NCBI RefSeq assembly: GCF_002019705.1
Contig: NZ_KV917377.1
Location: 3,969,938-4,033,937 of the forward strand
DNA length: 64,000 bases
Reading direction: 5' to 3'
Source: Shouchella patagoniensis
Lineage (GTDB): Bacteria > Bacillota > Bacilli > Bacillales > Bacillaceae_D
Part shown: positions 1 through 64,000 of the stretch, in pieces
Layout: each line of letters starts with the position of its first letter
Numbering within the stretch: position 1 is the first letter of the stretch
Notes under the pieces: model-generated
Seen by the model: the letters and a program-made list of their open reading frames with translations, nothing else
What the model was told of the DNA's origin: nothing
Database searches by the model: none
Made by a program: the position numbers and the translations under genes

Positions 1-1945
1 GACCAGGTTTTCCTGTTGACGCTGCGCGAAGCAGTTCGTCAACAATATTTGCTCGTCCATCAAACAACTCAGAGACTTCTTCAGGGATTCTCTCTGAAAA
101 TAATAGGTCGGTAAGCTCCTCAATCCAAAAATGAAACAGAAGCGGACCGGCTTCCTCACGTGAATCGATTTGGTTCCAAGAACGCAGCATGGAAAGTGCA
201 GAATAATCGATTTTTCGTAATTCTTCTTCAGACAAAGCATCTGTTAATAGAGGGATAAATTCGGCAGCTTGGAGATTAACAGCGTCCATTTGCAACGCCT
301 GCATATCTTCTACCGTATGATCATCTTTTTCCTGAAGTACATCTAGAATGCGTTGATGACGGTATGGTTGGGCCCAAGTGTGGGTTAAGTGATATGGGTA
401 ATCATCGCCTGCAATTTGGTTATTTGCGGTAGAAATATAACCTGAATCTGGATCGATCATTGTCGGTAATTCATCCCAAGGAATATACCCTTCCCATTCG
501 TATTCAGAATCCCAACCAGGAACAGGTAAAAGGGCGTCATCCCCGCTTGGTCGAATTGGAATTAACCCATTCGCTCGGTAAGCAATTGTTCCATCTGTGC
601 TAGCAAAAACAAAATTCTGTGCAGGAGCCTGGAAGTTTCTTAAGGCTGCTTCAAATGAATCCCAATCATTCGCGCGATTAAATCCGATAACGGCTTGAAG
701 CTCGGTTGTTGCTTCATAAGCTGTCCAGCGCATCGAGAGTGCGTAATCTTCTTCATCATTTAAATGTGCATAATCAGATAAGATTGGACCATTTTTTGTT
801 AAAACAATTTCATGCGTTACTGGATCGTCGTCTGCCACTTGAATCTCTTCTGTAATAACTTCTGCTTCATACCATTCATCATCATACAAAAATTGGTGTG
901 GATCTTCCGGATGACGCTGTTCAAAATACAATTGTTGCACATCTGGTCCTACATTGGTGACGCCCCAAGCAATGGATTCATTGGAACCTAAAATGATCCC
1001 TGGGACACCTGCAAAGATAACGCCAGTAACATTAACGGATGGGGAAGATAAATGGGTCTCATACCAAATGCTTGGCGTCGCAAGACCTAAGTGTGGATCA
1101 TCTGCAAGCAATGGTTCACCTGATGCCGTTTTCTCACCTGACAGCACCCAGTTGTTGCTACCGTTAAAAGGATGTGGCAAATAGTCTGCTGTTGAACCAA
1201 AGGCGGTTCCGACATCAATTGGAATCGATTTTGCTACATCTAAGATGACCGGTCCATCTTCTGGATAAACGGGAAGTAAATCAATTGCTTCCGCATCAGT
1301 AACATTTTGTGCGAGCCAGTAACGAAATGCCTGTCCTTGCCAGTTCCCACCTAAATCATAAGCCATGAATTTTCCAATTGTTAGTGAATCAAGTGGTTCC
1401 CAAGGAGTGGGTTCATATCCTGCTAACCGAAACTCTAGAGGTAGCTCACCTGCTGTTATTGCTTGTTCCATATACGCATTGACACCTGCGGCATACGATT
1501 CCAAATAAGAGTAGGTCTCTTCGTCGTAAGCTGCCGCAGAAGCTTCAGCGGCTCGGCGCAATCCAAACGTACGAAAAAAGCGATCTTGGTCGAGCATGGA
1601 GGCACCTATGACCTCGGCTAACTGACCAGAGGCTTGGCGTCTGCTTAAATCCATTTGAAATAAACGATCCTGTGCTGTGACATATCCTTGAACGAAATAC
1701 AAATCTTCATCCGTTTGTGCTTCAATATGAGGAACGCCTTGAGCATCCCGGTACACATCCACTTCATTTGAGAGTCCGGAGAGGGAAATCTCACCGCTCG
1801 TTTGAGGTAATGGTTTTTTTAGTTGTACATACCCCCATATTGCAGTTGCTGCGAGTAGAACAATAATTCCCGTAACTCCAATTAAAAGCACTCGCTTTAT
1901 AGATATCCGTTTTTTTCTTCGGCCCTGTCTTGGTGCTGTTTCCAT
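1..1945 (-). CDS. Penicillin acylase family protein (partial, C-terminus beyond the left edge)
   Basis: An N-terminal nucleophile hydrolase of the penicillin/cephalosporin acylase family, which cleaves amides such as side-chain acyl groups or acyl-homoserine lactones; the substrate cannot be told here. About 648 codons are present and the frame runs off the left edge. A basic N-terminus (RQGRRKKR) is followed by one hydrophobic segment (about residues 16-35), so it is exported or membrane-anchored. The family signature GSNNWVL is visible, with Ser263 expected to be both the autoproteolysis site and the new N-terminal nucleophile of the beta chain. The ATG at 1945 has a GGGGGAT ribosome site upstream. 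Divergent from the epimerase gene. Family assignment is firm, substrate unknown. Confidence 0.93.
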   Translation of the reverse strand, partial: METAPRQGRRKKRISIKRVLLIGVTGIIVLLAATAIWGYVQLKKPLPQTSGEISLSGLSNEVDVYRDAQGVPHIEAQTDEDLYFVQGYVTAQDRLFQMDLSRRQASGQLAEVIGASMLDQDRFFRTFGLRRAAEASAAAYDEETYSYLESYAAGVNAYMEQAITAGELPLEFRLAGYEPTPWEPLDSLTIGKFMAYDLGGNWQGQAFRYWLAQNVTDAEAIDLLPVYPEDGPVILDVAKSIPIDVGTAFGSTADYLPHPFNGSNNWVLSGEKTASGEPLLADDPHLGLATPSIWYETHLSSPSVNVTGVIFAGVPGIILGSNESIAWGVTNVGPDVQQLYFEQRHPEDPHQFLYDDEWYEAEVITEEIQVADDDPVTHEIVLTKNGPILSDYAHLNDEEDYALSMRWTAYEATTELQAVIGFNRANDWDSFEAALRNFQAPAQNFVFASTDGTIAYRANGLIPIRPSGDDALLPVPGWDSEYEWEGYIPWDELPTMIDPDSGYISTANNQIAGDDYPYHLTHTWAQPYRHQRILDVLQEKDDHTVEDMQALQMDAVNLQAAEFIPLLTDALSEEELRKIDYSALSMLRSWNQIDSREEAGPLLFHFWIEELTDLLFSERIPEEVSELFDGRANIVDELLRAASTGKPG

Positions 1946-2028
1946 CAAAATCCCCCTATCATTATGTAAAAAGAGAACGCTTACACTATTTTATTCGGAA
2001 ACGGGTAGGCTGAATCCTGCATTCTTAT

Positions 2029-2056
2029 TTGCGTTTTCCAGACAATCCTTCATACT
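2029..2056 (+). promoter_or_regulatory. Candidate sigma-A promoter for the epimerase-like gene
   Basis: TTGCGT at 2029-2034 and CATACT at 2051-2056 are 16 bp apart, about 40 bp before the start codon at 2096. Moderate match, position sensible. Confidence 0.45.
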
Positions 2057-2095
2057 AGAGGGGATAGAGAACGAATGAAGGAGAGGATGGGTACA

Positions 2096-2971
2096 ATGAT
2101 TTTAATTGAAAATGAGCATCTTCTAGTAGAAATTGCAAATAAAGGAGCAGAAATTCGTAGCATCTGGAATAAAGGTCGAAAAAAACAACTGATGTGGGAG
2201 GGTGATCCAGCGTATTGGGGCAGGGTATCACCTGTACTGTTTCCAATCGTTGGTAAGCTGAAGGATAATCAGTACACCCATAAAGGGGATACATATAACT
2301 TACCTCAACACGGATTTCTGCGCGATCAAGTATTTGTGACAAACACATTAAAAAAGGAAGAAGCTTTGTTTCATTTTGAATCATCGAACCAGTTTGCGGA
2401 TGTATATCCATTTGAATTCACTGTTTATATCACATACACGTTAGAAGGCAACACATTGAAGGTCAGCTGGAAAGTCTCCAATGATAACAATGAGCCAATG
2501 TATTTTTCCATTGGTGCCCATCCTGCTTTCAATGTCCCGTTTCGTGAAGGTGAACAACTTGCTGATTATGAATTGCACATACAGCCAAGTGAAGAGATGA
2601 AGCAATTTGAATTAGAAGGTGGTTTCGTTCAAGAAAAGCAGCAAGAAACCGTTGCAACAACCCTCTCACTAACCGACCATTTATTCGCGGCTGATGCGCT
2701 AATTTATGAGAATGCAAATAATATTACACTCCGATCAACAGAAGATGAAACAGAACAAATTACCGTTCAATTCCCCGACTTTCCGTATGTTGGAGTATGG
2801 TCGAAGTATAATGATGAAGACCAAAGCATTGCACCATTTGTGTGTATCGAACCATGGTTTGGACTTGCAGATACCGCCAATACAAGCGGTGAACTATCAA
2901 AGAAAAAAGGGATTCAAACGCTTCAAGCGTATGAATCGTTTAGAGCGTCTTATACGATGACGTTTACGTAA
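2096..2971 (+). CDS. Aldose 1-epimerase family protein (LacX-like)
   Basis: A 291-residue galactose-mutarotase-fold protein, resembling the LacX group that lies near sugar genes in Firmicutes; such proteins are predicted to interconvert sugar anomers in the cytoplasm. Visible family features are the RVSPVLFPIVGKL block, HGFLRDQ, and IGAHPAFNVPF holding the histidine expected at the active site. I start at ATG 2096 because AAGGAGAGG lies 9 bases upstream; an ATG at 2075 would add seven residues overlapping that site. It stands alone, followed by its own terminator. The actual sugar is unknown. Confidence 0.9.
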   Translation: MILIENEHLLVEIANKGAEIRSIWNKGRKKQLMWEGDPAYWGRVSPVLFPIVGKLKDNQYTHKGDTYNLPQHGFLRDQVFVTNTLKKEEALFHFESSNQFADVYPFEFTVYITYTLEGNTLKVSWKVSNDNNEPMYFSIGAHPAFNVPFREGEQLADYELHIQPSEEMKQFELEGGFVQEKQQETVATTLSLTDHLFAADALIYENANNITLRSTEDETEQITVQFPDFPYVGVWSKYNDEDQSIAPFVCIEPWFGLADTANTSGELSKKKGIQTLQAYESFRASYTMTFT

Positions 2972-2975
2972 TGAT

Positions 2976-3012
2976 AAAAACCGGCTTTCAGAGGAAAGCT
3001 GGTTTTATTTTT
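2976..3012 (+). terminator. Rho-independent terminator of the epimerase gene
   Basis: AAAACCGGCTTTC pairs with GAAAGCTGGTTTT across a short AGAG loop, followed by a T-rich run. Confidence 0.88.
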
Positions 3013-3139
3013 GGTATAGGATAGCCCCTCGGTCGCTGCCCGTTCTGTAATGTCACGATTTCGTCAATGTTAGTCAGAGGATTCGAATAATTTAAGGAGA
3101 AAGATAGATGTATACATCGATAAATATGGGGGTGTTGCA

Positions 3140-3304
3140 ATGATCTTTTATACAATTCGGTGCATTACATGTAAGCAAGATTATAAGATTATGGAAGGGT
3201 CAAAGCTTTATAAAGAGTATAAAGAAAATCCGTCTGAACAACGGATGTGTCAAGAGTGCGTGGAACAGATTGAACGAGATGCAAAGAAGCAGTTTTTTGG
3301 ATAA
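3140..3304 (+). CDS. Small zinc-ribbon-like protein, YlaI/DUF2197 type
   Basis: A 54-residue protein with two CxxC knuckles (CITC near residue 8 and CQEC near residue 37), the pattern of a small zinc ribbon. It resembles B. subtilis YlaI (DUF2197), whose function is unknown. ATG 3140 is preceded by GGGGGTG about 6 bases away. It is a single gene between two terminators. Identification rests on the paired cysteines, length and general similarity. Confidence 0.75.
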   Translation: MIFYTIRCITCKQDYKIMEGSKLYKEYKENPSEQRMCQECVEQIERDAKKQFFG

Positions 3305-3433
3305 TAGAAAAATAGAAGGCAGATCATGTTATGTGGTGTAGTCATGTTTTAATAAAACCCTTTTTCAGTGTTTCACCTCATTCTCTTTTTACATGCTACA
3401 TTTCGAGCTTATACGGCAAGCGATTGTTATTAG

Positions 3434-3463
3434 AAAAAAGACCTGTTCAAAGGTCTTTTTTTC
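3434..3463. terminator. Bidirectional terminator
   Basis: AAAAAAGACCT / AGGTCTTTTTTT hairpin between the zinc-ribbon gene and the convergent HMG-CoA lyase gene; A and T runs flank both sides, so it can serve both. Confidence 0.85.
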
Positions 3464-3473
3464 GTTCTCATGA

Positions 3474-4373
3474 TTAACTACGTGCAAGCTCTGAACGTTT
3501 TCCTGCTTTCATCACCATACCTGGCAATGATTTGGGGAACCACGATTCGACCGTGCGCGCTGAGGTGAGTAATTTGTCTAAATTAATACCGGTAGTCACA
3601 TCAATCTCGTGGAACATATGAACCAAATCTTCGGTACAAACATTGCCTACTGCAAGTGGTGCATATGGACATCCACCAAGCCCGCCGAGGGAAGCGTCGA
3701 AATGAGTTACCCCAGCTTCATAGCCTGCAAGTACATTTGCAAGAGCAAGACCACGGGTATTATGAAAATGCAGCCCGAGCGGTATGTTCTCGCCAAATTG
3801 GCTATAAAAGAGACGAACAAGTTGTTTCACTTGATAGGGATTGGCCATGCCGGTTGTATCACCAAGTACAATCTTGCTTGCTCCAGCATGTAAAAACTTT
3901 TCTGTCATTGATAAAACGTCCATTTCATTCACTTTGCCACTAAAGGGACATCCAAATGAAGTAGCTAAAATTGCTGTGACAGAAATATCTTCTGCTGCTT
4001 CTTGAACGTTAGGGAGCAAATTAGCGAGTCCTTCTTCAACCGAGCAATTTGAGTTCTTCTGATTGAATGCATTGCTCACAGCCATTGAGACGTGTAGCTT
4101 CGTAATGGTTGAATGGAGGGCTCGTTGAATGCCGCGCTCATTTAACGCAAGTCCTGCTACTTCAATTCCTGCCGGTCTATCCCAAGAAAGAAGGACTTCT
4201 TCGGCATCTGCCATTGCGGGGACATGTTTTGGGTGCACGAAAGAAACCGCTTCCAAATCAGTGACGCCTGAATCCGTTAGCATCGATAACATGTCTACTT
4301 TCTGTTCAGTAGAGAGCAAGGTCGACTCGTTTTGCAAACCATCACGAACACCAACTTCACAAATCGTAATCAT
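3474..4373 (-). CDS. Hydroxymethylglutaryl-CoA lyase (YngG-like)
   Basis: A 299-residue TIM-barrel lyase that splits 3-hydroxy-3-methylglutaryl-CoA to acetoacetate and acetyl-CoA, the last step of leucine breakdown; B. subtilis YngG has the same length. Motifs seen: EVGVRDGLQNE (residues 6-16, catalytic Arg10 and metal-binding Asp11), LHFHNTRG with metal ligands His202 and His204, and the loop GGLGGCPYAP with Cys235. Start ATG 4373 has AAAGGAG a few bases upstream; a longer frame to 4457 lacks support. No other leucine-degradation gene adjoins it here, unlike the yng cluster, so its partners must lie elsewhere. Confidence 0.93.
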   Translation of the reverse strand: MITICEVGVRDGLQNESTLLSTEQKVDMLSMLTDSGVTDLEAVSFVHPKHVPAMADAEEVLLSWDRPAGIEVAGLALNERGIQRALHSTITKLHVSMAVSNAFNQKNSNCSVEEGLANLLPNVQEAAEDISVTAILATSFGCPFSGKVNEMDVLSMTEKFLHAGASKIVLGDTTGMANPYQVKQLVRLFYSQFGENIPLGLHFHNTRGLALANVLAGYEAGVTHFDASLGGLGGCPYAPLAVGNVCTEDLVHMFHEIDVTTGINLDKLLTSARTVESWFPKSLPGMVMKAGKRSELARS

Positions 4374-4485
4374 GAAAACAACTCCTTTAAATAGAGATTG
4401 GTAGATGTAGCAAGTATAGCATATAAGAACTGAATCTTTTGAAGTAACAAGTAGCATTCAAATAGAAGTTGGTGCATAGAAATAG

Positions 4486-4521
4486 AAAAGAGGAACATGC
4501 CTGCGCAGCTGTTCCTCTTTT
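4486..4521 (-). terminator. Terminator of the MATE/membrane protein operon
   Basis: AAAAGAGGAACA / TGTTCCTCTTTT, a perfect 12-bp stem just past the stop codon at 4529 of the minus-strand gene. Confidence 0.85.
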
Positions 4522-4528
4522 ACTTCAT

Positions 4529-4825
4529 TTATGCTTGCATCGCCAAGTATCTGAAAAAACTTACCGCCGCAATGATGACTACAGCAATTAAATAAATGAT
4601 GGATAGCCGTTGTTCTCTCACGCTTTCTGTTTTTAGCGCCTGTAAAATAAGAAGGGCGACTAAGACGATATTTAAGAGCGATACGATAAAAAATGGAAAA
4701 ATACTTTGATACAAATTCTGCGAGGTGATTCCCACAATATTCACGAGGGCTACGAGAACAAATAGCCACATATAAACCATCATTAAAAAAGTAGGACGTT
4801 CTTTTTTCTTATTGTTTTCAGACAT
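4529..4825 (-). CDS. Small membrane protein, three predicted helices, unknown function
   Basis: A 98-residue protein with a charged, Lys-rich N-terminus (MSENNKKKERP) and three hydrophobic segments (about residues 15-35, 43-65, 75-93). I do not recognise the family. ATG 4825 is chosen because AAGGAG lies 7 bases upstream; an in-frame start at 4864 would overlap the MATE gene. Only 11 bases separate it from the MATE stop codon, so the two are almost certainly co-transcribed and it may be an accessory to the exporter. Confidence 0.8.
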   Translation of the reverse strand: MSENNKKKERPTFLMMVYMWLFVLVALVNIVGITSQNLYQSIFPFFIVSLLNIVLVALLILQALKTESVREQRLSIIYLIAVVIIAAVSFFRYLAMQA

Positions 4826-4836
4826 GTGTAAGCTCC

Positions 4837-6174
4837 TTACGTAAATAATTTCTTTTCCCGCCATTTTCCATAGCGATAATACAAATAAGCAAATAAACTA
4901 CTTAAAACAAAGCTTGCACCCATACCAAGTGCAATGCCTGATTCTCCAAACCAAGCGGAAAACAAAGTTGTTAAAGGATATCGCAACACCCAGAGCGAAA
5001 GAATATTTAAGACAAGCACTTGGTACATTGCGCCGGCAGCGCGGACGATTCCGTTTAAAACAAAGTTTAACCCAAGAAACGGATAACAAAATGCAATCAT
5101 TTGCAAGTAGTTACGACCAAATGCAACTGCTTCTTCGTCTTGAATAAACAAGCGTACACCTAGCTCTGCAAGTAGAAGAATAATTAAGGCGACAATACAC
5201 ATTAATGCTAAATTATAGATAGCAGCTGTTTTGGCAAGCTTGGCTAGCCGTAATGGAGCATTTGCACCAATCAATTGGCCTGCCATGCTGTTAACGGCTG
5301 TACCAAGCGCAGCAGCTGGAAGCATAATGAGACTGTCGAGGCGCTGTGCCGCGCTGAATCCAGCGACTGCCGTTTCACCAAAAGAAGCAACGGTGCCCAT
5401 AATCGCTGCAAGAGCAGCCGAGATAACGACCATTTGTAATGACGCTGGAATCCCTAACCGAAAAATGAGTGCAATTTCTTCTTTTGCTGGAATGCTTGCC
5501 TTTGGAATGGGCATACGATTGTTCTTGTAAACTGTGTACCCGCCATAGAGAAAAGCGAATCCCTGTGATAGTAGTGTAGCATAGGCGGCTCCTTCAATGC
5601 CTAAGTTGAATACTGCAATAAACACCGGATCAAGGACAATATTAAGTCCAACGGCAAGTCCGACAATTTTCAATGGTGTTTTACTGTCTCCAAGTGCACG
5701 TAAAACAGTTGAAATAAAATTGTAGCCAACTAAAAAGATCAACCCGAGAAAATGGATTTGTAAGTAAGCTAAAGCTCCCTCCATCATTGATTCAGGAGTT
5801 CCAAGTAGCAAAAGAATGGTAGGAGCAAGCAGAATGCCGAGTGCGCTTAATAAAAGGGATAAAAAAGCAAATAGCACCATAAACGCATTTAAGTACTTGA
5901 TTAAACCTTGTTCATCTTTCCGCCCCCGCTGCTGTGAGAGTATTGTTAATACGGCGTTGTTTAAACCGAGCACGAGTGAGAGGACAGTGAATAAAATAGT
6001 GCCAGCAATAGCGACTGATCCGAGGGCGTTCCCCCCAAGAAGATTACCTATCCAAAGGCTGTCGACTAATTGGTAGGACGTTTGCAACAGATTCGTTATC
6101 ATAATTGGACCGGAAAAGACAATTAATTGTTTTAATAAAGGTCCATTAGTGAAATCCAATTGATTTTGCTTCAT
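4837..6174 (-). CDS. MATE family multidrug/Na+ exporter
   Basis: A 445-residue integral membrane protein with about twelve hydrophobic segments in two related halves, typical of the MATE (MatE) family that extrudes cationic drugs or metabolites in exchange for Na+ or H+. The FSGPIMITNLLQTSYQLVD stretch near the N-terminus is a family hallmark, as are GDSKTPLK and the second-half LGIPASLQ. ATG 6174 has AAGGGATC upstream. First gene of a two-gene operon with the small membrane protein. Substrate unknown. Confidence 0.92.
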   Translation of the reverse strand: MKQNQLDFTNGPLLKQLIVFSGPIMITNLLQTSYQLVDSLWIGNLLGGNALGSVAIAGTILFTVLSLVLGLNNAVLTILSQQRGRKDEQGLIKYLNAFMVLFAFLSLLLSALGILLAPTILLLLGTPESMMEGALAYLQIHFLGLIFLVGYNFISTVLRALGDSKTPLKIVGLAVGLNIVLDPVFIAVFNLGIEGAAYATLLSQGFAFLYGGYTVYKNNRMPIPKASIPAKEEIALIFRLGIPASLQMVVISAALAAIMGTVASFGETAVAGFSAAQRLDSLIMLPAAALGTAVNSMAGQLIGANAPLRLAKLAKTAAIYNLALMCIVALIILLLAELGVRLFIQDEEAVAFGRNYLQMIAFCYPFLGLNFVLNGIVRAAGAMYQVLVLNILSLWVLRYPLTTLFSAWFGESGIALGMGASFVLSSLFAYLYYRYGKWREKKLFT

Positions 6175-6308
6175 TAAAAAGATCCCTTCGTGCTTTGTAT
6201 AATTAGTTTAACATGGGTAGAATCCTTACAGTATCTTAATGTTTGCTTCATAGTATCTAAATAGTAAAAGCATATAATGAAAGCATCAAGAAGAAGGAGG
6301 CGCTCGAT

Positions 6309-6434
6309 ATGGAAGATGACATGCAATATGAGACAGGCGAGAATATGGTAGTAGGCGCAGGGTGGGCACTTGCAATCAGCATTCCTTTATGGGTTGGCAT
6401 CATTCTTTTAAGTTATGTGCTATTTATTTCATAA
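6309..6434 (+). CDS. Small single-helix membrane protein
   Basis: A 41-residue protein with an acidic N-terminus (MEDDMQYETGEN) and one hydrophobic helix from about residue 15 to the end. AAGGAGG lies 7 bases before ATG 6309 and a perfect terminator follows, so it looks like a genuine one-gene transcript despite its size. Family unknown. Confidence 0.68.
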   Translation: MEDDMQYETGENMVVGAGWALAISIPLWVGIILLSYVLFIS

Positions 6435-6466
6435 AAAGAGAAGAAAAAATAAAAATTTGTAGCCGT

Positions 6467-6489
6467 AACCAGTTGATACTGGTTTTTTT
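6467..6489 (+). terminator. Terminator of the small membrane protein gene
   Basis: AACCAGT-TGAT-ACTGGTT followed by seven T: a perfect 7-bp stem. Confidence 0.85.
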
Positions 6490-6493
6490 GTTG

Positions 6494-6522
6494 TTTACCC
6501 TTTTCAATCTTTCATGTATGAT
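6494..6522 (+). promoter_or_regulatory. Candidate promoter of the siderophore transporter operon
   Basis: TTTACC (6494-6499) and TATGAT (6517-6522) with 17-bp spacing. The -10 element overlaps the Fur box, as expected for iron repression. Confidence 0.6.
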
Positions 6523-6533
6523 AATGATTATCA
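6519..6533 (+). promoter_or_regulatory. Perfect 7-1-7 Fur box
   Basis: TGATAAT-G-ATTATCA matches the Bacillus Fur consensus at all 14 defined positions. It sits 38 bases before the first permease gene, covering the -10 element, so Fe-Fur should repress the operon. Confidence 0.92.
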
Positions 6534-6570
6534 ATACTATTATAAATGAACGAAAAAAAGGGTAAAAGAT

Positions 6571-7617
6571 ATGGGCAAACAATCAGCCGAAACAACTTTA
6601 GAGAAAGCAAAAGAAAAGTCTAAGCCGCTTGGTGCAGTTTTTGTCGGACTTATCGGGCTTGCTCTTCTTATTGTCGCTCTTCTTTTTTCCATTTCATATG
6701 GGGCGGCGCAGATTGATCTTAAAACCGTCTGGCAGGCTGTTTTTCAATTTGATCAATCGATAACGGATCATCAAATTATTCAAGAAATTCGTCTCCCACG
6801 TGCGCTTGGCGCTGCACTCGTTGGCAGCTTTCTCGCTGTATCTGGCGCAATTATGCAAGGGATGACGCGAAATGCGCTAGCCGAGCCATCTATTATGGGG
6901 GTTATGGACGGCGCTGCTCTTGCAATAGCGATTATGTTCGCGTTTGGAGCAAGTGTCTCTGGTGTAAGCCTAATGTTTGCAGCATTTATTGGAGCTGGAG
7001 CAGGTGCTGCTTTTGTTTTTGCTGTTGGATCGCTTGCTCGCGGAGGACTCTCTCCGGCGAAATTAGCACTCGCAGGTGTAACGGTTGGGGCATTTTTAAG
7101 TGCCATATCATCAGGCATTGCCATTCATTTTAACGTTGCTCAAGATATTAGCTTTTGGTTTGCTGGTGGTCTAGCAGGGATGAACTGGTATAACATACGT
7201 TTGATTATCCCTGTAGCGATTGTTGGTTTAGGATTTGCCTTCGCACTGTCCCGCTCGGTGACCGTGTTAAGTTTAGGTGAAGATGTAGCTCGTGGACTCG
7301 GGCAGCGTATTTTATTAATAAAAACACTAGGTGTTATTGTAGTTTTGCTTCTTACTGGAGCTGGAGTAGCGGTTGCGGGGGCAATTGGCTTTATTGGGCT
7401 CGTTATCCCTCATATTACGAGAGGGCTAGTAGGCGTTGATTATCGTTATATTATTCCTTGTTCAGCTGTACTCGGTGCTCTTTTACTTGTCTCCGCTGAC
7501 TTGGCGGCAAGACTTGTTAATGCACCTTATGAAACGCCGGTTGGAGCGATGACTGCTTTAATCGGGGTCCCTTTCTTCCTTTATTTAGCACGTCGTGAAG
7601 GGAGAGGCCTGAAATGA
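6571..7617 (+). CDS. FecCD-family iron-siderophore ABC permease (YfiZ-like)
   Basis: A 348-residue polytopic membrane protein of the FecCD/BtuC family, one half of the channel that imports ferric siderophores. Family motifs include the helix RLPRALGAALVGSFLAVSGA, the EPSIMGVMDGAAL loop, and the coupling region GFIGLVIPHITRGLVG near residue 270. The gene overlaps the next permease by 4 bases (ATGA), so translation is coupled. Order permease-permease-ATPase resembles yfiZ-yfhA with a yusV-like ATPase in Bacillus (hydroxamate-type uptake), but the substrate cannot be fixed from sequence. Confidence 0.93.
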   Translation: MGKQSAETTLEKAKEKSKPLGAVFVGLIGLALLIVALLFSISYGAAQIDLKTVWQAVFQFDQSITDHQIIQEIRLPRALGAALVGSFLAVSGAIMQGMTRNALAEPSIMGVMDGAALAIAIMFAFGASVSGVSLMFAAFIGAGAGAAFVFAVGSLARGGLSPAKLALAGVTVGAFLSAISSGIAIHFNVAQDISFWFAGGLAGMNWYNIRLIIPVAIVGLGFAFALSRSVTVLSLGEDVARGLGQRILLIKTLGVIVVLLLTGAGVAVAGAIGFIGLVIPHITRGLVGVDYRYIIPCSAVLGALLLVSADLAARLVNAPYETPVGAMTALIGVPFFLYLARREGRGLK

Positions 7618-8627
7618 AAAAAACATTTTTAAAGCGACCGACAACCATTATGGGTATGCTCATCGTTGCGATTGTTGTCCTTTTCTTTGTTAGCCTGCAA
7701 ACTGGCGCAATTCAAATTAGTCCAACGCAAGTTGTGCGGACATTGTTTGGGTATGGAACCGAACGGGATGCATTGGTCCTGTTTGAATTCAGGCTGCCAC
7801 GCATGGTTATTGCGTTATTAATTGGCGCGGGACTTGCTGTATCTGGAGCAATTTTACAAAGCATATCGCAAAATGACCTCGCTGATCCAGGAATTTTAGG
7901 GATTAATACGGGAGCGGGACTCGCTGTAGTTATCTTTATTTTCTTCTTTCAAGGGTCGTTAACTGGATTAGGTGGCTTTTCCGTTTTCATCATGCCATTT
8001 TTTGCGCTTATTGGAGCGTTAGTTGCTGCTATTCTCATTTATGTGCTTGCTTGGAAACAAGGAATCACACCCGTTAGGCTGATCTTAGTTGGAATCGGTT
8101 TAAATGCTGCATTTAGCGCTTTGCTCATCGTCATACAATTACGGATGGAACCAAACGATTTTATGCAGGCGACGATTTGGTTAACGGGAAGTATATGGGG
8201 GACTACGTGGACGTATGTCTGGGCCGTGTTGCCTTGGATTCTTATTCTTATACCACTTGCTTTTTATAAAGCAAGAACATTAAACGTTATGCAAATTGGC
8301 ACGCAGTCAGCGGTTTCATTAGGAGTCCCGCTTGAGCGGGAAAGACGAACGCTGCTTATTTTAGCTGTTAGTCTTGCTGCTGTCTCAGTAGCTGTTGGTG
8401 GAGGAATTGCTTTTCTTGGTTTAGTTGCACCACATATTGCACGTCGCCTCGTTGGTCCGAGGCATGAAGTACTGATCCCAGCTGCTGCTTTGACAGGTGC
8501 ATTGATTTTACTTACGGCTGATATGATTGGGCGAAACTTACTCGCGCCGTCTGAAATACCAGTCGGCATTGTGATTGCTATTCTTGGAGCGCCTTACTTT
8601 TTGTATTTGTTAATGAGAACGCCATAG
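7614..8627 (+). CDS. FecCD-family iron-siderophore ABC permease (YfhA-like)
   Basis: A 337-residue partner of the upstream permease, forming the membrane heterodimer. It repeats the family marks: FRLPRMVIALLIGAGLAVSG, DLADPGILGINTGAGL and GGGIAFLGLVAPHIARRLVG. Start ATG 7614 overlaps the preceding stop. Twelve bases separate its stop from the TTG start of the ATPase gene, so all three form one Fur-controlled operon. Confidence 0.93.
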   Translation: MKKTFLKRPTTIMGMLIVAIVVLFFVSLQTGAIQISPTQVVRTLFGYGTERDALVLFEFRLPRMVIALLIGAGLAVSGAILQSISQNDLADPGILGINTGAGLAVVIFIFFFQGSLTGLGGFSVFIMPFFALIGALVAAILIYVLAWKQGITPVRLILVGIGLNAAFSALLIVIQLRMEPNDFMQATIWLTGSIWGTTWTYVWAVLPWILILIPLAFYKARTLNVMQIGTQSAVSLGVPLERERRTLLILAVSLAAVSVAVGGGIAFLGLVAPHIARRLVGPRHEVLIPAAALTGALILLTADMIGRNLLAPSEIPVGIVIAILGAPYFLYLLMRTP

Positions 8628-8639
8628 GAGGGACTTATT

Positions 8640-9473
8640 TTGTCACGTTTATCGACAGAGAAGCTATCAATTGGATACGAAAAAAGAGAGATTGTGAGCG
8701 ATCTTTATCTTCATATTCCAGATGGGAAAATTACAACGATTATTGGACCAAACGGCTGTGGAAAGTCAACCATACTTAAAACCGTTGCGCGAATTCTAAA
8801 AGCGTCAAAAGGAGCCGTTTATTTAGATGGTAAGTCGATTCATAAACAATCAACAAAGGAAATTGCGAAAAAGATGGCTGTACTTCCACAGTCTCCTGAA
8901 GCGCCAAGTGGATTAACTGTTCAAGAACTTGTGGCATATGGTCGATATCCTCATCAAAAAGGGTTTGGCCAATTAAAAGATTATGATCACGAGATTATTA
9001 AGTGGGCTCTTGAGCAAACAAATATGCTCGAATTTGCGGAGCGCTCCATTGAGGCGCTTTCTGGTGGGCAGCGACAGCGAGTTTGGATTGCAATGGCTCT
9101 TGCCCAAGAAACGGATATTCTCTTGCTTGATGAACCGACAACATACTTGGATCTTGCGCATCAACTCGAAGTATTGCAAGTACTCGAACGTTTAAATAGA
9201 GAACAGAATCGAACGATTGTAATGGTTATCCATGATTTAAATCATGCTGCACGCTTTGCTGATTATATGGTTTCCATTCGCAACGGCAAGATTATGAAAG
9301 AGGGTTCTCCAGAAGATGTGATGTGTTCGGATGTATTGCGGGACGTATTCCAAATCGATGCGAGCATCGTCTCAGACCCTCGAACAGGGAAGCCGGTCTG
9401 CTTAACGTATGATTTAATGAACGAACAACACCATCATGAAGAGCAAATAGAAAAGATTCCAGCGCTTGTTTAA
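8640..9473 (+). CDS. Iron-siderophore ABC transporter ATPase (YusV/FecE-like)
   Basis: A 277-residue ABC ATPase that powers the two permeases. Walker A GPNGCGKST (residues 36-44), Q-loop LPQSPE, signature LSGGQRQR (from 140), Walker B ILLLDEP (160-166) and the switch histidine in MVIHDLNH are intact. The C-terminus carries a His-rich HHHEEQ tail. It starts at TTG 8640 with AGGAGGGAC upstream. Most like YusV, the shared siderophore ATPase of B. subtilis. The operon has no substrate-binding lipoprotein, so that part must be encoded elsewhere. The stop codon lies in the loop of the terminator. Confidence 0.93.
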   Translation: MSRLSTEKLSIGYEKREIVSDLYLHIPDGKITTIIGPNGCGKSTILKTVARILKASKGAVYLDGKSIHKQSTKEIAKKMAVLPQSPEAPSGLTVQELVAYGRYPHQKGFGQLKDYDHEIIKWALEQTNMLEFAERSIEALSGGQRQRVWIAMALAQETDILLLDEPTTYLDLAHQLEVLQVLERLNREQNRTIVMVIHDLNHAARFADYMVSIRNGKIMKEGSPEDVMCSDVLRDVFQIDASIVSDPRTGKPVCLTYDLMNEQHHHEEQIEKIPALV

Positions 9474-9488
9474 GCGCTGGAATCTTTT
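9451..9488. terminator. Bidirectional terminator containing the ATPase stop codon
   Basis: AAAAGATTCCAGCGCTT / AAGCGCTGGAATCTTTT, a 17-bp perfect stem with a very small loop. The TAA of the ATPase gene is inside it, and the convergent methyltransferase gene ends at its other edge. Confidence 0.93.
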
Positions 9489-10275
9489 ATTTTAGCGCTA
9501 GTTTAATAGCAATCCCAATTTGTTCAGTAAATTGTCCATCTTCGTTGAGTTTAAGGAGTTCACTCGTTAAGTGCGTCTCAAATTCGCGAGAACGGCTACC
9601 TAGAAACCGTTTGGCTCCAAAGGAAGTGGAATAGAGATGACCAATAATTGTTTCAGGTGTCCATATAAAAGAATAAAAGGGAAGTTCAACTTGATCAAAC
9701 GTAAAAGAAGAGGATTGAATGATTTCTTCATGACGAATGCTCGGATGGGTATAAGTTGTTTTGCCGGCTCGGCGTTTTTTTCCGTACCACTGCTCTGTCA
9801 CATGTTTAACGGTTTGTTGCCATTGTTCTGTTTTTTGTCCATATTGATCAATAATGGCGATGCCGCCGCCAGCAACAATTCGAGGATAAAGCTGTTCCAA
9901 AGTTGTTTTTCGGTCCATCCAATGAAAGGCCTTTGCGATTGTAACAAGCTTTAAATTGTCCTCATTGTTGGTTCTCAAGTAGGTATCGAGTGTACCGTGC
10001 AACCATTTGGTGTTTGTTAGTCGTAACGTCGAACTAAAATCTTGAGCTTCTTGAATCATTTCTAACTCGGGATCGATGCCAATGATCTGATCAAACCAAT
10101 CAGAAAAACGACAAGCTAGTTGCCCAGTGCCACACCCTAAATCAAGCATCGTGCCGTCTCCATTCGTTGAAAAGGTATGGATCAGAAAACGAACTAAAGA
10201 GGGTGGATATAACGGTCTGTACTTCGAATAAAAGGAAGCGGTTCCTTGGAACAACTCGCTTCCATAATCGCTCAT
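9487..10275 (-). CDS. Class I SAM-dependent methyltransferase
   Basis: A 262-residue soluble enzyme with the SAM-binding glycine loop MLDLGCGTGQLA (residues 43-54) and the acidic tip IIGIDPE one strand later. The FHWMD motif near residue 115 is common in the UbiE/Tam-like Methyltransf_11 group. Start ATG 10275 is preceded by AAAGGAGAG. Methyl acceptor unknown. It converges on the siderophore operon, sharing a terminator, with no evident functional link. Confidence 0.88.
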   Translation of the reverse strand: MSDYGSELFQGTASFYSKYRPLYPPSLVRFLIHTFSTNGDGTMLDLGCGTGQLACRFSDWFDQIIGIDPELEMIQEAQDFSSTLRLTNTKWLHGTLDTYLRTNNEDNLKLVTIAKAFHWMDRKTTLEQLYPRIVAGGGIAIIDQYGQKTEQWQQTVKHVTEQWYGKKRRAGKTTYTHPSIRHEEIIQSSSFTFDQVELPFYSFIWTPETIIGHLYSTSFGAKRFLGSRSREFETHLTSELLKLNEDGQFTEQIGIAIKLALK

Positions 10276-10468
10276 CTTAGTCTCTCCTTTCTAGTAACAA
10301 TATGATTATCGTATCATTAAATGGAATGTTCATCAGTATAAGTTTCACTGTCGATTAATGCAAGATGAATAAGGCGATTCTCATTATCAATAAAGAGTCG
10401 ACCTTAGTCATACTAGGGTATAAAATGAACTTAAAGAAAAAATAATTGATCTAATTGAGAAAAGAGGA

Positions 10469-10497
10469 TTGACAATGATAATGATATTCGTTATCAT
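10469..10497 (+). promoter_or_regulatory. Strong sigma-A promoter of a short RNA
   Basis: TTGACA (10469-10474), 17-bp spacer, TATCAT (10492-10497): six and five of six matches. A Fur box fills the spacer. Start predicted near 10504. Confidence 0.85.
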
Positions 10498-10498
10498 T
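10474..10498 (+). promoter_or_regulatory. Fur-binding site over the short-RNA promoter
   Basis: AATGATAA-N9-TTATCATT, an interrupted palindrome equal to two overlapping 7-1-7 Fur motifs (TGATAATGATATTCG and TGATATTCGTTATCA) offset by 6 bp, a common arrangement in Bacillus. It spans the region between -35 and -10, so iron should shut the promoter. Confidence 0.85.
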
Positions 10499-10503
10499 TA
10501 AAT

Positions 10504-10583
10504 ATAACGTGATACATACACGTCAGGTTTCTATAGACCCCCTTATGGATACCTCCGCCTTAGACAAGCGGAGGTCTTTTTTT
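10504..10583 (+). ncRNA. fsrA: Fur-controlled small RNA, FsrA-like
   Basis: The promoter is followed after about 47 bases by an intrinsic terminator (ACCTCCGC 10551-10558 / GCGGAGGT 10568-10575, then a T run), giving a transcript of about 80 nt. No reading frame with a ribosome site fits in it. It has a 5' hairpin (ACGTG 10507-10511 / CACGT 10519-10523), a C-rich unpaired stretch (CCCCC at 10538-10542, CCTCC inside the stem) and a terminator tail. B. subtilis FsrA is an 84-nt Fur-repressed RNA that uses C-rich segments to block ribosome sites of iron-rich enzymes under iron starvation. Size, control and C-richness match; sequence identity to known FsrA was not tested. Confidence 0.75.
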
Positions 10584-10846
10584 GTTTTCAAAAAAAATAA
10601 CCCAGAAAACCTTTGCTACTAAAGGATTCACGGTTATTGAGTTTGCTTATTTTTCATTGCTGGTAGTGAGGTTGGCAGGGTTTTTCGATGCGTCTCTTCT
10701 AAGATTGAGCTTTATCTATTTAGTCGTCCATTTTTCTATATTGTTCATAACAACGCGCACCAATGATGTTGGTAGTTGAATAAAATACGACTAAAGCTGT
10801 TTTTTATTCAATTGTTTGGATAAACTGTCTATGAACAAGGAAAGAA
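10584..10846. other. Intergenic stretch after the small RNA
   Basis: No convincing gene. An open frame beginning with TTG inside the sRNA terminator T run has no ribosome site and is not called. Confidence 0.5.
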
Positions 10847-10861
10847 ATGAGGCCGACCAGT

Positions 10862-11014
10862 ATGCTTTCATCTGATGAGTTGTATTTGTTTAAACGAGAA
10901 CTAGCGAGATTGGAAGAAGAGAAGCAGAAAATACCATTAAATCATAAGTATAAATTGTTTTTAGATGATCAAATCGATTTACTACAAGACGTTATTCGAT
11001 CACATGAAGAGTAA
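10862..11014 (+). CDS. Small charged protein, paralogue of the protein at 50092-50250
   Basis: A 50-residue, probably coiled-coil protein. It begins MLSSDELYLFKRELARLEEEK and shares the pattern ML-x3-ELYLFKREL-x-RL-x2-EK...FLD-x-QI-x-LLQ-x-V with the 52-residue protein encoded at 50092-50250 on the other strand. That similarity supports the start at ATG 10862 (GAGG 9 bases upstream) over an in-frame ATG at 10847. A terminator follows at once. Function unknown; conservation of two copies in one window makes it a real family. Confidence 0.75.
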   Translation: MLSSDELYLFKRELARLEEEKQKIPLNHKYKLFLDDQIDLLQDVIRSHEE

Positions 11015-11050
11015 CTCCACTTCTACCGCGGTAAGAGTGGAGTTTTTTTA
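11013..11050 (+). terminator. Terminator of the small charged protein gene
   Basis: AACTCCACTTCTACC / GGTAAGAGTGGAGTT followed by T7; the stem starts within the stop codon. Confidence 0.88.
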
Positions 11051-11137
11051 TTTAAAGCACTCGTCTGGACACCGGAGAATGAACCTGCAATAATGTAACA
11101 CGTATGTATTAGTTGTGATGAGGGGAAGTAAGTAAAA

Positions 11138-11974
11138 ATGTCTGTATCGTTGTATCAATTTTTAAAAGAAAATACATGGGAGTTAACAGAAGAATGGTAT
11201 AAAGGGTTGGATAAAACAAAAGGTGGCGTATATGGTTCGACGGTTCCAGAGAAAATTCAAGAGCTGAAACAACAAAACCATGAATTCCATCTTATTTTTG
11301 TTGAGCTCTTTAATGAAGAAAGCGAACGTTTAGACGATGAATTTGGCCAATGGGTAAATAAAATTGTTTTAGACCAGGCCCATTTAGCAACGCCCCTGCC
11401 GGAAATAATCGAAGAATTTTTTAATAACCAAACCTTATATTTAAAAACAATAGACACATACGTTGAAACGCATAGTCCTGAATTAAGCATTACGGAGTAT
11501 AATAAATACATCCAGTTGCTTCTTCACGCCTTTCAACAAATTGTGATTGAGTTTAGTAAACGGAATCAAGAAAAGTCAGAACAATTATTGTTAGCTCAAA
11601 AAGAAATGATAACAGAGTTAAGTTCTCCTGTTATCCAGCTAAATGAACAGATTGCTCTTTTGCCGTTAGTAGGTGAAATTGATACACATCGTGCAAAAGT
11701 TATTTTTGAACAGACACTTCAGAGCTGTGTTGATAATCGGATTCAGTCGCTCCTAATCGATTTGTCAGGAGTTCCTGTTGTTGATACGATGGTTGCTAAC
11801 CAGCTGTTTCAATTAATTGAAGGTCTTACGCTAGTAGGCACAATTGCTTCATTATCGGGCATTCGTCCAGAAATTGCGCAAACAGCAGTTCAACTAGGCA
11901 TTGATTTTAACCGGACAAAAGTGTATGCCACAATCGCAAGTGCATTATCAAAATTAAATTTTAATGCAATGTAG
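11138..11974 (+). CDS. RsbR-family stressosome protein (RsbRD-like)
   Basis: A 278-residue stressosome subunit. The N-terminal half is a helical, non-haem globin-like sensor type; the C-terminal STAS domain spans about residues 160-275. The two threonines that RsbT kinase phosphorylates in RsbR are both present in their motifs: Thr183 in IDTHRAK and Thr217 in GVPVVDTMVA. RsbR paralogues gate release of RsbT and thereby the sigma-B general stress response. It is a lone gene, not in an rsb operon, as in B. subtilis yqhA (rsbRD). Start ATG 11138 has GGGGAAG about 9 bases upstream. Confidence 0.85.
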   Translation: MSVSLYQFLKENTWELTEEWYKGLDKTKGGVYGSTVPEKIQELKQQNHEFHLIFVELFNEESERLDDEFGQWVNKIVLDQAHLATPLPEIIEEFFNNQTLYLKTIDTYVETHSPELSITEYNKYIQLLLHAFQQIVIEFSKRNQEKSEQLLLAQKEMITELSSPVIQLNEQIALLPLVGEIDTHRAKVIFEQTLQSCVDNRIQSLLIDLSGVPVVDTMVANQLFQLIEGLTLVGTIASLSGIRPEIAQTAVQLGIDFNRTKVYATIASALSKLNFNAM

Positions 11975-12024
11975 TGTGCGGTTGATCATCGTTTAGAAGT
12001 AAGCGATAATGAGGAAGATAACGT

Positions 12025-12066
12025 AAACTCGGAATAACGTGTGGATACACGTTACCGAGTTTTTTC
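12025..12066 (+). terminator. Terminator of the RsbR-like gene
   Basis: AACTCGG ... ACGTGT-GGAT-ACACGT ... CCGAGTT, a two-part stem with T6 following. Confidence 0.8.
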
Positions 12067-12116
12067 TTGTGTATGAATGGAAACAAAAATGAACCATTTT
12101 TTCACTTAATGTTTGG

Positions 12117-12145
12117 GGGACATACGAGGCGAACTTTGATATAAT
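12117..12145 (+). promoter_or_regulatory. Candidate promoter of the pcrB-pcrA-ligA-camS operon
   Basis: GGGACA (12117-12122), 17 bp, TATAAT (12140-12145). The transcription start would fall near 12152, after the ATG at 12149, which argues that translation begins later at 12218. Confidence 0.55.
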
Positions 12146-12217
12146 GACATGCAGAACGAACGTGCGTATAAAGGGCATGGTCAAAAAAGGGGGGCGCGCT
12201 TCTGGCAAGCGCAAGTC

Positions 12218-12919
12218 ATGAAAAATTACGATGAATGGTCGCATGTATTTAAGCTAGACCCCAATAAAGAAATTACTGATGAAGACTTGGAATTGATTTG
12301 CGAGTCAGGAACGGATGCAGTCATTGTTGGTGGTACGGACGGGATTACCCTTGATGATACGTTGTCCCTTCTAGTGCGCGTTAGACGATATCCGGTGACA
12401 GTGGCGCTAGAAGTATCAAATCTAGAAGCGATCACACCAGGTTTTGATTATTATTTAATTCCAGCGGTGATGAATAGTGAAGACGTAAAGTGGATACTAG
12501 GACAGCATCACACAGCGGTAAAAGATTATGGTGAACTGATTAATTGGGAAGAGCTTATTATTGAGGGATACTGTGTCTTAAATGCAGAGGCGAAGGTAGC
12601 TTCTTTAACGAATGCAAAAACGGACTTAACAGAAGAGGACGTTATGGCCTATGCTCGGTTGGCAGAGCATATGTACAAGTTTCCTTTCTTTTATTTAGAA
12701 TATAGTGGCACAAAAGGGCCCGTTGAAATGGTTAAACGGGTCAGTCGTGTGTTGAACAAAACAAGGCTCATTTATGGTGGCGGCATTACAAATGGAGATG
12801 AAGCAAAAGAAGTTGCGGCTCATGCGGATGTTGTTGTTGTAGGGAATGCCCTTTATGATAATTTAAAACAAGCTTTAAAAACAGTACGTGCTGTTAAAGA
12901 AGCTAGAGGCGGTGAATAA
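12218..12919 (+). CDS. pcrB: Heptaprenylglyceryl phosphate synthase
   Basis: A 233-residue TIM-barrel prenyltransferase that joins heptaprenyl diphosphate to sn-glycerol-1-phosphate, the archaeal-type ether lipid reaction found in Bacillales. Features seen: [13 protein letters not shown] at the N-terminus, the GGTDG phosphate loop, the YLEYSG motif, YGGGI, and VVVGNALY near the end. ATG 12218 gives the family length (B. subtilis 228); the in-frame ATG at 12149 lies at the predicted promoter and has no ribosome site. The ribosome site before 12218 is weak. One base separates its stop from pcrA, as in B. subtilis. Confidence 0.93.
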
Positions 12920-12920
12920 C

Positions 12921-15170
12921 ATGCAAGACACAATTATTGAACGCATGCTATCAGGATTGAATCCTGAACAAAGAAAAGCTGTTACCCATACAAATGGTCC
13001 ACTTTTATTAATGGCCGGGGCAGGAAGTGGAAAGACCCGAGTATTAACACATCGAATTAGTTATTTGTTGCGTCATAATAGTACGCCACCGTGGGCTGTG
13101 CTAGCGCTAACTTTCACAAACAAAGCAGCACGTGAAATGAAGGATAGGGTTGCGCAACTAGTAGGTCCGATTGCTGAAGATATATGGATTTCAACGTTCC
13201 ACTCTATGTGTGTGCGAATGTTACGTCGCGATATTGACCGGATCGGTTTCAGTCGTAATTTCACCATCCTAGATTCCACTGACCAATTGTCTGTCATTAA
13301 ACAAATCTTAAAAAGCCAAAACATTGATCCGAAAAAGTTTGATCCAAAAGCGATTCTCGGTATGATATCTAGTGCAAAAAACGAATTGCAAACGGCAAAG
13401 CAATTTGCCAAAGGGCAAACAGGTATGTTTGAACAAGTTGCCTCTGACGTGTACCTTGACTATGAAAAACGGTTGAAACAAAACAATGCGCTTGATTTTG
13501 ATGACTTGATTATGAAAACCATTCAATTGTTTTCTGATGTACCAGAAGTACTCGAATTCTATCAACGTAAATTTCAATACATTCATGTGGATGAGTATCA
13601 AGATACAAATAAAGCCCAGTACCGGCTTGTAAAAATGCTAGGGGATCGTTTGCAAAATATTTGTGTTGTCGGAGATTCCGATCAATCCATTTATCGCTGG
13701 CGTGGCGCGGATATTCAAAATATCCTTTCGTTTGAAAAAGATTATCCTGATGCCACCGTCATTTTACTTGAGCAAAACTACCGTTCAACAAAAACAATCT
13801 TAAATGCAGCAAATAAAGTCATTGGAAACAATGGCAATCGTAAGCCAAAAAATCTTTGGACAGATAATGATGAAGGACCAAAAATTGGTGTCTATGAGGC
13901 AGCAACGGAGCAAGCGGAGGCCCAGTTTGTTGTAGAAAGAATCAAAGAAGCATCATCAGAGGCCGGTTTCACCTATAACGATGTTGCGATTTTATACCGA
14001 ACAAATGCTCAATCACGTATTATTGAGGAATTTTTTGTTAAATCTAATTTAGAGTACAACATTGTTGGCGGCACGAAGTTCTACGACAGAAAAGAGATTA
14101 AAGACGTGCTCGCCTATTTACGCCTCGTTTCTAATCCAAATGATGACATTAGTTTACAGCGGATTGTAAATGTACCTAAGCGAGGTCTTGGTGCAACAAC
14201 AGTTGATAAAATTGCTGTTTACGCAGATACTCATGGACTGTCTATGTATAATGCGCTTTTTGAACTGGAACAAATTGGCGTGACAGCCCGTGCTTATACA
14301 AAGCTAATTGAATTCCGGGATCAAGTGAAAAACTGGGTTCAGATGCAAGACTATTTGTCCGTTACTGAGCTTACTGAAGAACTTCTTGAAAAAACAGGCT
14401 ACCGTGAGATGTTAAAAGCAGAACAAACGATTGAAGCGCAATCTCGACTTGAGAATATTGATGAGTTTATAACGGTTACGCAAGAATTTGAGAAGCGTAG
14501 TGAAGAGAAAGATCTAGTTTCTTTCTTAACAGACTTAGCTCTAGTAGCCGATATCGATCAACTTGATAAAGATGATGATGAAGTAAAAAAAGATGCGATT
14601 ACGTTAATGACATTGCATTCTGCTAAGGGACTAGAGTTCCCTTATGTTTTCTTAATCGGGATGGAGGAAGGAATCTTCCCTCATAACCGATCCTTATTTG
14701 AAGAAGAAGAAATGGAAGAAGAACGTCGCCTTGCTTATGTCGGTATTACAAGAGCGGAAAAACAACTTTATTTAACGTGCGCAAAAATGCGAACGTTGTA
14801 TGGTCGTACAAACACGAACCCCGCCTCGCGATTTATTTCGGAAATTCCAGTTGAACTACTTGAGAACAATAATGGTATGCCTGACTGGACAAAGGGCGCA
14901 AGTGGTCGTCCAGCTGCCGGAGCTGCGGCTGCAAGAGCGCGTTCACGCTCAAGTGTATATGAAACAACTGGTCGTTCTGCAATGACAACAACTGGCGGTG
15001 ATGGATTTGAATGGGCTGTTGGTGATAAAGCAGAACACAAAAAGTGGGGCACAGGCACTGTTGTGAGTATGAAAGGAGAAGGAGACTCGGTTGAACTCGA
15101 TATTGCCTTTACTCCGCCAACAGGCATTAAGCGGCTGTTCGCTAAATTTGCCCCAATTACTAAAGCATAA
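12921..15170 (+). CDS. pcrA: ATP-dependent DNA helicase PcrA
   Basis: A 749-residue superfamily 1A 3'-5' helicase, the Gram-positive UvrD counterpart, acting in repair, plasmid rolling-circle replication and removal of RecA or RNA polymerase from DNA. Seen in order: LNPEQRKAV (Q motif), Walker [10 protein letters not shown] (from residue 32), motif [29 protein letters not shown], and the late helicase motifs [10 protein letters not shown] and VGITRAEK. After a low-complexity linker rich in Ala/Arg, the C-terminal Tudor-like RNA polymerase-binding domain ([15 protein letters not shown]) is intact. ATG 12921 follows GAGG; an upstream GTG at 12888 overlaps pcrB. Confidence 0.97.
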
Positions 15171-17207
<2,037 letters not shown>

Positions 17208-17221
17208 GAGGGGCTTGTTAA

Positions 17222-18394
17222 GTGAAGCGATGGGGGATCATTGGGTTTAGTTTACTGGTGCTGGCTGGCTGTAATTTATTTGGTGATGGGCAAGATGAAG
17301 GACCAGAGCAAGCACCTGACGTATCGGAGGTTGATGATTCGTTAAGCGTTGTGCCTTCGATTCCGTCAGAAGAGAACTATTATTCAAATGTCTTACGTGA
17401 AGGGTCTTACATACATGGTGAGACTCGTGGTTACGGCTTAGACCTCGGCATGAGCAGAAAAGATTTAGATTGGCTCGAACTGGGTCTTGAAGATATTGCA
17501 AAAGATACATTTAGCCCGGACAGCCATTATTTCCAAGAGGGGGAGCATTTAACCCGCGATACGCTGCGAAGCTGGATTAGACGGTACGAAGAACCGACTG
17601 ACGATAACCCTGGTAATCCAGGTGGCTTGAACCCGCCTCTTGGTGAGGGCGAAGATGATTTTGAGAAGAACAAAAACAGTCCTTGGGTTTTATCAAATGT
17701 TCTCGAACACAATTATATGGGCGTTGATGATAACGATGAATATGTAACAGCAGGCATTGTACTTGGGTTGTCACTTTATAGTGAGTATTCATTTACAGCG
17801 GACGGCCGAACTGGTGAAGTACCAATCTCTAGCAGTAAGCAGGAGGAAGAGGGGATGGCCTTTGCTGAGGAGATGGTAGATCGGCTACGTAACGGTGCTA
17901 GCAATAAAGAAGAGGACATAAGCGATGTACCAATTGTTGTAGCGCTCTTCAGTGAGCAACCAAGCAATTCAATCAATGCTGGCAATTTTTTTAAAGTAGG
18001 TGTATTTGAACCAAGCGGCAATGTGAATTGGGATGATATTAATCAAAAGCATTTGTATTTCCCATCCAGCGTTGCAAGTGAAGAGCATCAAAACGATGCT
18101 TCGCGTTTCTCTCAATTTCAAGCTGATATTCAATCTTTTTTTGATAATCACGTTGGTGTAGTTGGACGAGCTCGGTATGACGATAATCAGCTAACGAAGC
18201 TAATCGTTGATATGAACATTCAATACAAAGGAAAAGCAGAAGTAGTGGCAATGACTCAGTATGCTGCTGGAAGAATTGAAGAACATTTTGAGAATGTACC
18301 CGTTGATATTAATATATCTTCTTTATCAGGGTCATTAGAAAGTATTGTTTCTTATCACCCAAATACCGAAACCTTTATTCATATTATCCAATAA
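17222..18394 (+). CDS. camS: CamS family sex-pheromone lipoprotein (YerH)
   Basis: A 390-residue exported lipoprotein. The signal peptide ends in the lipobox LAGC (Cys17). In enterococci and staphylococci the processed signal peptide of CamS relatives acts as a sex pheromone; in Bacillus the role of YerH is unknown. GTG 17222 is the start, 15 bases after ligA, with GAGAGGGGC upstream. A fourth gene behind pcrB-pcrA-ligA is the B. subtilis order, which supports the assignment. Confidence 0.92.
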   Translation: MKRWGIIGFSLLVLAGCNLFGDGQDEGPEQAPDVSEVDDSLSVVPSIPSEENYYSNVLREGSYIHGETRGYGLDLGMSRKDLDWLELGLEDIAKDTFSPDSHYFQEGEHLTRDTLRSWIRRYEEPTDDNPGNPGGLNPPLGEGEDDFEKNKNSPWVLSNVLEHNYMGVDDNDEYVTAGIVLGLSLYSEYSFTADGRTGEVPISSSKQEEEGMAFAEEMVDRLRNGASNKEEDISDVPIVVALFSEQPSNSINAGNFFKVGVFEPSGNVNWDDINQKHLYFPSSVASEEHQNDASRFSQFQADIQSFFDNHVGVVGRARYDDNQLTKLIVDMNIQYKGKAEVVAMTQYAAGRIEEHFENVPVDINISSLSGSLESIVSYHPNTETFIHIIQ

Positions 18395-18412
18395 CATGTA
18401 ACCGAATAGATG

Positions 18413-18448
18413 AAAGGCTTGTGGCGAAATCGTCACAAGCCTTTTTTT
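18413..18448 (+). terminator. Terminator of the pcrB operon
   Basis: AAAGGCTTGTG / TCACAAGCCTTT stem followed by T7. Confidence 0.9.
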
Positions 18449-18736
18449 GAACAGTTCGTATGAAACGTTTTCCAAATAAAGAAAACGAATACATAGCAAA
18501 AAACATACATTTAATTGGGAAATATCTTTTTGTGATATAATAATACGCTTACATATAAACGTTTCGTGTTTATTATAGATGATTATACGGATATTTTTTT
18601 ACAAAAAGCTATTTTTTCGTTAGTTTTGTGCTATAGTATGATTGGTTAAACAAATGGGACTTATGTCTTTTATTTCCCTGTAATTAGCCAATTTAAGAAA
18701 AAGGCTTCCTGTAACGGGGCTTTAGGAGGATATTAC
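18449..18736. other. Long leader before the BMP lipoprotein gene
   Basis: AT-rich. A possible sigma-A promoter lies near 18532-18543 (TGATATAATAATA) and another near 18630-18641 (CTATAGTATGAT). I looked for a purine riboswitch and found no match to its core. A strong site TAGGAGGATATTAC precedes the next gene. Confidence 0.4.
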
Positions 18737-19831
18737 GTGAAAAAATGGATGATGGTAGTTTCAATTAGTCTTGCATCAGTTATAACGCTTGCTGCGTGCG
18801 GGCAGGCAGATTCGAATGAAAGCAATGGCAGTAACGCCAGCGGGTCAGATAACGATGGAGAAAATTCAGAGTTCACAGCAAAAATGGTAACAGACTTAAG
18901 CGGGATCGACGATAAATCATTTAATGAATTTTCATGGGAAGGTCTTAAAGCATTCGGGGATGCAAATGGTCTTGAAGAAAAGACAAATTATGACTATGTA
19001 ACATCGAGTGCCGCAGCCGATTTTGAACCCAATTTACGCTCACTAGCAAGAGAAGGTACAGACATTAGTTGGGCAATTGGTTTCTTAATGGAAGATGCTG
19101 TTAAAACAGTAGGTGAACAATTTACGGACGCAAATATCGCGATTATCGATACAGTCGTACCTGATTTAGATAATGTAGCAAGCATCACGTTTAAAGAACA
19201 TGAGGGTTCATTCCTTGTTGGTGTAGCTGCAGGGATGCAAACCCAAACAGATAAAGTTGGTTTTATTGGTGGCGTAGAGAGTGAGCTAATCAAAAAGTTT
19301 GAAAATGGATTTAAAGCTGGAGTTCATGCGGTCAATCCGGATGCAGAAGTGATTGTTCAATATGCAGAATCATTTGTTGATCCACAAGCTGGACAAAATA
19401 TTGCTAATACACTTTACACAACGGGTTCTGACGTTATTTATCACGCAGCAGGTAATGCAGGGAATGGCTTATTTACTGAGACGATCACGCGCGTTCGAAA
19501 TGGTGAAGATGTATGGGCAATCGGGGTTGATAAAGACCAATACGAAGAAGGCGTTTACGAAGATGAGCAGTCTGTCACGCTTACATCAATGGTGAAACGA
19601 GTTGATACCGCTGTTCAAGAAGTTTCTGAAATGGCGCTTGAAGGAAATTTCCCAGGTGGAGAAGTACTTGAGTATGGTATTGAAGACAACGGTATTGATT
19701 ATGCAACAACAGGAGACAACCTAACCCCGGAAATGATTGAGGCAATGGATGACTTCATGCAACAAATTCTTGATGGTGAAATTGAAGTGCCTAAAACAGA
19801 TGATGAATTTAATGAGTGGATGAATGAATAG
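18737..19831 (+). CDS. BMP-family nucleoside-binding lipoprotein (YufN/TmpC-like)
   Basis: A 364-residue surface lipoprotein of the Med/BMP family, the substrate-binding part of a nucleoside ABC importer. The lipobox is TLAAC (Cys21), followed by a Ser/Asn/Gly-rich linker. Family marks: VTDLSGIDDKSFNEFSWEG, GFLMEDAV, FKEHEGSFLVGVAAG, GFIGGVES and DVIYHAAGNAGNGLF. Start GTG 18737. It heads an operon with an ATPase and two permeases; the same set in B. subtilis (yufNOPQ, also called nupNOPQ) takes up guanosine and other nucleosides. Confidence 0.92.
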   Translation: MKKWMMVVSISLASVITLAACGQADSNESNGSNASGSDNDGENSEFTAKMVTDLSGIDDKSFNEFSWEGLKAFGDANGLEEKTNYDYVTSSAAADFEPNLRSLAREGTDISWAIGFLMEDAVKTVGEQFTDANIAIIDTVVPDLDNVASITFKEHEGSFLVGVAAGMQTQTDKVGFIGGVESELIKKFENGFKAGVHAVNPDAEVIVQYAESFVDPQAGQNIANTLYTTGSDVIYHAAGNAGNGLFTETITRVRNGEDVWAIGVDKDQYEEGVYEDEQSVTLTSMVKRVDTAVQEVSEMALEGNFPGGEVLEYGIEDNGIDYATTGDNLTPEMIEAMDDFMQQILDGEIEVPKTDDEFNEWMNE

Positions 19832-19907
19832 GTTCATAATAGTGAATGGCTAGTTGTTCGTAAACTAGTCTTTCTTTTGTCTCAAGATAGGAAAGGAGTT
19901 GTCTATC

Positions 19908-21443
19908 ATGGAATATGTCATTGAAATGGACGGAATTCGTAAAGAGTTTCCTGGTATAGTCGCAAATGACAACATTAACTTGCGTGTAAAAAAAGGTGAA
20001 ATCCACGCATTACTTGGTGAAAATGGCGCTGGGAAATCAACTTTAATGAACGTTTTATTTGGATTGTATCAGCCAGAGAAAGGTGAAATTCGAGTTCGTG
20101 GTGAGCGAGTAGAGGTCACAAATCCGAATATAGCAAATAATCTAGGAATTGGTATGGTTCATCAACATTTTATGTTAATCGATACATTCACGGTTACCGA
20201 GAATATCATTCTGGGCTCTGAACCAACAAAGGGCGGTCGAATGAATAAACGGATAGCAGAAAAAGAAATTGCGGCTCTTTCAGCGCAATATGGCCTGGCT
20301 GTTAATCCAAAAGCATTAATAAAAGATATTTCAGTTGGGATGCAGCAGCGTGTAGAAATTTTAAAAACATTGTACCGTGGTGCAGATATCCTCATTTTTG
20401 ATGAACCAACAGCTGTGTTAACCCCCCAAGAAATCCAAGAGTTAATGGGCATTATGAAAAAACTTACAGCAGAGGGTAAGTCAATCATCCTTATTACGCA
20501 CAAATTAAAAGAGATTAAGCAAATCTGTGATCACTGTACAGTTATTCGTCGAGGAAAAGGAATTGGTACTGTTGAAGTGGCCTCTGCAACAACAAATGAG
20601 CTTGCAGCAATGATGGTTGGACGCGAAGTGAACTTCAGCGTTGATAAGTCAAAGGCAGAACCGAAACATGAAGTATTAAAAGTAAACAATCTTGTTGTCA
20701 CAGATAATCGCGGAGTAGAGATGGTTAAACAGTTAAACGTCTCTGTTCGTTCAGGTGAAATTTTAGGGCTAGCTGGTGTGGAAGGCAATGGTCAATCGGA
20801 ATTGATTGAAGCGATCACAGGGCTTCGTCCCGTTCAAGACGGGAATGTGTTGTTAAATGGAATTGAACTACCTAAAAAAAGCCCAAGAAAAGTAACAGAA
20901 GCGGGGATTGGTCATATTCCTGAGGATCGCCATAAGCTTGGACTCGTGCTTGATTTTTCAATTCAAGAAAACATGGTGTTACAAACGTATTATAAAAAAC
21001 CGTACGCTAAAGGTGGCATTATTAATGAGAATGCCATTCAAGAGAAAGCGCAGGAATTAGTAACAGATTATGACGTGCGGACACCGTCCATTCAGACACT
21101 TGCTCGGTCTTTGTCTGGTGGAAACCAACAAAAAGCCGTTATTGCAAGAGAAGTTGATCGCTCTCCTGATTTGCTTATCGCCGCTCAACCTACACGTGGT
21201 CTTGATGTTGGCGCCATTGAGACAATTCATAGCCGCCTTGTTAAAGAAAGAGATAAAGGTCGTGCAGTTTTATTAATGTCGTTTGAACTTGATGAGATTT
21301 TAAATGTCAGTGACCGTATCGCTGTTATTTATGATGGGAAGATTGTCGATATTGTTCAAGCGGATGAAACGGATGAAAAAGAGCTTGGGCTATTAATGGC
21401 TGGGGGAGAACGTGCAAAAGGAGTGGAACAAAGTGAACATTAA
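19908..21443 (+). CDS. Nucleoside ABC transporter ATPase, two ABC domains (YufO-like)
   Basis: A 511-residue double ATPase like RbsA/YufO. Domain 1: Walker A GENGAGKST (residues 38-46), signature ISVGMQQR, Walker B LIFDEPTAVL. Domain 2: degenerate Walker A GVEGNGQSE, signature LSGGNQQK, and AAQPTRGLD in place of a full Walker B. Such asymmetry is normal in the family: one site hydrolyses ATP. ATG 19908 is chosen since AAAGGAG is 9 bases upstream, better than a TTG at 19899. Overlaps the next gene by 11 bases. Confidence 0.94.
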   Translation: MEYVIEMDGIRKEFPGIVANDNINLRVKKGEIHALLGENGAGKSTLMNVLFGLYQPEKGEIRVRGERVEVTNPNIANNLGIGMVHQHFMLIDTFTVTENIILGSEPTKGGRMNKRIAEKEIAALSAQYGLAVNPKALIKDISVGMQQRVEILKTLYRGADILIFDEPTAVLTPQEIQELMGIMKKLTAEGKSIILITHKLKEIKQICDHCTVIRRGKGIGTVEVASATTNELAAMMVGREVNFSVDKSKAEPKHEVLKVNNLVVTDNRGVEMVKQLNVSVRSGEILGLAGVEGNGQSELIEAITGLRPVQDGNVLLNGIELPKKSPRKVTEAGIGHIPEDRHKLGLVLDFSIQENMVLQTYYKKPYAKGGIINENAIQEKAQELVTDYDVRTPSIQTLARSLSGGNQQKAVIAREVDRSPDLLIAAQPTRGLDVGAIETIHSRLVKERDKGRAVLLMSFELDEILNVSDRIAVIYDGKIVDIVQADETDEKELGLLMAGGERAKGVEQSEH

Positions 21444-22494
21444 TCGTTTGTTCAAAGGGAAGGCGATGGGGTTGCTCATCCCAGTTCTGGCTACTTTTCT
21501 AGGGCTGTTCGTAGGCGCAATTCTAATGCTTGTGACGGGGTATAATCCAATTGACGCATACAGCGCTTTATTAGAAGGGATGTTTGGGGATAGTTATTAT
21601 ATTGGAGAATTGATTCGGACGATGACACCTCTCATTTTAGCGGGGTTATCCGTTGCGTTTGCGTATCGCTCTGGCTTATTTAATATAGGGGTAGAAGGTC
21701 AGTTAATGGTAGGCTGGCTGACAGCTGTGTACATCGGGGCTGCTTTTGAAGCGCCAATGATTATTCATTTGCCGTTATCAATTGCTGCGGCAGCTCTTGC
21801 AGGAGCTTTATGGGCATTTATCCCAGGCTTATTAAAAGCAAAGCTACATGTCCATGAAGTGATTGTTACCATTATGATGAACTACATTGCTTTATATATG
21901 GTTAATGCAATTATTCGAGCGTATTTAATTATACCGGGAGAGCGTACAGAAGGTATTTATCCGAGTGCATCGCTTGGCTCATCCTTCTTGCAGTCTCTTA
22001 CAGAGTATTCACGTGTTCATTACGGCATTGTTATTGCTATATTGGCTTGCTTATTTATGTGGTTTTTCCTTAACAAGACAACAAAAGGCTATGAGTTGAG
22101 AGCTGTTGGTTACAACAGAGACGCTTCAAATTATGCTGGAATGAATGTAAGCCGTAATATTATTCTTTCAATGGTTATAGCTGGTGCTTTTGCGGGACTA
22201 GCTGGAGCGGCAGAAGGCCTTGGCACATTCGGTTATATGAGTATCCAAACGGGCTTTTCTGGTGTTGGTTTTGAGGGCATCGCCGTTGCCTTGCTAGGAG
22301 CAAATACAGCACTTGGCGTGTTCTTAGCTGCGTTTTTATTTGGTGGCTTAAAATCAGGAGCCTTAACGATGAATCAGCAAACGAACGTACCAGAGGATCT
22401 CATTAGCATTGTGATTGCGTTAATTATTTTCTTTGTTGCATCAAGCTATATTATTCGCGCAATCTTGAATAAGCGCAAGAAAGGGGAGAAGTAA
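21433..22494 (+). CDS. Nucleoside ABC transporter permease (YufP-like)
   Basis: A 353-residue polytopic membrane protein of the BPD_transp_2 (RbsC-type) family. The stretch RSGLFNIGVEGQLMVG and the loop GYELRAVGYNRDASNYAGM are characteristic of YufP/NupP. Start GTG 21433 has AAAAGGAG 9 bases upstream inside the ATPase gene, implying translational coupling. Partner of the next permease. Confidence 0.93.
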   Translation: MNINRLFKGKAMGLLIPVLATFLGLFVGAILMLVTGYNPIDAYSALLEGMFGDSYYIGELIRTMTPLILAGLSVAFAYRSGLFNIGVEGQLMVGWLTAVYIGAAFEAPMIIHLPLSIAAAALAGALWAFIPGLLKAKLHVHEVIVTIMMNYIALYMVNAIIRAYLIIPGERTEGIYPSASLGSSFLQSLTEYSRVHYGIVIAILACLFMWFFLNKTTKGYELRAVGYNRDASNYAGMNVSRNIILSMVIAGAFAGLAGAAEGLGTFGYMSIQTGFSGVGFEGIAVALLGANTALGVFLAAFLFGGLKSGALTMNQQTNVPEDLISIVIALIIFFVASSYIIRAILNKRKKGEK

Positions 22495-22497
22495 CCC

Positions 22498-23454
22498 GTG
22501 GATATGCTTGCTCTCATTATTTCAACGATGATTTATTCGGCAGCGCCAATTATGCTAGTCGCTCTTGGTGGGTTGTTTAGTGAACGTTCTGGCGTCATTA
22601 ATATTGGGCTTGAAGGGTTGATGGTAATTGGTGCCTTTACTGTTATTGTAACAACGTTGACGCTTGAAGCGTCAGGTGTCGGAGCCGTTTCTGTATGGAT
22701 TGGGCTTGCTGCGGCAGCAATTCTTGGTGCGATCTTCTCGCTCTTTCATGCGGTTGCGTCCATTCATTTCAGGGCAGACCAAGTAGTAAGTGGGGTTGCT
22801 CTTAATTTCTTAGCTGTAGGAGTTGCAGTATATGCGATTAAATTGCTCTACGATGGAAGTGGACAAACAGCATATATTAGCAATCGATTTTACCGGTTTA
22901 ACTTGCCTTATTTAAGTGATATTCCAGTGATTGGTCCGCTGTTCTTCTCTAATGTGTATGCGACATCTTTTCTTGCATTTGCGCTTGCACTGCTTGTTTA
23001 TTATGTTATTTACTACACACCTTTTGGTTTGCGCCTTCGTTCTGTTGGGGAGCATCCTCAAGCGGCTGATACAATGGGGATTAAAGTGTTGCGGATGCGC
23101 TACATCGGCGTGATGCTTTCTGGTGTATTCGGTGGTCTGGGAGGAGCTGTTTTTGCTGCGACATTTAGCGGTAATTTCTCTGCAACAACGATTGCAGGTC
23201 AAGGCTTTATGGCACTTGCCGCACTAATTTTTGGAAAATGGCATCCCCTCGGTGTCATTGGTGCTGCGCTCTTTTTTGGTCTCGCGCAAGCATTAGGTGT
23301 AGTTGGACCATCCTTGCCGTTTTTATCAAATGTTCCACCTGTGTTTTTATTAATGGCGCCGTACGTATTAACGATCCTCGCTCTTGCTGGTTTTGTGGGG
23401 AGAGCTGATGGACCAAAAGCGCTTGGTGCTCCCTATATAAAAGGGGCAAGGTAA
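22498..23454 (+). CDS. Nucleoside ABC transporter permease (YufQ-like)
   Basis: A 318-residue second permease of the same family, with the matching motifs RSGVINIGLEGLMVIGA and GLRLRSVGEHPQAADTMG. GTG 22498 has GGGGAG 9 bases upstream, 3 bases after the preceding stop. Last gene of the operon, ended by a hairpin. Confidence 0.93.
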   Translation: MDMLALIISTMIYSAAPIMLVALGGLFSERSGVINIGLEGLMVIGAFTVIVTTLTLEASGVGAVSVWIGLAAAAILGAIFSLFHAVASIHFRADQVVSGVALNFLAVGVAVYAIKLLYDGSGQTAYISNRFYRFNLPYLSDIPVIGPLFFSNVYATSFLAFALALLVYYVIYYTPFGLRLRSVGEHPQAADTMGIKVLRMRYIGVMLSGVFGGLGGAVFAATFSGNFSATTIAGQGFMALAALIFGKWHPLGVIGAALFFGLAQALGVVGPSLPFLSNVPPVFLLMAPYVLTILALAGFVGRADGPKALGAPYIKGAR

Positions 23455-23460
23455 AATAGA

Positions 23461-23495
23461 AAAGGTGAGTTGTTCAATAGCAGCTCATCTTTTTC
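23461..23495 (+). terminator. Terminator of the nucleoside transporter operon
   Basis: GGTGAGTTGTT / AGCAGCTCATC pairs fully with three G-T pairs; T5 follows. Confidence 0.75.
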
Positions 23496-23563
23496 TTGTT
23501 TAATTATGTGGATTTGTTATGGTAGAACCAATACTTTTGGATGAGCAAAAGGAGGGGGAATCT

Positions 23564-24499
23564 CTGGACTTCTCGACTAAAAGAAGCGTTTTTGGAATGG
23601 TTATAAGTGTAGTTGTACTAACTTTTTCTACTGGGTGTGGTGATAACCTGAATCCATTTTTGAACGGTAGTGGCGGTACTCAACAAGAAGCATACGGTGA
23701 TTTGTCTTCACGAATTGGTGACGGACTAGATCATGAGCCTGTTGTTCAAGAAGAATTGATGTCGGATTTCCTGGAATTTTATCCAGAAGACGTTTGGCAA
23801 GAACTTGAGTATGAACAGCCAACGGGTAAATGGTTTTTTGCAGATGGTGGCGGAATTCTTGGATATGGTCTAACAGTGGGTGAACAGAAGGCAAGTAGTT
23901 CGTTTGAAGTCGTTTTTATCGGTCATAAGCAGGATGGTGAACCGATAGAACGAGATGTGCGCATTCAATTAACAGAACGAGATGGTTATAACCGTCACGA
24001 AGTGGTTAAAGAAGAAACGGTTTACGTTGAAAAAGTAGACAATAATGAAACGATTTATACAGGTGAGTTACCTAATAAAGAAAACGTGGCTTATTTATTA
24101 AGCGCAGAGATTTTAAGTGATGAAGGTGAAGTCGAAGATACTCGAATTTCGTATATATACGTCCCGATTCCAGAAATGAACGTCTCACTAGAAATGGATC
24201 AAAGGATCTATTCAACTTCTGATAACAGTGCAATTTTACAATTACACAATGAGGGCCCAATTCAATTATTAACGGGTAAATCGTATGCAATTGAGAAAAA
24301 GGAAGATGGAGAGTGGCAACCGCTCCCGTTAGAGATAGCATTTAATGACATTGGAATTGAAATGCCTATCGGAAGTCAACATCGAGATGTTGTGGATATT
24401 AGTGAATTCCATGCTGGCGAATATCGGGTGTTAAAATCGTTTTATTCAAGTAATGGTGATGGCGAACAAATCCTTGCAGCTGAGTTTACGATCGAGTAG
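23564..24499 (+). CDS. Lipoprotein with C-terminal Big_14-like Ig domain, possible CTG start
   Basis: A secreted protein of about 311 residues, not recognised by name. After a basic start (STKRS) and a hydrophobic segment comes a plausible lipobox FSTGC (Cys25 from the CTG). The C-terminal hundred residues resemble the Bacillus bacterial Ig-like domain (Big_14) with the ending HAGEYRVLKSF. The start is unusual. The only strong ribosome site, AAAAGGAGGGGG (23547-23558), points to CTG 23564; the nearest in-frame ATG upstream (23519) has no ribosome site and would put 15 acidic residues before the signal peptide, and the next ATG (23597) leaves no basic region. Confidence 0.7.
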   Translation: MDFSTKRSVFGMVISVVVLTFSTGCGDNLNPFLNGSGGTQQEAYGDLSSRIGDGLDHEPVVQEELMSDFLEFYPEDVWQELEYEQPTGKWFFADGGGILGYGLTVGEQKASSSFEVVFIGHKQDGEPIERDVRIQLTERDGYNRHEVVKEETVYVEKVDNNETIYTGELPNKENVAYLLSAEILSDEGEVEDTRISYIYVPIPEMNVSLEMDQRIYSTSDNSAILQLHNEGPIQLLTGKSYAIEKKEDGEWQPLPLEIAFNDIGIEMPIGSQHRDVVDISEFHAGEYRVLKSFYSSNGDGEQILAAEFTIE

Positions 24500-24779
24500 A
24501 AAGAAAAGCTTGTTCTGTAATTAAATTTCTGATAAATTTAAAAACACTAATAAAAGTTTAGTCTGATGAATGGGTTTGACATGAAGCTACTTATTTATTT
24601 GTGGATGTCGTTCGCTTAGTTAAGATGTTGCCGCGAATTTTATCCAATGAAGTAGCTGTACCATTAAGGTTTGCTTTTAAAAAGTGGAATTGTTGTGAAT
24701 GCAAACGCAAACGCCCGCTCTCACATTCACTGACTTAGGTGGGCGTAGATTCCTATGGTGGTTGTAAGGAGGAGACTGA
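24500..24779. other. Intergenic stretch with a hairpin of unclear role
   Basis: No gene seen. ACGCCCGC (near 24709) pairs with GTGGGCGT (near 24737) without a T run. GGAGGAG precedes the acetyltransferase start. Confidence 0.35.
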
Positions 24780-25340
24780 ATGAATCCGATATTACTAGAT
24801 TTTCCAGATGAGTTTTACACAGAAAGGCTTTATATCCGAATGCCGATGCCTGGAGACGGTAAAGTTATGTATGAAGCAATCGAGGCGTCTAAAAAAGAGA
24901 TTAGCCAATGGTTGCCGTTTGCGAGACGACAACAGACAGTAGATGAAGTAGAAGCGAATATTCGTGACGCGCATGTGAAGTTTTTACGACGAGAAGATTT
25001 ACGCTTGCTTGTGTTTGAAAAAGAAACTGGAGAACTTGTTGCATCGAGTGGACTTCATCAAATTGATTGGACGGTACCAAAATTTGAAATTGGCTACTGG
25101 GTTGATACGCGACATAGTGGGAAAGGGTATGTTACTGAGGCGGTGGAGGGCATTGCTGATTTTGCTTTTACACAATTAAAAGCCAGGCGTGTTCAAATCC
25201 GGTGTGATCCAAAGAACAAGTCTAGCAGTGCAGTGGCCGAGCGGGTTGGTTTTACACTTGAAGGAATTTTAAAAAACGATGAACGTTCATTAGATGGCAA
25301 CTCATTGACCGATACTTGCGTGTACGCGATAACCATATAA
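24780..25340 (+). CDS. GNAT acetyltransferase, RimJ/RimL type
   Basis: A 186-residue N-acetyltransferase transferring acetyl from acetyl-CoA to an amine, perhaps a ribosomal protein terminus or a small molecule. Typical features: FYTERLYIRMP at the N-terminus, FEIGYWVDTRHSGKGYVTEA (the acetyl-CoA pyrophosphate loop) and RCDPKNKSSSAVAERVGF. AAGGAGGAG precedes ATG 24780. Acceptor unknown. Confidence 0.9.
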   Translation: MNPILLDFPDEFYTERLYIRMPMPGDGKVMYEAIEASKKEISQWLPFARRQQTVDEVEANIRDAHVKFLRREDLRLLVFEKETGELVASSGLHQIDWTVPKFEIGYWVDTRHSGKGYVTEAVEGIADFAFTQLKARRVQIRCDPKNKSSSAVAERVGFTLEGILKNDERSLDGNSLTDTCVYAITI

Positions 25341-25411
25341 TTAATTTACGTCTCGTCTGTACGAGGCTATTAATGATGTGTTTGTAAGGGATTTGACGAA
25401 GGAGGGAATGT

Positions 25412-25903
25412 ATGAAGACGTTTTTTCAATATAATTGGCAAGTGCGTAATGAATGGTATGACTGGTGTGAGGGTTTAAGTGAAGAAGAGTTGCTTGCTGA
25501 GCGAACGGGGGGAGTAGGTGGGATATTAAAAACTCTCTTTCATATTATCGATGTCGAGTGGAGTTGGATTCGATTAATGGAAGGAAAGCCAGACTTGATG
25601 GAGTCTTTTGAACGTTATAAACGTTTAAGGGAGATTCGAGAACTAGACGCAGTGTTACATCAAGATGTAAAGGTATTTGTGGAAGGTTGGAGTGATCGTA
25701 TGGAAACCAATCTTTATCACGATGAGCGACCGAGTGGAATTGTTGATACAGACACATGGGGTGAGATCATGCGGCATATTATTGCTCATGAAATTCACCA
25801 CATTGGTCAATTGTCAGTTTGGGCAAGGGAAATGGGAAGAGATCCAATAAGTGCGAATGTAATTGGAAGAGGTTTAGCACGAAATAAAACGCATCTTGAT
25901 TAA
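25412..25903 (+). CDS. DinB/YfiT-family putative metal-dependent protein
   Basis: A 163-residue four-helix-bundle protein of the DinB superfamily, which includes thiol transferases and metalloenzymes. The expected metal triad is visible: His44 (TLFHIID) and HxxxH at His126/His130 (HIIAHEIHHIG). GAAGGAGGG lies before ATG 25412. It overlaps the following kinase-like gene by 8 bases. Substrate unknown. Confidence 0.88.
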   Translation: MKTFFQYNWQVRNEWYDWCEGLSEEELLAERTGGVGGILKTLFHIIDVEWSWIRLMEGKPDLMESFERYKRLREIRELDAVLHQDVKVFVEGWSDRMETNLYHDERPSGIVDTDTWGEIMRHIIAHEIHHIGQLSVWAREMGRDPISANVIGRGLARNKTHLD

Positions 25904-26405
25904 GCGACTAAAATCAGCTGAAAAAATCCACATTATCGGTCCTGTCGGCAGTGGGAAAACAACGCTTGCTAGAAAATTAGCAAATCAGCTAGAGATCCCA
26001 ACCTATGAACTTGACAATATTGTTTGGGAGAGGAGAGTAGGGAGAAGCGATAGGCGTCGAGAAGTTGAGGAAAGGGATGCTCTTTTTTCTGATATAGTCA
26101 AAAGGAATAAATGGATTATTGAAGGGGTCCACCGCTGGGTAGGCGATGGACTGAGGGAAGCTGATTTCATCATCTTGCTTGATGTACCATATAAAGTACG
26201 TTTGGCACAAATTTTAAGTCGTTACAATAAGCAAAAACAAAGGCTAGAAGAGGCGAATTACGTCCCGTCTATGAAGATGCTTCAGGCTATGTTCAAATGG
26301 AATGATGATTATGAAATAAGAGAACGGGATCTTATTTTAGCAATGCTTGAACCGTTTAAAGAAAAAGTTTGCACGATCAACTGTCTAGAGGAAATTGGAG
26401 TCTAA
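25896..26405 (+). CDS. P-loop nucleotide kinase-like protein (FlaR/topology modulation type)
   Basis: A 169-residue adenylate-kinase-like NTPase of the group often annotated as topology modulation protein. Walker A GPVGSGKT (residues 15-22), ELDNIVWER, and the LID-like arginines RVGRSDRRR are seen. It begins at TTG 25896, inside the DinB stop region, with no clear ribosome site, so translation is probably coupled. Function not established. Confidence 0.82.
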   Translation: MIKRLKSAEKIHIIGPVGSGKTTLARKLANQLEIPTYELDNIVWERRVGRSDRRREVEERDALFSDIVKRNKWIIEGVHRWVGDGLREADFIILLDVPYKVRLAQILSRYNKQKQRLEEANYVPSMKMLQAMFKWNDDYEIRERDLILAMLEPFKEKVCTINCLEEIGV

Positions 26406-26411
26406 CCGGAA

Positions 26412-26439
26412 AACCACAACCTTGTAAAGGCTGTGGTTC
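26412..26439 (+). terminator. Hairpin after the P-loop gene
   Basis: AACCACAACC / GGCTGTGGTT, 10-bp stem with one mismatch but a poor T tract; may be a weak terminator. Confidence 0.5.
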
Positions 26440-26592
26440 TTAGTGTGTCATGGGGGTTTTACCGTCACTCTTGAAAAGTGATGTGTTTGGTGAAAGCGAG
26501 AAAAGCATCATCTATTTTTAAAAGAGGAGATAGTCAACTACCTTTAAAACAGAAGTCTAGTTTTATTTCTTTTATTGGCAACGCTTGCTTTG

Positions 26593-26621
26593 TTGCTTGC
26601 CCTTCATGAATTTGGTATCAT
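26593..26621 (+). promoter_or_regulatory. Candidate promoter of gatCAB
   Basis: TTGCTT (26593-26598), 17 bp, TATCAT (26616-26621), 41 bases before the gatC start. Confidence 0.55.
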
Positions 26622-26661
26622 TAGTCTTATTGTCAACAAGTCCGTTTTGGAGGTGCCAAGA

Positions 26662-26949
26662 ATGTCTAGAATTTCACAAGAACAAGTAAAGCATGTGGCT
26701 CATCTGGCTCGCTTAGCGATTACAGATGAAGAAGCAGAAAGATTTCGTGGGCAGCTGGAAGAAATTATAACAGCTGCTGAAAAACTGAACGAAGTGGATA
26801 CAGAAGGTGTTATACCAACAACGCATGTGAGAAATGAGCATAATGTCACTCGCGATGATAAACCTGAAAAAGGTCTTGATGTTAAAGACGTGTTAAAAAA
26901 TGCACCTGACCATGAAGATGGTCAAGTACGTGTACCATCCGTATTTTAA
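26662..26949 (+). CDS. gatC: Asp-tRNA(Asn)/Glu-tRNA(Gln) amidotransferase subunit C
   Basis: A 95-residue subunit that wraps between GatA and GatB and stabilises the GatCAB complex, which makes Gln-tRNA(Gln) from Glu-tRNA(Gln). The [13 protein letters not shown]-like start (here [15 protein letters not shown]) and the [14 protein letters not shown] end are diagnostic. ATG 26662 follows TTGGAGGTG; a longer frame from 26575 adds a hydrophobic extension with no ribosome site. Confidence 0.95.
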
Positions 26950-26976
26950 GATTGAAGTGAAGATAGGGGGACCAGT

Positions 26977-28428
26977 ATGTCATTATTTGATCATTCATTA
27001 ACAGAGCTACATAACAAACTTGTAGCAAAAGAAATTAACGTATCTGATCTTGTTGATACGTCTTATAAGCGTATTTCTGAAGTGGATTCAAAAATAAAAG
27101 CGTTTTTAACCCTGGATGAAGAACGTGCTCGTAGCCTTGCAAAACAATTAGACGAGGTTGACGCTAGTGAGAAAGGCATTTTGTTTGGAATGCCAATTGG
27201 GATTAAAGACAACATTGTTACAAAAGGACTACGGACAACGTGTTCAAGTAAAATACTTGAAAATTTTGATCCAATCTATGATGCAACAGTGATGAATAAA
27301 CTTCGTGCGGCGGAAACAGTAACAATTGGTAAAATTAACATGGATGAGTTTGCGATGGGCTCTTCAAATGAGAATTCTGCTTTCCAAACCACAACAAACC
27401 CATGGAACACCGATTATGTTCCAGGCGGATCAAGTGGTGGTTCAGCAGCTGCCGTTGCGGCAGGAGAAGTGCCATTTACGCTTGGGTCTGATACGGGTGG
27501 ATCGATTCGTCAACCAGCTGCTTACTGTGGTGTTGTTGGATTAAAACCTACATATGGACGTGTATCGCGTTATGGACTAGTAGCTTTTGCTTCTTCACTT
27601 GACCAAATTGGACCGATTACGCGTAATGTAGCTGATAATGCGTTTTTATTTGAAGCGATTGCTGGACATTGTCCTTCAGATTCAACGTCAGCGCAATTAC
27701 CTGTTCCTCCTTATAGTGAAACGTTTACGGGTGATATAAAAGGACTACGCATTGCCGTACCATCTGAGTATTTAGGCGAAGGAGTTAGTGTAGAAGTACG
27801 TCAATCCGTGCTTGATGCGCTTGCTGTCTTAGAAAAAGAGGGAGCGGTATGGGATGAAGTGTCACTGCCACATTCGAAGTATGCACTCGCTGCTTATTAC
27901 GTGATCGCTTCGTCTGAAGCATCATCTAACTTATCACGCTTTGATGGTGTTCGTTATGGCTATCGCTCTGACAACGCAGATAACTTACTTGATTTGTATA
28001 AAAACACTCGTTCTGAAGGATTTGGTGACGAAGTTAAACGTCGGATTATGCTTGGAACATTCGCATTAAGCTCTGGTTACTATGATGCCTATTATAAAAA
28101 AGCGCAGCAAGTACGTACGTTAATTAAAAAAGATTTTGATGATGTGTTTGCAAACTATGACGTTGTTATTGGACCAACAACACCAACACCTGCCTTTAAA
28201 ATTGGTGACAATATGTCTGACCCAATGACGATGTATGCAAATGACATTTTAACAATCCCTGTCAATCTTGCGGGTGTTCCTGCATTGTCCTTACCATGTG
28301 GATTCCAAGACGGATTGCCGCTTGGCTTACAAATCATCGGTAAGAACTTTGACGAGGCAACGATTTACCGTGTTGCAGACGTATATGAAAAAGCAACGGC
28401 CTTCTCTAAAGAGAAGCCAGCATTGTAA
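26977..28428 (+). CDS. gatA: Glutamyl-tRNA(Gln) amidotransferase subunit A
   Basis: A 483-residue amidase-signature glutaminase that frees ammonia for transamidation. The Lys-cisSer-Ser machinery is seen: Lys in GIKDNIV, the [14 protein letters not shown] loop, and the nucleophile region [12 protein letters not shown]. Start ATG 26977 with AGGGGGAC upstream, 27 bases after gatC and 14 bases before gatB. Confidence 0.97.
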
Positions 28429-28442
28429 AGGGGGGACTTGAA

Positions 28443-29873
28443 ATGAACTTTGAAACAGTCATTGGACTCGAAGTGCACGTTGAACTAAAAACCGAATCAA
28501 AAATCTTTTCGCCAAGCCCAAACCACTTTGGTGCTGACCCGAATACGAATACAAGCGTCATTGATCTTGGTTACCCTGGTGTGTTACCAGTTGTAAACAA
28601 ACGTGCGATTGATTTTGCGATGAAAGCAGCGATGGCACTTAATTGTCAAGTAGCTACTGATACAAAATTTGACCGCAAAAACTATTTCTATCCAGATAAT
28701 CCCAAAGCTTATCAAATCTCTCAATTTGATAAGCCGATAGGTGAGCATGGTTGGATTGAGATTGAAGTAGGCGGTAAGAAGAAGAAGATAGGGATTACTC
28801 GTCTTCATATGGAAGAAGATGCTGGTAAGCTGACGCACTCTGGTGATGGTCATTCACTAGTGGACTACAATCGTCAAGGAACGCCACTCGTGGAGATTGT
28901 ATCTGAACCTGATATCCGTACACCAGAAGAAGCGTATGCGTACTTGGAGAAGCTTAAAGCGATTATTCAATACACAGGTGTATCTGACTGTAAGATGGAA
29001 GAAGGATCACTTCGTTGTGATGCGAATATCTCTTTGCGTCCAATTGGCCAAGAGAAGTTTGGTACAAAAACAGAGTTGAAAAACTTAAACTCATTTAACT
29101 TCGTTCGTAAAGGACTTGAATACGAAGAAAAGCGTCAAGAGCAAGTTCTTCTTTCAGGTGGCATCATTGAACAAGAAACGCGTCGCTATGATGAAGCAGG
29201 GAATAAAACCATTCTCATGCGTATCAAAGAAGGATCGGATGATTACCGTTACTTTCCGGAGCCAGACCTTGTTAATCTTTACATTGATGACGATTGGAAA
29301 GGACGGATCAAAAGTGAAATTCCGGAATTACCAGATGCACGAAAAGAGCGCTATGTAACGGATCTTCATCTACCTGCCTACGACGCGCACGTGCTGACAC
29401 TCACTAAAGAAATGTCCGATTTCTTCGAAGAGACAATTGAAAAAGGTGTTGACGCGAAGCTTGTTTCAAACTGGTTGATGGGTGAAGTACTCGCTTACTT
29501 AAATGCTGAGCAAAAGGAATTACAAGACTCTGCACTAACACCAGATGGACTAGCTGGGATGATTAAACTGATTTCAGGTGGTACGATTTCTTCTAAAATC
29601 GCGAAAAAAGTGTTAAAAGAATTAGTAGAAAAAGGCGGAAATCCAGAGCAGATTGTTAAGGATAAAGGGCTTGTTCAAATTTCCGATGAAGGTGAACTTC
29701 GTAAAATGGTTGTTGAGGTGCTTGATGCCAACGGACAATCCATTGAAGATTATCGGAATGGAAAAGACCGTGCGATTGGCTTCCTAGTCGGCCAAATTAT
29801 GAAAGCAACAAAAGGGAAAGCAAACCCGCCGATGGTCAACAAGCTTTTGCTTGAAGAGATCGAAAAACGTTAA
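28443..29873 (+). CDS. gatB: Asp/Glu-tRNA amidotransferase subunit B
   Basis: A 476-residue subunit that binds tRNA and phosphorylates and amidates the misacylated Glu or Asp. N-terminal [18 protein letters not shown], the [11 protein letters not shown] loop and [10 protein letters not shown] are family signatures; the C-terminal YqeY-type helical domain ends at residue 476. Together with gatC and gatA it forms the standard operon closed by a terminator. Confidence 0.97.
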
Positions 29874-29880
29874 GCGGCAA

Positions 29881-29917
29881 AAGCAAGAGAACGATGGTGT
29901 TCTCTTGCTTTTTATTG
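29881..29917 (+). terminator. Terminator of gatCAB
   Basis: AAGCAAGAGAAC / GTTCTCTTGCTT stem with T-rich tail. Confidence 0.9.
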
Positions 29918-30069
29918 CCAAGTGTTTATTGATTGTCAAATACGGGAAGAATAAGGAAGATGTTTCCTAGGTTTTACATAGTTTGATGATCATTTATGCA
30001 CCATTTTGGTACCAGGTTTAGTACAATAGAAATGGTGTAGAAGGTAATAAGGGAAAAGTAGGGATTGCG

Positions 30070-30978
30070 ATGAAACGGGCTAGATTAATTTATAACCCAA
30101 GCTCTGGTAGAGAACAGCTGAAGAAAAACCTCAGCTACATATTAAATCGCCTTGAGAATGCAGGCTATGAAGCATCTGCTCACGCGACAACGCCAGAAGA
30201 AGGTTGTGCGATACGGGCGGCTCGCCAGGCAGGGGAACGTGGTTTTGACCTTGTAATTGCAGCAGGTGGAGATGGGACAATCTTCGAAGTTGTTAATGGT
30301 TTAGCTGATTTAGAAAAGCGTCCAATGCTCGGCATCATTCCAGCTGGGACAACAAATGATTTTGCCCGCGCTCTTGAAATTTCACGGGACATTGAGAAGG
30401 CATGTGATGTGCTCTGTGAAGGCCACTACGAGCCGATTGATATTGGGCGAATGAACCAGAAGTATTTTACAAATATTGCTGCGGCAGGAACATTAACAGA
30501 ACTTACATATGAAGTGCCTGCAAAGCTTAAAACAATGGTCGGACAACTTGCATATTATATTAAAGGAATTGAGAAGCTTCCTCAGGTGAAACCAACTGCT
30601 GTTCATATTGAATATGATGGCAAGTTGTTTGAAGGGGAAATCATGATGTTTTTGGTTGCCAACACAAATTCTGTTGGTGGCTTTGAAAAGTTATGCCCAG
30701 ATGCATCACTTCAAGATGGTATGTTTGACTTTATTGTTGTTAAAAAAACGTCGTTTCCAGAATTCGTTCATTTAGCCTCTCTGGCATTACGTGGCGAACA
30801 TATTAACCATCCGAAAGTAATGTACGTCAAAGCAAACCGAATTAAAGTGTCATTGTTTGACAATCATAAGATGCAGCTGAACTTAGACGGTGAACGTGGA
30901 GGCATTCTCCCTGCGGAGTTTGTGAATATGTATCATCACTTTAATTTGCTAATGCCTAAAGAGCGAAAACGCAAATAG
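30070..30978 (+). CDS. dgkB: Diacylglycerol kinase DgkB (YerQ)
   Basis: A 302-residue soluble lipid kinase that returns diacylglycerol, released when lipoteichoic acid is made, to phosphatidic acid. The catalytic-domain start RLIYNPSSGRE, the nucleotide loop AAGGDGTIFEVVNGL and GIIPAGTTNDFAR are intact. Position after gatCAB and before rlmCD matches the B. subtilis yer region. ATG 30070 follows AGTAGGGATT; its own terminator follows. Confidence 0.95.
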   Translation: MKRARLIYNPSSGREQLKKNLSYILNRLENAGYEASAHATTPEEGCAIRAARQAGERGFDLVIAAGGDGTIFEVVNGLADLEKRPMLGIIPAGTTNDFARALEISRDIEKACDVLCEGHYEPIDIGRMNQKYFTNIAAAGTLTELTYEVPAKLKTMVGQLAYYIKGIEKLPQVKPTAVHIEYDGKLFEGEIMMFLVANTNSVGGFEKLCPDASLQDGMFDFIVVKKTSFPEFVHLASLALRGEHINHPKVMYVKANRIKVSLFDNHKMQLNLDGERGGILPAEFVNMYHHFNLLMPKERKRK

Positions 30979-30979
30979 T

Positions 30980-31008
30980 GAAAGCCTTCCTTAACAGGGA
31001 GGCTTTTT
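30980..31008 (+). terminator. Terminator of dgkB
   Basis: AAAGCCTTCC / GGGAGGCTTT stem, then T-rich. Confidence 0.85.
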
Positions 31009-31070
31009 GACATGTTGCATGAAGCGAGAGAAAATAGGGTATGGAGAATGTAGGAAAAGGTGTGTGTGAA

Positions 31071-31643
31071 ATGGATCATGAACTAAGAAATGCACGAGTA
31101 CGCGAACTTCTTGCGATGAACGGATATTTGCTTTTACTATTGCTTTTGTCACTTGTGTTTGTATATGTGCAAGTAGACATGAATGCTCTATTAGTTGTTT
31201 TGGCACTTCTTGTTATCGCTTATAATGGATTGCGGCTTATGACTATAAATAAACCTATGTCTGTTTTTAAGTGGAAACGCTTCTTACTCACACACGAACA
31301 AATCATGTTTGGTCCAGATGAATGGAAGCGAAGAAGAAAATTCGATGCAATTGTACAAATAGCAATGGCACTTGTAATCGGTTTTTTAAGCCAAACGCAA
31401 TTTGCTGGAAGCTCGTGGACGTTGGATGAAGACACGCGTATATTTTTAATAGGAATGACGGCCGTGCTTGCTCTATTAATCAATTACAGTACAATCTCCA
31501 AGGGGCGTACGATTGATACATGGACCGGAGGGGGGCACCGTGGAATTGAGCTTCATGGGAGAACGCTGCACATGATAATCGGTATTGGAGTAGCATGGTT
31601 GGTCGTATTGACATCTCTAACTGGTATGATGTTCTTTTTATAA
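31071..31643 (+). CDS. Membrane protein, first of three tandem paralogues
   Basis: A 190-residue protein with four or five hydrophobic helices, not recognised. Pattern: ELxxxRxxxLLxxNG at the start, two helices, a cytosolic segment ending in EWKRRR, then further helices and a region RTIDTWTGGG. The gene at 31845 has the same plan (ELKKIRIKQLLWING ... EEWKRSR) and a broken third copy follows at 32424, so a tandem duplication occurred. I take ATG 31071 with AAAAGG upstream; ATG 31041 is possible. Confidence 0.7.
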   Translation: MDHELRNARVRELLAMNGYLLLLLLLSLVFVYVQVDMNALLVVLALLVIAYNGLRLMTINKPMSVFKWKRFLLTHEQIMFGPDEWKRRRKFDAIVQIAMALVIGFLSQTQFAGSSWTLDEDTRIFLIGMTAVLALLINYSTISKGRTIDTWTGGGHRGIELHGRTLHMIIGIGVAWLVVLTSLTGMMFFL

Positions 31644-31844
31644 GAGAGAGTAGACAGGAATACGATGAGGAGCGGCAAGTAGGAATGTTGGAAAAAGTAT
31701 TCTATTACTTGTCATGTTTATCCTATACCTGTCTTTTACTTTAAGTGTGGATCGCCATTATGTGAAAAAGCCAGTAATTAATTTTGACTATTATCATTTA
31801 TAATTTGATTTTGAATTATTTATAACGACTGTTGGAGGCTAAAG

Positions 31845-32405
31845 ATGACACGAGAAGAACTTAAGAAAATACGAATAAAGCAATTGTTATGGATAAACGG
31901 TGCACTTATTATTTCTTTTATTATTTATGTTTCACTTCTGACCACAAATATAAGTATGGATGCGATTCAATTTGGACTCGGACTTTTCCTCCTATTGACT
32001 GGAATAAGTGCTATTGTGATAAAAAGAGAACTGCTTTACTTGCTTCCTTCTATGAAGAAATTGATGGACTATGAGAAAGAGAAATTAGGAGAAGAGTGGA
32101 AGCGGAGTCGTTTGACGGGAGGATTTATGCAAATAGGACTAGGCCTATTCTTTATCCTTCTAAATATGCCGCCTTTTTCTAGTGAACCATTTTTGTCATC
32201 AAGAACATTCATTCTTTTCATTATTGGTCTGTCTATTTTGGTAACAGTTGTTGTTAACCTTAGTGTAATCGCCGGTTATCGTAAATTGGATCGCAAGACA
32301 ACAGAAGAGTTAAAAGGATTTACGTTCAAAAACCTAATAATTGGTTTACTGATTGGAATTGCCATTGTCCCTATCGTTATGATTGGCGTTCTGGTGATCA
32401 GTTAA
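31845..32405 (+). CDS. Membrane protein, second of three tandem paralogues
   Basis: A 186-residue protein with about five hydrophobic helices, paralogous to the product of 31071-31643 by its N-terminal helix, the MDYEKEKLGEEWKRSR loop and the following helix pair. ATG 31845 has TTGGAGGC 7 bases upstream. It is separated from the first copy by 200 bases with no clear gene. Function unknown; possibly integral membrane scaffolds. Confidence 0.75.
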   Translation: MTREELKKIRIKQLLWINGALIISFIIYVSLLTTNISMDAIQFGLGLFLLLTGISAIVIKRELLYLLPSMKKLMDYEKEKLGEEWKRSRLTGGFMQIGLGLFFILLNMPPFSSEPFLSSRTFILFIIGLSILVTVVVNLSVIAGYRKLDRKTTEELKGFTFKNLIIGLLIGIAIVPIVMIGVLVIS

Positions 32406-32423
32406 GAAAAGGAGGGTTGGGTA

Positions 32424-32760
32424 ATGACGGAAATTGAGTTGCATTCTTTAAGAAGAAAGGATTTTCTATTATCTACTTTAATGGCTGTACCAGCTGTGTT
32501 TATCGTATTAGTTATGTTTGCTAGTCCAAACCCTCTTATTCTTGTTTCGTTTCTTTCAATAAGTTTAGTATTATACGGGAGCATGCGACTCTTTACATTG
32601 GAAAAGAGATTTACAGTGTTCGCATAGCAGGACAAACTGATTGATTATGAGCAGGGAAAATTAGGGATTGAGTGGAAAAGGAGAGAAAAAAGAAAGCAAT
32701 TGGACTTATTATTGTTATTGCTTTCATGGCTTACGTCTACATTGCGTCCGATGACCATAA
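32424..32760 (+). pseudogene. Third tandem paralogue, interrupted by an in-frame TAG
   Basis: AAAAGGAGGG precedes ATG 32424, and 67 residues follow (two helices ending TLEKRFTVFA) before TAG at 32625-32627. Reading on in the same frame gives DKLIDYEQGKLGIEWKRR, which matches the loop KLMDYEKEKLGEEWKR of the second copy. The third copy is therefore a nonsense mutant, and its C-terminal helices are also gone, the sequence running into the alr terminator. A 67-residue product might still be made. Confidence 0.7.
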
Positions 32761-32766
32761 CTGAAA

Positions 32767-32806
32767 CCAGTGAAGCTGTTACAAGTTCACCTAACAACTT
32801 CACTGG
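32767..32806 (-). terminator. Hairpin past alr
   Basis: CCAGTGAAGCTGTT / AACAACTTCACTGG, 14-bp stem with one G-T pair, downstream of the minus-strand alr. T content after it is modest. Confidence 0.65.
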
Positions 32807-32822
32807 TATTCATAACGTAGGT

Positions 32823-33923
32823 TTATTGATAAATTCGCGGAACACGATTTGAAATTGCGCAGACAATCTCATAATTAATTGTACCGGTTAAGGTTGCCAT
32901 TTGATCGATTGGGAACTCGACAAGATCGCCAACATGAACAGCTTGTAAATCAGTCACATCAATCATTGTTTGATCCATACAAACGCGTCCGATAATCGGA
33001 GCTTCTTTTCCATCAAGATAAGCAAAACCTAAATTGGATAGTGCCCGTGATAAGCCATCCGCGTACCCAATTGGTAAAGTTGCCACCTTTCGTTCAGAAG
33101 GCAAGGTGTGTGTTCTGCCATAGCTAATTGAAGAGCCTCTTGGTAACGTGCGAATTGCCACAACACTAGTATAAAGCGTCATAGCTTGGGTAAGTGGAAG
33201 AGGAAACGTAAGAGCAACATCTGGGAGCAAGCCGTATAAACTGATGCCAACCCGGACCATATCAAGGTGTTTGTCCTTATGGTAGAGAGTCCCTGCACTA
33301 TTACAGCAATGTTTAATGGCAATTGTAATACCCGCATCATCTAATGCATGTGCAAAGCCAAGGAAACGCTCAAATTGTTCATCTGTATAACTTGATTCTA
33401 AATTATCTGCTTCAGCAAAATGAGTAAACAATCCTTCAAGTTCGATTGTGGGATGGTTTGCTAAAGGTCTAGCAAGCTCTAGTAATTCTTCAGTTGTTTG
33501 GACACCAACACGTCCCATACCTGTATCGGTTTTCAAGTGAACTTTAGCTTGATGGTTGCTTGTAGCCATAAAATCTAGTAAGGCATCACGTACTTCTTGG
33601 TTAAAAATGGTGATCGTAATATTGCGGGAGACAGCCTCTTGTAGTGCCTCGGGAGCAGTGTAACCTAATACAAGAATGGGTGCCGTAATCCCAGCATCTC
33701 GAAGCTCGATCGCTTCATCAAGAATAGCCACTCCAAGATAAGTTGCGCCTCCAGCGAGCGCAGCTTTGGCTACAGGAAGGGCACCATGTCCATATCCATC
33801 TCCTTTTACAACCGCCATAAGCTGAGCACCTTGTGAAAGGGATTCTTTAAAGTGAGTGGCATTGGTTTTTATTGCGTTTAAATCAATTGCAGCAAATGTG
33901 TTGCGGTGGCTACTTGTTTTCAC
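32823..33923 (-). CDS. alr: Alanine racemase
   Basis: A 366-residue fold-type III PLP enzyme that interconverts L- and D-alanine for peptidoglycan. AVVKGDGYGHGA holds the PLP lysine; the second catalytic base, a tyrosine, is in SISYGRTH; the RVCMDQTMIDV motif is clear. The start is GTG 33923 with AAAGGAG 9 bases upstream. The first gene of B. subtilis-type alr loci usually precedes a toxin-antitoxin pair; here it instead follows ald, adeR and alsT, all acting on alanine. Confidence 0.95.
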   Translation of the reverse strand: MKTSSHRNTFAAIDLNAIKTNATHFKESLSQGAQLMAVVKGDGYGHGALPVAKAALAGGATYLGVAILDEAIELRDAGITAPILVLGYTAPEALQEAVSRNITITIFNQEVRDALLDFMATSNHQAKVHLKTDTGMGRVGVQTTEELLELARPLANHPTIELEGLFTHFAEADNLESSYTDEQFERFLGFAHALDDAGITIAIKHCCNSAGTLYHKDKHLDMVRVGISLYGLLPDVALTFPLPLTQAMTLYTSVVAIRTLPRGSSISYGRTHTLPSERKVATLPIGYADGLSRALSNLGFAYLDGKEAPIIGRVCMDQTMIDVTDLQAVHVGDLVEFPIDQMATLTGTINYEIVCAISNRVPRIYQ

Positions 33924-33954
33924 AAGTCAACACTCCTTTCAAGTCAAAAAACAC

Positions 33955-33992
33955 AGAGAAAGCCCCTCATCATATCGATGCAGGGGCTTCGT
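33955..33992 (-). terminator. Terminator of ald
   Basis: AAGCCCCT / AGGGGCTT stem in the ald-alr gap. Confidence 0.8.
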
Positions 33993-34006
33993 GTTGCTAG
34001 CAGTTA

Positions 34007-35140
34007 TTAAGCATGTTTTGTTGATTTTGCAAGGGCTTCTTCAACAGTAACAAGCTCATATCCAAGATCGCGTGCAACAGCGCTGTACGTGACATCGCCA
34101 TTCGCTACGTTTAGGCCAAGAGCAAGTGCTGGATTTTCAGCAAGTGCTTTTTGTACGCCTTTGTTTGCAATTTGCATCGCGTAAGGGATTGTCACATTTG
34201 TCAGTCCAAGCGTTGATGTGCGTGGAACAGCACCAGGCATGTTCGCAACCGCATAGTGTACAACGCCATGCTTCGTATATGTCGGGTTATCGTGTGTTGT
34301 GATTTTATCTACTGTTTCAATAATACCACCTTGGTCAATAGCTACGTCAACAACAACTGAACCTGGAGACATGGATTTAATCATTTCTTCTGTTACAAGC
34401 TTCGGTGCTTTTGCTCCAGGAATAAGAACAGCGCCGATGACTAGGTCAGAATCTTTAACCGCTTCTGCAATGTTAAGCGGGTTAGACATAAGTGTTTGAA
34501 TGTCATTACCGAAAAGATCATCAATTTGACGGAGACGATCTGCACTCAAATCGATTAATGTAACATCAGCTCCAAGACCAACTGCGATTTTTGCTGCGTT
34601 TGTACCAACAACCCCGCCGCCAATAACGGTCACTTTTCCACGTTTCACACCAGGAACACCAGAAAGAAGAATTCCTTTTCCACCTTTTAGTTTTTCAAGG
34701 AATTGAGCACCAATTTGAGAAGCCATACGTCCAGCTACTTCACTCATAGGTGTAAGAAGTGGAAGCGTGCGGTTTACTTCAACGGTTTCGTAAGCAATTG
34801 CAATGACGCCACTATCGACGAGTGCTTGAGCAAGTTCTGGTTCTGCAGCAAGGTGCAAGTATGTGAACAAGATTAAGCCTTCACGGAAATAAACATACTC
34901 AGAACTTAGTGGCTCTTTTACTTTCATAATCATGTCTGATTTTGCCCAAACGTCTTTTGCTTCAGCAATAATGGTAGCACCAGCTGTAGCATAATCTGTA
35001 TCTTCAAAGCTTGAGCCTACACCAGCGTTTTGTTCAACTAAAATCGTGTGACCTGCTTTTGTGAGTGCAACAACACCTGCTGGCGTAATTGCAACGCGGT
35101 TTTCGTTATTTTTAATTTCTCTAGGGATACCAATAATCAT
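34007..35140 (-). CDS. ald: Alanine dehydrogenase
   Basis: A 377-residue NAD-dependent enzyme turning L-alanine into pyruvate and ammonia; B. subtilis Ald has 378 residues and is needed for growth on alanine and normal sporulation. [17 protein letters not shown] at the start, KVKEPL with the pyruvate-binding lysine, and [13 protein letters not shown] for NAD are intact. ATG 35140 follows GGAGG; in-frame starts at 35155 and 35212 are less likely. The candidate promoter (-10 TATACT on the minus strand, 35184-35189) lacks a good -35, fitting activation by AdeR. Confidence 0.96.
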
Positions 35141-35242
35141 GTCATCGTCCTCCATAAAAAGGGATATGTGCTTCAATACGTTTAGTATAAATCCACAAAA
35201 GAACGATTGCATTGTGCTAGATATTTAAAATGGAAGCGTTTG

Positions 35243-35260
35243 TTTGTGTAAATCAACAAA
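35243..35260 (-). promoter_or_regulatory. Candidate AdeR operator upstream of ald
   Basis: TTTGTGTAAATCAACAAA agrees at 15 of 18 positions with a sequence upstream of alsT (36553-36570). It lies 103-120 bases before the ald start and just after the adeR stop. It sits within a CGTTTGTT/AACAAACG inverted repeat, which could alternatively be an adeR terminator hairpin, though no T run follows. Confidence 0.5.
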
Positions 35261-35264
35261 CGGT

Positions 35265-36500
35265 CTATTTCATGTTGTGAAAGAGCTTCATATCTAAATA
35301 AATGCCAATTTTTTGGACAGGGTCTTTTAAATCAACCATTGTAATTTCTTTAATTCGTTTTAGACGATAATTTAATGTGTTTACATGACAATGAAGCAAT
35401 TTTGCAGCTTCGCTCATATTGTCTTCTTTATCGAGAACAGCTTCAAGCGTCTCTAGCAAGTTCGTTCGATTCTCACGATCATAAGCTTGTAATTTTTGAA
35501 TGACATGGTTGGCAGCAAGCTTCTTCGTGTCACTTGAACGTTTTAGGATATCAATGTAACGAAAAACACCTAGTTCATGATAAAAAATAGATTCATGTAG
35601 TTCTCTTTTAAATAATTGCTTTAAACGAATGACGGTACTGGCTTCTTCAAAGCTAGACTTTACATCATCATATTGTTCTTTCGGATAGCTACAGCCAGAT
35701 GCGGTCATACAGAGATCAAAACGTTCCTTCAGTTGTCCAGAGAATGTAGCAATAAACTCACGCGCTTCTTGATCAAAATCCACCACAGATTTAGGTGATA
35801 CTAATAAAATTAATTCATTTTCATCGAGTGTTTGAATGAGAATTTCCATGCGCTGTGCTGTTTTTGCTGCATAGGCAAGCTGCTTATATTGTGCTTGTGT
35901 CATCGACTCAAACGAAAACACAATGATGGCAATGGCCTGATCTTTTTTTAATCCCAAGCGCTTTAAATGTCCAGCAACCGTATTGTGGTCTGCGACATCA
36001 CCTGTCATCATTTGCCAGAGCAATTCTTGGTCGTTCCGTTCTCTTCGTTTTGTTTGTAAATTTAATTGTAAAAGTTGATTTCTTGCTTTAATAGCAGCCA
36101 ATTTTAAGTCAGCTAAATCTTGCTCAGTCAGAGAGCGACCGACCTCAAGAACCCATATGTAGCCAAGGACTTCTTCATTCTTCCGAATGGAGATAGCAAC
36201 ACGATTGCCAAGACCGATATCAGAAATCGTCGGGATTACTAGTGGGTCATCACTTTTATTGAGCGTGGGGATTACCCCGTCTTTCCAAAAGCGATTGATG
36301 ACACGTTCGGGCACCCGTCTTCCAATAATAGTCGAGATGCGAGCAGCATCGGTTTCATCTTCGTGAGAACTATAAGCAAGCAAATGGTGATTCGAATCTT
36401 CTATTGTAACAGGACAATGGAGACGCTCACTGATGGCGTCCGCGAAGTCGTCGAGTGAATCAAATGGTTGATTGAAAAGGTGGTTCGATTCTTTGTCCAT
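35265..36500 (-). CDS. adeR: PucR/CdaR-family activator AdeR
   Basis: A 411-residue transcription factor. The N-terminal half is sensory (GAF-like, residues 10-150), a GGDEF-like middle follows, and the C-terminal PucR helix-turn-helix (about residues 350-400) reads NMSEAAKLLHCHVNTLNYRLKRI. In B. subtilis AdeR activates ald in response to alanine. Its place immediately before ald on the same strand and divergent from an alanine symporter gene makes this the likely orthologue. ATG 36500 has GAAGGAGC upstream. Confidence 0.88.
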   Translation of the reverse strand: MDKESNHLFNQPFDSLDDFADAISERLHCPVTIEDSNHHLLAYSSHEDETDAARISTIIGRRVPERVINRFWKDGVIPTLNKSDDPLVIPTISDIGLGNRVAISIRKNEEVLGYIWVLEVGRSLTEQDLADLKLAAIKARNQLLQLNLQTKRRERNDQELLWQMMTGDVADHNTVAGHLKRLGLKKDQAIAIIVFSFESMTQAQYKQLAYAAKTAQRMEILIQTLDENELILLVSPKSVVDFDQEAREFIATFSGQLKERFDLCMTASGCSYPKEQYDDVKSSFEEASTVIRLKQLFKRELHESIFYHELGVFRYIDILKRSSDTKKLAANHVIQKLQAYDRENRTNLLETLEAVLDKEDNMSEAAKLLHCHVNTLNYRLKRIKEITMVDLKDPVQKIGIYLDMKLFHNMK

Positions 36501-36552
36501 AAATCAAGCTCCTTCTTTAATTTGTTGTAAATCACGAAGCAAGCGTTTTCAG

Positions 36553-36570
36553 TTTGTGTACATTCACAAA
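36553..36570. promoter_or_regulatory. Candidate AdeR operator between adeR and the alanine symporter gene
   Basis: TTTGTGTACATTCACAAA, a perfect TTTGTG-N6-CACAAA inverted repeat, nearly the same as the site upstream of ald. A weaker relative, TTTGTTGTAAATCACGAA, is at 36521-36538, close to the adeR start. Confidence 0.55.
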
Positions 36571-36652
36571 TACAAGTCTTGATTGTCGTGATAGAATAAC
36601 TTACGATTAGATAATATTATCATACAATAGGATGTCCTTAGGGGTGAGCAAC

Positions 36653-38050
36653 ATGAGTATTTTAGAAGTACTCGAGAATATCAACGCAGTTTTATGGGGA
36701 CCACCCAGTTTAATTTTACTTTTTGGGACAGGCTTATTTTTAACCTTTGCCCTCAAAGGCTTACAATTTCGTCGGTTAGGTCACGCGTTTAGACTTGGCT
36801 TTGGAAAGGAAGACGAAAAAGATTCCGCTGCTGAAGGAGACATAAGTCATTTTAAAACATTAATGACAACGTTATCAGCGACAATCGGAATTGGAAACAT
36901 TGCTGGTGTAGCAACGGCCGTTACGCTTGGTGGTCCTGGAGCCATTTTCTGGATGTGGATTGTTGGTTTGCTAGGAATGGCCACGAAGTATGCAGAAGCG
37001 CTTCTTGCAGTGAAATACCGTGTAAAAAATGATCGTGGTGAATATTCAAGCGGTCCAATGTATTATATTGAAAAAGGGTTAGGAAAGAAATTTAAATTTC
37101 TTGCAATCGCATTCGCATTATTTGGAGCGATAGCGGCACTTGGTATTGGAAACAGCGTACAGTCAAATACAATTGCAGATGTTGCTTTAACTAGTTTTAG
37201 TATTCCAAACTGGCTAACAGGACTTCTTCTAATTGTTCTAGTTAGCTTCATAATCTTTGGCGGAATTCAGCGCATTAGCACTGTAGCAAGTTTCTTTGTT
37301 CCGATCATGGCGATTTTGTACATGGGTGCAGCGATTTTAATTTTGATACTTAATTATAATTTAATTTTACCTGCGTTTGAACTGATTTTCTATTATGCAT
37401 TTAACCCAGTTGCTGCTGTTGGCGGTTTTGTTGGTATTGTAGTTGCTGAAGCGATTCGCAATGGTGTTGCTCGAGGAATCTTTTCTAACGAAGCTGGTCT
37501 TGGTACAGCTGCATTAATTGCAGGGAGTGCTCGTGGTGATCATCCAGTTAAACAGGCACTTGTTGCAATGACAGGTACGTTTATAGTAACAATTATTGTC
37601 TGCACGATGACCGGACTTGTCTTACTAATTACTGGTTTCTGGGATCAAACAGGCGGTTTAATTTCTAACGTACCTCATGACTCAACGCTTGAAGCAGGTG
37701 CTTTAACCAGTGCTGCCTTTGGTTCAGTCCTTGGAGTCGTAGGTGAATATATTGTATCTCTTTCTGTTATATTCTTTGGCTTCTCCACAATTGTTGGTTG
37801 GTATGTATACGGTGAGAAATGTTTTGAATACTTAATTGGAACAAAAGGAATTACGTCTTACCGTATTATTTATGTACTTGCTTGTGGAATTGGTACTGTG
37901 GCAAGCCTTCAAACAGTATGGGCATTTGCCGACATGGCTAATGCACTTATGATGATTCCAAACTTAATTGCCTTGCTGTTGCTTTGGAAAGTTGTCGTTT
38001 CTGAAACGAACGATTACTTTACAAATTTCTATAAGCATGGAAAAGGATAA
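36653..38050 (+). CDS. Sodium:alanine symporter family protein (AlsT-like, AGCS)
   Basis: A 465-residue transporter of the alanine/glycine:cation symporter family with about eleven membrane helices. Family motifs: TALSATIGIGNIAG-like sequence (here TTLSATIGIGNIAGVATA), GGPGAIFWMWIVGLLGMATKYAE, and NGVARGIFSNEAGLGTAA. Start ATG 36653 follows AGGGGTGAG; an in-frame ATG at 36632 is weaker. Divergent from adeR, so it is likely part of the alanine response. Confidence 0.93.
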   Translation: MSILEVLENINAVLWGPPSLILLFGTGLFLTFALKGLQFRRLGHAFRLGFGKEDEKDSAAEGDISHFKTLMTTLSATIGIGNIAGVATAVTLGGPGAIFWMWIVGLLGMATKYAEALLAVKYRVKNDRGEYSSGPMYYIEKGLGKKFKFLAIAFALFGAIAALGIGNSVQSNTIADVALTSFSIPNWLTGLLLIVLVSFIIFGGIQRISTVASFFVPIMAILYMGAAILILILNYNLILPAFELIFYYAFNPVAAVGGFVGIVVAEAIRNGVARGIFSNEAGLGTAALIAGSARGDHPVKQALVAMTGTFIVTIIVCTMTGLVLLITGFWDQTGGLISNVPHDSTLEAGALTSAAFGSVLGVVGEYIVSLSVIFFGFSTIVGWYVYGEKCFEYLIGTKGITSYRIIYVLACGIGTVASLQTVWAFADMANALMMIPNLIALLLLWKVVVSETNDYFTNFYKHGKG

Positions 38051-38061
38051 CAAAACAAAGC

Positions 38062-38090
38062 AAGAGGTCATAGTCAGCTATGGCCTCTTA
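38062..38090. terminator. Terminator between the symporter and Nudix genes
   Basis: AAGAGGTCATAG / CTATGGCCTCTT hairpin between convergent genes. Confidence 0.8.
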
Positions 38091-38105
38091 TTCATGTTAT
38101 AAAGG

Positions 38106-38513
38106 TCAAAATTCAACGAGAAATGGTTGATTCGTATTGTTTAAACAATCCTCGATTCGTTGGCTAAAATTATTCCACGTAACCATTTCAAGTGCTTTCG
38201 CAAGTGGAAAAAATCCAACTTCTAGACTTTCTTCTGATGGAGTAGGTTCACCGCCAATTGGTTTAGCTAAAAAGAGGATGTTGCAAATCGAATGGTTGAT
38301 GTTCTGATAAACACCACAAAATTTGATGATTTCAACATCAATTCCTGTTTCTTCTTTTGTTTCACGTATCGCTGCAGCTTGTATCGATTCACTAATCTCT
38401 ACTTGACCGCCAGGCATTTCCCATCCTCTCCGTGGACCTTTGATTAATAAAAGCTCTTCGTTTGAATTGACAACAATGGTTGCTGCCGAAACAAAGTGTT
38501 TTGGTGGGACCAT
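38106..38513 (-). CDS. Nudix hydrolase
   Basis: A 135-residue pyrophosphohydrolase. The complete Nudix box is present at residues 36-58 (G-x5-E-x7-RETKEETGI), and the upstream GWEMPGG is typical of MutT-like members that clean up oxidised or non-canonical nucleotides. Substrate unknown. Single gene, minus strand. Confidence 0.9.
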   Translation of the reverse strand: MVPPKHFVSAATIVVNSNEELLLIKGPRRGWEMPGGQVEISESIQAAAIRETKEETGIDVEIIKFCGVYQNINHSICNILFLAKPIGGEPTPSEESLEVGFFPLAKALEMVTWNNFSQRIEDCLNNTNQPFLVEF

Positions 38514-38604
38514 TCAGATACCTCCCAAGTCTTTACTATGACACTACCGTGATCAGCTAGCCACCGCAAGCTATTCTTTAGGAGAATCGTTTTTTATTTT
38601 ATAG

Positions 38605-38634
38605 TTGAAAATGATTATCACTATCATTTAAACT
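38605..38634 (+). promoter_or_regulatory. Candidate promoter of the flavodoxin gene
   Basis: TTGAAA (38605-38610), 18 bp, TAAACT (38629-38634); the spacer holds the Fur box. Confidence 0.5.
38612..38626 (+). promoter_or_regulatory. Fur box before flavodoxin
   Basis: TGATTAT-C-ACTATCA matches the 7-1-7 Fur consensus at 12 of 14 positions and covers the promoter spacer. Confidence 0.8.
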
Positions 38635-38665
38635 AATGAGGAGAACGGAAAGGAGAGAATTTCCA

Positions 38666-39124
38666 ATGCGAGTGTGTATTGTCTTTGCCAGCATGTCAGG
38701 AAATACAGAAGATATTGCTGTAATCATAAAAAAAGAACTTTTAAAAGGTGGAGTAAATGTAGACGTTGAAGAAATGGATGGCTATTCAGCGAGTGACTTA
38801 GAAGATTATGACGGGGTGCTTATAGGTAGCTATACGTGGGGGGACGGAGATTTACCTTATGAAGCAGAGGATTTTGAAGAAGAATTGACGGAAATCGATT
38901 TATCAGGTATACCAGCAGCTGCTTTTGGTTCTGGAGATCGTGTGTATCCTTCTTATTGTGAGGCGGTACATATTTTTGAAAAAACACTTCGAGAATGCGG
39001 AGCAACCATTGTAAGTGAATGTCTAGAAATCGAATTTGATCCAAATACAGATGCGGAAATTGAGGCATGCCGAATATTCGCTCAGACCTATCTTCATGCA
39101 TTAAAACAGCGCATTGCTGTTTAA
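38666..39124 (+). CDS. Short-chain flavodoxin, iron-regulated (YkuN/YkuP-like)
   Basis: A 152-residue FMN electron carrier. The phosphate loop SMSGNTE (residues 8-14), the first aromatic loop SYTWGDGDLP and the second GSGDRVYPSYC are all seen. Short flavodoxins replace ferredoxin when iron is scarce; in B. subtilis ykuN and ykuP are Fur-repressed, and the Fur box here points to the same use. ATG 38666 has AAAGGAG 10 bases upstream; an in-frame ATG at 38636 is close to the promoter and unlikely. Confidence 0.93.
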   Translation: MRVCIVFASMSGNTEDIAVIIKKELLKGGVNVDVEEMDGYSASDLEDYDGVLIGSYTWGDGDLPYEAEDFEEELTEIDLSGIPAAAFGSGDRVYPSYCEAVHIFEKTLRECGATIVSECLEIEFDPNTDAEIEACRIFAQTYLHALKQRIAV

Positions 39125-39128
39125 GCCT

Positions 39129-39156
39129 TTGTTAGGCACGTCCTTCATGGTACAAT
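39129..39156 (+). promoter_or_regulatory. Candidate promoter of rlmCD
   Basis: TTGTTA (39129-39134), 16 bp, TACAAT (39151-39156). The -10 overlaps the upstream in-frame ATG at 39155, so translation from that ATG is unlikely. Confidence 0.55.
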
Positions 39157-39196
39157 GGGAAAAGTGAAATCCGCCAAAAAAGGACGTAAAGAAACC

Positions 39197-40579
39197 ATGA
39201 AAAAACAAGCACCGCCTGTTCAGAAAAACGACAAACTGACAGTCACAATAGACGATTTAACACATGATGGCTCTGGCGTGGCAAAAGTAGATGGCTATGC
39301 CTTGTTTGTCCCAAACGCTCTGCCTGGTGAAACAACAGAAGTGAAAGTGATTAAAACAAAAAAAGGATACGGGTTTGCGCGCTTACTGAACGTTGAAAAA
39401 ACAAGCGAACACCGCGTTGAACCTCCATGTCCAATTTTTTATAAATGTGGAGGCTGCCAAATCCAACATATGGACTACGAGGCGCAGCTTACATCAAAAC
39501 AAAAGCAAGTCAAAGACGTGATGGAACGTGTTGCCAAACTGCCTAATGTACCCGTTCATCCTGTTTTAGGAATGGAAGACCCTTGGCGTTACCGCAATAA
39601 GTCACAAGTTCCAGTTGCGTTTCAACATGGTGAGCTAGTCGCCGGCTTTTACGCAAAGCGGAGCCACAGCATTGTCGATATGGATGAATGCATCATTCAA
39701 CATAAAGAAAACGACATTGTGGTGCAAACCGTTAAACGACTTGCCAAAGAGCTGCACATTTCAGCTTATGATGAAGAAAAACATAACGGAGTGCTCCGTC
39801 ACATCGTTGCTCGGTATGGCAAAACAACGGACCAGGTCATGGTCGTACTCGTGACAAAAGGCAAAAAACTGCCACATCAAGAAGAGCTTATTGCCGGGAT
39901 CAAAGAGCATGTTCCAGGTGTGGTCTCCATTGTACAAAACGTAAATAGTGAGCGCACAAACGTGATCTTTGGAAAACACACTGAAGTCCTTTGGGGCGAA
40001 ACGTATTTATACGATGAAATTAATGGCATTCGCTTTGCTATCTCGGCCCGCTCGTTTTACCAAGTAAACCCTGATCAGACGAATCGTCTTTATAGCAAAG
40101 CGCTTGAATATGCAGACTTAAATGGAAGTGAAACGGTCATCGATGCCTATTGCGGTATAGGTACAATCTCGCTTTTCCTTGCACAAAAAGCGCGCCATGT
40201 GTATGGGGTAGAAATTGTTCCAGAAGCGATTACTGACGCAAAACGAAATGCGAAACTCAATCACATCGATAACGCGACTTTTGCTGTTGGCGAAGCTGAA
40301 AAAGTCATTCCGTGGTGGCATGCTCAAGGAATACATGCAGATGTTATTGTCGTTGACCCACCACGAAAAGGTTGCGAGGAATCCTTGCTTACAACGATGC
40401 TTGATATGAAGCCAAAACGAATTGTCTACGTATCGTGTAACCCGGGGACGCTTGCCCGTGATTTACGCATTCTTGAAGATGGTGGTTATGAGACGCAGGA
40501 AGTCACACCGGTAGACATGTTTCCGCAGACGACACATGTGGAGTGTGTGGCGTTGTTAACCTTGGTGTTGTCTAACTAA
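39197..40579 (+). CDS. rlmCD: 23S rRNA (uracil-C5)-methyltransferase RlmCD (YefA)
   Basis: A 460-residue RumA-family enzyme; in B. subtilis RlmCD (459 residues) methylates both U747 and U1939 of 23S rRNA. A TRAM domain (residues 10-70) is followed by cysteines for a 4Fe-4S cluster (Cys78, Cys84, Cys87, Cys164), the SAM loop [19 protein letters not shown] and the catalytic-cysteine motif [14 protein letters not shown] start at ATG 39197, which gives the family length and start ([11 protein letters not shown]). Codons in this gene are richer in C and G at third positions than in neighbours. Confidence 0.95.
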
Positions 40580-40599
40580 AATAAACACCTGACAATAAG

Positions 40600-40655
40600 A
40601 ATAAACATTTGCTATTTCGACCCTGATTTCGTAAAAATAAACATTTGCGATTTCG
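40600..40655 (+). repeat. Two 20-bp direct repeats after rlmCD
   Basis: AATAAACATTTGCTATTTCG (40600-40619) and AATAAACATTTGCGATTTCG (40636-40655) differ at one base, and AATAAACA recurs once more near 40580. The GACCC at 40618-40623 pairs with GGGTC at 40656-40660, so the block may also form the rlmCD terminator. Confidence 0.7.
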
Positions 40656-40660
40656 GGGTC

Positions 40661-41335
40661 TTTTCATGTCTAATCCCTTGCCCTGCCTATCCTTTCTCGA
40701 TTTTATTCTTTCTTCCATTCTCGCAAGACTTTATTCCAAATACGGAAAAAATGGTGAAAAAACAGGTGAAATAGAGGCCAAAAACGTCCATTTTCAAACC
40801 AAAAAACGTCCAAAATGGGGGTTCCGTAGCAAAACTTTATTTTAACTCGAACGGTGGAATGCGGGTTGGAGGGGCGTGATTTAGGAAGAGTTTATTTTGG
40901 TTGTACATAGTAGAGAAACGAATTAAGTTAGGTTTGTAATATTTCATCCAAGGTTTGGGAATTGAGAGAAGAAAGGGGATTTAGTCAAATTTAATATTGA
41001 TTAGGAAATGGATATTCTAAAGTGTTCATTATCCATTCAAAGAGAAATCAAAAGTATGTAATAATATTTATGAGGGCTAATCCATTGGGTGGGCTGTTTT
41101 TTTGTTCAATATCCTAAATGTGACTTGCCAGGCAACCTTTTAAACCCTTTTTGCAGATAAGATAAAGATATAGAGTTAAACGAAGGCCTGAACAAATTAA
41201 GTTCTTAATATTGTGCTAATTAAAAGGAAAAATGGAAACAAGGACTTATAATTAAAATGGTATTTAATAGAATACAAAGATAGAAAAAACTGGTTTGAGT
41301 TAATTACTTAGAAACTAAAAAGGAGAGTATATGAA
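40661..41335. other. AT-rich intergenic region, no supported gene
   Basis: A frame from 40666 to 40845 (MSNPLPCLSF...) lacks a ribosome site and has no visible domain. The rest shows no coding bias. The base composition falls clearly here, marking the left edge of the accessory stretch. Confidence 0.5.
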
Positions 41336-41721
41336 GTGGAAAAGGAAACAATGAATTATGCTGTTAGAGACAACAAAATAGTGAGAGTTAAACCTGTAAA
41401 ATTGAGCAAGAGAGGAACTTCCGTTTGGTGTCATTTAGAATCTGGTGGAAAGGCAAAATTAGTTTCAATGAAGAACTTATTTAACACTGAGTTAGAGGCT
41501 AAAAAAGAATTAAAAATTAGAAAAAATAAAGAAGAGAGGAAACAAAAAGCTATTGGGCGAGAAAGAAAGAAGAAAGAAGAAAGAAGAAAGAAGAAATTTG
41601 GGAACGGATCTATCAAAAATATGGTGTTGAAATTCACGCATTAGAGCTTTACTGGACTTCTATAGAAGAGCTAGAACGTTATGAACGAACCCTTGAAAAG
41701 GAATTTAAGAAAGAGATTTAG
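41336..41721 (+). pseudogene. Unknown basic protein, reading frame set by a 7-bp tandem repeat
   Basis: GTG 41336 with AAGGAG 10 bases upstream opens a Lys/Arg-rich protein (RDNKIVRVKPVKLSKRG near the start). At 41563-41596 the heptamer GAAAGAA repeats. As given, the frame runs on to a short, odd tail and stops at 41644. The frame two bases on instead reads EIWERIYQKYGVEIHALELY and continues to TAG 41719-41721, a well-formed acidic helical ending. Adding one repeat, or losing two, would join the two parts into about 130 residues. So this is an off state of a slippage switch, a decayed gene, or a sequencing slip. Family not recognised. Confidence 0.65.
41563..41596 (+). repeat. Heptanucleotide tandem repeat inside a coding region
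   Basis: Four full GAAAGAA units (41565-41592) plus partial units, 34 bp with an unbroken period of 7. Since 7 is not a multiple of 3, each gain or loss of a unit changes the frame. Confidence 0.9.
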
Positions 41722-42486
41722 ATATCTTGTTTTAAAAGTGGAGATAAGCTATGACATTTAAAAATCAACTTGTCTCATAAATACTTGTTTCTTTCTGACG
41801 CTAACTTTGTTCTTCGCTGATGGAACTAAGTTGGTATAGCAGAGAGAAGGATAAATAGAGATAAGAACGGTTGAAGCATTATCTACTCTTGTGGTTTTTC
41901 AATCCTCCTCCAATCGGTTTTTTTTCAATCTCAACTCAATACAATACAATTCGAGCTGGTCCCATTTGTGATCCAGTTCTTTTCTTTTGCTCAAGTTCCA
42001 ATTCCGAAAGTTTGCCGGTGCTTTTCCCGGTGACTCTTCGATTTTATTATTTCCAAATTTGGAAAAATCCTATCCTATCTCCAATATCTTGACTCTTATA
42101 GTAATTTGCTATAATTTAGTATTAAGATTGCTCGTAAAGAGCTAGCCTATATTCTTTTGATCGCTCGTCAAGAGCAAGCAAGTGGCTGGATACTTTCTTA
42201 TAAGTGTCTGGTCTTTTATTTTTTTGTAGGTCTATGAAGAAAACCATATTGTTTCCTAATTTCTATCATTATTTCGCTACAATTTTCTTGAAAGGTATCA
42301 GATGGTTTTTCAATCATCATTCCCTCAATTCCTTGTTGTTAGTGTCTTTATGTGTCGACCAATCCTATTCAATTTGTTCCCTAACGGTAATGCCATCCAA
42401 AAATTACTATTGTCCCAACCCTTTATACTTACTCTTAATTTAATTTTGGAAAAACTTAACATCATGTTTGCAACTTGTTGCCCCAA
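41722..42486. other. AT-rich non-coding stretch
   Basis: No gene with both a ribosome site and credible composition. Open frames at 42234-42443 and 41871-42092 are Phe/Tyr/Ser-rich and look accidental. Two related segments, GCTCGTAAAGAGCTAGC (42130-42146) and GCTCGTCAAGAGCAAGC (about 42163-42179), each form a GCTC/GAGC hairpin. Confidence 0.45.
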
Positions 42487-43389
42487 TTATTTGATTGAAA
42501 CTTCCTCATAGCTTGATTTATTGGAGTCGTGAAAGGCATTTTCAGCAATCTTTAGAAATTCTTTAACAGCCGGAGATGCTTCAGAAATTGAAGAGCAAGT
42601 TAATGAAACTTCACGGTAATTTAATAAAATCAGATTTTCAATTTTGATATTTTGCTGGGTTTTTAAAAGTAATTCCGGTCCGATTGTGATACCAAGTCCT
42701 TCTTGTACCATATTAGCAATGGTATTGCAATCATGTACTTCAAAACGGATAAACGGTTTAATTTGTGCTTGTTTAAATAACTCCTCTACATGTGATTGGT
42801 ACATTCCTGTTGGCATGATGAAAGGTTCTTTCTCGATATCGTGCATATCTATTGTATCTTTATGAAGGAATTTGTGCTCGGCATGAAAGGATACAACCAT
42901 TCTATCCTTTATGAGAGGAACTGTATCAAATTCAGTATTTGATTCCACTTCTACAACAAACCCAATGTCAATAATTCCAGATAGCAACCATTCTGTTATC
43001 TCTTCATATGTACCTTCATAAAATGTAAATTTAATATTAGGGTGTTTTTCTTGGAATTTCACAAGCAATTTTGGTAATAAACAGGAAGAGGCACTGGCAA
43101 AGGTACCTATACGAATTGTCCCTGTCTCTATGTTTGTTGATAACGAAATTTCTTGGTTAATAGTTTCCATTCTATTCAATACTTCTTTTATATGCGGGAT
43201 AGTTTTTTGTCCTATTTCAGTAAGTGATATCCCTTTTTTACGGTCACAGATTAATAATGAAACTCCCCATTCCGTTTCTAAACTAGAAATAGCATGGCTT
43301 ACTGCTGATTGTGTCATATTTAATCTTTTAGCAGCTTTGTGGGCGGCGTGGAGAATGCGTGCATTATATAATTTGAAATTTTGGAGTTC
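42487..43389 (-). pseudogene. LysR-family regulator that has lost its start codon
   Basis: The frame encodes a full LysR regulator: helix-turn-helix KAAKRLNMTQSAVSHAISS, linker, and a LysR substrate-binding domain to the end. Upstream of the in-frame Met at 43317 the family sequence goes on for 24 more residues (ELQNFKLYNARILHAAHKAA...), but the expected ATG is missing. The minus strand reads GAGGAGTTAGGAACTCC where GAGGAGTTATGGAACTCC is expected; a one-base loss leaves TAG at 43390-43392. Without it no start precedes the DNA-binding helix. Either a pseudogene or a sequencing error. Confidence 0.75.
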
Positions 43390-43392
43390 CTA

Positions 43393-43811
43393 ACTCCTCT
43401 ATTCCCGCATGCCTTCATGTAGCCTTAATTATCAAAACTCATTCCATCATCCGTTATTGTTCTGAAAAAGTGGTTTGGAATCCTGTGAATAAGCGAGCAT
43501 TTACGAGTAAACTGAATCTATATGAGGGAGTTTAAGAAGGAATTTCATTAGATAAGGTAAATAACTATATTGAAGTGGGCAAATATAGGAGTTTTTTTCT
43601 TCTTTTCAATAATTATTTACCCTTACCGATACTAACAATTTAATATATTTCTTTAGGCTACGAAAAGCCCACAGAATATGTTTCAACCGTTCAGAAATGG
43701 ACGGTTATTTTTATACTCAAAATGATTACTAGGTATGATTTATGTTTTCTGTATAAAAATTTTTTAAAAAATAATTGTTGAAAAGAATTTCTTATCGATT
43801 TAACCTTTGGG
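43393..43811. other. Intergenic region with a long imperfect inverted repeat
   Basis: No gene. GGTAAATAACTATATTGAA (from 43556) is nearly the reverse complement of TTTTCAATAATTATTTACC (ending 43622), giving a 67-bp hairpin without a clear terminator tail; it could be a small mobile remnant. A second hairpin is at 43684-43710. Confidence 0.45.
43684..43710 (+). terminator. Terminator-like hairpin
   Basis: AACCGT / ACGGTT stem with ATTTTT following; no intact gene precedes it on this strand. Confidence 0.55.
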
Positions 43812-43870
43812 TAAGGAGATAATCATATGATCTAAGAAAAGACGATTGAGTTAAAAAGACAATAAATGAT
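43812..43870 (+). pseudogene. Decayed duplicate of the 5' end of the serine hydrolase gene
   Basis: TAAGGAGATAATCAT leads to ATG 43827 and the codons M-I-stop-EKTIEL-KRQ, which parallel M-N-Q-EKVIEL-EQK at the start of the next gene. Spacing, ribosome site and codon order agree, so this is a mutated copy of the gene start. Confidence 0.6.
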
Positions 43871-43885
43871 AAAGGGGAAAATTAT

Positions 43886-44866
43886 ATGAATCAAGAAAAA
43901 GTGATAGAGTTAGAACAGAAAATAAACAAAAATTATAGCAATATTGCAGGCATGGTTGTACTAAAAGATGGTAAAACACTTTATGAAAATTATTTTAATG
44001 AATGCACTTCTTCTAGCCGAATCCATGTTTATTCAGTATCAAAAAGTATTATTTCCATATTGTTTGGGATTGCCTTAGACAAGGGGTACATCAAAAGTAT
44101 CAATCAGAAAGTATTGGATTTTTTTCCAGATTACACGATAAAAAGAGGAGAGAGAACTATACAAAATATTACAATTAAGGATATGCTGACAATGGTAGCT
44201 CCGTATAAATATAAAATTGCACCATACACTTACATTAAGTATTTTATGAGTGATGACTGGGTAAAATTTACGCTTGATTTATTGGGAGGTAAAGGGAAAA
44301 TAGGGAAATTTAGGTATACTCCCCTCGTAGGACCAGATATTTTGTCAGGCATTCTTGTAAAAGTAACAGGAAAATCTGTGTTTGATTTCGCAATAGAAAA
44401 TGTATTCTTGCCATTGGGAATTACTCTTGAGAGTAATGTGATTTTTCATAGTGTAAAGGAACAACGCGAATTCAATAAATCTAAAAGTATCAGTGGCTGG
44501 GTTGCTGATCCAAATGGAGTAAATACAGCAGGATGGGGTCTTACTCTCTCTCCTATGGATATGGCGAAAATAGGTCAATTATACTTAGATGGCGGAATTT
44601 GGAATGGAAAACAAATCGTGTCGTCTCAATGGATAGACGAGAGTACAAAGGAACATAGTCGATGGGAAGAACTTAATCTATCATATGGATATTTATGGTG
44701 GATTATTGATGATAAAGAACAAGCCTATGCAGCTATGGGAGATGGAGGTAATGTGATTTATTTTAATAAAAAGAAAAATATGGTCGTTTCTATTACTTCT
44801 CTTTTTAAGCCAAATGCCAAGGATAGAATAGAATTTATTAAGGAGTATATCGAATCTATATTTTAA
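43886..44866 (+). CDS. Beta-lactamase-related serine hydrolase
   Basis: A 326-residue class C beta-lactamase/esterase-fold protein. The nucleophile motif SVSK is at Ser50-Lys53, and Tyr of FRYTP stands where the YxN motif would be, with Pro in place of Asn. The C-terminal GYLWWI and AMGDGGNVIYF match the family. There is no signal peptide, so it acts in the cytoplasm, unlike true beta-lactamases, and resistance is not implied. AAAGGGG precedes ATG 43886. Substrate unknown. Confidence 0.85.
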   Translation: MNQEKVIELEQKINKNYSNIAGMVVLKDGKTLYENYFNECTSSSRIHVYSVSKSIISILFGIALDKGYIKSINQKVLDFFPDYTIKRGERTIQNITIKDMLTMVAPYKYKIAPYTYIKYFMSDDWVKFTLDLLGGKGKIGKFRYTPLVGPDILSGILVKVTGKSVFDFAIENVFLPLGITLESNVIFHSVKEQREFNKSKSISGWVADPNGVNTAGWGLTLSPMDMAKIGQLYLDGGIWNGKQIVSSQWIDESTKEHSRWEELNLSYGYLWWIIDDKEQAYAAMGDGGNVIYFNKKKNMVVSITSLFKPNAKDRIEFIKEYIESIF

Positions 44867-44981
44867 AAATTTAGACTATTAAATCAATAAATCATTCTGG
44901 ATTGATGTTGATGCCCTGTAAAAAGTCTAAGGGGTATGAATTAGGTTCGGATTTTTATTTTGCATTGAAATTTAGCAAGAT

Positions 44982-45009
44982 TTGTTTACAATTGTCAAAA
45001 TTGTATAAT
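44982..45009 (+). promoter_or_regulatory. Candidate promoter before the YobI-like gene
   Basis: TTGTTT (44982-44987), 16 bp, TATAAT (45004-45009). The spacer contains the inverted repeat CAATT-GTCAA-AATTG. Confidence 0.6.
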
Positions 45010-45092
45010 CATGGAAATAGTTTAAAACGACGGTTTGTTAGGGATGCGTATTTCAGTATGTAGGGTAGCATTATAGGATTGGGGTGGAAATA

Positions 45093-45488
45093 ATGGATAA
45101 GCTAATAGAATTTGAGAGTTTAGCAGCAAAAAAGGAATTAGAGGGAGATGGTGAGTTTTATTTAACTTTCTTAGAAAACACCTTAAATAAAGAAGATAAT
45201 AAGAATATTGCTATTACTGGTGGTTATGGAGCAGGTAAAACTACTATTATCAATTCATATTTTGATAAATATAAAGTAATGGCAAACAAAATGATAAAAG
45301 TATCAATAGCCACTTTCCAAACTGAACAAGACAATTCGGACCTCTCTCGATCAGATGAGAACGTTTTGGAACAACAAATATTACAACAAATGGTCTATCA
45401 AGTAAACCCGAACCGAATTTTAAATTCTAGATTTATTAAAATTAGCGATTTATCATTTTGGTATCTATTTTCCTTCTTGCTATTTTAG
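45093..45488 (+). pseudogene. YobI-like P-loop NTPase, N-terminal fragment
   Basis: The first 131 residues of a large P-loop NTPase of the YobI/KAP-like type: Walker A TGGYGAGKTT (from residue 42), then SIATF and LEQQILQQMVYQVNP...SRF, which in YobI precede the first membrane helix. The frame stops at 45488 while the family proteins exceed 1000 residues. Sequence just past the break encodes part of a different protein. ATG 45093 follows TTGGGGTGG. The intact protein would be a membrane-linked NTPase of unknown role. Confidence 0.7.
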
Positions 45489-46363
45489 AGGAAGAGAAAG
45501 AAACCGTTAAACAAAGAGATGCGATTCAGCAAGACTTAATCGATGATACGGGTCATTCAATGGTGAATAACATCGATGTCTTACAAAAATTATTTAATTC
45601 TATGAAGCAATTTGATTCATCAGACGTGTTTCTCAACAATGAACATTATACTGAAAAAGAAAGAGAAAGGCTTTCAGAAACGTTGTTTATAGAAGAAGGT
45701 TGGCGCAATATTTTGCCCACTGATTTAACGATGATCTTTGCTGCTCATTTTGAAAGTATTCTTAAGCTACTTATTTTTCTGTTGTCTTTATTGATCCCTT
45801 CTGTTTTTGTTAGAGATCGCTTATTAGGATTACAAAAAATTCAATGGAGTAGTCGTCATGGACGGAAAATTCTGTGGACACAATTTGCTAGTGGCATGAC
45901 TGCCAGCTTTCTGTTGATTACTTGTGGCGTAGGATTTTTTGGAAGTTTATTGTATTTCACTGATTTCACCCACTATTTCTCGAATGGGTTAAATTCTTTT
46001 TTTATCGGTAGCGAGGAACCGTTACTGCTTTCTTTTTATCAATGGACATTTGGTCAGTGGTTAGTGAGAGTTGTAGTGCTCGTTTATTTGATTGGGATGG
46101 CTTATAGCGGAATTGTCTTATTTCTGTCTCAGACGAGTAAACATTATTTGTCATTACTAATGAAAATCATTCCAGTTGGCTTTGTTTTTATTTTCATTGC
46201 TAATCGAGTGCTTAAAGATGCGTTTTATCTAAAGAATGAATTGTATCAATGGATAAGAATTCCGATGATTGAATTATATGCAGGGATTTTTTTGTTTGTT
46301 ATTTGTATCAGTTTACCGATCATTTATTGTATTCGTCGTCAAAATAAAGATTTATTGAATTGA
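45458..46363 (+). pseudogene. ABC-2-type permease fragment fused behind the YobI fragment
   Basis: About 300 residues. From about residue 10 on it reads as the greater part of an ABC-2 exporter permease: an extracytoplasmic region (EEEKETVKQRD...), then six hydrophobic helices. The N-terminal helix expected before the first loop is missing; the frame instead begins (TTG 45458) inside the YobI fragment in another frame. The junction near 45480-45490 therefore looks like a deletion that joined two unrelated genes. No partner ATPase is nearby. Confidence 0.6.
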
Positions 46364-46450
46364 TTTATCTAATGAGAAAGATAGTAGACTTAGCCTCTCT
46401 TTTCATCGTTTCCGTTTTATGGAATAGGGTAATTAGCATGGGGGGATCTC

Positions 46451-46708
46451 ATGAAGAGAACAAAATTAACAATCATTATATTGAGTTTTGTCTTTTTTCG
46501 CATCTGTAAGTAATCTCATCTTTTCTTTAAGGCGTGGGGAGTCTAACGCTATTTATTGGATCATTACAGATTCTTTCTGGCAGGATTATTTACATTGACA
46601 ATTATTTTTGCTGATAAGCGTAATGACAATAGAATTCTTCTGGTGATAATGGGTTTACTCCCGATTTTATTTATTGTGAGTGGAGTCCTAGGTATAACAA
46701 GACTTTGA
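46451..46708 (+). pseudogene. Frameshifted small membrane protein gene
   Basis: GGGGGATCTC precedes ATG 46451, giving KRTKLTIIILSFVFF. A frame change in the T run then leads to ASVSNLIFSLRRGESNAIYW, and a second change to LAGLFTLTIIFADKRNDNR, ending VSGVLGITRL at TGA 46706-46708. Joined, these make a two- or three-helix membrane protein of about 85 residues of a type common in Bacillus. At least two frameshifts are needed, so it is inactive. Confidence 0.65.
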
Positions 46709-46709
46709 G

Positions 46710-46734
46710 TCGCCGTAAAAACGGTGTCTTTTTT
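46710..46734 (+). terminator. Terminator of the broken membrane protein gene
   Basis: GAC-x3-CCGT-AAAA-ACGG-x-GTC stem with T6 following. Confidence 0.75.
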
Positions 46735-46840
46735 AAATTCCGAGCCTCTCACGGCTTAGTAGATTGAACCTGAAAAAGATCATACGGTACAGTAAAACTC
46801 TAGAGCAAACGAAGGTACATTGCGCGTGAGGTGTAAAATA

Positions 46841-46862
46841 AGTGCCGATATATATCGGCACT
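46841..46862 (-). terminator. 22-bp perfect palindrome, probably a terminator for the minus-strand gene
   Basis: The core GTGCCGATATATATCGGCAC is self-complementary, with A/T one base beyond. On the minus strand it is followed by TTATTTTA, 70 bases past the stop of the small membrane protein gene. A protein-binding site cannot be excluded. Confidence 0.6.
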
Positions 46863-46931
46863 CCTTTGTAAAAGAAATAGAATGAATGTGTGTAGTGATA
46901 ATAGTATGTATTTTTAATTACCTTTATATAT

Positions 46932-47102
46932 TTATCTTTTATTCTCTTTTGATATTTCAGCAATTTTTTCTTGTAATAGTGTTTGGTAAAACTGGAGTCC
47001 TAAAATACCTCCTAATGTTAGTATGATTGCTAATTCAGGATAGTTAATATATACAATGAATGTGAATCCTATTCCAACAAACATTGGTACTAAAAGAGGC
47101 AT
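46932..47102 (-). CDS. Small two-helix membrane protein
   Basis: A 56-residue protein, two hydrophobic helices (about residues 2-18 and 24-42) and a charged tail EKIAEISKENKR. ATG 47102 has AAGGAGAATAT upstream, so it is likely translated; an in-frame ATG at 47132 lacks a ribosome site. Family unknown. Confidence 0.65.
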   Translation of the reverse strand: MPLLVPMFVGIGFTFIVYINYPELAIILTLGGILGLQFYQTLLQEKIAEISKENKR

Positions 47103-47132
47103 AGATATTCTCCTTTGTTGGGTATTTAACAT

Positions 47133-47481
47133 TAGGTCATAATAATATTTCTGTGAAAAAATTAAAAGTCTTTATAGTTAAAACGATCATATAGGCCTAT
47201 ATATTAAATAATACAAGAGAGAGCAGGTCAGAAGATCAAGTGTTTATTTTATAGGTGAGGGCTGGATCTTTCATGATGATGCCCTCCGTCCGACTATTAT
47301 AAAGTATGGCACAATTGTTGCATTAGAGAAAGGACTCAGTGTGTAGTTTAATGGCCATCGAATTCTAGCTCTGTAAGTCCTTGCTATTTCAATAGTTTTT
47401 GCTGGGAGACTCATTTCGTGATTATGATGTATAGCTGCATTAAATATAGTGTGTATGGGTATATACGTTCGTTTATCGACC
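47133..47481. other. Intergenic region with a possible gene remnant
   Basis: No gene with a ribosome site. One open stretch (about 47225-47345, plus strand) reads GEGWIFHDDALRPTIIKYG and ends VALEKGLSV-stop; it looks protein-like but has no start and no recognised family. AGGGC/GCCCT forms a hairpin near 47259-47285. Confidence 0.35.
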
Positions 47482-47508
47482 GAAAAAAAGAGCCAATTAA
47501 GGCTCTTA
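47482..47508 (-). terminator. Terminator of the acidic lipoprotein gene
   Basis: AAGAGCC / GGCTCTT hairpin; on the minus strand T7 follows. The stop codon of the gene is inside the stem. Confidence 0.88.
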
Positions 47509-48168
47509 TTTTACATTAACTTCGAAATCAACTTCTTCTCCAACGTCTTCCCAATCTTCTATAGTGTTCGGAGCACTAATCATAATACGAATACTCTCAA
47601 CTTCTTCTAGATCTGAATCTGTGAGGAAGTAGTAGATTGAGCCACTTTTATTAACTTGACCTAAAAATTCTCCATCAATATGGTCGGAAAACCACATGTC
47701 ACTTTCAAGCTGTTCACCTGTATTTGTGGTAATCGTTGCTTGGCTAGCGTAGAAGTTAATGTCATCATCTGATGTGTTGCTAACTTCCATATCTATTTGA
47801 ATAATACCAGTTGGTTCAAACCCTACAAACTCGATAAGGTCCTCAGACAGTTTAACGTCCTGAACATTTAATTGTGGAATATCTAATGTCATTGGTCCAG
47901 TTTCGACTGTTTCTATTTGATCTTGTCGAGCAATAAGAGTGAAAAGACCTCCTTCAGTTTCGACTGATTCTCCGACCTGTGTTTCCCAGTCACTATCTGT
48001 TTCTTCTTCTTGTTCTTCATTAGTGTTATTTTCGTTAGACGCGGTTTCTTCAGTTTGTGGATCGTTCGATTCATTCACTGATGCGTCAGTATCTGCTCCT
48101 TCTCCACACGCTGTAAGAGTAATAACGCTAACAAGCCCGAGTGATAGCAATAGGTGATTTTTTTTCAA
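47506..48168 (-). CDS. Acidic lipoprotein of unknown function
   Basis: A 220-residue exported lipoprotein. Signal peptide with lipobox TLTAC (Cys21), then an Asp/Glu/Asn/Thr-rich unstructured linker to about residue 65, then a beta-rich domain with IDMEVSNTSDDDINFY, a pattern typical of the DUF4352/Ig-like Bacillus surface domain. Start is TTG 48168 with AAAGGGG about 9 bases upstream. It stands alone with its own terminator. Role unknown. Confidence 0.82.
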   Translation of the reverse strand: MKKNHLLLSLGLVSVITLTACGEGADTDASVNESNDPQTEETASNENNTNEEQEEETDSDWETQVGESVETEGGLFTLIARQDQIETVETGPMTLDIPQLNVQDVKLSEDLIEFVGFEPTGIIQIDMEVSNTSDDDINFYASQATITTNTGEQLESDMWFSDHIDGEFLGQVNKSGSIYYFLTDSDLEEVESIRIMISAPNTIEDWEDVGEEVDFEVNVK

Positions 48169-48179
48169 AACTTAAGACC

Positions 48180-48414
48180 CCTTTTATGTAAGATAATATT
48201 AGTATAAATGAATTGGGTCATAAGGTGTGTGTTCGACAAAAATAGACAATAAATTTTTTATTAGTACAAAGAAAAATGTTTTAGGGTTAGTGGAACTAAG
48301 TCTTATGACATGGTGGTGGGTTTTCAATCCTTGATTGTGAAATTCACGAAAAGCATAGGGTGCACTGGAATTAACAGAGTGACAGGAGGAGAACCGTGAT
48401 AAGGGGAGTAGGCA
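48180..48414. other. Intergenic region, nothing definite
   Basis: CAGGAGGAGAACC GTG near 48384-48398 could start a 13-codon peptide, not called. No other signal. Confidence 0.35.
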
Positions 48415-48436
48415 GAAAACCTAAACCCCTTAGGTC
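48415..48436 (-). terminator. Terminator-like hairpin past the two-helix protein gene
   Basis: ACCTAA / TTAGGT short stem directly past the stop at 48437, with TTTC beyond on the minus strand. Confidence 0.55.
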
Positions 48437-48625
48437 TTAGCCTTTATCTGAAACAGCACTTTTCTTGTCACTAGAGGAATAGTAACAAACGTAATAAACA
48501 ACTGTGGATATAATTACAATTCCGATGATCGAATATACATTAAAGCTTGAGGTAATCGCTAGAAAAACAGCAACTATCAACGCTGCTACAAAAGCATTAC
48601 GAGCGCACTTATTACCGCCAAACAT
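48437..48625 (-). CDS. Small two-helix membrane protein
   Basis: A 62-residue protein: short polar start with MFGGNKCARN, two hydrophobic helices (residues 11-27 and 31-49), and a Ser/Lys-rich tail. TTTAGGAGGG is 5-6 bases before ATG 48625, a very strong site. No family recognised. Confidence 0.72.
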   Translation of the reverse strand: MFGGNKCARNAFVAALIVAVFLAITSSFNVYSIIGIVIISTVVYYVCYYSSSDKKSAVSDKG

Positions 48626-48761
48626 GTTAAACCCTCCTAAAGGTTTTTGTAGATCTATACCTCTTGGAATTCAGTTTAAAACGTTGATTTTTGAAGGGAT
48701 TTAATAGAAAGAAAATGAGTGTTTTTAAATGGTAGGAAGGAGAGCGCTTCTCTCATTTTAT

Positions 48762-49097
48762 CTAGTTCATATGAACATACTGTAAAAGGATTGTGTTAAA
48801 ACGATCAGCTGTACGCTCGTTTTCAAATTCAACGAATACTGAAAGGCTAATGTATTCATAGCCTACCGTGTGGCTGTTGGTTTTAAACCCAATATCCTTT
48901 AATTTTTCTCGAATGATCGTGCATTTTAATTCCAATTCAGGCCTATTTATAGCAATTGAATAGATATGATGATCAGTCACAACAACTAAATAGTCTTTTT
49001 TAGATATACGGCCAGGCTCGATGAAGTGTATTTTCTCATTCCGTGTCAAATGTTTCACAGTGTCTGATTGCATCAGGCGTTCTGAATCGTAGTACAT
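48762..49097 (-). CDS. Hypothetical protein, possibly PH-like fold
   Basis: A 111-residue soluble protein. The central strand pattern KKDYLVVVTDHHIYSIAI followed by KLKDIGFKT resembles bacterial PH-like domains, but this is a guess from pattern alone. ATG 49097 is set 8 bases after GAGG; in-frame ATG 49103 is possible. Family unknown. Confidence 0.68.
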   Translation of the reverse strand: MYYDSERLMQSDTVKHLTRNEKIHFIEPGRISKKDYLVVVTDHHIYSIAINRPELELKCTIIREKLKDIGFKTNSHTVGYEYISLSVFVEFENERTADRFNTILLQYVHMN

Positions 49098-49187
49098 ATG
49101 CATCACCTCGAAACTATAATACTACAAAATTCGACAAAGTAAATAAAAATAAAGGAGCTAAGAGGTAAATAAGGAGGTATTCGCGGT

Positions 49188-49223
49188 CGGCATACACGGT
49201 GCCATGGAAAGCAGCGTGTATGC
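49188..49223. other. Hairpin without T run, beside an orphan ribosome site
   Basis: GGCATACACG (49188-49197) and CGTGTATGCC (49214-49223) pair perfectly. AAGGAGGT at about 49169-49176 just before it has no start codon behind it. Neither strand has a terminator tail. Confidence 0.5.
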
Positions 49224-49269
49224 CAAAATCAATGATAAGTGTAAAGCATCGACTATTTCTTATCAGTAG

Positions 49270-49452
49270 TTAAGCTTGTCCATTCTTTTCTTGTACAACT
49301 TTCCATTGATCGTTTATTTCTGCTTGGAGTTGATTTAACTTTGTTGCAATTAAATGTGCTTCTTTTAAATCTTGAAAGAGCATCTCCCTTTGAGTATGTG
49401 GATCTTGATACACATTTGTTTCGTTTTCGCATTCACGAATAACTTTATACAT
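49270..49452 (-). CDS. Small soluble protein of unknown function
   Basis: A 60-residue, helix-prone, acidic/amidated protein (MYKVIRECENETNVYQDPHT start; AHLIATKLNQLQAEI helix). AAAAAGGAG lies 11 bases before ATG 49452. Family unknown; size and composition suggest a small stress or competence-type regulator, but nothing specific is seen. Confidence 0.68.
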   Translation of the reverse strand: MYKVIRECENETNVYQDPHTQREMLFQDLKEAHLIATKLNQLQAEINDQWKVVQEKNGQA

Positions 49453-49793
49453 TGGGTAGTACTCCTTTTTGAATTGATAATCGCATATGTTGATTAAAGT
49501 GACAATACTTGTCTGTAAAAACAGGAGTTAGTTACCAGTATTTAGGCGTATGATTATGGGCAATTCAGACCTTTGACTTACGAAAGAGAGGGATTTAAAG
49601 GGAAATAAATGAGTAGCTAAAATATAGGTATGCAAAAGTAGGGAGGAAACGATCTTCTTTTTAAACTCTTTATGAATAAAATATGAACAAAAATGAGAAA
49701 AGTGATAAAATATGCATGATTTATAAAATGATCTTGTAAATAATTTAAAAATTACATAAAATAAGAAGAAAGAGCTATTCTTTAGGAGGAACT
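49453..49793. other. Intergenic region
   Basis: AT-rich, with GTGATAAAATATG near 49711 as a possible -10 for the next gene. No gene seen. Confidence 0.4.
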
Positions 49794-49961
49794 ATGAGCC
49801 CCGATATCGAACTTGTGCGGCAGTTAAAGCAGGAATTCGAACAGAAGTTAGCAAGAAAATTAGATCCTTCTGAAATTCTTTTGTTAGTTTCTATTGCCAG
49901 TAAAGCGTATGTTCCTACGGAGAATCTCTTGCTACAAGATAAGAATGAAATTAGTTTGTAA
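49794..49961 (+). CDS. Small helical protein of unknown function
   Basis: A 55-residue protein, MSPDIELVRQLKQEFEQKLA at the start and a second helix LDPSEILLLVSIASKAY. TTTAGGAGGAACT directly precedes ATG 49794. The opposite strand also has an open frame across it (49775-49978), but only this one has a ribosome site. Two short helices recall small anti-repressor or phosphatase-type regulators, without a definite match. Confidence 0.7.
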   Translation: MSPDIELVRQLKQEFEQKLARKLDPSEILLLVSIASKAYVPTENLLLQDKNEISL

Positions 49962-50069
49962 CTTTTTGTTACATGCACAGAAATGATGCAACAGAGTACA
50001 GAGGATGTATGAATTGCTGGTTTGTTGTCTTAAGTGGCTTGATTCGTTTTTTTTAGTTCAAATAAAAAA

Positions 50070-50087
50070 GCTTACTGTGTAGTAAGC
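50070..50087 (-). terminator. Terminator of the small paralogue gene
   Basis: GCTTACT-GTGT-AGTAAGC; T6 follows on the minus strand. Confidence 0.85.
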
Positions 50088-50091
50088 AGGA

Positions 50092-50250
50092 TTAATGATT
50101 ATTTGTATAGTTAGAGACAACGGTTTGCAACAATTCAATCTGTTCGTCGAGAAATTGTTTTTGATCAATTTGTATACTCAAAATGGTTTTTTCTGTTTTT
50201 AGTCGTTTGAGCTCTCGTTTGAACAAATATAACTCTTCTAGCGTTAACAT
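50092..50250 (-). CDS. Small charged protein, paralogue of the protein at 10862-11014
   Basis: A 52-residue, probably coiled-coil protein. MLTLEELYLFKRELKRLKTEK and FLDEQIELLQTVV align without gaps with MLSSDELYLFKRELARLEEEK and FLDDQIDLLQDVI of the protein at 10862-11014. GAGGG is 6 bases before ATG 50250, and a terminator follows the stop. Two copies with strict terminator-ended transcripts indicate a real, undescribed small-protein family in this genome. Confidence 0.78.
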   Translation of the reverse strand: MLTLEELYLFKRELKRLKTEKTILSIQIDQKQFLDEQIELLQTVVSNYTNNH

Positions 50251-50531
50251 AGTAAGCCCTCGTTTCTATTTGTTCAATGAAGCATGTACCCGGAAATGAT
50301 GCAGTCTAAACATAAAAAGAGAAAGCTCAGAAATCCGTTGGGTTATGGCATGCTAGAAAGGATGAATCTTTACGATTAAAAATAATAGTCGTTCCTCGTA
50401 TCGCAAACCGCTTATCATGAGGGAATATGAGTAGAACAACTTGATGCAATCTTCGCTCTTTAATAAACTTTACTTAACAACATGATGATCAACGAGAATT
50501 ATTGGTTCGTCTTTATACGATAAACGCCTAT
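50251..50531. other. Leader region of the carbohydrate operon
   Basis: A weak promoter may be TTGATG (50441-50446), 17 bp, TAAACT (50464-50469). A small hairpin TTTAT/ATAAA is near 50512-50524. I searched for a SAM riboswitch, since yoaDCB in B. subtilis has one, and found none of its core motifs. Confidence 0.4.
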
Positions 50532-50573
50532 CCCACAAATAAATCGATGTAGCGGTTTATTTGTGGGTTTTTT
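50532..50573 (+). terminator. Strong terminator hairpin just before the aldolase gene (probable attenuator)
   Basis: CCCACAAATAAA / TTTATTTGTGGG, a perfect 12-bp stem with T6. It ends about 31 bases before the aldolase ATG, too close for a promoter to fit between, so transcription of the operon must pass through it. Confidence 0.88.
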
Positions 50574-50604
50574 GTTTCTTGTTATTCAAGACAGGAGTGG
50601 TTTG

Positions 50605-51402
50605 ATGACGAAGATTAGACGGATGAAACGGATTTTTGCCAATGATGGAAAGTCTATTACACTGGCCCTTGATGGCTATCATTTCTCTTCAAAAACAGAG
50701 GAGATTGATAAGACCATTTCGTTAATGCCGGCGTTAATGAAAAGTGGGTTAGATGCTGTACTCGTTACATATGGTATGGCAAAAGCTTATGCTGATGCTT
50801 TTGGGCGATTAGGGATGCTTATTCGTGCGGATGCTTCAACTGAAATTTTTGACCCAAGTGTACCGAGGACAATGGCATCTATAACTGTGGAAGACGCGGT
50901 TCGACTTGGCGCGGACGGGATCATATCAATGACATTCCCTGGTGCAGATAATGAGGCAGAGTCCCACAGAATTGCTTCTGTTTTAGCGAAAGATGCTGAT
51001 CAATGGAATATGCCTTTTATGTGTGAGACGTTGCCTTTTGGCTATGCGGTTACAAATGAAGCATCAAATGACCCGAATGTCATTGCTGTAGCAGCTCGGA
51101 TCGGGACTGAGTTTGGCGCGGATATAATAAAGACACGTTTTTCAGGTAGGGCGGAAGATAGAGCAATTGTGAATGCAGCAAATTGTCCGGTCTTAGCATT
51201 AGGTGGTCCAAAAACCAAAAAAATTGAGGATTATTTCACGTATGTAAAGCATTGCATCGATATGGGCGCAAAAGGAGTGGCTGCCGGGAGAAATATCATT
51301 CAAAGTGAGAACCCAGTTGGAGTAGTCGCTGCATTAAACGTTTTAATTCACCAAGAGGGCTCAGTGGAAGAAGCGTATCAAGCTTACCGCGTATCCTTTT
51401 AA
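50605..51402 (+). CDS. DeoC/LsrF-type class I aldolase
   Basis: A 265-residue TIM-barrel aldolase of the DhnA/LacD/LsrF superfamily. Lys176 in GADIIKTRFSG is the probable Schiff-base lysine; ALDGYHF, GADGIISMTFPG and GPKTKK are the other family marks. It should cleave or form a phosphorylated keto sugar. ATG 50605 has CAGGAG 8 bases upstream; an in-frame GTG at 50563 lies inside the terminator. First gene of a four-gene operon with a kinase, an SDR and a hydroxyacid dehydrogenase. The substrate is unknown. Confidence 0.87.
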   Translation: MTKIRRMKRIFANDGKSITLALDGYHFSSKTEEIDKTISLMPALMKSGLDAVLVTYGMAKAYADAFGRLGMLIRADASTEIFDPSVPRTMASITVEDAVRLGADGIISMTFPGADNEAESHRIASVLAKDADQWNMPFMCETLPFGYAVTNEASNDPNVIAVAARIGTEFGADIIKTRFSGRAEDRAIVNAANCPVLALGGPKTKKIEDYFTYVKHCIDMGAKGVAAGRNIIQSENPVGVVAALNVLIHQEGSVEEAYQAYRVSF

Positions 51403-51404
51403 TT

Positions 51405-51418
51405 TGTAAGCGTTTCAA
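51405..51418 (+). promoter_or_regulatory. Possible CcpA cre site between aldolase and kinase genes
   Basis: TGTAAGCGTTTCAA matches the cre consensus TGWAAGCGNTWNCA at all but one defined base. In this position it would act as a roadblock for carbon catabolite control. Confidence 0.5.
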
Positions 51419-51454
51419 TAGAGTTGACCTTATTTAATAAGGAGGGAATCGCTT

Positions 51455-52972
51455 GTGGAAAACTATGTTCTTGGAATTGATAATGGAGGGACGATTACAA
51501 AGGCTGCTCTATATACGTTAAAAGGGAAAGAGGTGGGTAGCTCTTCAAGAAAAACAAAAATGATTATGCCGCAGCCGTACCATACCGAGCGAGACATGGA
51601 TGAATTATGGCAGGCGAATGTAGCCGTCATTCGAGGCGTGTTGCAATCCACACAAATTAAAGCTGATCAAATCATTGGGATGTCTATCACGGGGCATGGG
51701 AACGGCCTATATTTAACAAATAAGCAAGGAGAACCGGTTTATAACGGTATTATTTCCACAGATAATCGAGCAAAGGTTTATGTTGATAAATGGTCTCAAG
51801 ATCCTCGTTTTGAGAGAGAGGTTTTGCCAAAAACGATGCAATCGGTTTGGGCGGGGCAGCCGGTTGCTTTACTCGCATGGCTAAAAGAACATAAGCCGGA
51901 AGTAGTGATGGAAACAGATTATCTTTTTATGGTTAAAGATTTTGTGCGCTTTAAGCTGACGGGTGAAGCGTTTGTGGAAGTAACAGATTTATCTGGTACG
52001 AATTTATTGAATGTTCGAGATCGATGTTATGATAAGGAATTGCTTCGTTTTTTTAACTTAGAAGACATAATGCCGAAATTGCCGCCTTTAAAGGAATCAA
52101 CGGATCGATGTGGATACGTAACAAAAGAGGCAGCAGAAGCAACAGGATTACGAGAAGGAACGCCAATCGCAGGAGGAATCTTTGATATTGCGGCGTCTGC
52201 AATTGCTTCTGGACTCGTAGAAGAAGAAAAGCTCTGTATTGTGGCAGGAACATGGAGCATCAATGAATATATTTCAAAGAAGCCTGTTATTAATAAAGAG
52301 TTGTTTATGACCTCAATTTATTGTTTACCAGACTATTGGTTAACAACAGAAGCAAGCCCAACATCCGCTAGTAACCTGGAATGGTTTATCGATCACTTCA
52401 TGGATGATGAAAAAAGAAATGCTTTTGAACAGAACAAATCTGTATACGATATTTGTAATCGTTTGGTGGAATCGACAACTCCTGATGAAAGCAATTTGTT
52501 GTTTTTTCCTTTTCTATTTGGAACGAATACGGTACCAGACGCGAAGGCGTGCTTTATTGGAATGAATAGTTGGCATAAAAAGGAACATTTTTTACGTGCT
52601 ATTTATGAAGGTGTTGTGTTTGGGCATATGTACCATATTGAACGATTACTGAAGTTTAGAGAGAAGCCAGAGATGGCAAGAATTGCTGGTGGTGTAACAA
52701 AGTCCGATGTATGGGTGCAACTGTTTGCTGATTGTTTGCAATTGCCACTTGAAGTGGTTGAAGTGAAAGAGCATGGCACTCTAGGTACAGCCATGTGTGC
52801 GGCAGTAATGGAAGGTTACTATGAATCAATGAAAGCGGCTGCGGAAGCGATGGTTCGAGTGGATCGGAGAATTACACCAAATCGAGAGCAGGCTCATGTT
52901 TATGCTAGAAAGTATAGCCTCTATAAAGAGACATTAATAAAGATGGAGTTGGTTTGGAAGGTGGGCGTATAG
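51455..52972 (+). CDS. FGGY-family carbohydrate kinase (L-xylulose kinase/YoaC-like)
   Basis: A 505-residue sugar kinase of the FGGY family. VLGIDNGGTITKAALY is the N-terminal phosphate loop; GGIFDIAASAIASGL and EHGTLGTAMCA are C-terminal ATP motifs. Its pattern (HTERDMDELWQ, ASPTSASNLEWF) resembles E. coli LyxK and B. subtilis YoaC. It begins at GTG 51455 with AAGGAGGG upstream. It likely phosphorylates a keto-pentose or related polyol product that the aldolase then splits. Confidence 0.88.
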   Translation: MENYVLGIDNGGTITKAALYTLKGKEVGSSSRKTKMIMPQPYHTERDMDELWQANVAVIRGVLQSTQIKADQIIGMSITGHGNGLYLTNKQGEPVYNGIISTDNRAKVYVDKWSQDPRFEREVLPKTMQSVWAGQPVALLAWLKEHKPEVVMETDYLFMVKDFVRFKLTGEAFVEVTDLSGTNLLNVRDRCYDKELLRFFNLEDIMPKLPPLKESTDRCGYVTKEAAEATGLREGTPIAGGIFDIAASAIASGLVEEEKLCIVAGTWSINEYISKKPVINKELFMTSIYCLPDYWLTTEASPTSASNLEWFIDHFMDDEKRNAFEQNKSVYDICNRLVESTTPDESNLLFFPFLFGTNTVPDAKACFIGMNSWHKKEHFLRAIYEGVVFGHMYHIERLLKFREKPEMARIAGGVTKSDVWVQLFADCLQLPLEVVEVKEHGTLGTAMCAAVMEGYYESMKAAAEAMVRVDRRITPNREQAHVYARKYSLYKETLIKMELVWKVGV

Positions 52973-52975
52973 ACG

Positions 52976-53734
52976 ATGAATTTAGGAATTAAGGGGAAAA
53001 CGGCGATTGTTACCGGGGGTTCAAGAGGCGTAGGGAAGGCTATTTCGTATGCATTAGCTGAAGCAGGAGTGGATATTGCACTTACCTATCAAGGGAACAA
53101 AGATCAAGCAGAAGACGTTGTGAAGGAGATATGTCATTTTGGTGGCAAAGCGATCGCGATTCAAGTTGATTTGGCTAATACAAACGAAGCCAATCAGCTT
53201 GTTGATCGTGTTGTCCAACAATTTGGCAAGGTAGATATTCTGGTTAATAACGCTGGAGTTTGGCCAAAAAGTTACGTAAAGGAAATGAGTTTAACAGAAT
53301 GGGAGAAAACGTTAAATGTGAATTTGACAAGTGTTTTTTTAACTTCTCGAGATTTTGTAAATCATTGCCTTGAACGAGAAAAGCGCGGAAAAATCGTAAA
53401 TATTACTTCTCAAGCTGCTTTCCATGGATCAACAACAGGTCATGCCCATTATGCAGCAAGTAAATCAGGGCTTATTGGGTTTGCGATTTCTCTTGCGCGT
53501 GAGCACGCGAAGGATGGAATTAATGTAAATAATCTTGCCCTTGGCATTGTCGAAACCGATATGGTCAAAGAAGCATTAGAGAAAAATCAAGCATACTATG
53601 TTGATCGCATTCCCTTAGGTCGTGTTGCCAAGCCAAAAGAAATCGCTGAAATCGCATGCTTTCTTGTATCCGAAAAAGCAAATTACATAACTGGTGCAAC
53701 GTTGGATGCGACTGGTGGAATGCTAATGCGCTAA
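52976..53734 (+). CDS. Short-chain dehydrogenase/reductase
   Basis: A 252-residue classical SDR. TGGSRGVG (13-20) binds NAD(P); NNAG (91-94); catalytic Ser145, Tyr159 and Lys163 (YxxxK) are intact. It could oxidise a sugar alcohol or reduce a keto group in the operon's pathway. ATG 52976 overlaps no gene but starts 4 bases after the kinase stop. Confidence 0.88.
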   Translation: MNLGIKGKTAIVTGGSRGVGKAISYALAEAGVDIALTYQGNKDQAEDVVKEICHFGGKAIAIQVDLANTNEANQLVDRVVQQFGKVDILVNNAGVWPKSYVKEMSLTEWEKTLNVNLTSVFLTSRDFVNHCLEREKRGKIVNITSQAAFHGSTTGHAHYAASKSGLIGFAISLAREHAKDGINVNNLALGIVETDMVKEALEKNQAYYVDRIPLGRVAKPKEIAEIACFLVSEKANYITGATLDATGGMLMR

Positions 53735-53753
53735 TAAACGAGAGGAGCAATGA

Positions 53754-54761
53754 GTGGATATGAAATGTTTGGCAATTGCTGATTTGTTTATTCCAAAAAA
53801 AATGATGGAACAAGGTCTCTCGAAGTTGGTTGACGCAGGAATTGATGTGACTGTAAAAGAATGGAGACATGATCGTTTAGAAGAGTTGCAAAAAGTGAAT
53901 CTGGAAATTGAGCAAGGTGGCAGTGAAGTAGTGGAGATGCCACACATGTTATTTGAAGATATTGATCAATATGAACTAATCATTACGCAATTCGCGCCGA
54001 TACAAGAAAAAGTCATTGTGTCAGCGAGAAACCTTAAATTAATTGGTGTTCTTCGGGGTGGGATGGAGAATATTAATCAAGCGAAAGCTGCAGAAAAAGG
54101 AATAGCAATACTAAACACGCCAGGAAGAAATGCGCGTAGTGTAGCTGAATTTACAGTAGGTATGATTCTTGCAGAAATCCGAAACATTGCTCGTTCTCAT
54201 GCTGCATTAAAAGAAGGGAAGTGGCGTAAGGACTTTTCAAATACAGCGTTTATACCAGAATTAGAAGGTCGAACTGTTGGAATCGTCGGATTTGGCCATA
54301 TCGGTCAGCTAGTTGCCAAGTTATTAAGTGGATTTGAGGCACGTATTCTATTTTATGACCCCTATTTTAAAGGCGAGACGCATTTTAAACAGGTTGAGTT
54401 AAACGAGTTATTGCAGCAGTCCGATATTGTCTCTTTGCATGGTCGATTAACAGAGGAAACCACCAATATGATTGCTTATGAGCAATTAAAGATGATGAAG
54501 GAATCAGCGATTCTCGTGAATACGGCCAGGTCTGGTTTAATCCAAGAAGAAGATTTCCTTTTAGCGATGCAGAATAAGCTCATTGCTGGAGCTGCGATTG
54601 ACACATTTGATCATGAGCCTTTAAGAAAGGATAGTCCATTTTTGACCCTTGATAATGTAACGATCACGGCCCATTTGGCAGGAAGTACAAGTGATGCGTT
54701 TCGAAACACGCCAAAGAAATTAGCGGAACGGGTGCTTAAATGGATGAATACACAAGCATAA
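53754..54761 (+). CDS. D-isomer-specific 2-hydroxyacid dehydrogenase (YoaD-like)
   Basis: A 335-residue NAD-dependent dehydrogenase. NAD loop GFGHIGQL (179-186); catalytic Arg259 (NTARSG), Glu288 (FDHEPL) and His307 (TAHLAGST). Most like the phosphoglycerate dehydrogenase-type YoaD. In B. subtilis yoaD is next to yoaC, a kinase like the one here, which argues for a shared pathway. Start taken as GTG 53754, 6 bases after AGAGGAG; ATG 53760 is an alternative. Confidence 0.88.
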   Translation: MDMKCLAIADLFIPKKMMEQGLSKLVDAGIDVTVKEWRHDRLEELQKVNLEIEQGGSEVVEMPHMLFEDIDQYELIITQFAPIQEKVIVSARNLKLIGVLRGGMENINQAKAAEKGIAILNTPGRNARSVAEFTVGMILAEIRNIARSHAALKEGKWRKDFSNTAFIPELEGRTVGIVGFGHIGQLVAKLLSGFEARILFYDPYFKGETHFKQVELNELLQQSDIVSLHGRLTEETTNMIAYEQLKMMKESAILVNTARSGLIQEEDFLLAMQNKLIAGAAIDTFDHEPLRKDSPFLTLDNVTITAHLAGSTSDAFRNTPKKLAERVLKWMNTQA

Positions 54762-54768
54762 AAAACGG

Positions 54769-54797
54769 AAGCCTGCACAAGTAGCAGGCTTTCATTT
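54769..54797. terminator. Bidirectional terminator of the carbohydrate operon and catalase
   Basis: AAGCCTGC / GCAGGCTT with A-rich and T-rich flanks between convergent genes. Confidence 0.88.
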
Positions 54798-54798
54798 T

Positions 54799-55653
54799 TT
54801 ATGAGTTTAAATCTTTTAGGCCTGGGCTATGTTCATTTGGAATTTCAGGCAAGACAGGAACTGGAAAACCGGTAGGAGGGGGCGTTACTGTGTACTCCCC
54901 ACCATTACGGCTAGGGGTCTGCCCTTGTAGCACCTCGCCAATCTTAGTTGAATCCAATCTAAAGTTAAATTGTGTATTATGGTATCCCAGGTCTACAAAC
55001 TTCTTACATTCAGGATATTTGTTAATATCATAATTAGGAACTGGGAATGTTTTGCCCCAATCAACGCCTAACGTTTCCAACGCTTTAGCAAAGGCATTTT
55101 GATGGGCGTTATCTCGAACGATTAAGAATCCAAGGGTTTCTCGTAATGTTTTGTTTGAACTCATTTCATAAATTCTCGTTTTTTCGAGTACTCCGGTTGA
55201 CTCAAGCGATATGTTATCTAATAAGTCGCCGACTAAATTACCGTGGCTATACACCCAAGAACCATTCCATGGGTTTCCAGCTGCATCGACAGGCAGCGAT
55301 GCTTGAGCGCCATGTATGTAGTGATGAGGGTTTGCATGTTTGATGGCTTCATTTAATGGTGCTTGATCATTTGCTATGTTGCCCACACCTTCACCACCGG
55401 ATTCATCTAATAGCGCATTAATAGTATTTTGTACAAGCTCTACATGAGCAATTTCCTCTAGGAATATGCCTCTAATGAGATCTCGATACTTTTTTTCCTT
55501 TCCTCTAAAATTAGAGCTTTGAAAAAAATACTGCATCATTGTACGCATTTCTCCAAAGTGTCCGCCTAACGTTTCTTGAAGGACTTTCGCAGCAGCTGGG
55601 TCTGGTTTATCTGGCTTAATAATATTAATTAGCTCTTCTTTATAATAATACAA
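54799..55653 (-). CDS. Manganese catalase
   Basis: A 284-residue non-haem catalase with a di-manganese ferritin-like four-helix core, degrading H2O2. Metal-ligand motifs: ETLGGHFGEMRTMMQYFFQ, LEEIAHVELVQ, and VRDNAHQNAF. The Pro-rich C-terminal tail is typical of Bacillus spore-associated forms such as YdbD/YjqC. Start is TTG 55653 with AGAGG 8 bases upstream; an in-frame ATG does not precede the first family residues. Confidence 0.93.
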   Translation of the reverse strand: MYYYKEELINIIKPDKPDPAAAKVLQETLGGHFGEMRTMMQYFFQSSNFRGKEKKYRDLIRGIFLEEIAHVELVQNTINALLDESGGEGVGNIANDQAPLNEAIKHANPHHYIHGAQASLPVDAAGNPWNGSWVYSHGNLVGDLLDNISLESTGVLEKTRIYEMSSNKTLRETLGFLIVRDNAHQNAFAKALETLGVDWGKTFPVPNYDINKYPECKKFVDLGYHNTQFNFRLDSTKIGEVLQGQTPSRNGGEYTVTPPPTGFPVPVLPEIPNEHSPGLKDLNS

Positions 55654-55844
55654 TGTGGCAACCTCTTTTCTGTTTTGTAAAGTTAAGTAAGAACATGTGC
55701 GGTCTCATTGAAGACAGACACATACATAAGGGTCCCCTAACTATTTAGCTTTTATGTATATAAAGTTAAAGGTCGAGGTTCGCAGGTATTCATTCTTTCG
55801 TATGGAATAATGAAGAGAGAGTTTTTTTAGGAGGAATTCATTTC

Positions 55845-56801
55845 ATGCTAACACTACAAAAATTTAATGAAGCCAGAGAACGTTTGTATAACAAAGTCCA
55901 CTACACACCGTTGCTTACGTCAATAACATTAAATGAACAAGTAGGAGCATCTGTTTTTGTAAAGGCAGAACATTTGCAAAAAACGGGCTCGTTTAAAATA
56001 CGTGGAGCGATGAATCGCGTGTTAAAAGCGAAAGAAAATGGAGCGCTACAAGTCATCACGGCATCGTCGGGTAATCACGGTCAAGCAGTCGCGTATGCCG
56101 CACGCTCCCTTGGAATGAAGGCGATAATTGTTGTACCTAAAAACGTAATCGCGGCAAAGGAACGTGCGATTAAAAGCTATGGTGGGGAAGTTATTCATTG
56201 TGGAACGACGTCAGAGGAGAGGTTAGACTATGCCCGTCGTTTAATAAAGGAATTAGAAGGAGCCGAGTACATCCCCCCATACGATGACTATGAAATCATG
56301 GCTGGTCAGGGGACAGTTGGGATTGAAATACTTGAGCTAATACAAAGTCCAGAAGTTGTTGTTGTGCCAATTGGCGGAGGTGGATTAATTTCTGGCATTG
56401 CAAGTGCCGTAAAACGAATGAATCCAGCTATTAAAGTAATTGGAGTAGAGCCTATAACTGCAAATGATACTGCTCGATCCATTCAAGCTGGGAAACGTTT
56501 GTTGGTTGAATCCTCTTCTTCTACGATTGCAGATGGATTAAGGGCGTCTATTCCTGGAGAGTTAACTTTTCCATTCATTCAAACGAATGTAGATGAAGTG
56601 GTGACAGTAACAGAGGCGCAGATCCAAGAAGCATTTCGCTTCTATTTAGCGAGGATGAAACAAGTTGTTGAACCTTCTGGAGCGGCCACATTGGCTGCAC
56701 TTCGAGGAGGGCAGATTCAGCACCAAGGTGGGAATGTCGTACTTGTAGCAAGTGGAGGAAATGTTGATCTTGACGGGATGGATATTCTTTTACATTCGTA
56801 A
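55845..56801 (+). CDS. Threonine dehydratase-like PLP enzyme (catabolic IlvA/TdcB type)
   Basis: A 318-residue fold-type II PLP enzyme. The Schiff-base Lys51 lies in KTGSFKIRGA; SSGNHGQAVA binds the substrate carboxylate and GGGGLISG the PLP phosphate. It lacks the C-terminal ACT regulatory domain of biosynthetic IlvA, so it is the catabolic form, making 2-oxobutyrate from threonine or pyruvate from serine; serine racemase activity is also possible. TTAGGAGGAATTC precedes ATG 55845. Confidence 0.9.
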   Translation: MLTLQKFNEARERLYNKVHYTPLLTSITLNEQVGASVFVKAEHLQKTGSFKIRGAMNRVLKAKENGALQVITASSGNHGQAVAYAARSLGMKAIIVVPKNVIAAKERAIKSYGGEVIHCGTTSEERLDYARRLIKELEGAEYIPPYDDYEIMAGQGTVGIEILELIQSPEVVVVPIGGGGLISGIASAVKRMNPAIKVIGVEPITANDTARSIQAGKRLLVESSSSTIADGLRASIPGELTFPFIQTNVDEVVTVTEAQIQEAFRFYLARMKQVVEPSGAATLAALRGGQIQHQGGNVVLVASGGNVDLDGMDILLHS

Positions 56802-56816
56802 TAATGGAGGTGGCGC

Positions 56817-56882
56817 GTGAGCTTGTATAAAGTAGCTGTATGTGTAAGAAGCAATTGTCATACCGCAAATAAAAAGAAATGA
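56817..56882 (+). CDS. Possible 21-residue peptide
   Basis: GGAGGTGGC leads directly to GTG 56817 and the frame VSLYKVAVCVRSNCHTANKK to TGA 56880-56882. The ribosome site is very good, but the composition is not informative. It may be a leader peptide or only an accident. Confidence 0.3.
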   Translation: MSLYKVAVCVRSNCHTANKKK

Positions 56883-56931
56883 GGGGTAACTTGTCATGCT
56901 ATGGTAGAGATAAGAAAAAGGAGGAGTAAAG

Positions 56932-57324
56932 ATGATTAAAAAAATGGTGCAAACCACCGTATATGTCAATAATCTCGAAGAAGCTAAAGACTTTTATGTA
57001 AACACGTTAGGTTTTGTTGTTCGTGCTGAAGAACAGTTTGGATCAGATTGGGAATACTTAGCGATTTCTCCGGATCGCCGTAATGAAACCGTTATTGAAC
57101 TTGCAAAAGCGAGTACCTCTGAACAAGAAAAGTTAATTGGAAAACAGGGGGGAGGATTAAACATGATGATGTTTGAAACGGATGATATTAAGGCAGATTA
57201 CAATAGGTTGAAAGCTCAAGGCGTTATCTTTTATGGAGAACCACAAACCGTACCAGGAGGGATGGGAGTTGGCTTCAAGGATTTATATGGAAACGAGCTT
57301 GATTTGTTTGAACCGGAAAAATAG
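56932..57324 (+). CDS. VOC-family (glyoxalase/bleomycin resistance-like) protein
   Basis: A 130-residue single-domain vicinal oxygen chelate protein. The beta-alpha-beta-beta-beta start TTVYVNNLEEAKDFYVNTLGF and the late metal-side glutamate in GVGFKDLYGNELDLFEP are typical. Substrate unknown. AAAAAGGAGGAG precedes ATG 56932. Confidence 0.88.
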   Translation: MIKKMVQTTVYVNNLEEAKDFYVNTLGFVVRAEEQFGSDWEYLAISPDRRNETVIELAKASTSEQEKLIGKQGGGLNMMMFETDDIKADYNRLKAQGVIFYGEPQTVPGGMGVGFKDLYGNELDLFEPEK

Positions 57325-57513
57325 TCGAAAAGCTTCTTGGATTTAAGCGCCTCCTCTCAGGTTCTCGATTCATCTCGATTCATTAAAACGGTCGACCCGC
57401 TTTGTTCTCACTCCCGTCATCCATTTCGCTTTCCAGGAGGTGACGTTTTTTATTGCAATTCATGCGGAATCAATGACTTGTTTTATAGCTAAGAACGAAA
57501 AAAGGAGACAATC

Positions 57514-57545
57514 CAAAATACCCCTGAGACCTCAGAGGTATTTTG
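57514..57545. terminator. Long stable hairpin
   Basis: CAAAATACC-x-CTGAG / CTCAG-x-GGTATTTTG; 14 pairs with one mismatch. Sits between the VOC gene and the minus-strand sortase remnant; may terminate either. Confidence 0.65.
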
Positions 57546-57585
57546 TCTGTGATGAGGATGCTCCTTAAAAGCACCCTCGTGCTGA

Positions 57586-57939
57586 TCATTCTTTAAAAAC
57601 GCCATCCTCTGATTCTTGTTCAAAAACATCAACAATGCGAACAAGATAGTATTTATCCCGATCGTCAAGTAAGAATGTTTTTCGTTCTTTGTTGGAAACA
57701 CTGCTTACATAATGTTCGTTACCTTCGCTATCAATCTCGTAAATTCGATAGCCTATAACCGCATCGTCTCTGACTGCATGCCATGAAAGGAGTTCCCCTT
57801 GAATACTGATTTCTGTTGGAGGAGCTGGTGGCGTGTTATCTTCTTCATTGGAAACAAGTTTTGTGTAAACAACAAGGCGTTGTTCGTGCGTTCCTTGATC
57901 TCGATTAAACATTCCCGTACATGTAATCAGGTTCAATCG
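57586..57939 (-). pseudogene. Class F-like sortase, C-terminal remnant with an FN3-like tail
   Basis: The sortase catalytic strand LNLITCTGMFN (nucleophile Cys) and the partner arginine in EQRLVVYTKLV are present, but everything before, including the catalytic histidine, is missing. After a Pro-rich link (DNTPPAPPTE) comes a fibronectin III-like domain of about 75 residues, unusual behind a sortase. The frame continues upstream through CGA into TAA 57940-57942. Intact, it would anchor surface proteins. Now a dead gene. Confidence 0.72.
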
Positions 57940-58341
57940 TTATTCTGATGTTCCACCAAAGACTTCATTTTCAAACATATCTGGGTGTTGAGCAACGATG
58001 GCACCGGCTAACCCTTTACCAATTTCAAACGTAAATGCATACCCTACTCTGAATTGGTCAGCAGAACCTGTGTAATCTTCATTTACATAAAGTTTAAACG
58101 TCTTGATAACTTGTTCTTCATGTGTGTTTATAATATCTGTTGCAGCTTCTTGTGATAAGTTCCCATCAGTTGCAGTTCCAAGAAATTCACCAAACTCGTC
58201 AGCAAACATATGAAGTTTATCCAGTGCTGCTTGCTTTCCATCTACATCGTTATTTTTTGCTGCTGTACGTATTCAGATTGGGCGACAATGTGATTACCCT
58301 GCCAAATCGTTTCAAATTGTTCTCCGCCTTCCTCTTTGCCT
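57940..58341 (-). pseudogene. Surface helical-domain protein remnant (copper amine oxidase-like family)
   Basis: Reads EEGGEQFETIWQGNHIVAQSEY, then a frameshift near 58276, then AALDKLHMFADEFGEFLGTATDGN..., IVAQHPDMF. The alternating helix pattern with IWxxHIxxxxxY, FxxFLxxATxGNL and AIVxQxPxxF is the repeat found in long Bacillus surface proteins with copper amine oxidase-like domains. No start codon or signal peptide remains. Its position directly before a sortase gene fragment suggests they once formed a sortase-substrate pair. Confidence 0.6.
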
Positions 58342-58529
58342 TATTAAAAGACTGTTGAAAAGAGTGAACGAGAATTGTAAGGACATATACGGACCACATT
58401 TACAAGATAGAGAGTTTGATCTTTATAAAATGAAGCACTTTAAACGTACTCATCTGTGCTTTCAGTCGGGGAAAAAGAATTGGATTTTTTCAGATAACTT
58501 TGATAAAATACGATCATGGTGGTGGAGAG

Positions 58530-58814
58530 ATGGAACAATTAAAAGAGGCACAACTCGTTTTTAAAGCATTAGGAGAGGAAAAACGGGTGGAGATCATTCG
58601 AATCGTGAATGCTAAGAGAGAGATATGCATTTCAGATCTTGGTCCCCTTGTTGGCATGGCACAATCGAGATTGTCTTATCATATGAAAATATTATTAGAC
58701 ACAGAGATTGTCAAGAAAGAAAAACGAGGTACATTTAGCTATTACGCATTAAATCGCAATGTATTAGAAGCGTATTTATTGTCGGATACAATTAATCATT
58801 TACTTCATGATTAA
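58530..58814 (+). CDS. ArsR-family transcriptional regulator
   Basis: A 94-residue winged helix repressor. Helix-turn-helix CISDLGPLVGMAQSRLSYHMKILLDTEIV, then the wing RGTFSYYALN. No ArsR-type metal-binding ELCVCDL motif: here it is EICISDL with a single Cys, so the signal is uncertain. ATG 58530 follows GGTGGAG. A perfect inverted repeat (TGATTAAT/ATTAATCA) overlaps its stop and lies just before the neighbouring SDR pseudogene. Confidence 0.87.
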   Translation: MEQLKEAQLVFKALGEEKRVEIIRIVNAKREICISDLGPLVGMAQSRLSYHMKILLDTEIVKKEKRGTFSYYALNRNVLEAYLLSDTINHLLHD

Positions 58815-58834
58815 TTTTTTTGAGCGATTAATCA
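58808..58834 (+). promoter_or_regulatory. Candidate ArsR operator
   Basis: TGATTAAT-N11-ATTAATCA, a perfect 8-bp inverted repeat between the regulator stop and the SDR remnant. Confidence 0.45.
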
Positions 58835-58868
58835 AAAAAAAATGATGTATTGTTAATGAGGTGAATTT

Positions 58869-59629
58869 ATGCATTTAAAGTTAGAAAACAAGAACGTGTT
58901 TGTTACTGGTTCGACGTCAGGAATAGGTAAAGCGATTGCGAAAGAGTTCTTGTTGGAAGGGGCAAATGTCATCATTCATGGTTGAGATCAAACAAAATTA
59001 GAAGAGACAAGTGCTGAATTAGCGCAATATGGAAATGTATTCCATGTTCATGGGGATTTATCGAATAATTAAGAGGTGGAAAGGGTGATTGCCAATGTTG
59101 AAAATGCGAGAATCGGTGCTATAGACATTCTTGTAAATAATGCAGCAGCTTATATGGCAAAAGCGTTTCAGCAACTATCGAATGAGTGTCATCCAACTCA
59201 CACAATCATTCTTACCTACGATGCAAGAGAGAAATACTGGGAGGATCATTAATTTAGCAAGTGAAGCGGCGCTTAAGCCATACGTTCACTTACTACCCTA
59301 TTCAATGTCAAAGGCAGCTATTGTCAACTTTACAAAGGGAATTGCAGAGCTGGTTGCAGGGTCAAAAATTACGGCTAATTCATTATTACCAGGTCCCACG
59401 TTAACAGAAGACACGGAAAAAAACTGAAACAACTAGCTGAAGATCACGACGAACCACTCGAAACGATTGAAGAAAAGCTTATATGTAAACATAACCAACT
59501 TCAACGATTAAGCGTTTTGTCCGCACAGAAGAAATCGCCGCAATGGCGGTGTTTCTTGCTTCTGAAAAGGGTGCGGCAATAACAGGTTCTGCAATTCGAG
59601 TAGAGGGTGGAATCCTATCTACAATCTAA
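58869..59629 (+). pseudogene. SDR oxidoreductase gene, degraded
   Basis: ATG 58869 opens KLENKNVFVTGSTSGIGKAI, an SDR NAD-binding start. TGA at 58983-58985 and TAA further on interrupt it; a frameshift after NNAAAYMAKAF precedes a third reading (QLTQSFLPTMQERNTGRIIN, then YSMSKAAIV), and another follows TEDTEKN. The last part (SEKGAAITGSAIRVEGG) ends at 59627-59629. At least two nonsense and two frameshift changes, so clearly dead. Confidence 0.85.
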
Positions 59630-59646
59630 AGAAGAAGGCGGACAAC

Positions 59647-60419
59647 ATGAAATATAAAATCGTCTTTTTTGATGTGGATGGAACGTTAACAGATGAGAGA
59701 GATGGACACATTCCAGAAAAAACAAAAGAGGCCGTTCAGAAGCTCTTACATAAAGGGTTTAAAGTCGTAGCTGCGACTGGTAGGCCGTTATCGATGTGCA
59801 CCGAATTAAAGGTGCTTGGCATTCAAACGTTCATTACAGCAAACGGAGGGTATGCAACACATGAACAGGCAATTATCCACCAAGTCGTTTTAGACAAGTT
59901 GATTGTGCATGAAGTAAGTTTATTTGCAGCGCAGCATTCTCATGGGATTTCGTACATGACAGATTACTTAGCATGAATGGAATTCAAAGTGAACAAATTG
60001 CACATGCTTTAAAAGAAACGTTGTTTTTAAACGAGTACCCCGTTTTAGCAAAAAAAATCAATAGTGAAGATGTTTATCTAATGTGTCTTTATGCGGATGA
60101 GCGCATGGTGGAAAGCTATCAAGAAGCATTTCCTCATCTTATCTTTAGCCGTTGGCATCCATATATCGTCAATGTTTTACAAGAAAACGTCTCAAAATCG
60201 GTTGCGATAAAAAACGTACTTGCTCATTTCGGATACAAGGAGTCAGAGGCGATTGCATTTGGTGACGGTGGGAATGACATTGATATGCTGAAGCTAGTCG
60301 GTTTGGGAATTGCGATGGGAAACGGGAGTAAAGCGTTAAAAGCGTCTGCTGATATTGTGACAAAAAAGGCGAGTGAAAATGGCATTGATTTTGCTTTAAG
60401 AAAGTTAAGGCTCATTTGA
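59647..60419 (+). pseudogene. Cof-type HAD phosphatase, split by a frameshift
   Basis: First part: FFDVDGTLTDE (catalytic Asp pair) and ATGRP, 109 residues to TGA 59974-59976. Second part, in another frame from ATG 59973: cap-domain rest and FGDGGNDIDMLKLVGLGIAMGNG (metal-binding Asp pair), to 60419. Together they make a 257-residue Cof/YkrA-like HAD phosphatase; a one-base change at the join DYLA/MNG would restore it. The two parts overlap as ATGA, so coupled translation into two chains is possible but unusual for this fold. Confidence 0.75.
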
Positions 60420-60500
60420 ACCGTGGACTTTTGGTTTGTCTACTTGTCTGCGCTATAATGAGAGTAGATGATAAAGTCAAAAATGAGAAAAGGGGATTTG

Positions 60501-61961
60501 ATGACGAACAAGGTAGGTTGGAATTTCGATAATAGTTATGAACAGTTGCCTAGAAGTTTATTTAGCGTACAAGGTCCAACGCCTGTCCAAGCGCCTAAAC
60601 TCGTTTTATTTAATGACGCACTAGCGAAGTCACTCGGTTTAAATAGAGATTTACTTCATGAGAGTGAAGGGTTGGAGGCACTAGCTGGGAATGCAATTCC
60701 GAACGGAGACTATGGTCTTGCCCAAGCATATGCAGGACATCAATTTGGCAATTTTACAATGCTTGGAGATGGAAGGGCACTGCTACTTGGGGAACAGATT
60801 ACGCCACAAGGAGATCGGTTTGATATCCAGTTAAAAGGATCTGGTCGAACTGCGTTTTCGCGTGGTGGCGACGGGCGTGCGGCACTTGGGCCAATGCTGC
60901 GGGAGTACTTGATTAGCGAAGCGATGCACCATCTTGGTATTCCAACGACGCGTAGCTTAGCCGTTGTTTCAACGGGAGAAGATGTGCGCCGGGAAACAAA
61001 CTTACCTGGTGCAATCCTGACACGGGTCGCCGCGAGCCATCTTCGTGTTGGCACATTTCAATATGCTGCAGGAAGAGGAGATGCCGACGACTTAAAGGCA
61101 CTTGCTCATTATGCGATTGATCGTCATTATCCTGAAGTGGCTGGTGCAGAGAATCCATCTTTAGCTTTTTTACAAAGTGTAATAAAGCGTCAAGCTGAAT
61201 TAATTGCGAGGTGGCAGTTAGTTGGTTTTGTTCACGGAGTAATGAACACGGATAATACAACGATTAGTGGCGAAACGATTGACTATGGTCCGTGTGCCTT
61301 TATGGATGTATATGATCCTAAAACTGTTTTTAGCTCCATTGATGTGCAAGGACGTTATGCTTACGGCAATCAGCCATATATGGTGAATTGGAACTTGGCG
61401 CGGTTTGCTGAATCACTTGTACCACTCTTACACGATGAACAAGAACAAGCGGTTAAATTGGCACAACAATCAATTGAAGAGTTCAAACATGTATACTTGA
61501 ATGAGTGGTTCACCGGAATGCGCAAGAAACTAGGGTTGTTTCACGAACAAGAAGAAGATGAAAAGCTAATTGAGTCATTACTGAAATTAATGGAAGAAAC
61601 CAAAGCGGATTATACGAATACATTTCGTGCGCTCACGTTTGGCAAGCAGGAAGAGACAGAGCTCGCAGCAAGTGACCAATTTGGTGATTGGAATAAACAA
61701 TGGCTAGCAAGACTTGATGCACAGGTAGAATCGAAGGAAGAAGCGCAACAGCTAATGAAAACACACAACCCAGCCGTTATTCCACGTAACCACCGTGTTG
61801 AAGAGGCGCTGGAGGCAGCGGTCGAACGAGATGATTACAGTGTGGCGAAGAAGCTGCTGGTTGTATTATCCGATCCGTATGCTCATTCAGAGGAGCAAGA
61901 AGCTTTTGCACATGTACCGAAAAGTTGTAAAAACGGATACGTGACGTATTGTGGAACGTAA
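60501..61961 (+). CDS. SelO/YdiU-family protein AMPylase
   Basis: A 486-residue pseudokinase-fold enzyme that transfers AMP, not phosphate, to Ser/Thr/Tyr of proteins and acts in redox stress. Seen: [19 protein letters not shown] (nucleotide-binding), [11 protein letters not shown] with the catalytic Asn/Asp, and IDYGPCAF with the metal Asp. It ends YVTYCGT: the antepenultimate Cys484 sits where animal SelO has selenocysteine. ATG 60501 follows AAAAGGGGAT; an in-frame ATG at 60468 is less likely. Single gene with its own terminator. Confidence 0.94.
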
Positions 61962-61967
61962 AGAAAG

Positions 61968-62001
61968 CAAAGCTAGGGTGCATGTCCCCTAGCTTTTTTT
62001 A
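61968..62001. terminator. Terminator of the SelO gene
   Basis: AAAGCTAGGG / CCCTAGCTTT stem with T-rich tail; the convergent membrane protein gene ends at its right edge. Confidence 0.9.
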
Positions 62002-62376
62002 GTTCATGACGATGAGTAAACAAAGAATAAAAAGTATACCAGATAAAGGCGTCATGATTCGTTGTTCTTTTTTGCTACGCGAAAAAGCGTTTGCCAACGT
62101 ATTAATGGCCAAAAAAATGGTAATAAACCAGACGATTGTTGATAGTGGTAGCCACGACCACGGCGTAGGCAACACGTCTGTGTAAAACAAAAAAGAAGCT
62201 GCAAATGCTAAGAGCATAAGGGCATTTAATGCACTGACAATACGCAAAGGTATGGGCAATACTTTATGGAAACCCCCCATTGCTGCTTCACCGTATGGTT
62301 TACCGAAAGCGAGTAAGAGTTGGAAAATCGTCAGACAAGAAAAGATAAGTGCAACAATAATTGATAGAATAAACAT
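61999..62376 (-). CDS. Four-helix membrane protein of unknown function
   Basis: A 125-residue protein with four hydrophobic helices (about residues 3-25, 45-65, 75-93, 108-124). A GKPYGEAAMGG loop follows the first helix, seen in several uncharacterised Bacillus membrane proteins. ATG 62376 follows GAAAGGAGC. No partner. Confidence 0.78.
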   Translation of the reverse strand: MFILSIIVALIFSCLTIFQLLLAFGKPYGEAAMGGFHKVLPIPLRIVSALNALMLLAFAASFLFYTDVLPTPWSWLPLSTIVWFITIFLAINTLANAFSRSKKEQRIMTPLSGILFILCLLIVMN

Positions 62377-62518
62377 AATAAATGCTCCTTTCAGTTAACT
62401 GTATTTACGAAGGTAATCGGTCATTCGTTTCAGTTTTATTTCATAGAGGAGATGTTTTTTTAAAGTCGAAAGAGTAAAGGAAGCACAAATAGAGAGAAAC
62501 GGGAAGGGGATCGTTAAA

Positions 62519-63340
62519 ATGTCCTATTTATCACTTACAACTTGGAGTCTTCATCGGCTACTAGGACCTCTACATTGGACGAATTGGGATGAGCAAGCGA
62601 AGGAGCAGGTGACGAAGGTCGATGCACAACCTCAAGTACATTCGTTGCTAGAATTGCCGCGTATTTTATCAGCGAAAGGGTATCAAGCAATGGAAGTGAT
62701 TCACCCTCATTTTCCTTCGACCGATGAAGCTTATTTAAAGCAATTACGAAAAGCCTGTGAAGAGGCTGGAATTCGCTTTTATAGTTTGTTGATCGATTAC
62801 GGTGATATCACAAGTGCTGATCCTGTGCGCCGAAATAAAGATATGAATTTTATTAAGCGTTGGATTGATATTGCGCAAAGTGCAGGCGCGGAATATGTTC
62901 GAGTGATTGGTGGAGAGAGTGAGCACTCGAACAAAGAAGCGCTCGCTTTGGCAGCCAAACAATTAAATGAACTAAATGCATACGCAAACGCAAAAGGGGT
63001 AAAGGTGATGACCGAGAATTTCCGATCACTTACATCAACGGCGGAAAATTGTTTGTACTTACTGAACTTTACTGAGATAGGGTTAACAAGTGATTTTGGC
63101 AATTTTTCCGGACCTGAAAAACGAGCAAGTCTTCACTCGACAATCCCGAAAAGCCAATCAATTCATGCTAAGGCACAAGTGAGAGCGGACGGAGAAATTG
63201 ATGAGACGGAATTTGAGTCTTGTATGGATATTGTGAAAGAGGCGAAATACGAAGGTCCAATTACGATCGTTTATGATGGACCTAAAGATATGTGGCAAGG
63301 CATTGAGGATGTAAGACGCATTGTAGAGCGGTATATTTAG
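62519..63340 (+). CDS. Sugar phosphate isomerase/epimerase family protein
   Basis: A 273-residue TIM barrel of the AP-endonuclease 2/xylose-isomerase-like family. Metal-ligand segments YQAMEVIHPH, VRVIGGE, VMTENF, LTSDFGNF, SIHAKAQ and GPITIVYDGP follow the expected order. Such proteins epimerise or isomerise keto sugars or inositols. ATG 62519 follows AAGGGGATCG. A ROK regulator gene follows, typical of a sugar locus. Confidence 0.87.
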   Translation: MSYLSLTTWSLHRLLGPLHWTNWDEQAKEQVTKVDAQPQVHSLLELPRILSAKGYQAMEVIHPHFPSTDEAYLKQLRKACEEAGIRFYSLLIDYGDITSADPVRRNKDMNFIKRWIDIAQSAGAEYVRVIGGESEHSNKEALALAAKQLNELNAYANAKGVKVMTENFRSLTSTAENCLYLLNFTEIGLTSDFGNFSGPEKRASLHSTIPKSQSIHAKAQVRADGEIDETEFESCMDIVKEAKYEGPITIVYDGPKDMWQGIEDVRRIVERYI

Positions 63341-63349
63341 AAAATAGGG

Positions 63350-63390
63350 AACCTGTTCGTGCTAAGTCTGCATGAACAGGTTTTATTTCT
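63350..63390 (+). terminator. Terminator of the epimerase gene
   Basis: AACCTGTTCGTGC / GCATGAACAGGTT with a T-rich tail. Confidence 0.85.
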
Positions 63391-63391
63391 A

Positions 63392-63420
63392 TTGACTCTT
63401 TTTGAGTAGTCTTGCATACT
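63392..63420 (+). promoter_or_regulatory. Promoter of the ROK regulator gene
   Basis: TTGACT (63392-63397), 17 bp, CATACT (63415-63420); transcription start predicted near 63427, inside the operator. Confidence 0.7.
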
Positions 63421-63441
63421 TATTAAAGTGACTTTATTAAG
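63419..63441 (+). promoter_or_regulatory. Near-perfect palindromic operator
   Basis: CTTATTAAAGT-G-ACTTTATTAAG; the arms match their reverse complements except one base pair each. It overlaps the -10 and start point, so the ROK protein probably represses its own gene. Confidence 0.65.
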
Positions 63442-63466
63442 TGTTCTTATAAAGTGTGGGGTGAAG

Positions 63467-64000
63467 ATGGACAAAGCGAGTGGCAAATTAGTAAAAGAAA
63501 TCAATTTAAACCATGTACGACATACATTAAGCAATGTAGAAACAGCAACAAAAGCGCAGTTGGCTGAAGCAACGGGGTTAAGTGTTGTTACGATTAATGC
63601 GCTTGTAAAAGAATTAGTTACACGTGGCGAGGTTTTTAAGGAGGACACCGTTCCATCAGGTGGGGGGCGGCCAGCGGCTACGTATCGGTTTAACGCCAAC
63701 TATCGATTAGCGCTCGTCATGCTTCTTAAAGAGCATAAAGGTGCTGATGTGTTAATGGCATCTGTTGTGAACTTAAATGGAGAAACGGTAAGAAGAGAAG
63801 AGCATTCCATTCCACTTTTTGACTATCATTGTCTAGACGAGCGAATTCATGTCTTTCTTAATGCTTATCCAGCAATCAATGTCATTGGAGTAGGAATAGC
63901 AGGACAAATCGTTGATGGTGCGATTGCAGTGAGTAGTCACCAGAATTTAAAAGGTGTTCGTTTAATTGAGCATCTCGAAAAGACGTTTAAGTTAACGGTT
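63467..64000 (+). CDS. ROK-family transcriptional regulator (partial, runs off the right edge)
   Basis: The first 178 residues of a XylR/NagC-like repressor. The winged helix-turn-helix (TKAQLAEATGLSVVTINALVKELV) is followed by the wing SGGGRPAATYRFN and the start of the ROK kinase-like domain (VIGVGIAGQIVDGAI). Residues of the sugar site lie beyond the window. GGGGTG precedes ATG 63467. It would respond to a sugar or sugar phosphate made by neighbouring genes. Confidence 0.92.
   Translation, partial: MDKASGKLVKEINLNHVRHTLSNVETATKAQLAEATGLSVVTINALVKELVTRGEVFKEDTVPSGGGRPAATYRFNANYRLALVMLLKEHKGADVLMASVVNLNGETVRREEHSIPLFDYHCLDERIHVFLNAYPAINVIGVGIAGQIVDGAIAVSSHQNLKGVRLIEHLEKTFKLTV

Follow-up and report, generated by a model that had tools for sequence, protein, structure and literature searches.

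Iron-sparing small RNAs have been worked out in few Gram-positive groups; in proteobacteria, PrrF and RyhB are Fur-repressed RNAs of this kind. FsrA has FbpABC as its helper proteins and includes gltAB, leuCD, and lutABC among its further targets. As described in PMC12871923, sdhC and citB also belong to the FsrA targets, FbpB is a proposed helper, and homologs of FsrA are known from Bacilli, Staphylococci, and Listeria; in B. subtilis, the FsrA gene is placed at ykuI-ykuJ (PMC3574147). IsrR, in the description by its authors, is a Fur-repressed and C-rich RNA that occurs across one genus, has citB among its predicted targets, and is not an ortholog of other characterised RNAs, including FsrA (PMC9410917). 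In the statements drawn on here, the papers disagree as to whether the Gram-positive iron-sparing RNAs share one ancestor.

Here, we describe a locus in a 64,000-nucleotide stretch of DNA (the whole stretch analysed, hereafter designated the window) that had been read in an earlier note as a Fur-controlled RNA resembling FsrA. In that reading, the free-standing C-rich RNA with a Fur box and with predicted pairing to citB and sdhC stands, whereas membership in the FsrA family does not. We consider it likely that the locus encodes a small RNA that is repressed by Fur, acts in trans, and is specific to the genus as a functional analogue of FsrA and IsrR; the RNA would most likely serve as an iron-sparing repressor of citB and sdhC. 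A description of this RNA was found neither in the open-licence literature nor by Rfam scans.

Promoter and body of the RNA

A sigma-A-type promoter, TTGACA-17-TATCAT, is situated at 10469–10497 on the forward strand; it agrees with the consensus in 11 of 12 letters, was the top promoter-like site of a promoter scan within 9500–12000, and has its hexamers conserved in 12 of 12 aligned loci of the genus, including its own. The spacer carries overlapping Fur-box registers (10470–10496, forward strand), which are near-invariant in the 12 genus loci and also present in the diverged genome G007. Three Fur-like 7-1-7 registers overlap here, starting at 10470, 10476, and 10482 with 3, 3, and 2 mismatches, respectively, and the box shares 17 of 19 letters with a Fur consensus. 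Thus, the near-consensus promoter claimed earlier was recovered, with TTGACA at 10469 and, after a spacer of 17 nt, TATCAT up to 10497, and what had been called a double Fur motif in the spacer consists of three registers conserved in the genus. Because Fur-like matches with up to 3 mismatches are common in the window (13 versus 8.0 expected, with 13 reached by 10 of 100 shuffles), the box alone is no proof, and its conservation is the better evidence. The Fur boxes that had been proposed at 6519 and 38612 indeed stand before genes on the forward strand: a perfect box (0 mismatches; 6519–6533) precedes a FecCD iron-siderophore permease operon (6571–9473), and overlapping Fur-like boxes with 1 and 2 mismatches (38606–38626) precede a flavodoxin gene (38636–39124).

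With its first base inferred from the −10 box, the small RNA would span about 80 nt (10504–10583, forward strand). It begins with a 5′ hairpin, P1 (ACGTG-7 nt-CACGT; 10507–10523, forward strand), of which the segment CATACACGT (10515–10523) is complementary to the sdhC start region ACGTGTATG. After the hairpin follow the stretch TATAGACCCCCTTATGG, with the C-rich seed AGACCCCCTT at 10535–10544 (forward strand), and then an intrinsic terminator at 10551–10583 (forward strand), reading ACCTCCGC-9 nt-GCGGAGGT-C-T7, with an 8-bp stem, a 9-nt loop, and the T7 tract at 10577–10583. The terminator was missed by an automatic scan because the loop limit of the scan was 8, and is plain in the sequence; four of its eight stem pairs show changes on both sides across species. 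The RNA strand folds better than its own shuffles (z −3.8), and in the minimum-energy fold part of the seed region is paired and the hairpins are partly unlike the P1 and terminator reading. The 5′ hairpin and C5 run pointed out earlier are both common to 12 of the 13 genus genomes, as is the terminator, but the "second CCTCC", taken as a feature of the design, is an arm of the terminator and is not conserved. That no peptide would fit was confirmed: the frames within the 13 genus RNAs vary in length, sequence, and stops, and a small-peptide reading was dropped since these internal frames are not conserved.

Conservation in the genus and place upstream of pcrB

Promoter, Fur box, 5′ hairpin, C run, and terminator are common to 12 of the 13 genomes of the genus, including its own. 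When 100 genomes, among them the own genome, were searched at the DNA level, long matches were obtained in 11 of the 12 congeners, and the twelfth, G007, gave the Fur box alone. The motif AGACCCC is kept in all 12 typical RNAs, and the letters of the linker and terminator vary. A covariance model, R1, was built from the 12 aligned genus loci, which match it by construction (94.5 bits for the own RNA and 49 to 91.4 bits for the other 11). Among 397 sampled genomes of the order, R1 was strong only in the genus (4 of 5 genus genomes listed), G007 not being found in this sample. The best match outside the genus reached 34.7 bits (E 1.2e-5), and 57 non-genus genomes matched at E ≤ 0.1; these weak matches were set aside, as the 26 of the 57 genomes that were fetched had no convincing Fur box (best 13 of 19 or 12 of 15 letters).

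Covariation was assessed in an alignment that is fitted to R1 and includes the weak G007 match. Pairing according to the R1 structure amounted to 88.8% of cells, as compared with 82.8% in shuffles, and three of five measures beat every one of 500 shuffles; the measure of further pair types was reached by 8 of the 500, and the number of pairs with both-side changes, reached by 72 of the 500, is ordinary. For P1 and P2 (GGTC/GACC), no both-side changes were seen across the genus alignment, so that the support for these two helices is sequence conservation only. P2 is absent from the B clade (G003, G005, G008, and G012).

Each of the 13 genus genomes has a Fur-box promoter of this kind ahead of pcrB and on its strand, as read from the window and L041 in two of them and from flanking sequence in the others; the rows for a small ORF that comes after the RNA were left out of account. 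In G007, the promoter at this position leads into an RNA that is longer and differs in its 5′ portion, with AAGATCCCCTTTT and a terminator following. The terminator ends about 70 nt before the pcrB match; as R1 gives this RNA only 17.6 bits, its kinship rests on place, promoter, and terminator. In eight pcrB loci outside the genus (L042–L049), no Fur box was found up to 1.5 kb upstream of the match, except for one weak 12-of-15 Fur match 445 bases upstream in L045. The constant place ahead of pcrB and the short distance in G007 would also suit a leader or attenuator through which Fur controls the pcrB operon. We regard this as very improbable, given that the terminator is kept with both-side changes, that at least one other gene intervenes between the RNA and pcrB in its own genome and in G006, and that seed and citB differ together in G007, as described below. 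A separate trans-acting RNA is the reading that we prefer.

Search for FsrA and other iron-sparing RNAs

The Rfam model of FsrA (RF02273) had no match in the window at the gathering score, none at E ≤ 10 within 10400–10700, and none at E ≤ 0.001 in the own genome or the 12 congeners, two of which gave weak matches (best E 0.06 and 0.65) away from the locus of this RNA. With the same model, FsrA was found in B. subtilis, which served as a control, and G082 gave a true FsrA scoring 115.7 bits. The FsrA covariance search, which the earlier note had proposed as a check, thus returned no family match here, this being one half of what the note had named as speaking against it. Weak RF02273 matches in relatives (up to 33.5 bits) were rejected, since the nine fetched loci (L032–L040) lacked an upstream Fur box on the same strand, showing 9 to 12 of 19 Fur letters as against 17 for the G082 FsrA and for this RNA. 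The G082 FsrA (L031) adjoins a YkuI-type gene (YkuI_C/EAL) and folds with a 5′ hairpin and with C runs after the hairpin and in the terminator loop; in a two-sequence alignment, it shared no body with the present RNA. The PrrF model gave 19.2 bits against a gathering score of 90, mostly from Fur-box letters and bases downstream of the RNA, and RyhB was not among the Rfam matches in the window or at 10400–10700. The FbpB family PF13040 occurred in all 13 genus genomes and in 60 of 60 genomes searched, and hence does not discriminate.

A pattern composed of a Fur box, CCCC, and a T run within about 100 nt was applied to the 100 genomes. It recovered the genus RNA in 7 genomes (the own genome among them), the G082 FsrA, and new candidates in G070 and G075, and a reversed control pattern found none in the 100 genomes; having missed 5 of the 12 genomes with a typical RNA, the pattern is strict. 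A true but highly diverged FsrA ortholog that has been relocated in the genome would account for the parts being arranged alike (a promoter with a Fur box, then a 5′ hairpin, a C-rich stretch, and a terminator), for the prediction of sdhC and citB as targets of both RNAs, and for one pattern finding both. Such an ortholog is nevertheless unlikely in view of the lack of an RF02273 match at this locus with a model that finds the real FsrA, the different neighbours, and the absence of a common body. Moreover, the other genera of family f1 (g2–g7), sampled with 28 genomes, gave no match to the strict pattern, and no intermediate was seen there. The preferred reading remains an RNA of a separate family that is analogous to FsrA in function.

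In the G070 candidate (L080, reverse strand, 1501–1594; family f31), a TTGACA promoter bearing the box precedes AAACAAACCCCGCTCCCCCTAAGGG and a strong terminator; inspection by eye revealed no resemblance to this RNA or to FsrA. In the G075 candidate (L081, reverse strand, 1501–1600; family f36), the Fur box comes just after a TTGACG/TATACT promoter and is followed by CCGTTACCCCCCTAACGG, in which C6 stands in a hairpin loop recalling the CRR1 of IsrR, by GGCCCC, and by a long terminator. Single near-consensus Fur boxes are present in many relatives (L014–L030 and others), and L014 (G016) has two Fur boxes in a row before a possible gene start.

Predicted pairing with citB and sdhC

Any C-rich RNA pairs to some extent with G-rich Shine-Dalgarno sites. 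Five genes named for FsrA (sdhC, citB, gltA, leuC, and lutA) were evaluated against a background of 301 start regions, collected by a simple script from 20 stretches of the own genome and the window, and shuffle tests were carried out per genome, the species of one genus not being independent of each other. With P1 plus the core, citB ranked 4 of 301 by both cofold and duplex, and with the core alone and target accessibility it ranked 5. The hexamer GGGTCT, the complement of the conserved seed, occurs in 2 of the 301 background start regions and stands at the Shine-Dalgarno end, directly ahead of the start, in 11 of the 12 readable citB sites, the piece fetched for G006 being without the citB start. 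In the shuffle test with P1 plus the core, citB reached 0.03 or below in 6 of 12 genomes, and the remaining six gave 0.17 to 0.88, including the four B-clade genomes (0.20–0.34) and G002 (0.17), none of which pair better than shuffles. As for G006, a draft of 290 contigs, citB and lutB each match in two overlapping pieces (L122/L123 and L133/L137) and one citB piece has stops, possibly through assembly errors.

For sdhC, the ranks among 301 were 4 (cofold) and 3 (duplex) with P1 plus the core, and 48 with the core alone and accessibility. Two sites were recognised. The leader element is located some 40 nt ahead of the start and apart from the Shine-Dalgarno sequence. It reads GGGGTCT in 7 genomes; the 4 B-clade genomes, whose RNAs read ACCCCTTTT, have AAAAGGGGT there and lack the TCT (together 11 of 13). 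The start codon region ACGTGTATG matches the P1 loop and 3′ arm over 9 nt in 7 and over 8 nt in 4 of the 13 genomes, and none of the 301 background regions of the own genome reaches an 8-nt match to P1. The two sites stand in the antiparallel order that one RNA would need to hold both. G002 and G007 have neither leader element, and their match of P1 to the start is only 4 nt. In the shuffle test with P1 plus the core, sdhC reached 0.03 or less in 9 of the 13 genomes and 0.08–0.09 in two more; G002 (0.40) is no better than shuffles, and G007 gave 0.67. GGGGT, GGGTCT, and CGTGTATG were absent from all 22 sdhC leaders examined in sister genera, and no RNA of this family was found in these relatives. 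Among the same leaders (L194–L215), 21 of 22 have a six-G Shine-Dalgarno sequence at about −13; in the genus with the RNA it is GGAGGG, thus differing from the lineages without the RNA.

A coupled change of RNA and citB in G007

In G007, the RNA segment AAGATCCCCT and the citB segment AGGGGATCTT form a perfect match of 10 nt. On this citB site the other 12 RNAs match 5 or 6 nt at most, the G007 RNA matches six other citB sites tested over 5 to 7 nt, and a 10-nt match to the G007 citB was reached by 14 of 5000 letter shuffles of the G007 RNA. RNA and citB have changed together in G007, which constitutes a coupled difference of seed and target. On the G007 citB site, the matched seed gave −19.4, and six other seeds gave −12.8 to −18.0. 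When placed on the citB site of G009, the G007 seed gave −18.9, almost equal to the value on its own site, indicating that the mRNA discriminates between partners more strongly than the RNA does. The full-length duplexes of G007 are weaker than the shuffle mean (0.88 for citB and 0.67 for sdhC).

Other tested targets and fortuitous pairing

The ranks of the remaining genes among 301 with P1 plus the core (cofold and duplex, respectively) were 2 and 28 for leuC, 21 and 54 for lutA, and 60 and 108 for gltA; with the core and accessibility, they were 5, 184, and 30, respectively. Starts were recognised in 10 of 13 genomes for gltA, in 11 of 13 for leuC, and for lutA in 4 of the 9 genomes with lutB over the cut-off, and a second attempt at five further lutA starts recognised none. 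In the shuffle test, gltA gave at least 0.50 in 10 of 10 genomes, with none at or below 0.05, and is unsupported as a target. For leuC, the value was 0.03 in its own genome (G000) and at least 0.27 in the other 10, so it was discarded as a genus-wide target, its site being found in the own genome alone. lutA ranged from 0.05 to 0.32 in 4 genomes, none counted as at or below 0.05, and was judged weak. Accordingly, of the targets anticipated earlier (sdh, citB, and leuCD), sdh and citB have good predicted sites, whereas leuC has none beyond the own genome.

The start region of ccsB (c-type cytochrome biogenesis; L176:15001–16197, reverse strand) has AAAGGGGGACATAATGG and was fourth of 301 in the scan with core and accessibility; it may be a further iron-related target.

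These mixed scores bear on whether the locus is merely a Fur-regulated promoter with a terminator, the C run and the citB and sdhC matches being chance fits to G-rich ribosome sites. The modest core-only ranks of sdhC (48) and gltA (30), the lack of support for gltA and, outside G000, for leuC, the weakness of lutA, and the 6 of 12 citB duplexes that fail to beat shuffles all accord with such chance fits. On the other hand, AGACCCC is kept in 12 RNAs despite the varying letters of linker and terminator, the sdhC leader site is not a Shine-Dalgarno sequence and is absent from 22 of 22 leaders of relatives, the match of P1 to the sdhC start is unreached in 301 regions, and the citB pair of G007 is coupled. 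Chance fitting is thus quite unlikely, and we favour direct pairing of the RNA with citB and sdhC mRNAs.

Discussion

Judging from the position of the Fur box, Fur would leave the promoter when iron is scarce, and the RNA of about 80 nt would be made. Its seed, AGACCCC(C), is predicted to pair with citB mRNA over the Shine-Dalgarno sequence and the bases immediately preceding the start codon. For sdhC mRNA, two contacts are predicted, one of the seed with GGGGTCT or AAAAGGGGT some 40 nt ahead of the start and one of the P1 loop and 3′ arm with ACGTGTATG on the start codon. These contacts on both mRNAs would block the entry of ribosomes; the iron-rich TCA enzymes would then not be made, and iron would be spared. 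The sequence itself, its conservation and place in the genus, and the coupled differences between RNA and target are observed directly; Fur binding, iron-dependent expression, and repression are what we infer.

The RNA adds a genus-wide case of iron sparing with its own locus and body. Since the difference between G007 and the rest is a natural one in both seed and target, direct pairing can be tested without designing mutants. A simple sequence rule (Fur box, C run, and T run within about 100 nt) has also been gained, which finds FsrA, this family, and two further candidates. It may be proposed that Fur-driven, C-rich iron-sparing RNAs either arose separately in many lineages of the order or diverged there until they were no longer recognisable. 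FsrA, IsrR, the present RNA, and the unrelated-looking short RNAs of G070 and G075 would then represent one design reached in parallel, every RNA having a position and body of its own, and mRNA leaders such as that of sdhC would have gained lineage-specific docking sites; to this proposal we give an even chance of being correct.

In comparison with known systems, the present RNA resembles FsrA, which is about 84 nt long (PMC12871923), in its Fur-box promoter, 5′ hairpin, C-rich stretch, and intrinsic terminator, and both sdhC and citB are predicted targets here as well. It differs in that FsrA is located at ykuI-ykuJ and this RNA upstream of pcrB in 13 of 13 genomes, in that the G082 FsrA has one C run in the terminator loop, and in that no supported gltA site and a weak lutA site were found here. 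With IsrR of Staphylococcus it shares the genus-wide occurrence, the C-rich sequence, and citB as a predicted target, the Fur box here being predicted. IsrR is 174 nt long, contains three C-rich regions, and carries another Fur box directly behind its start site (PMC9410917), whereas, compared by this description, the present RNA has about 80 nt, one conserved C run, and the box inside the promoter. Collectively, judged by model, place, and body, the RNA is not FsrA and forms a separate family, which, to go by its Fur box and predicted targets, probably works like FsrA.
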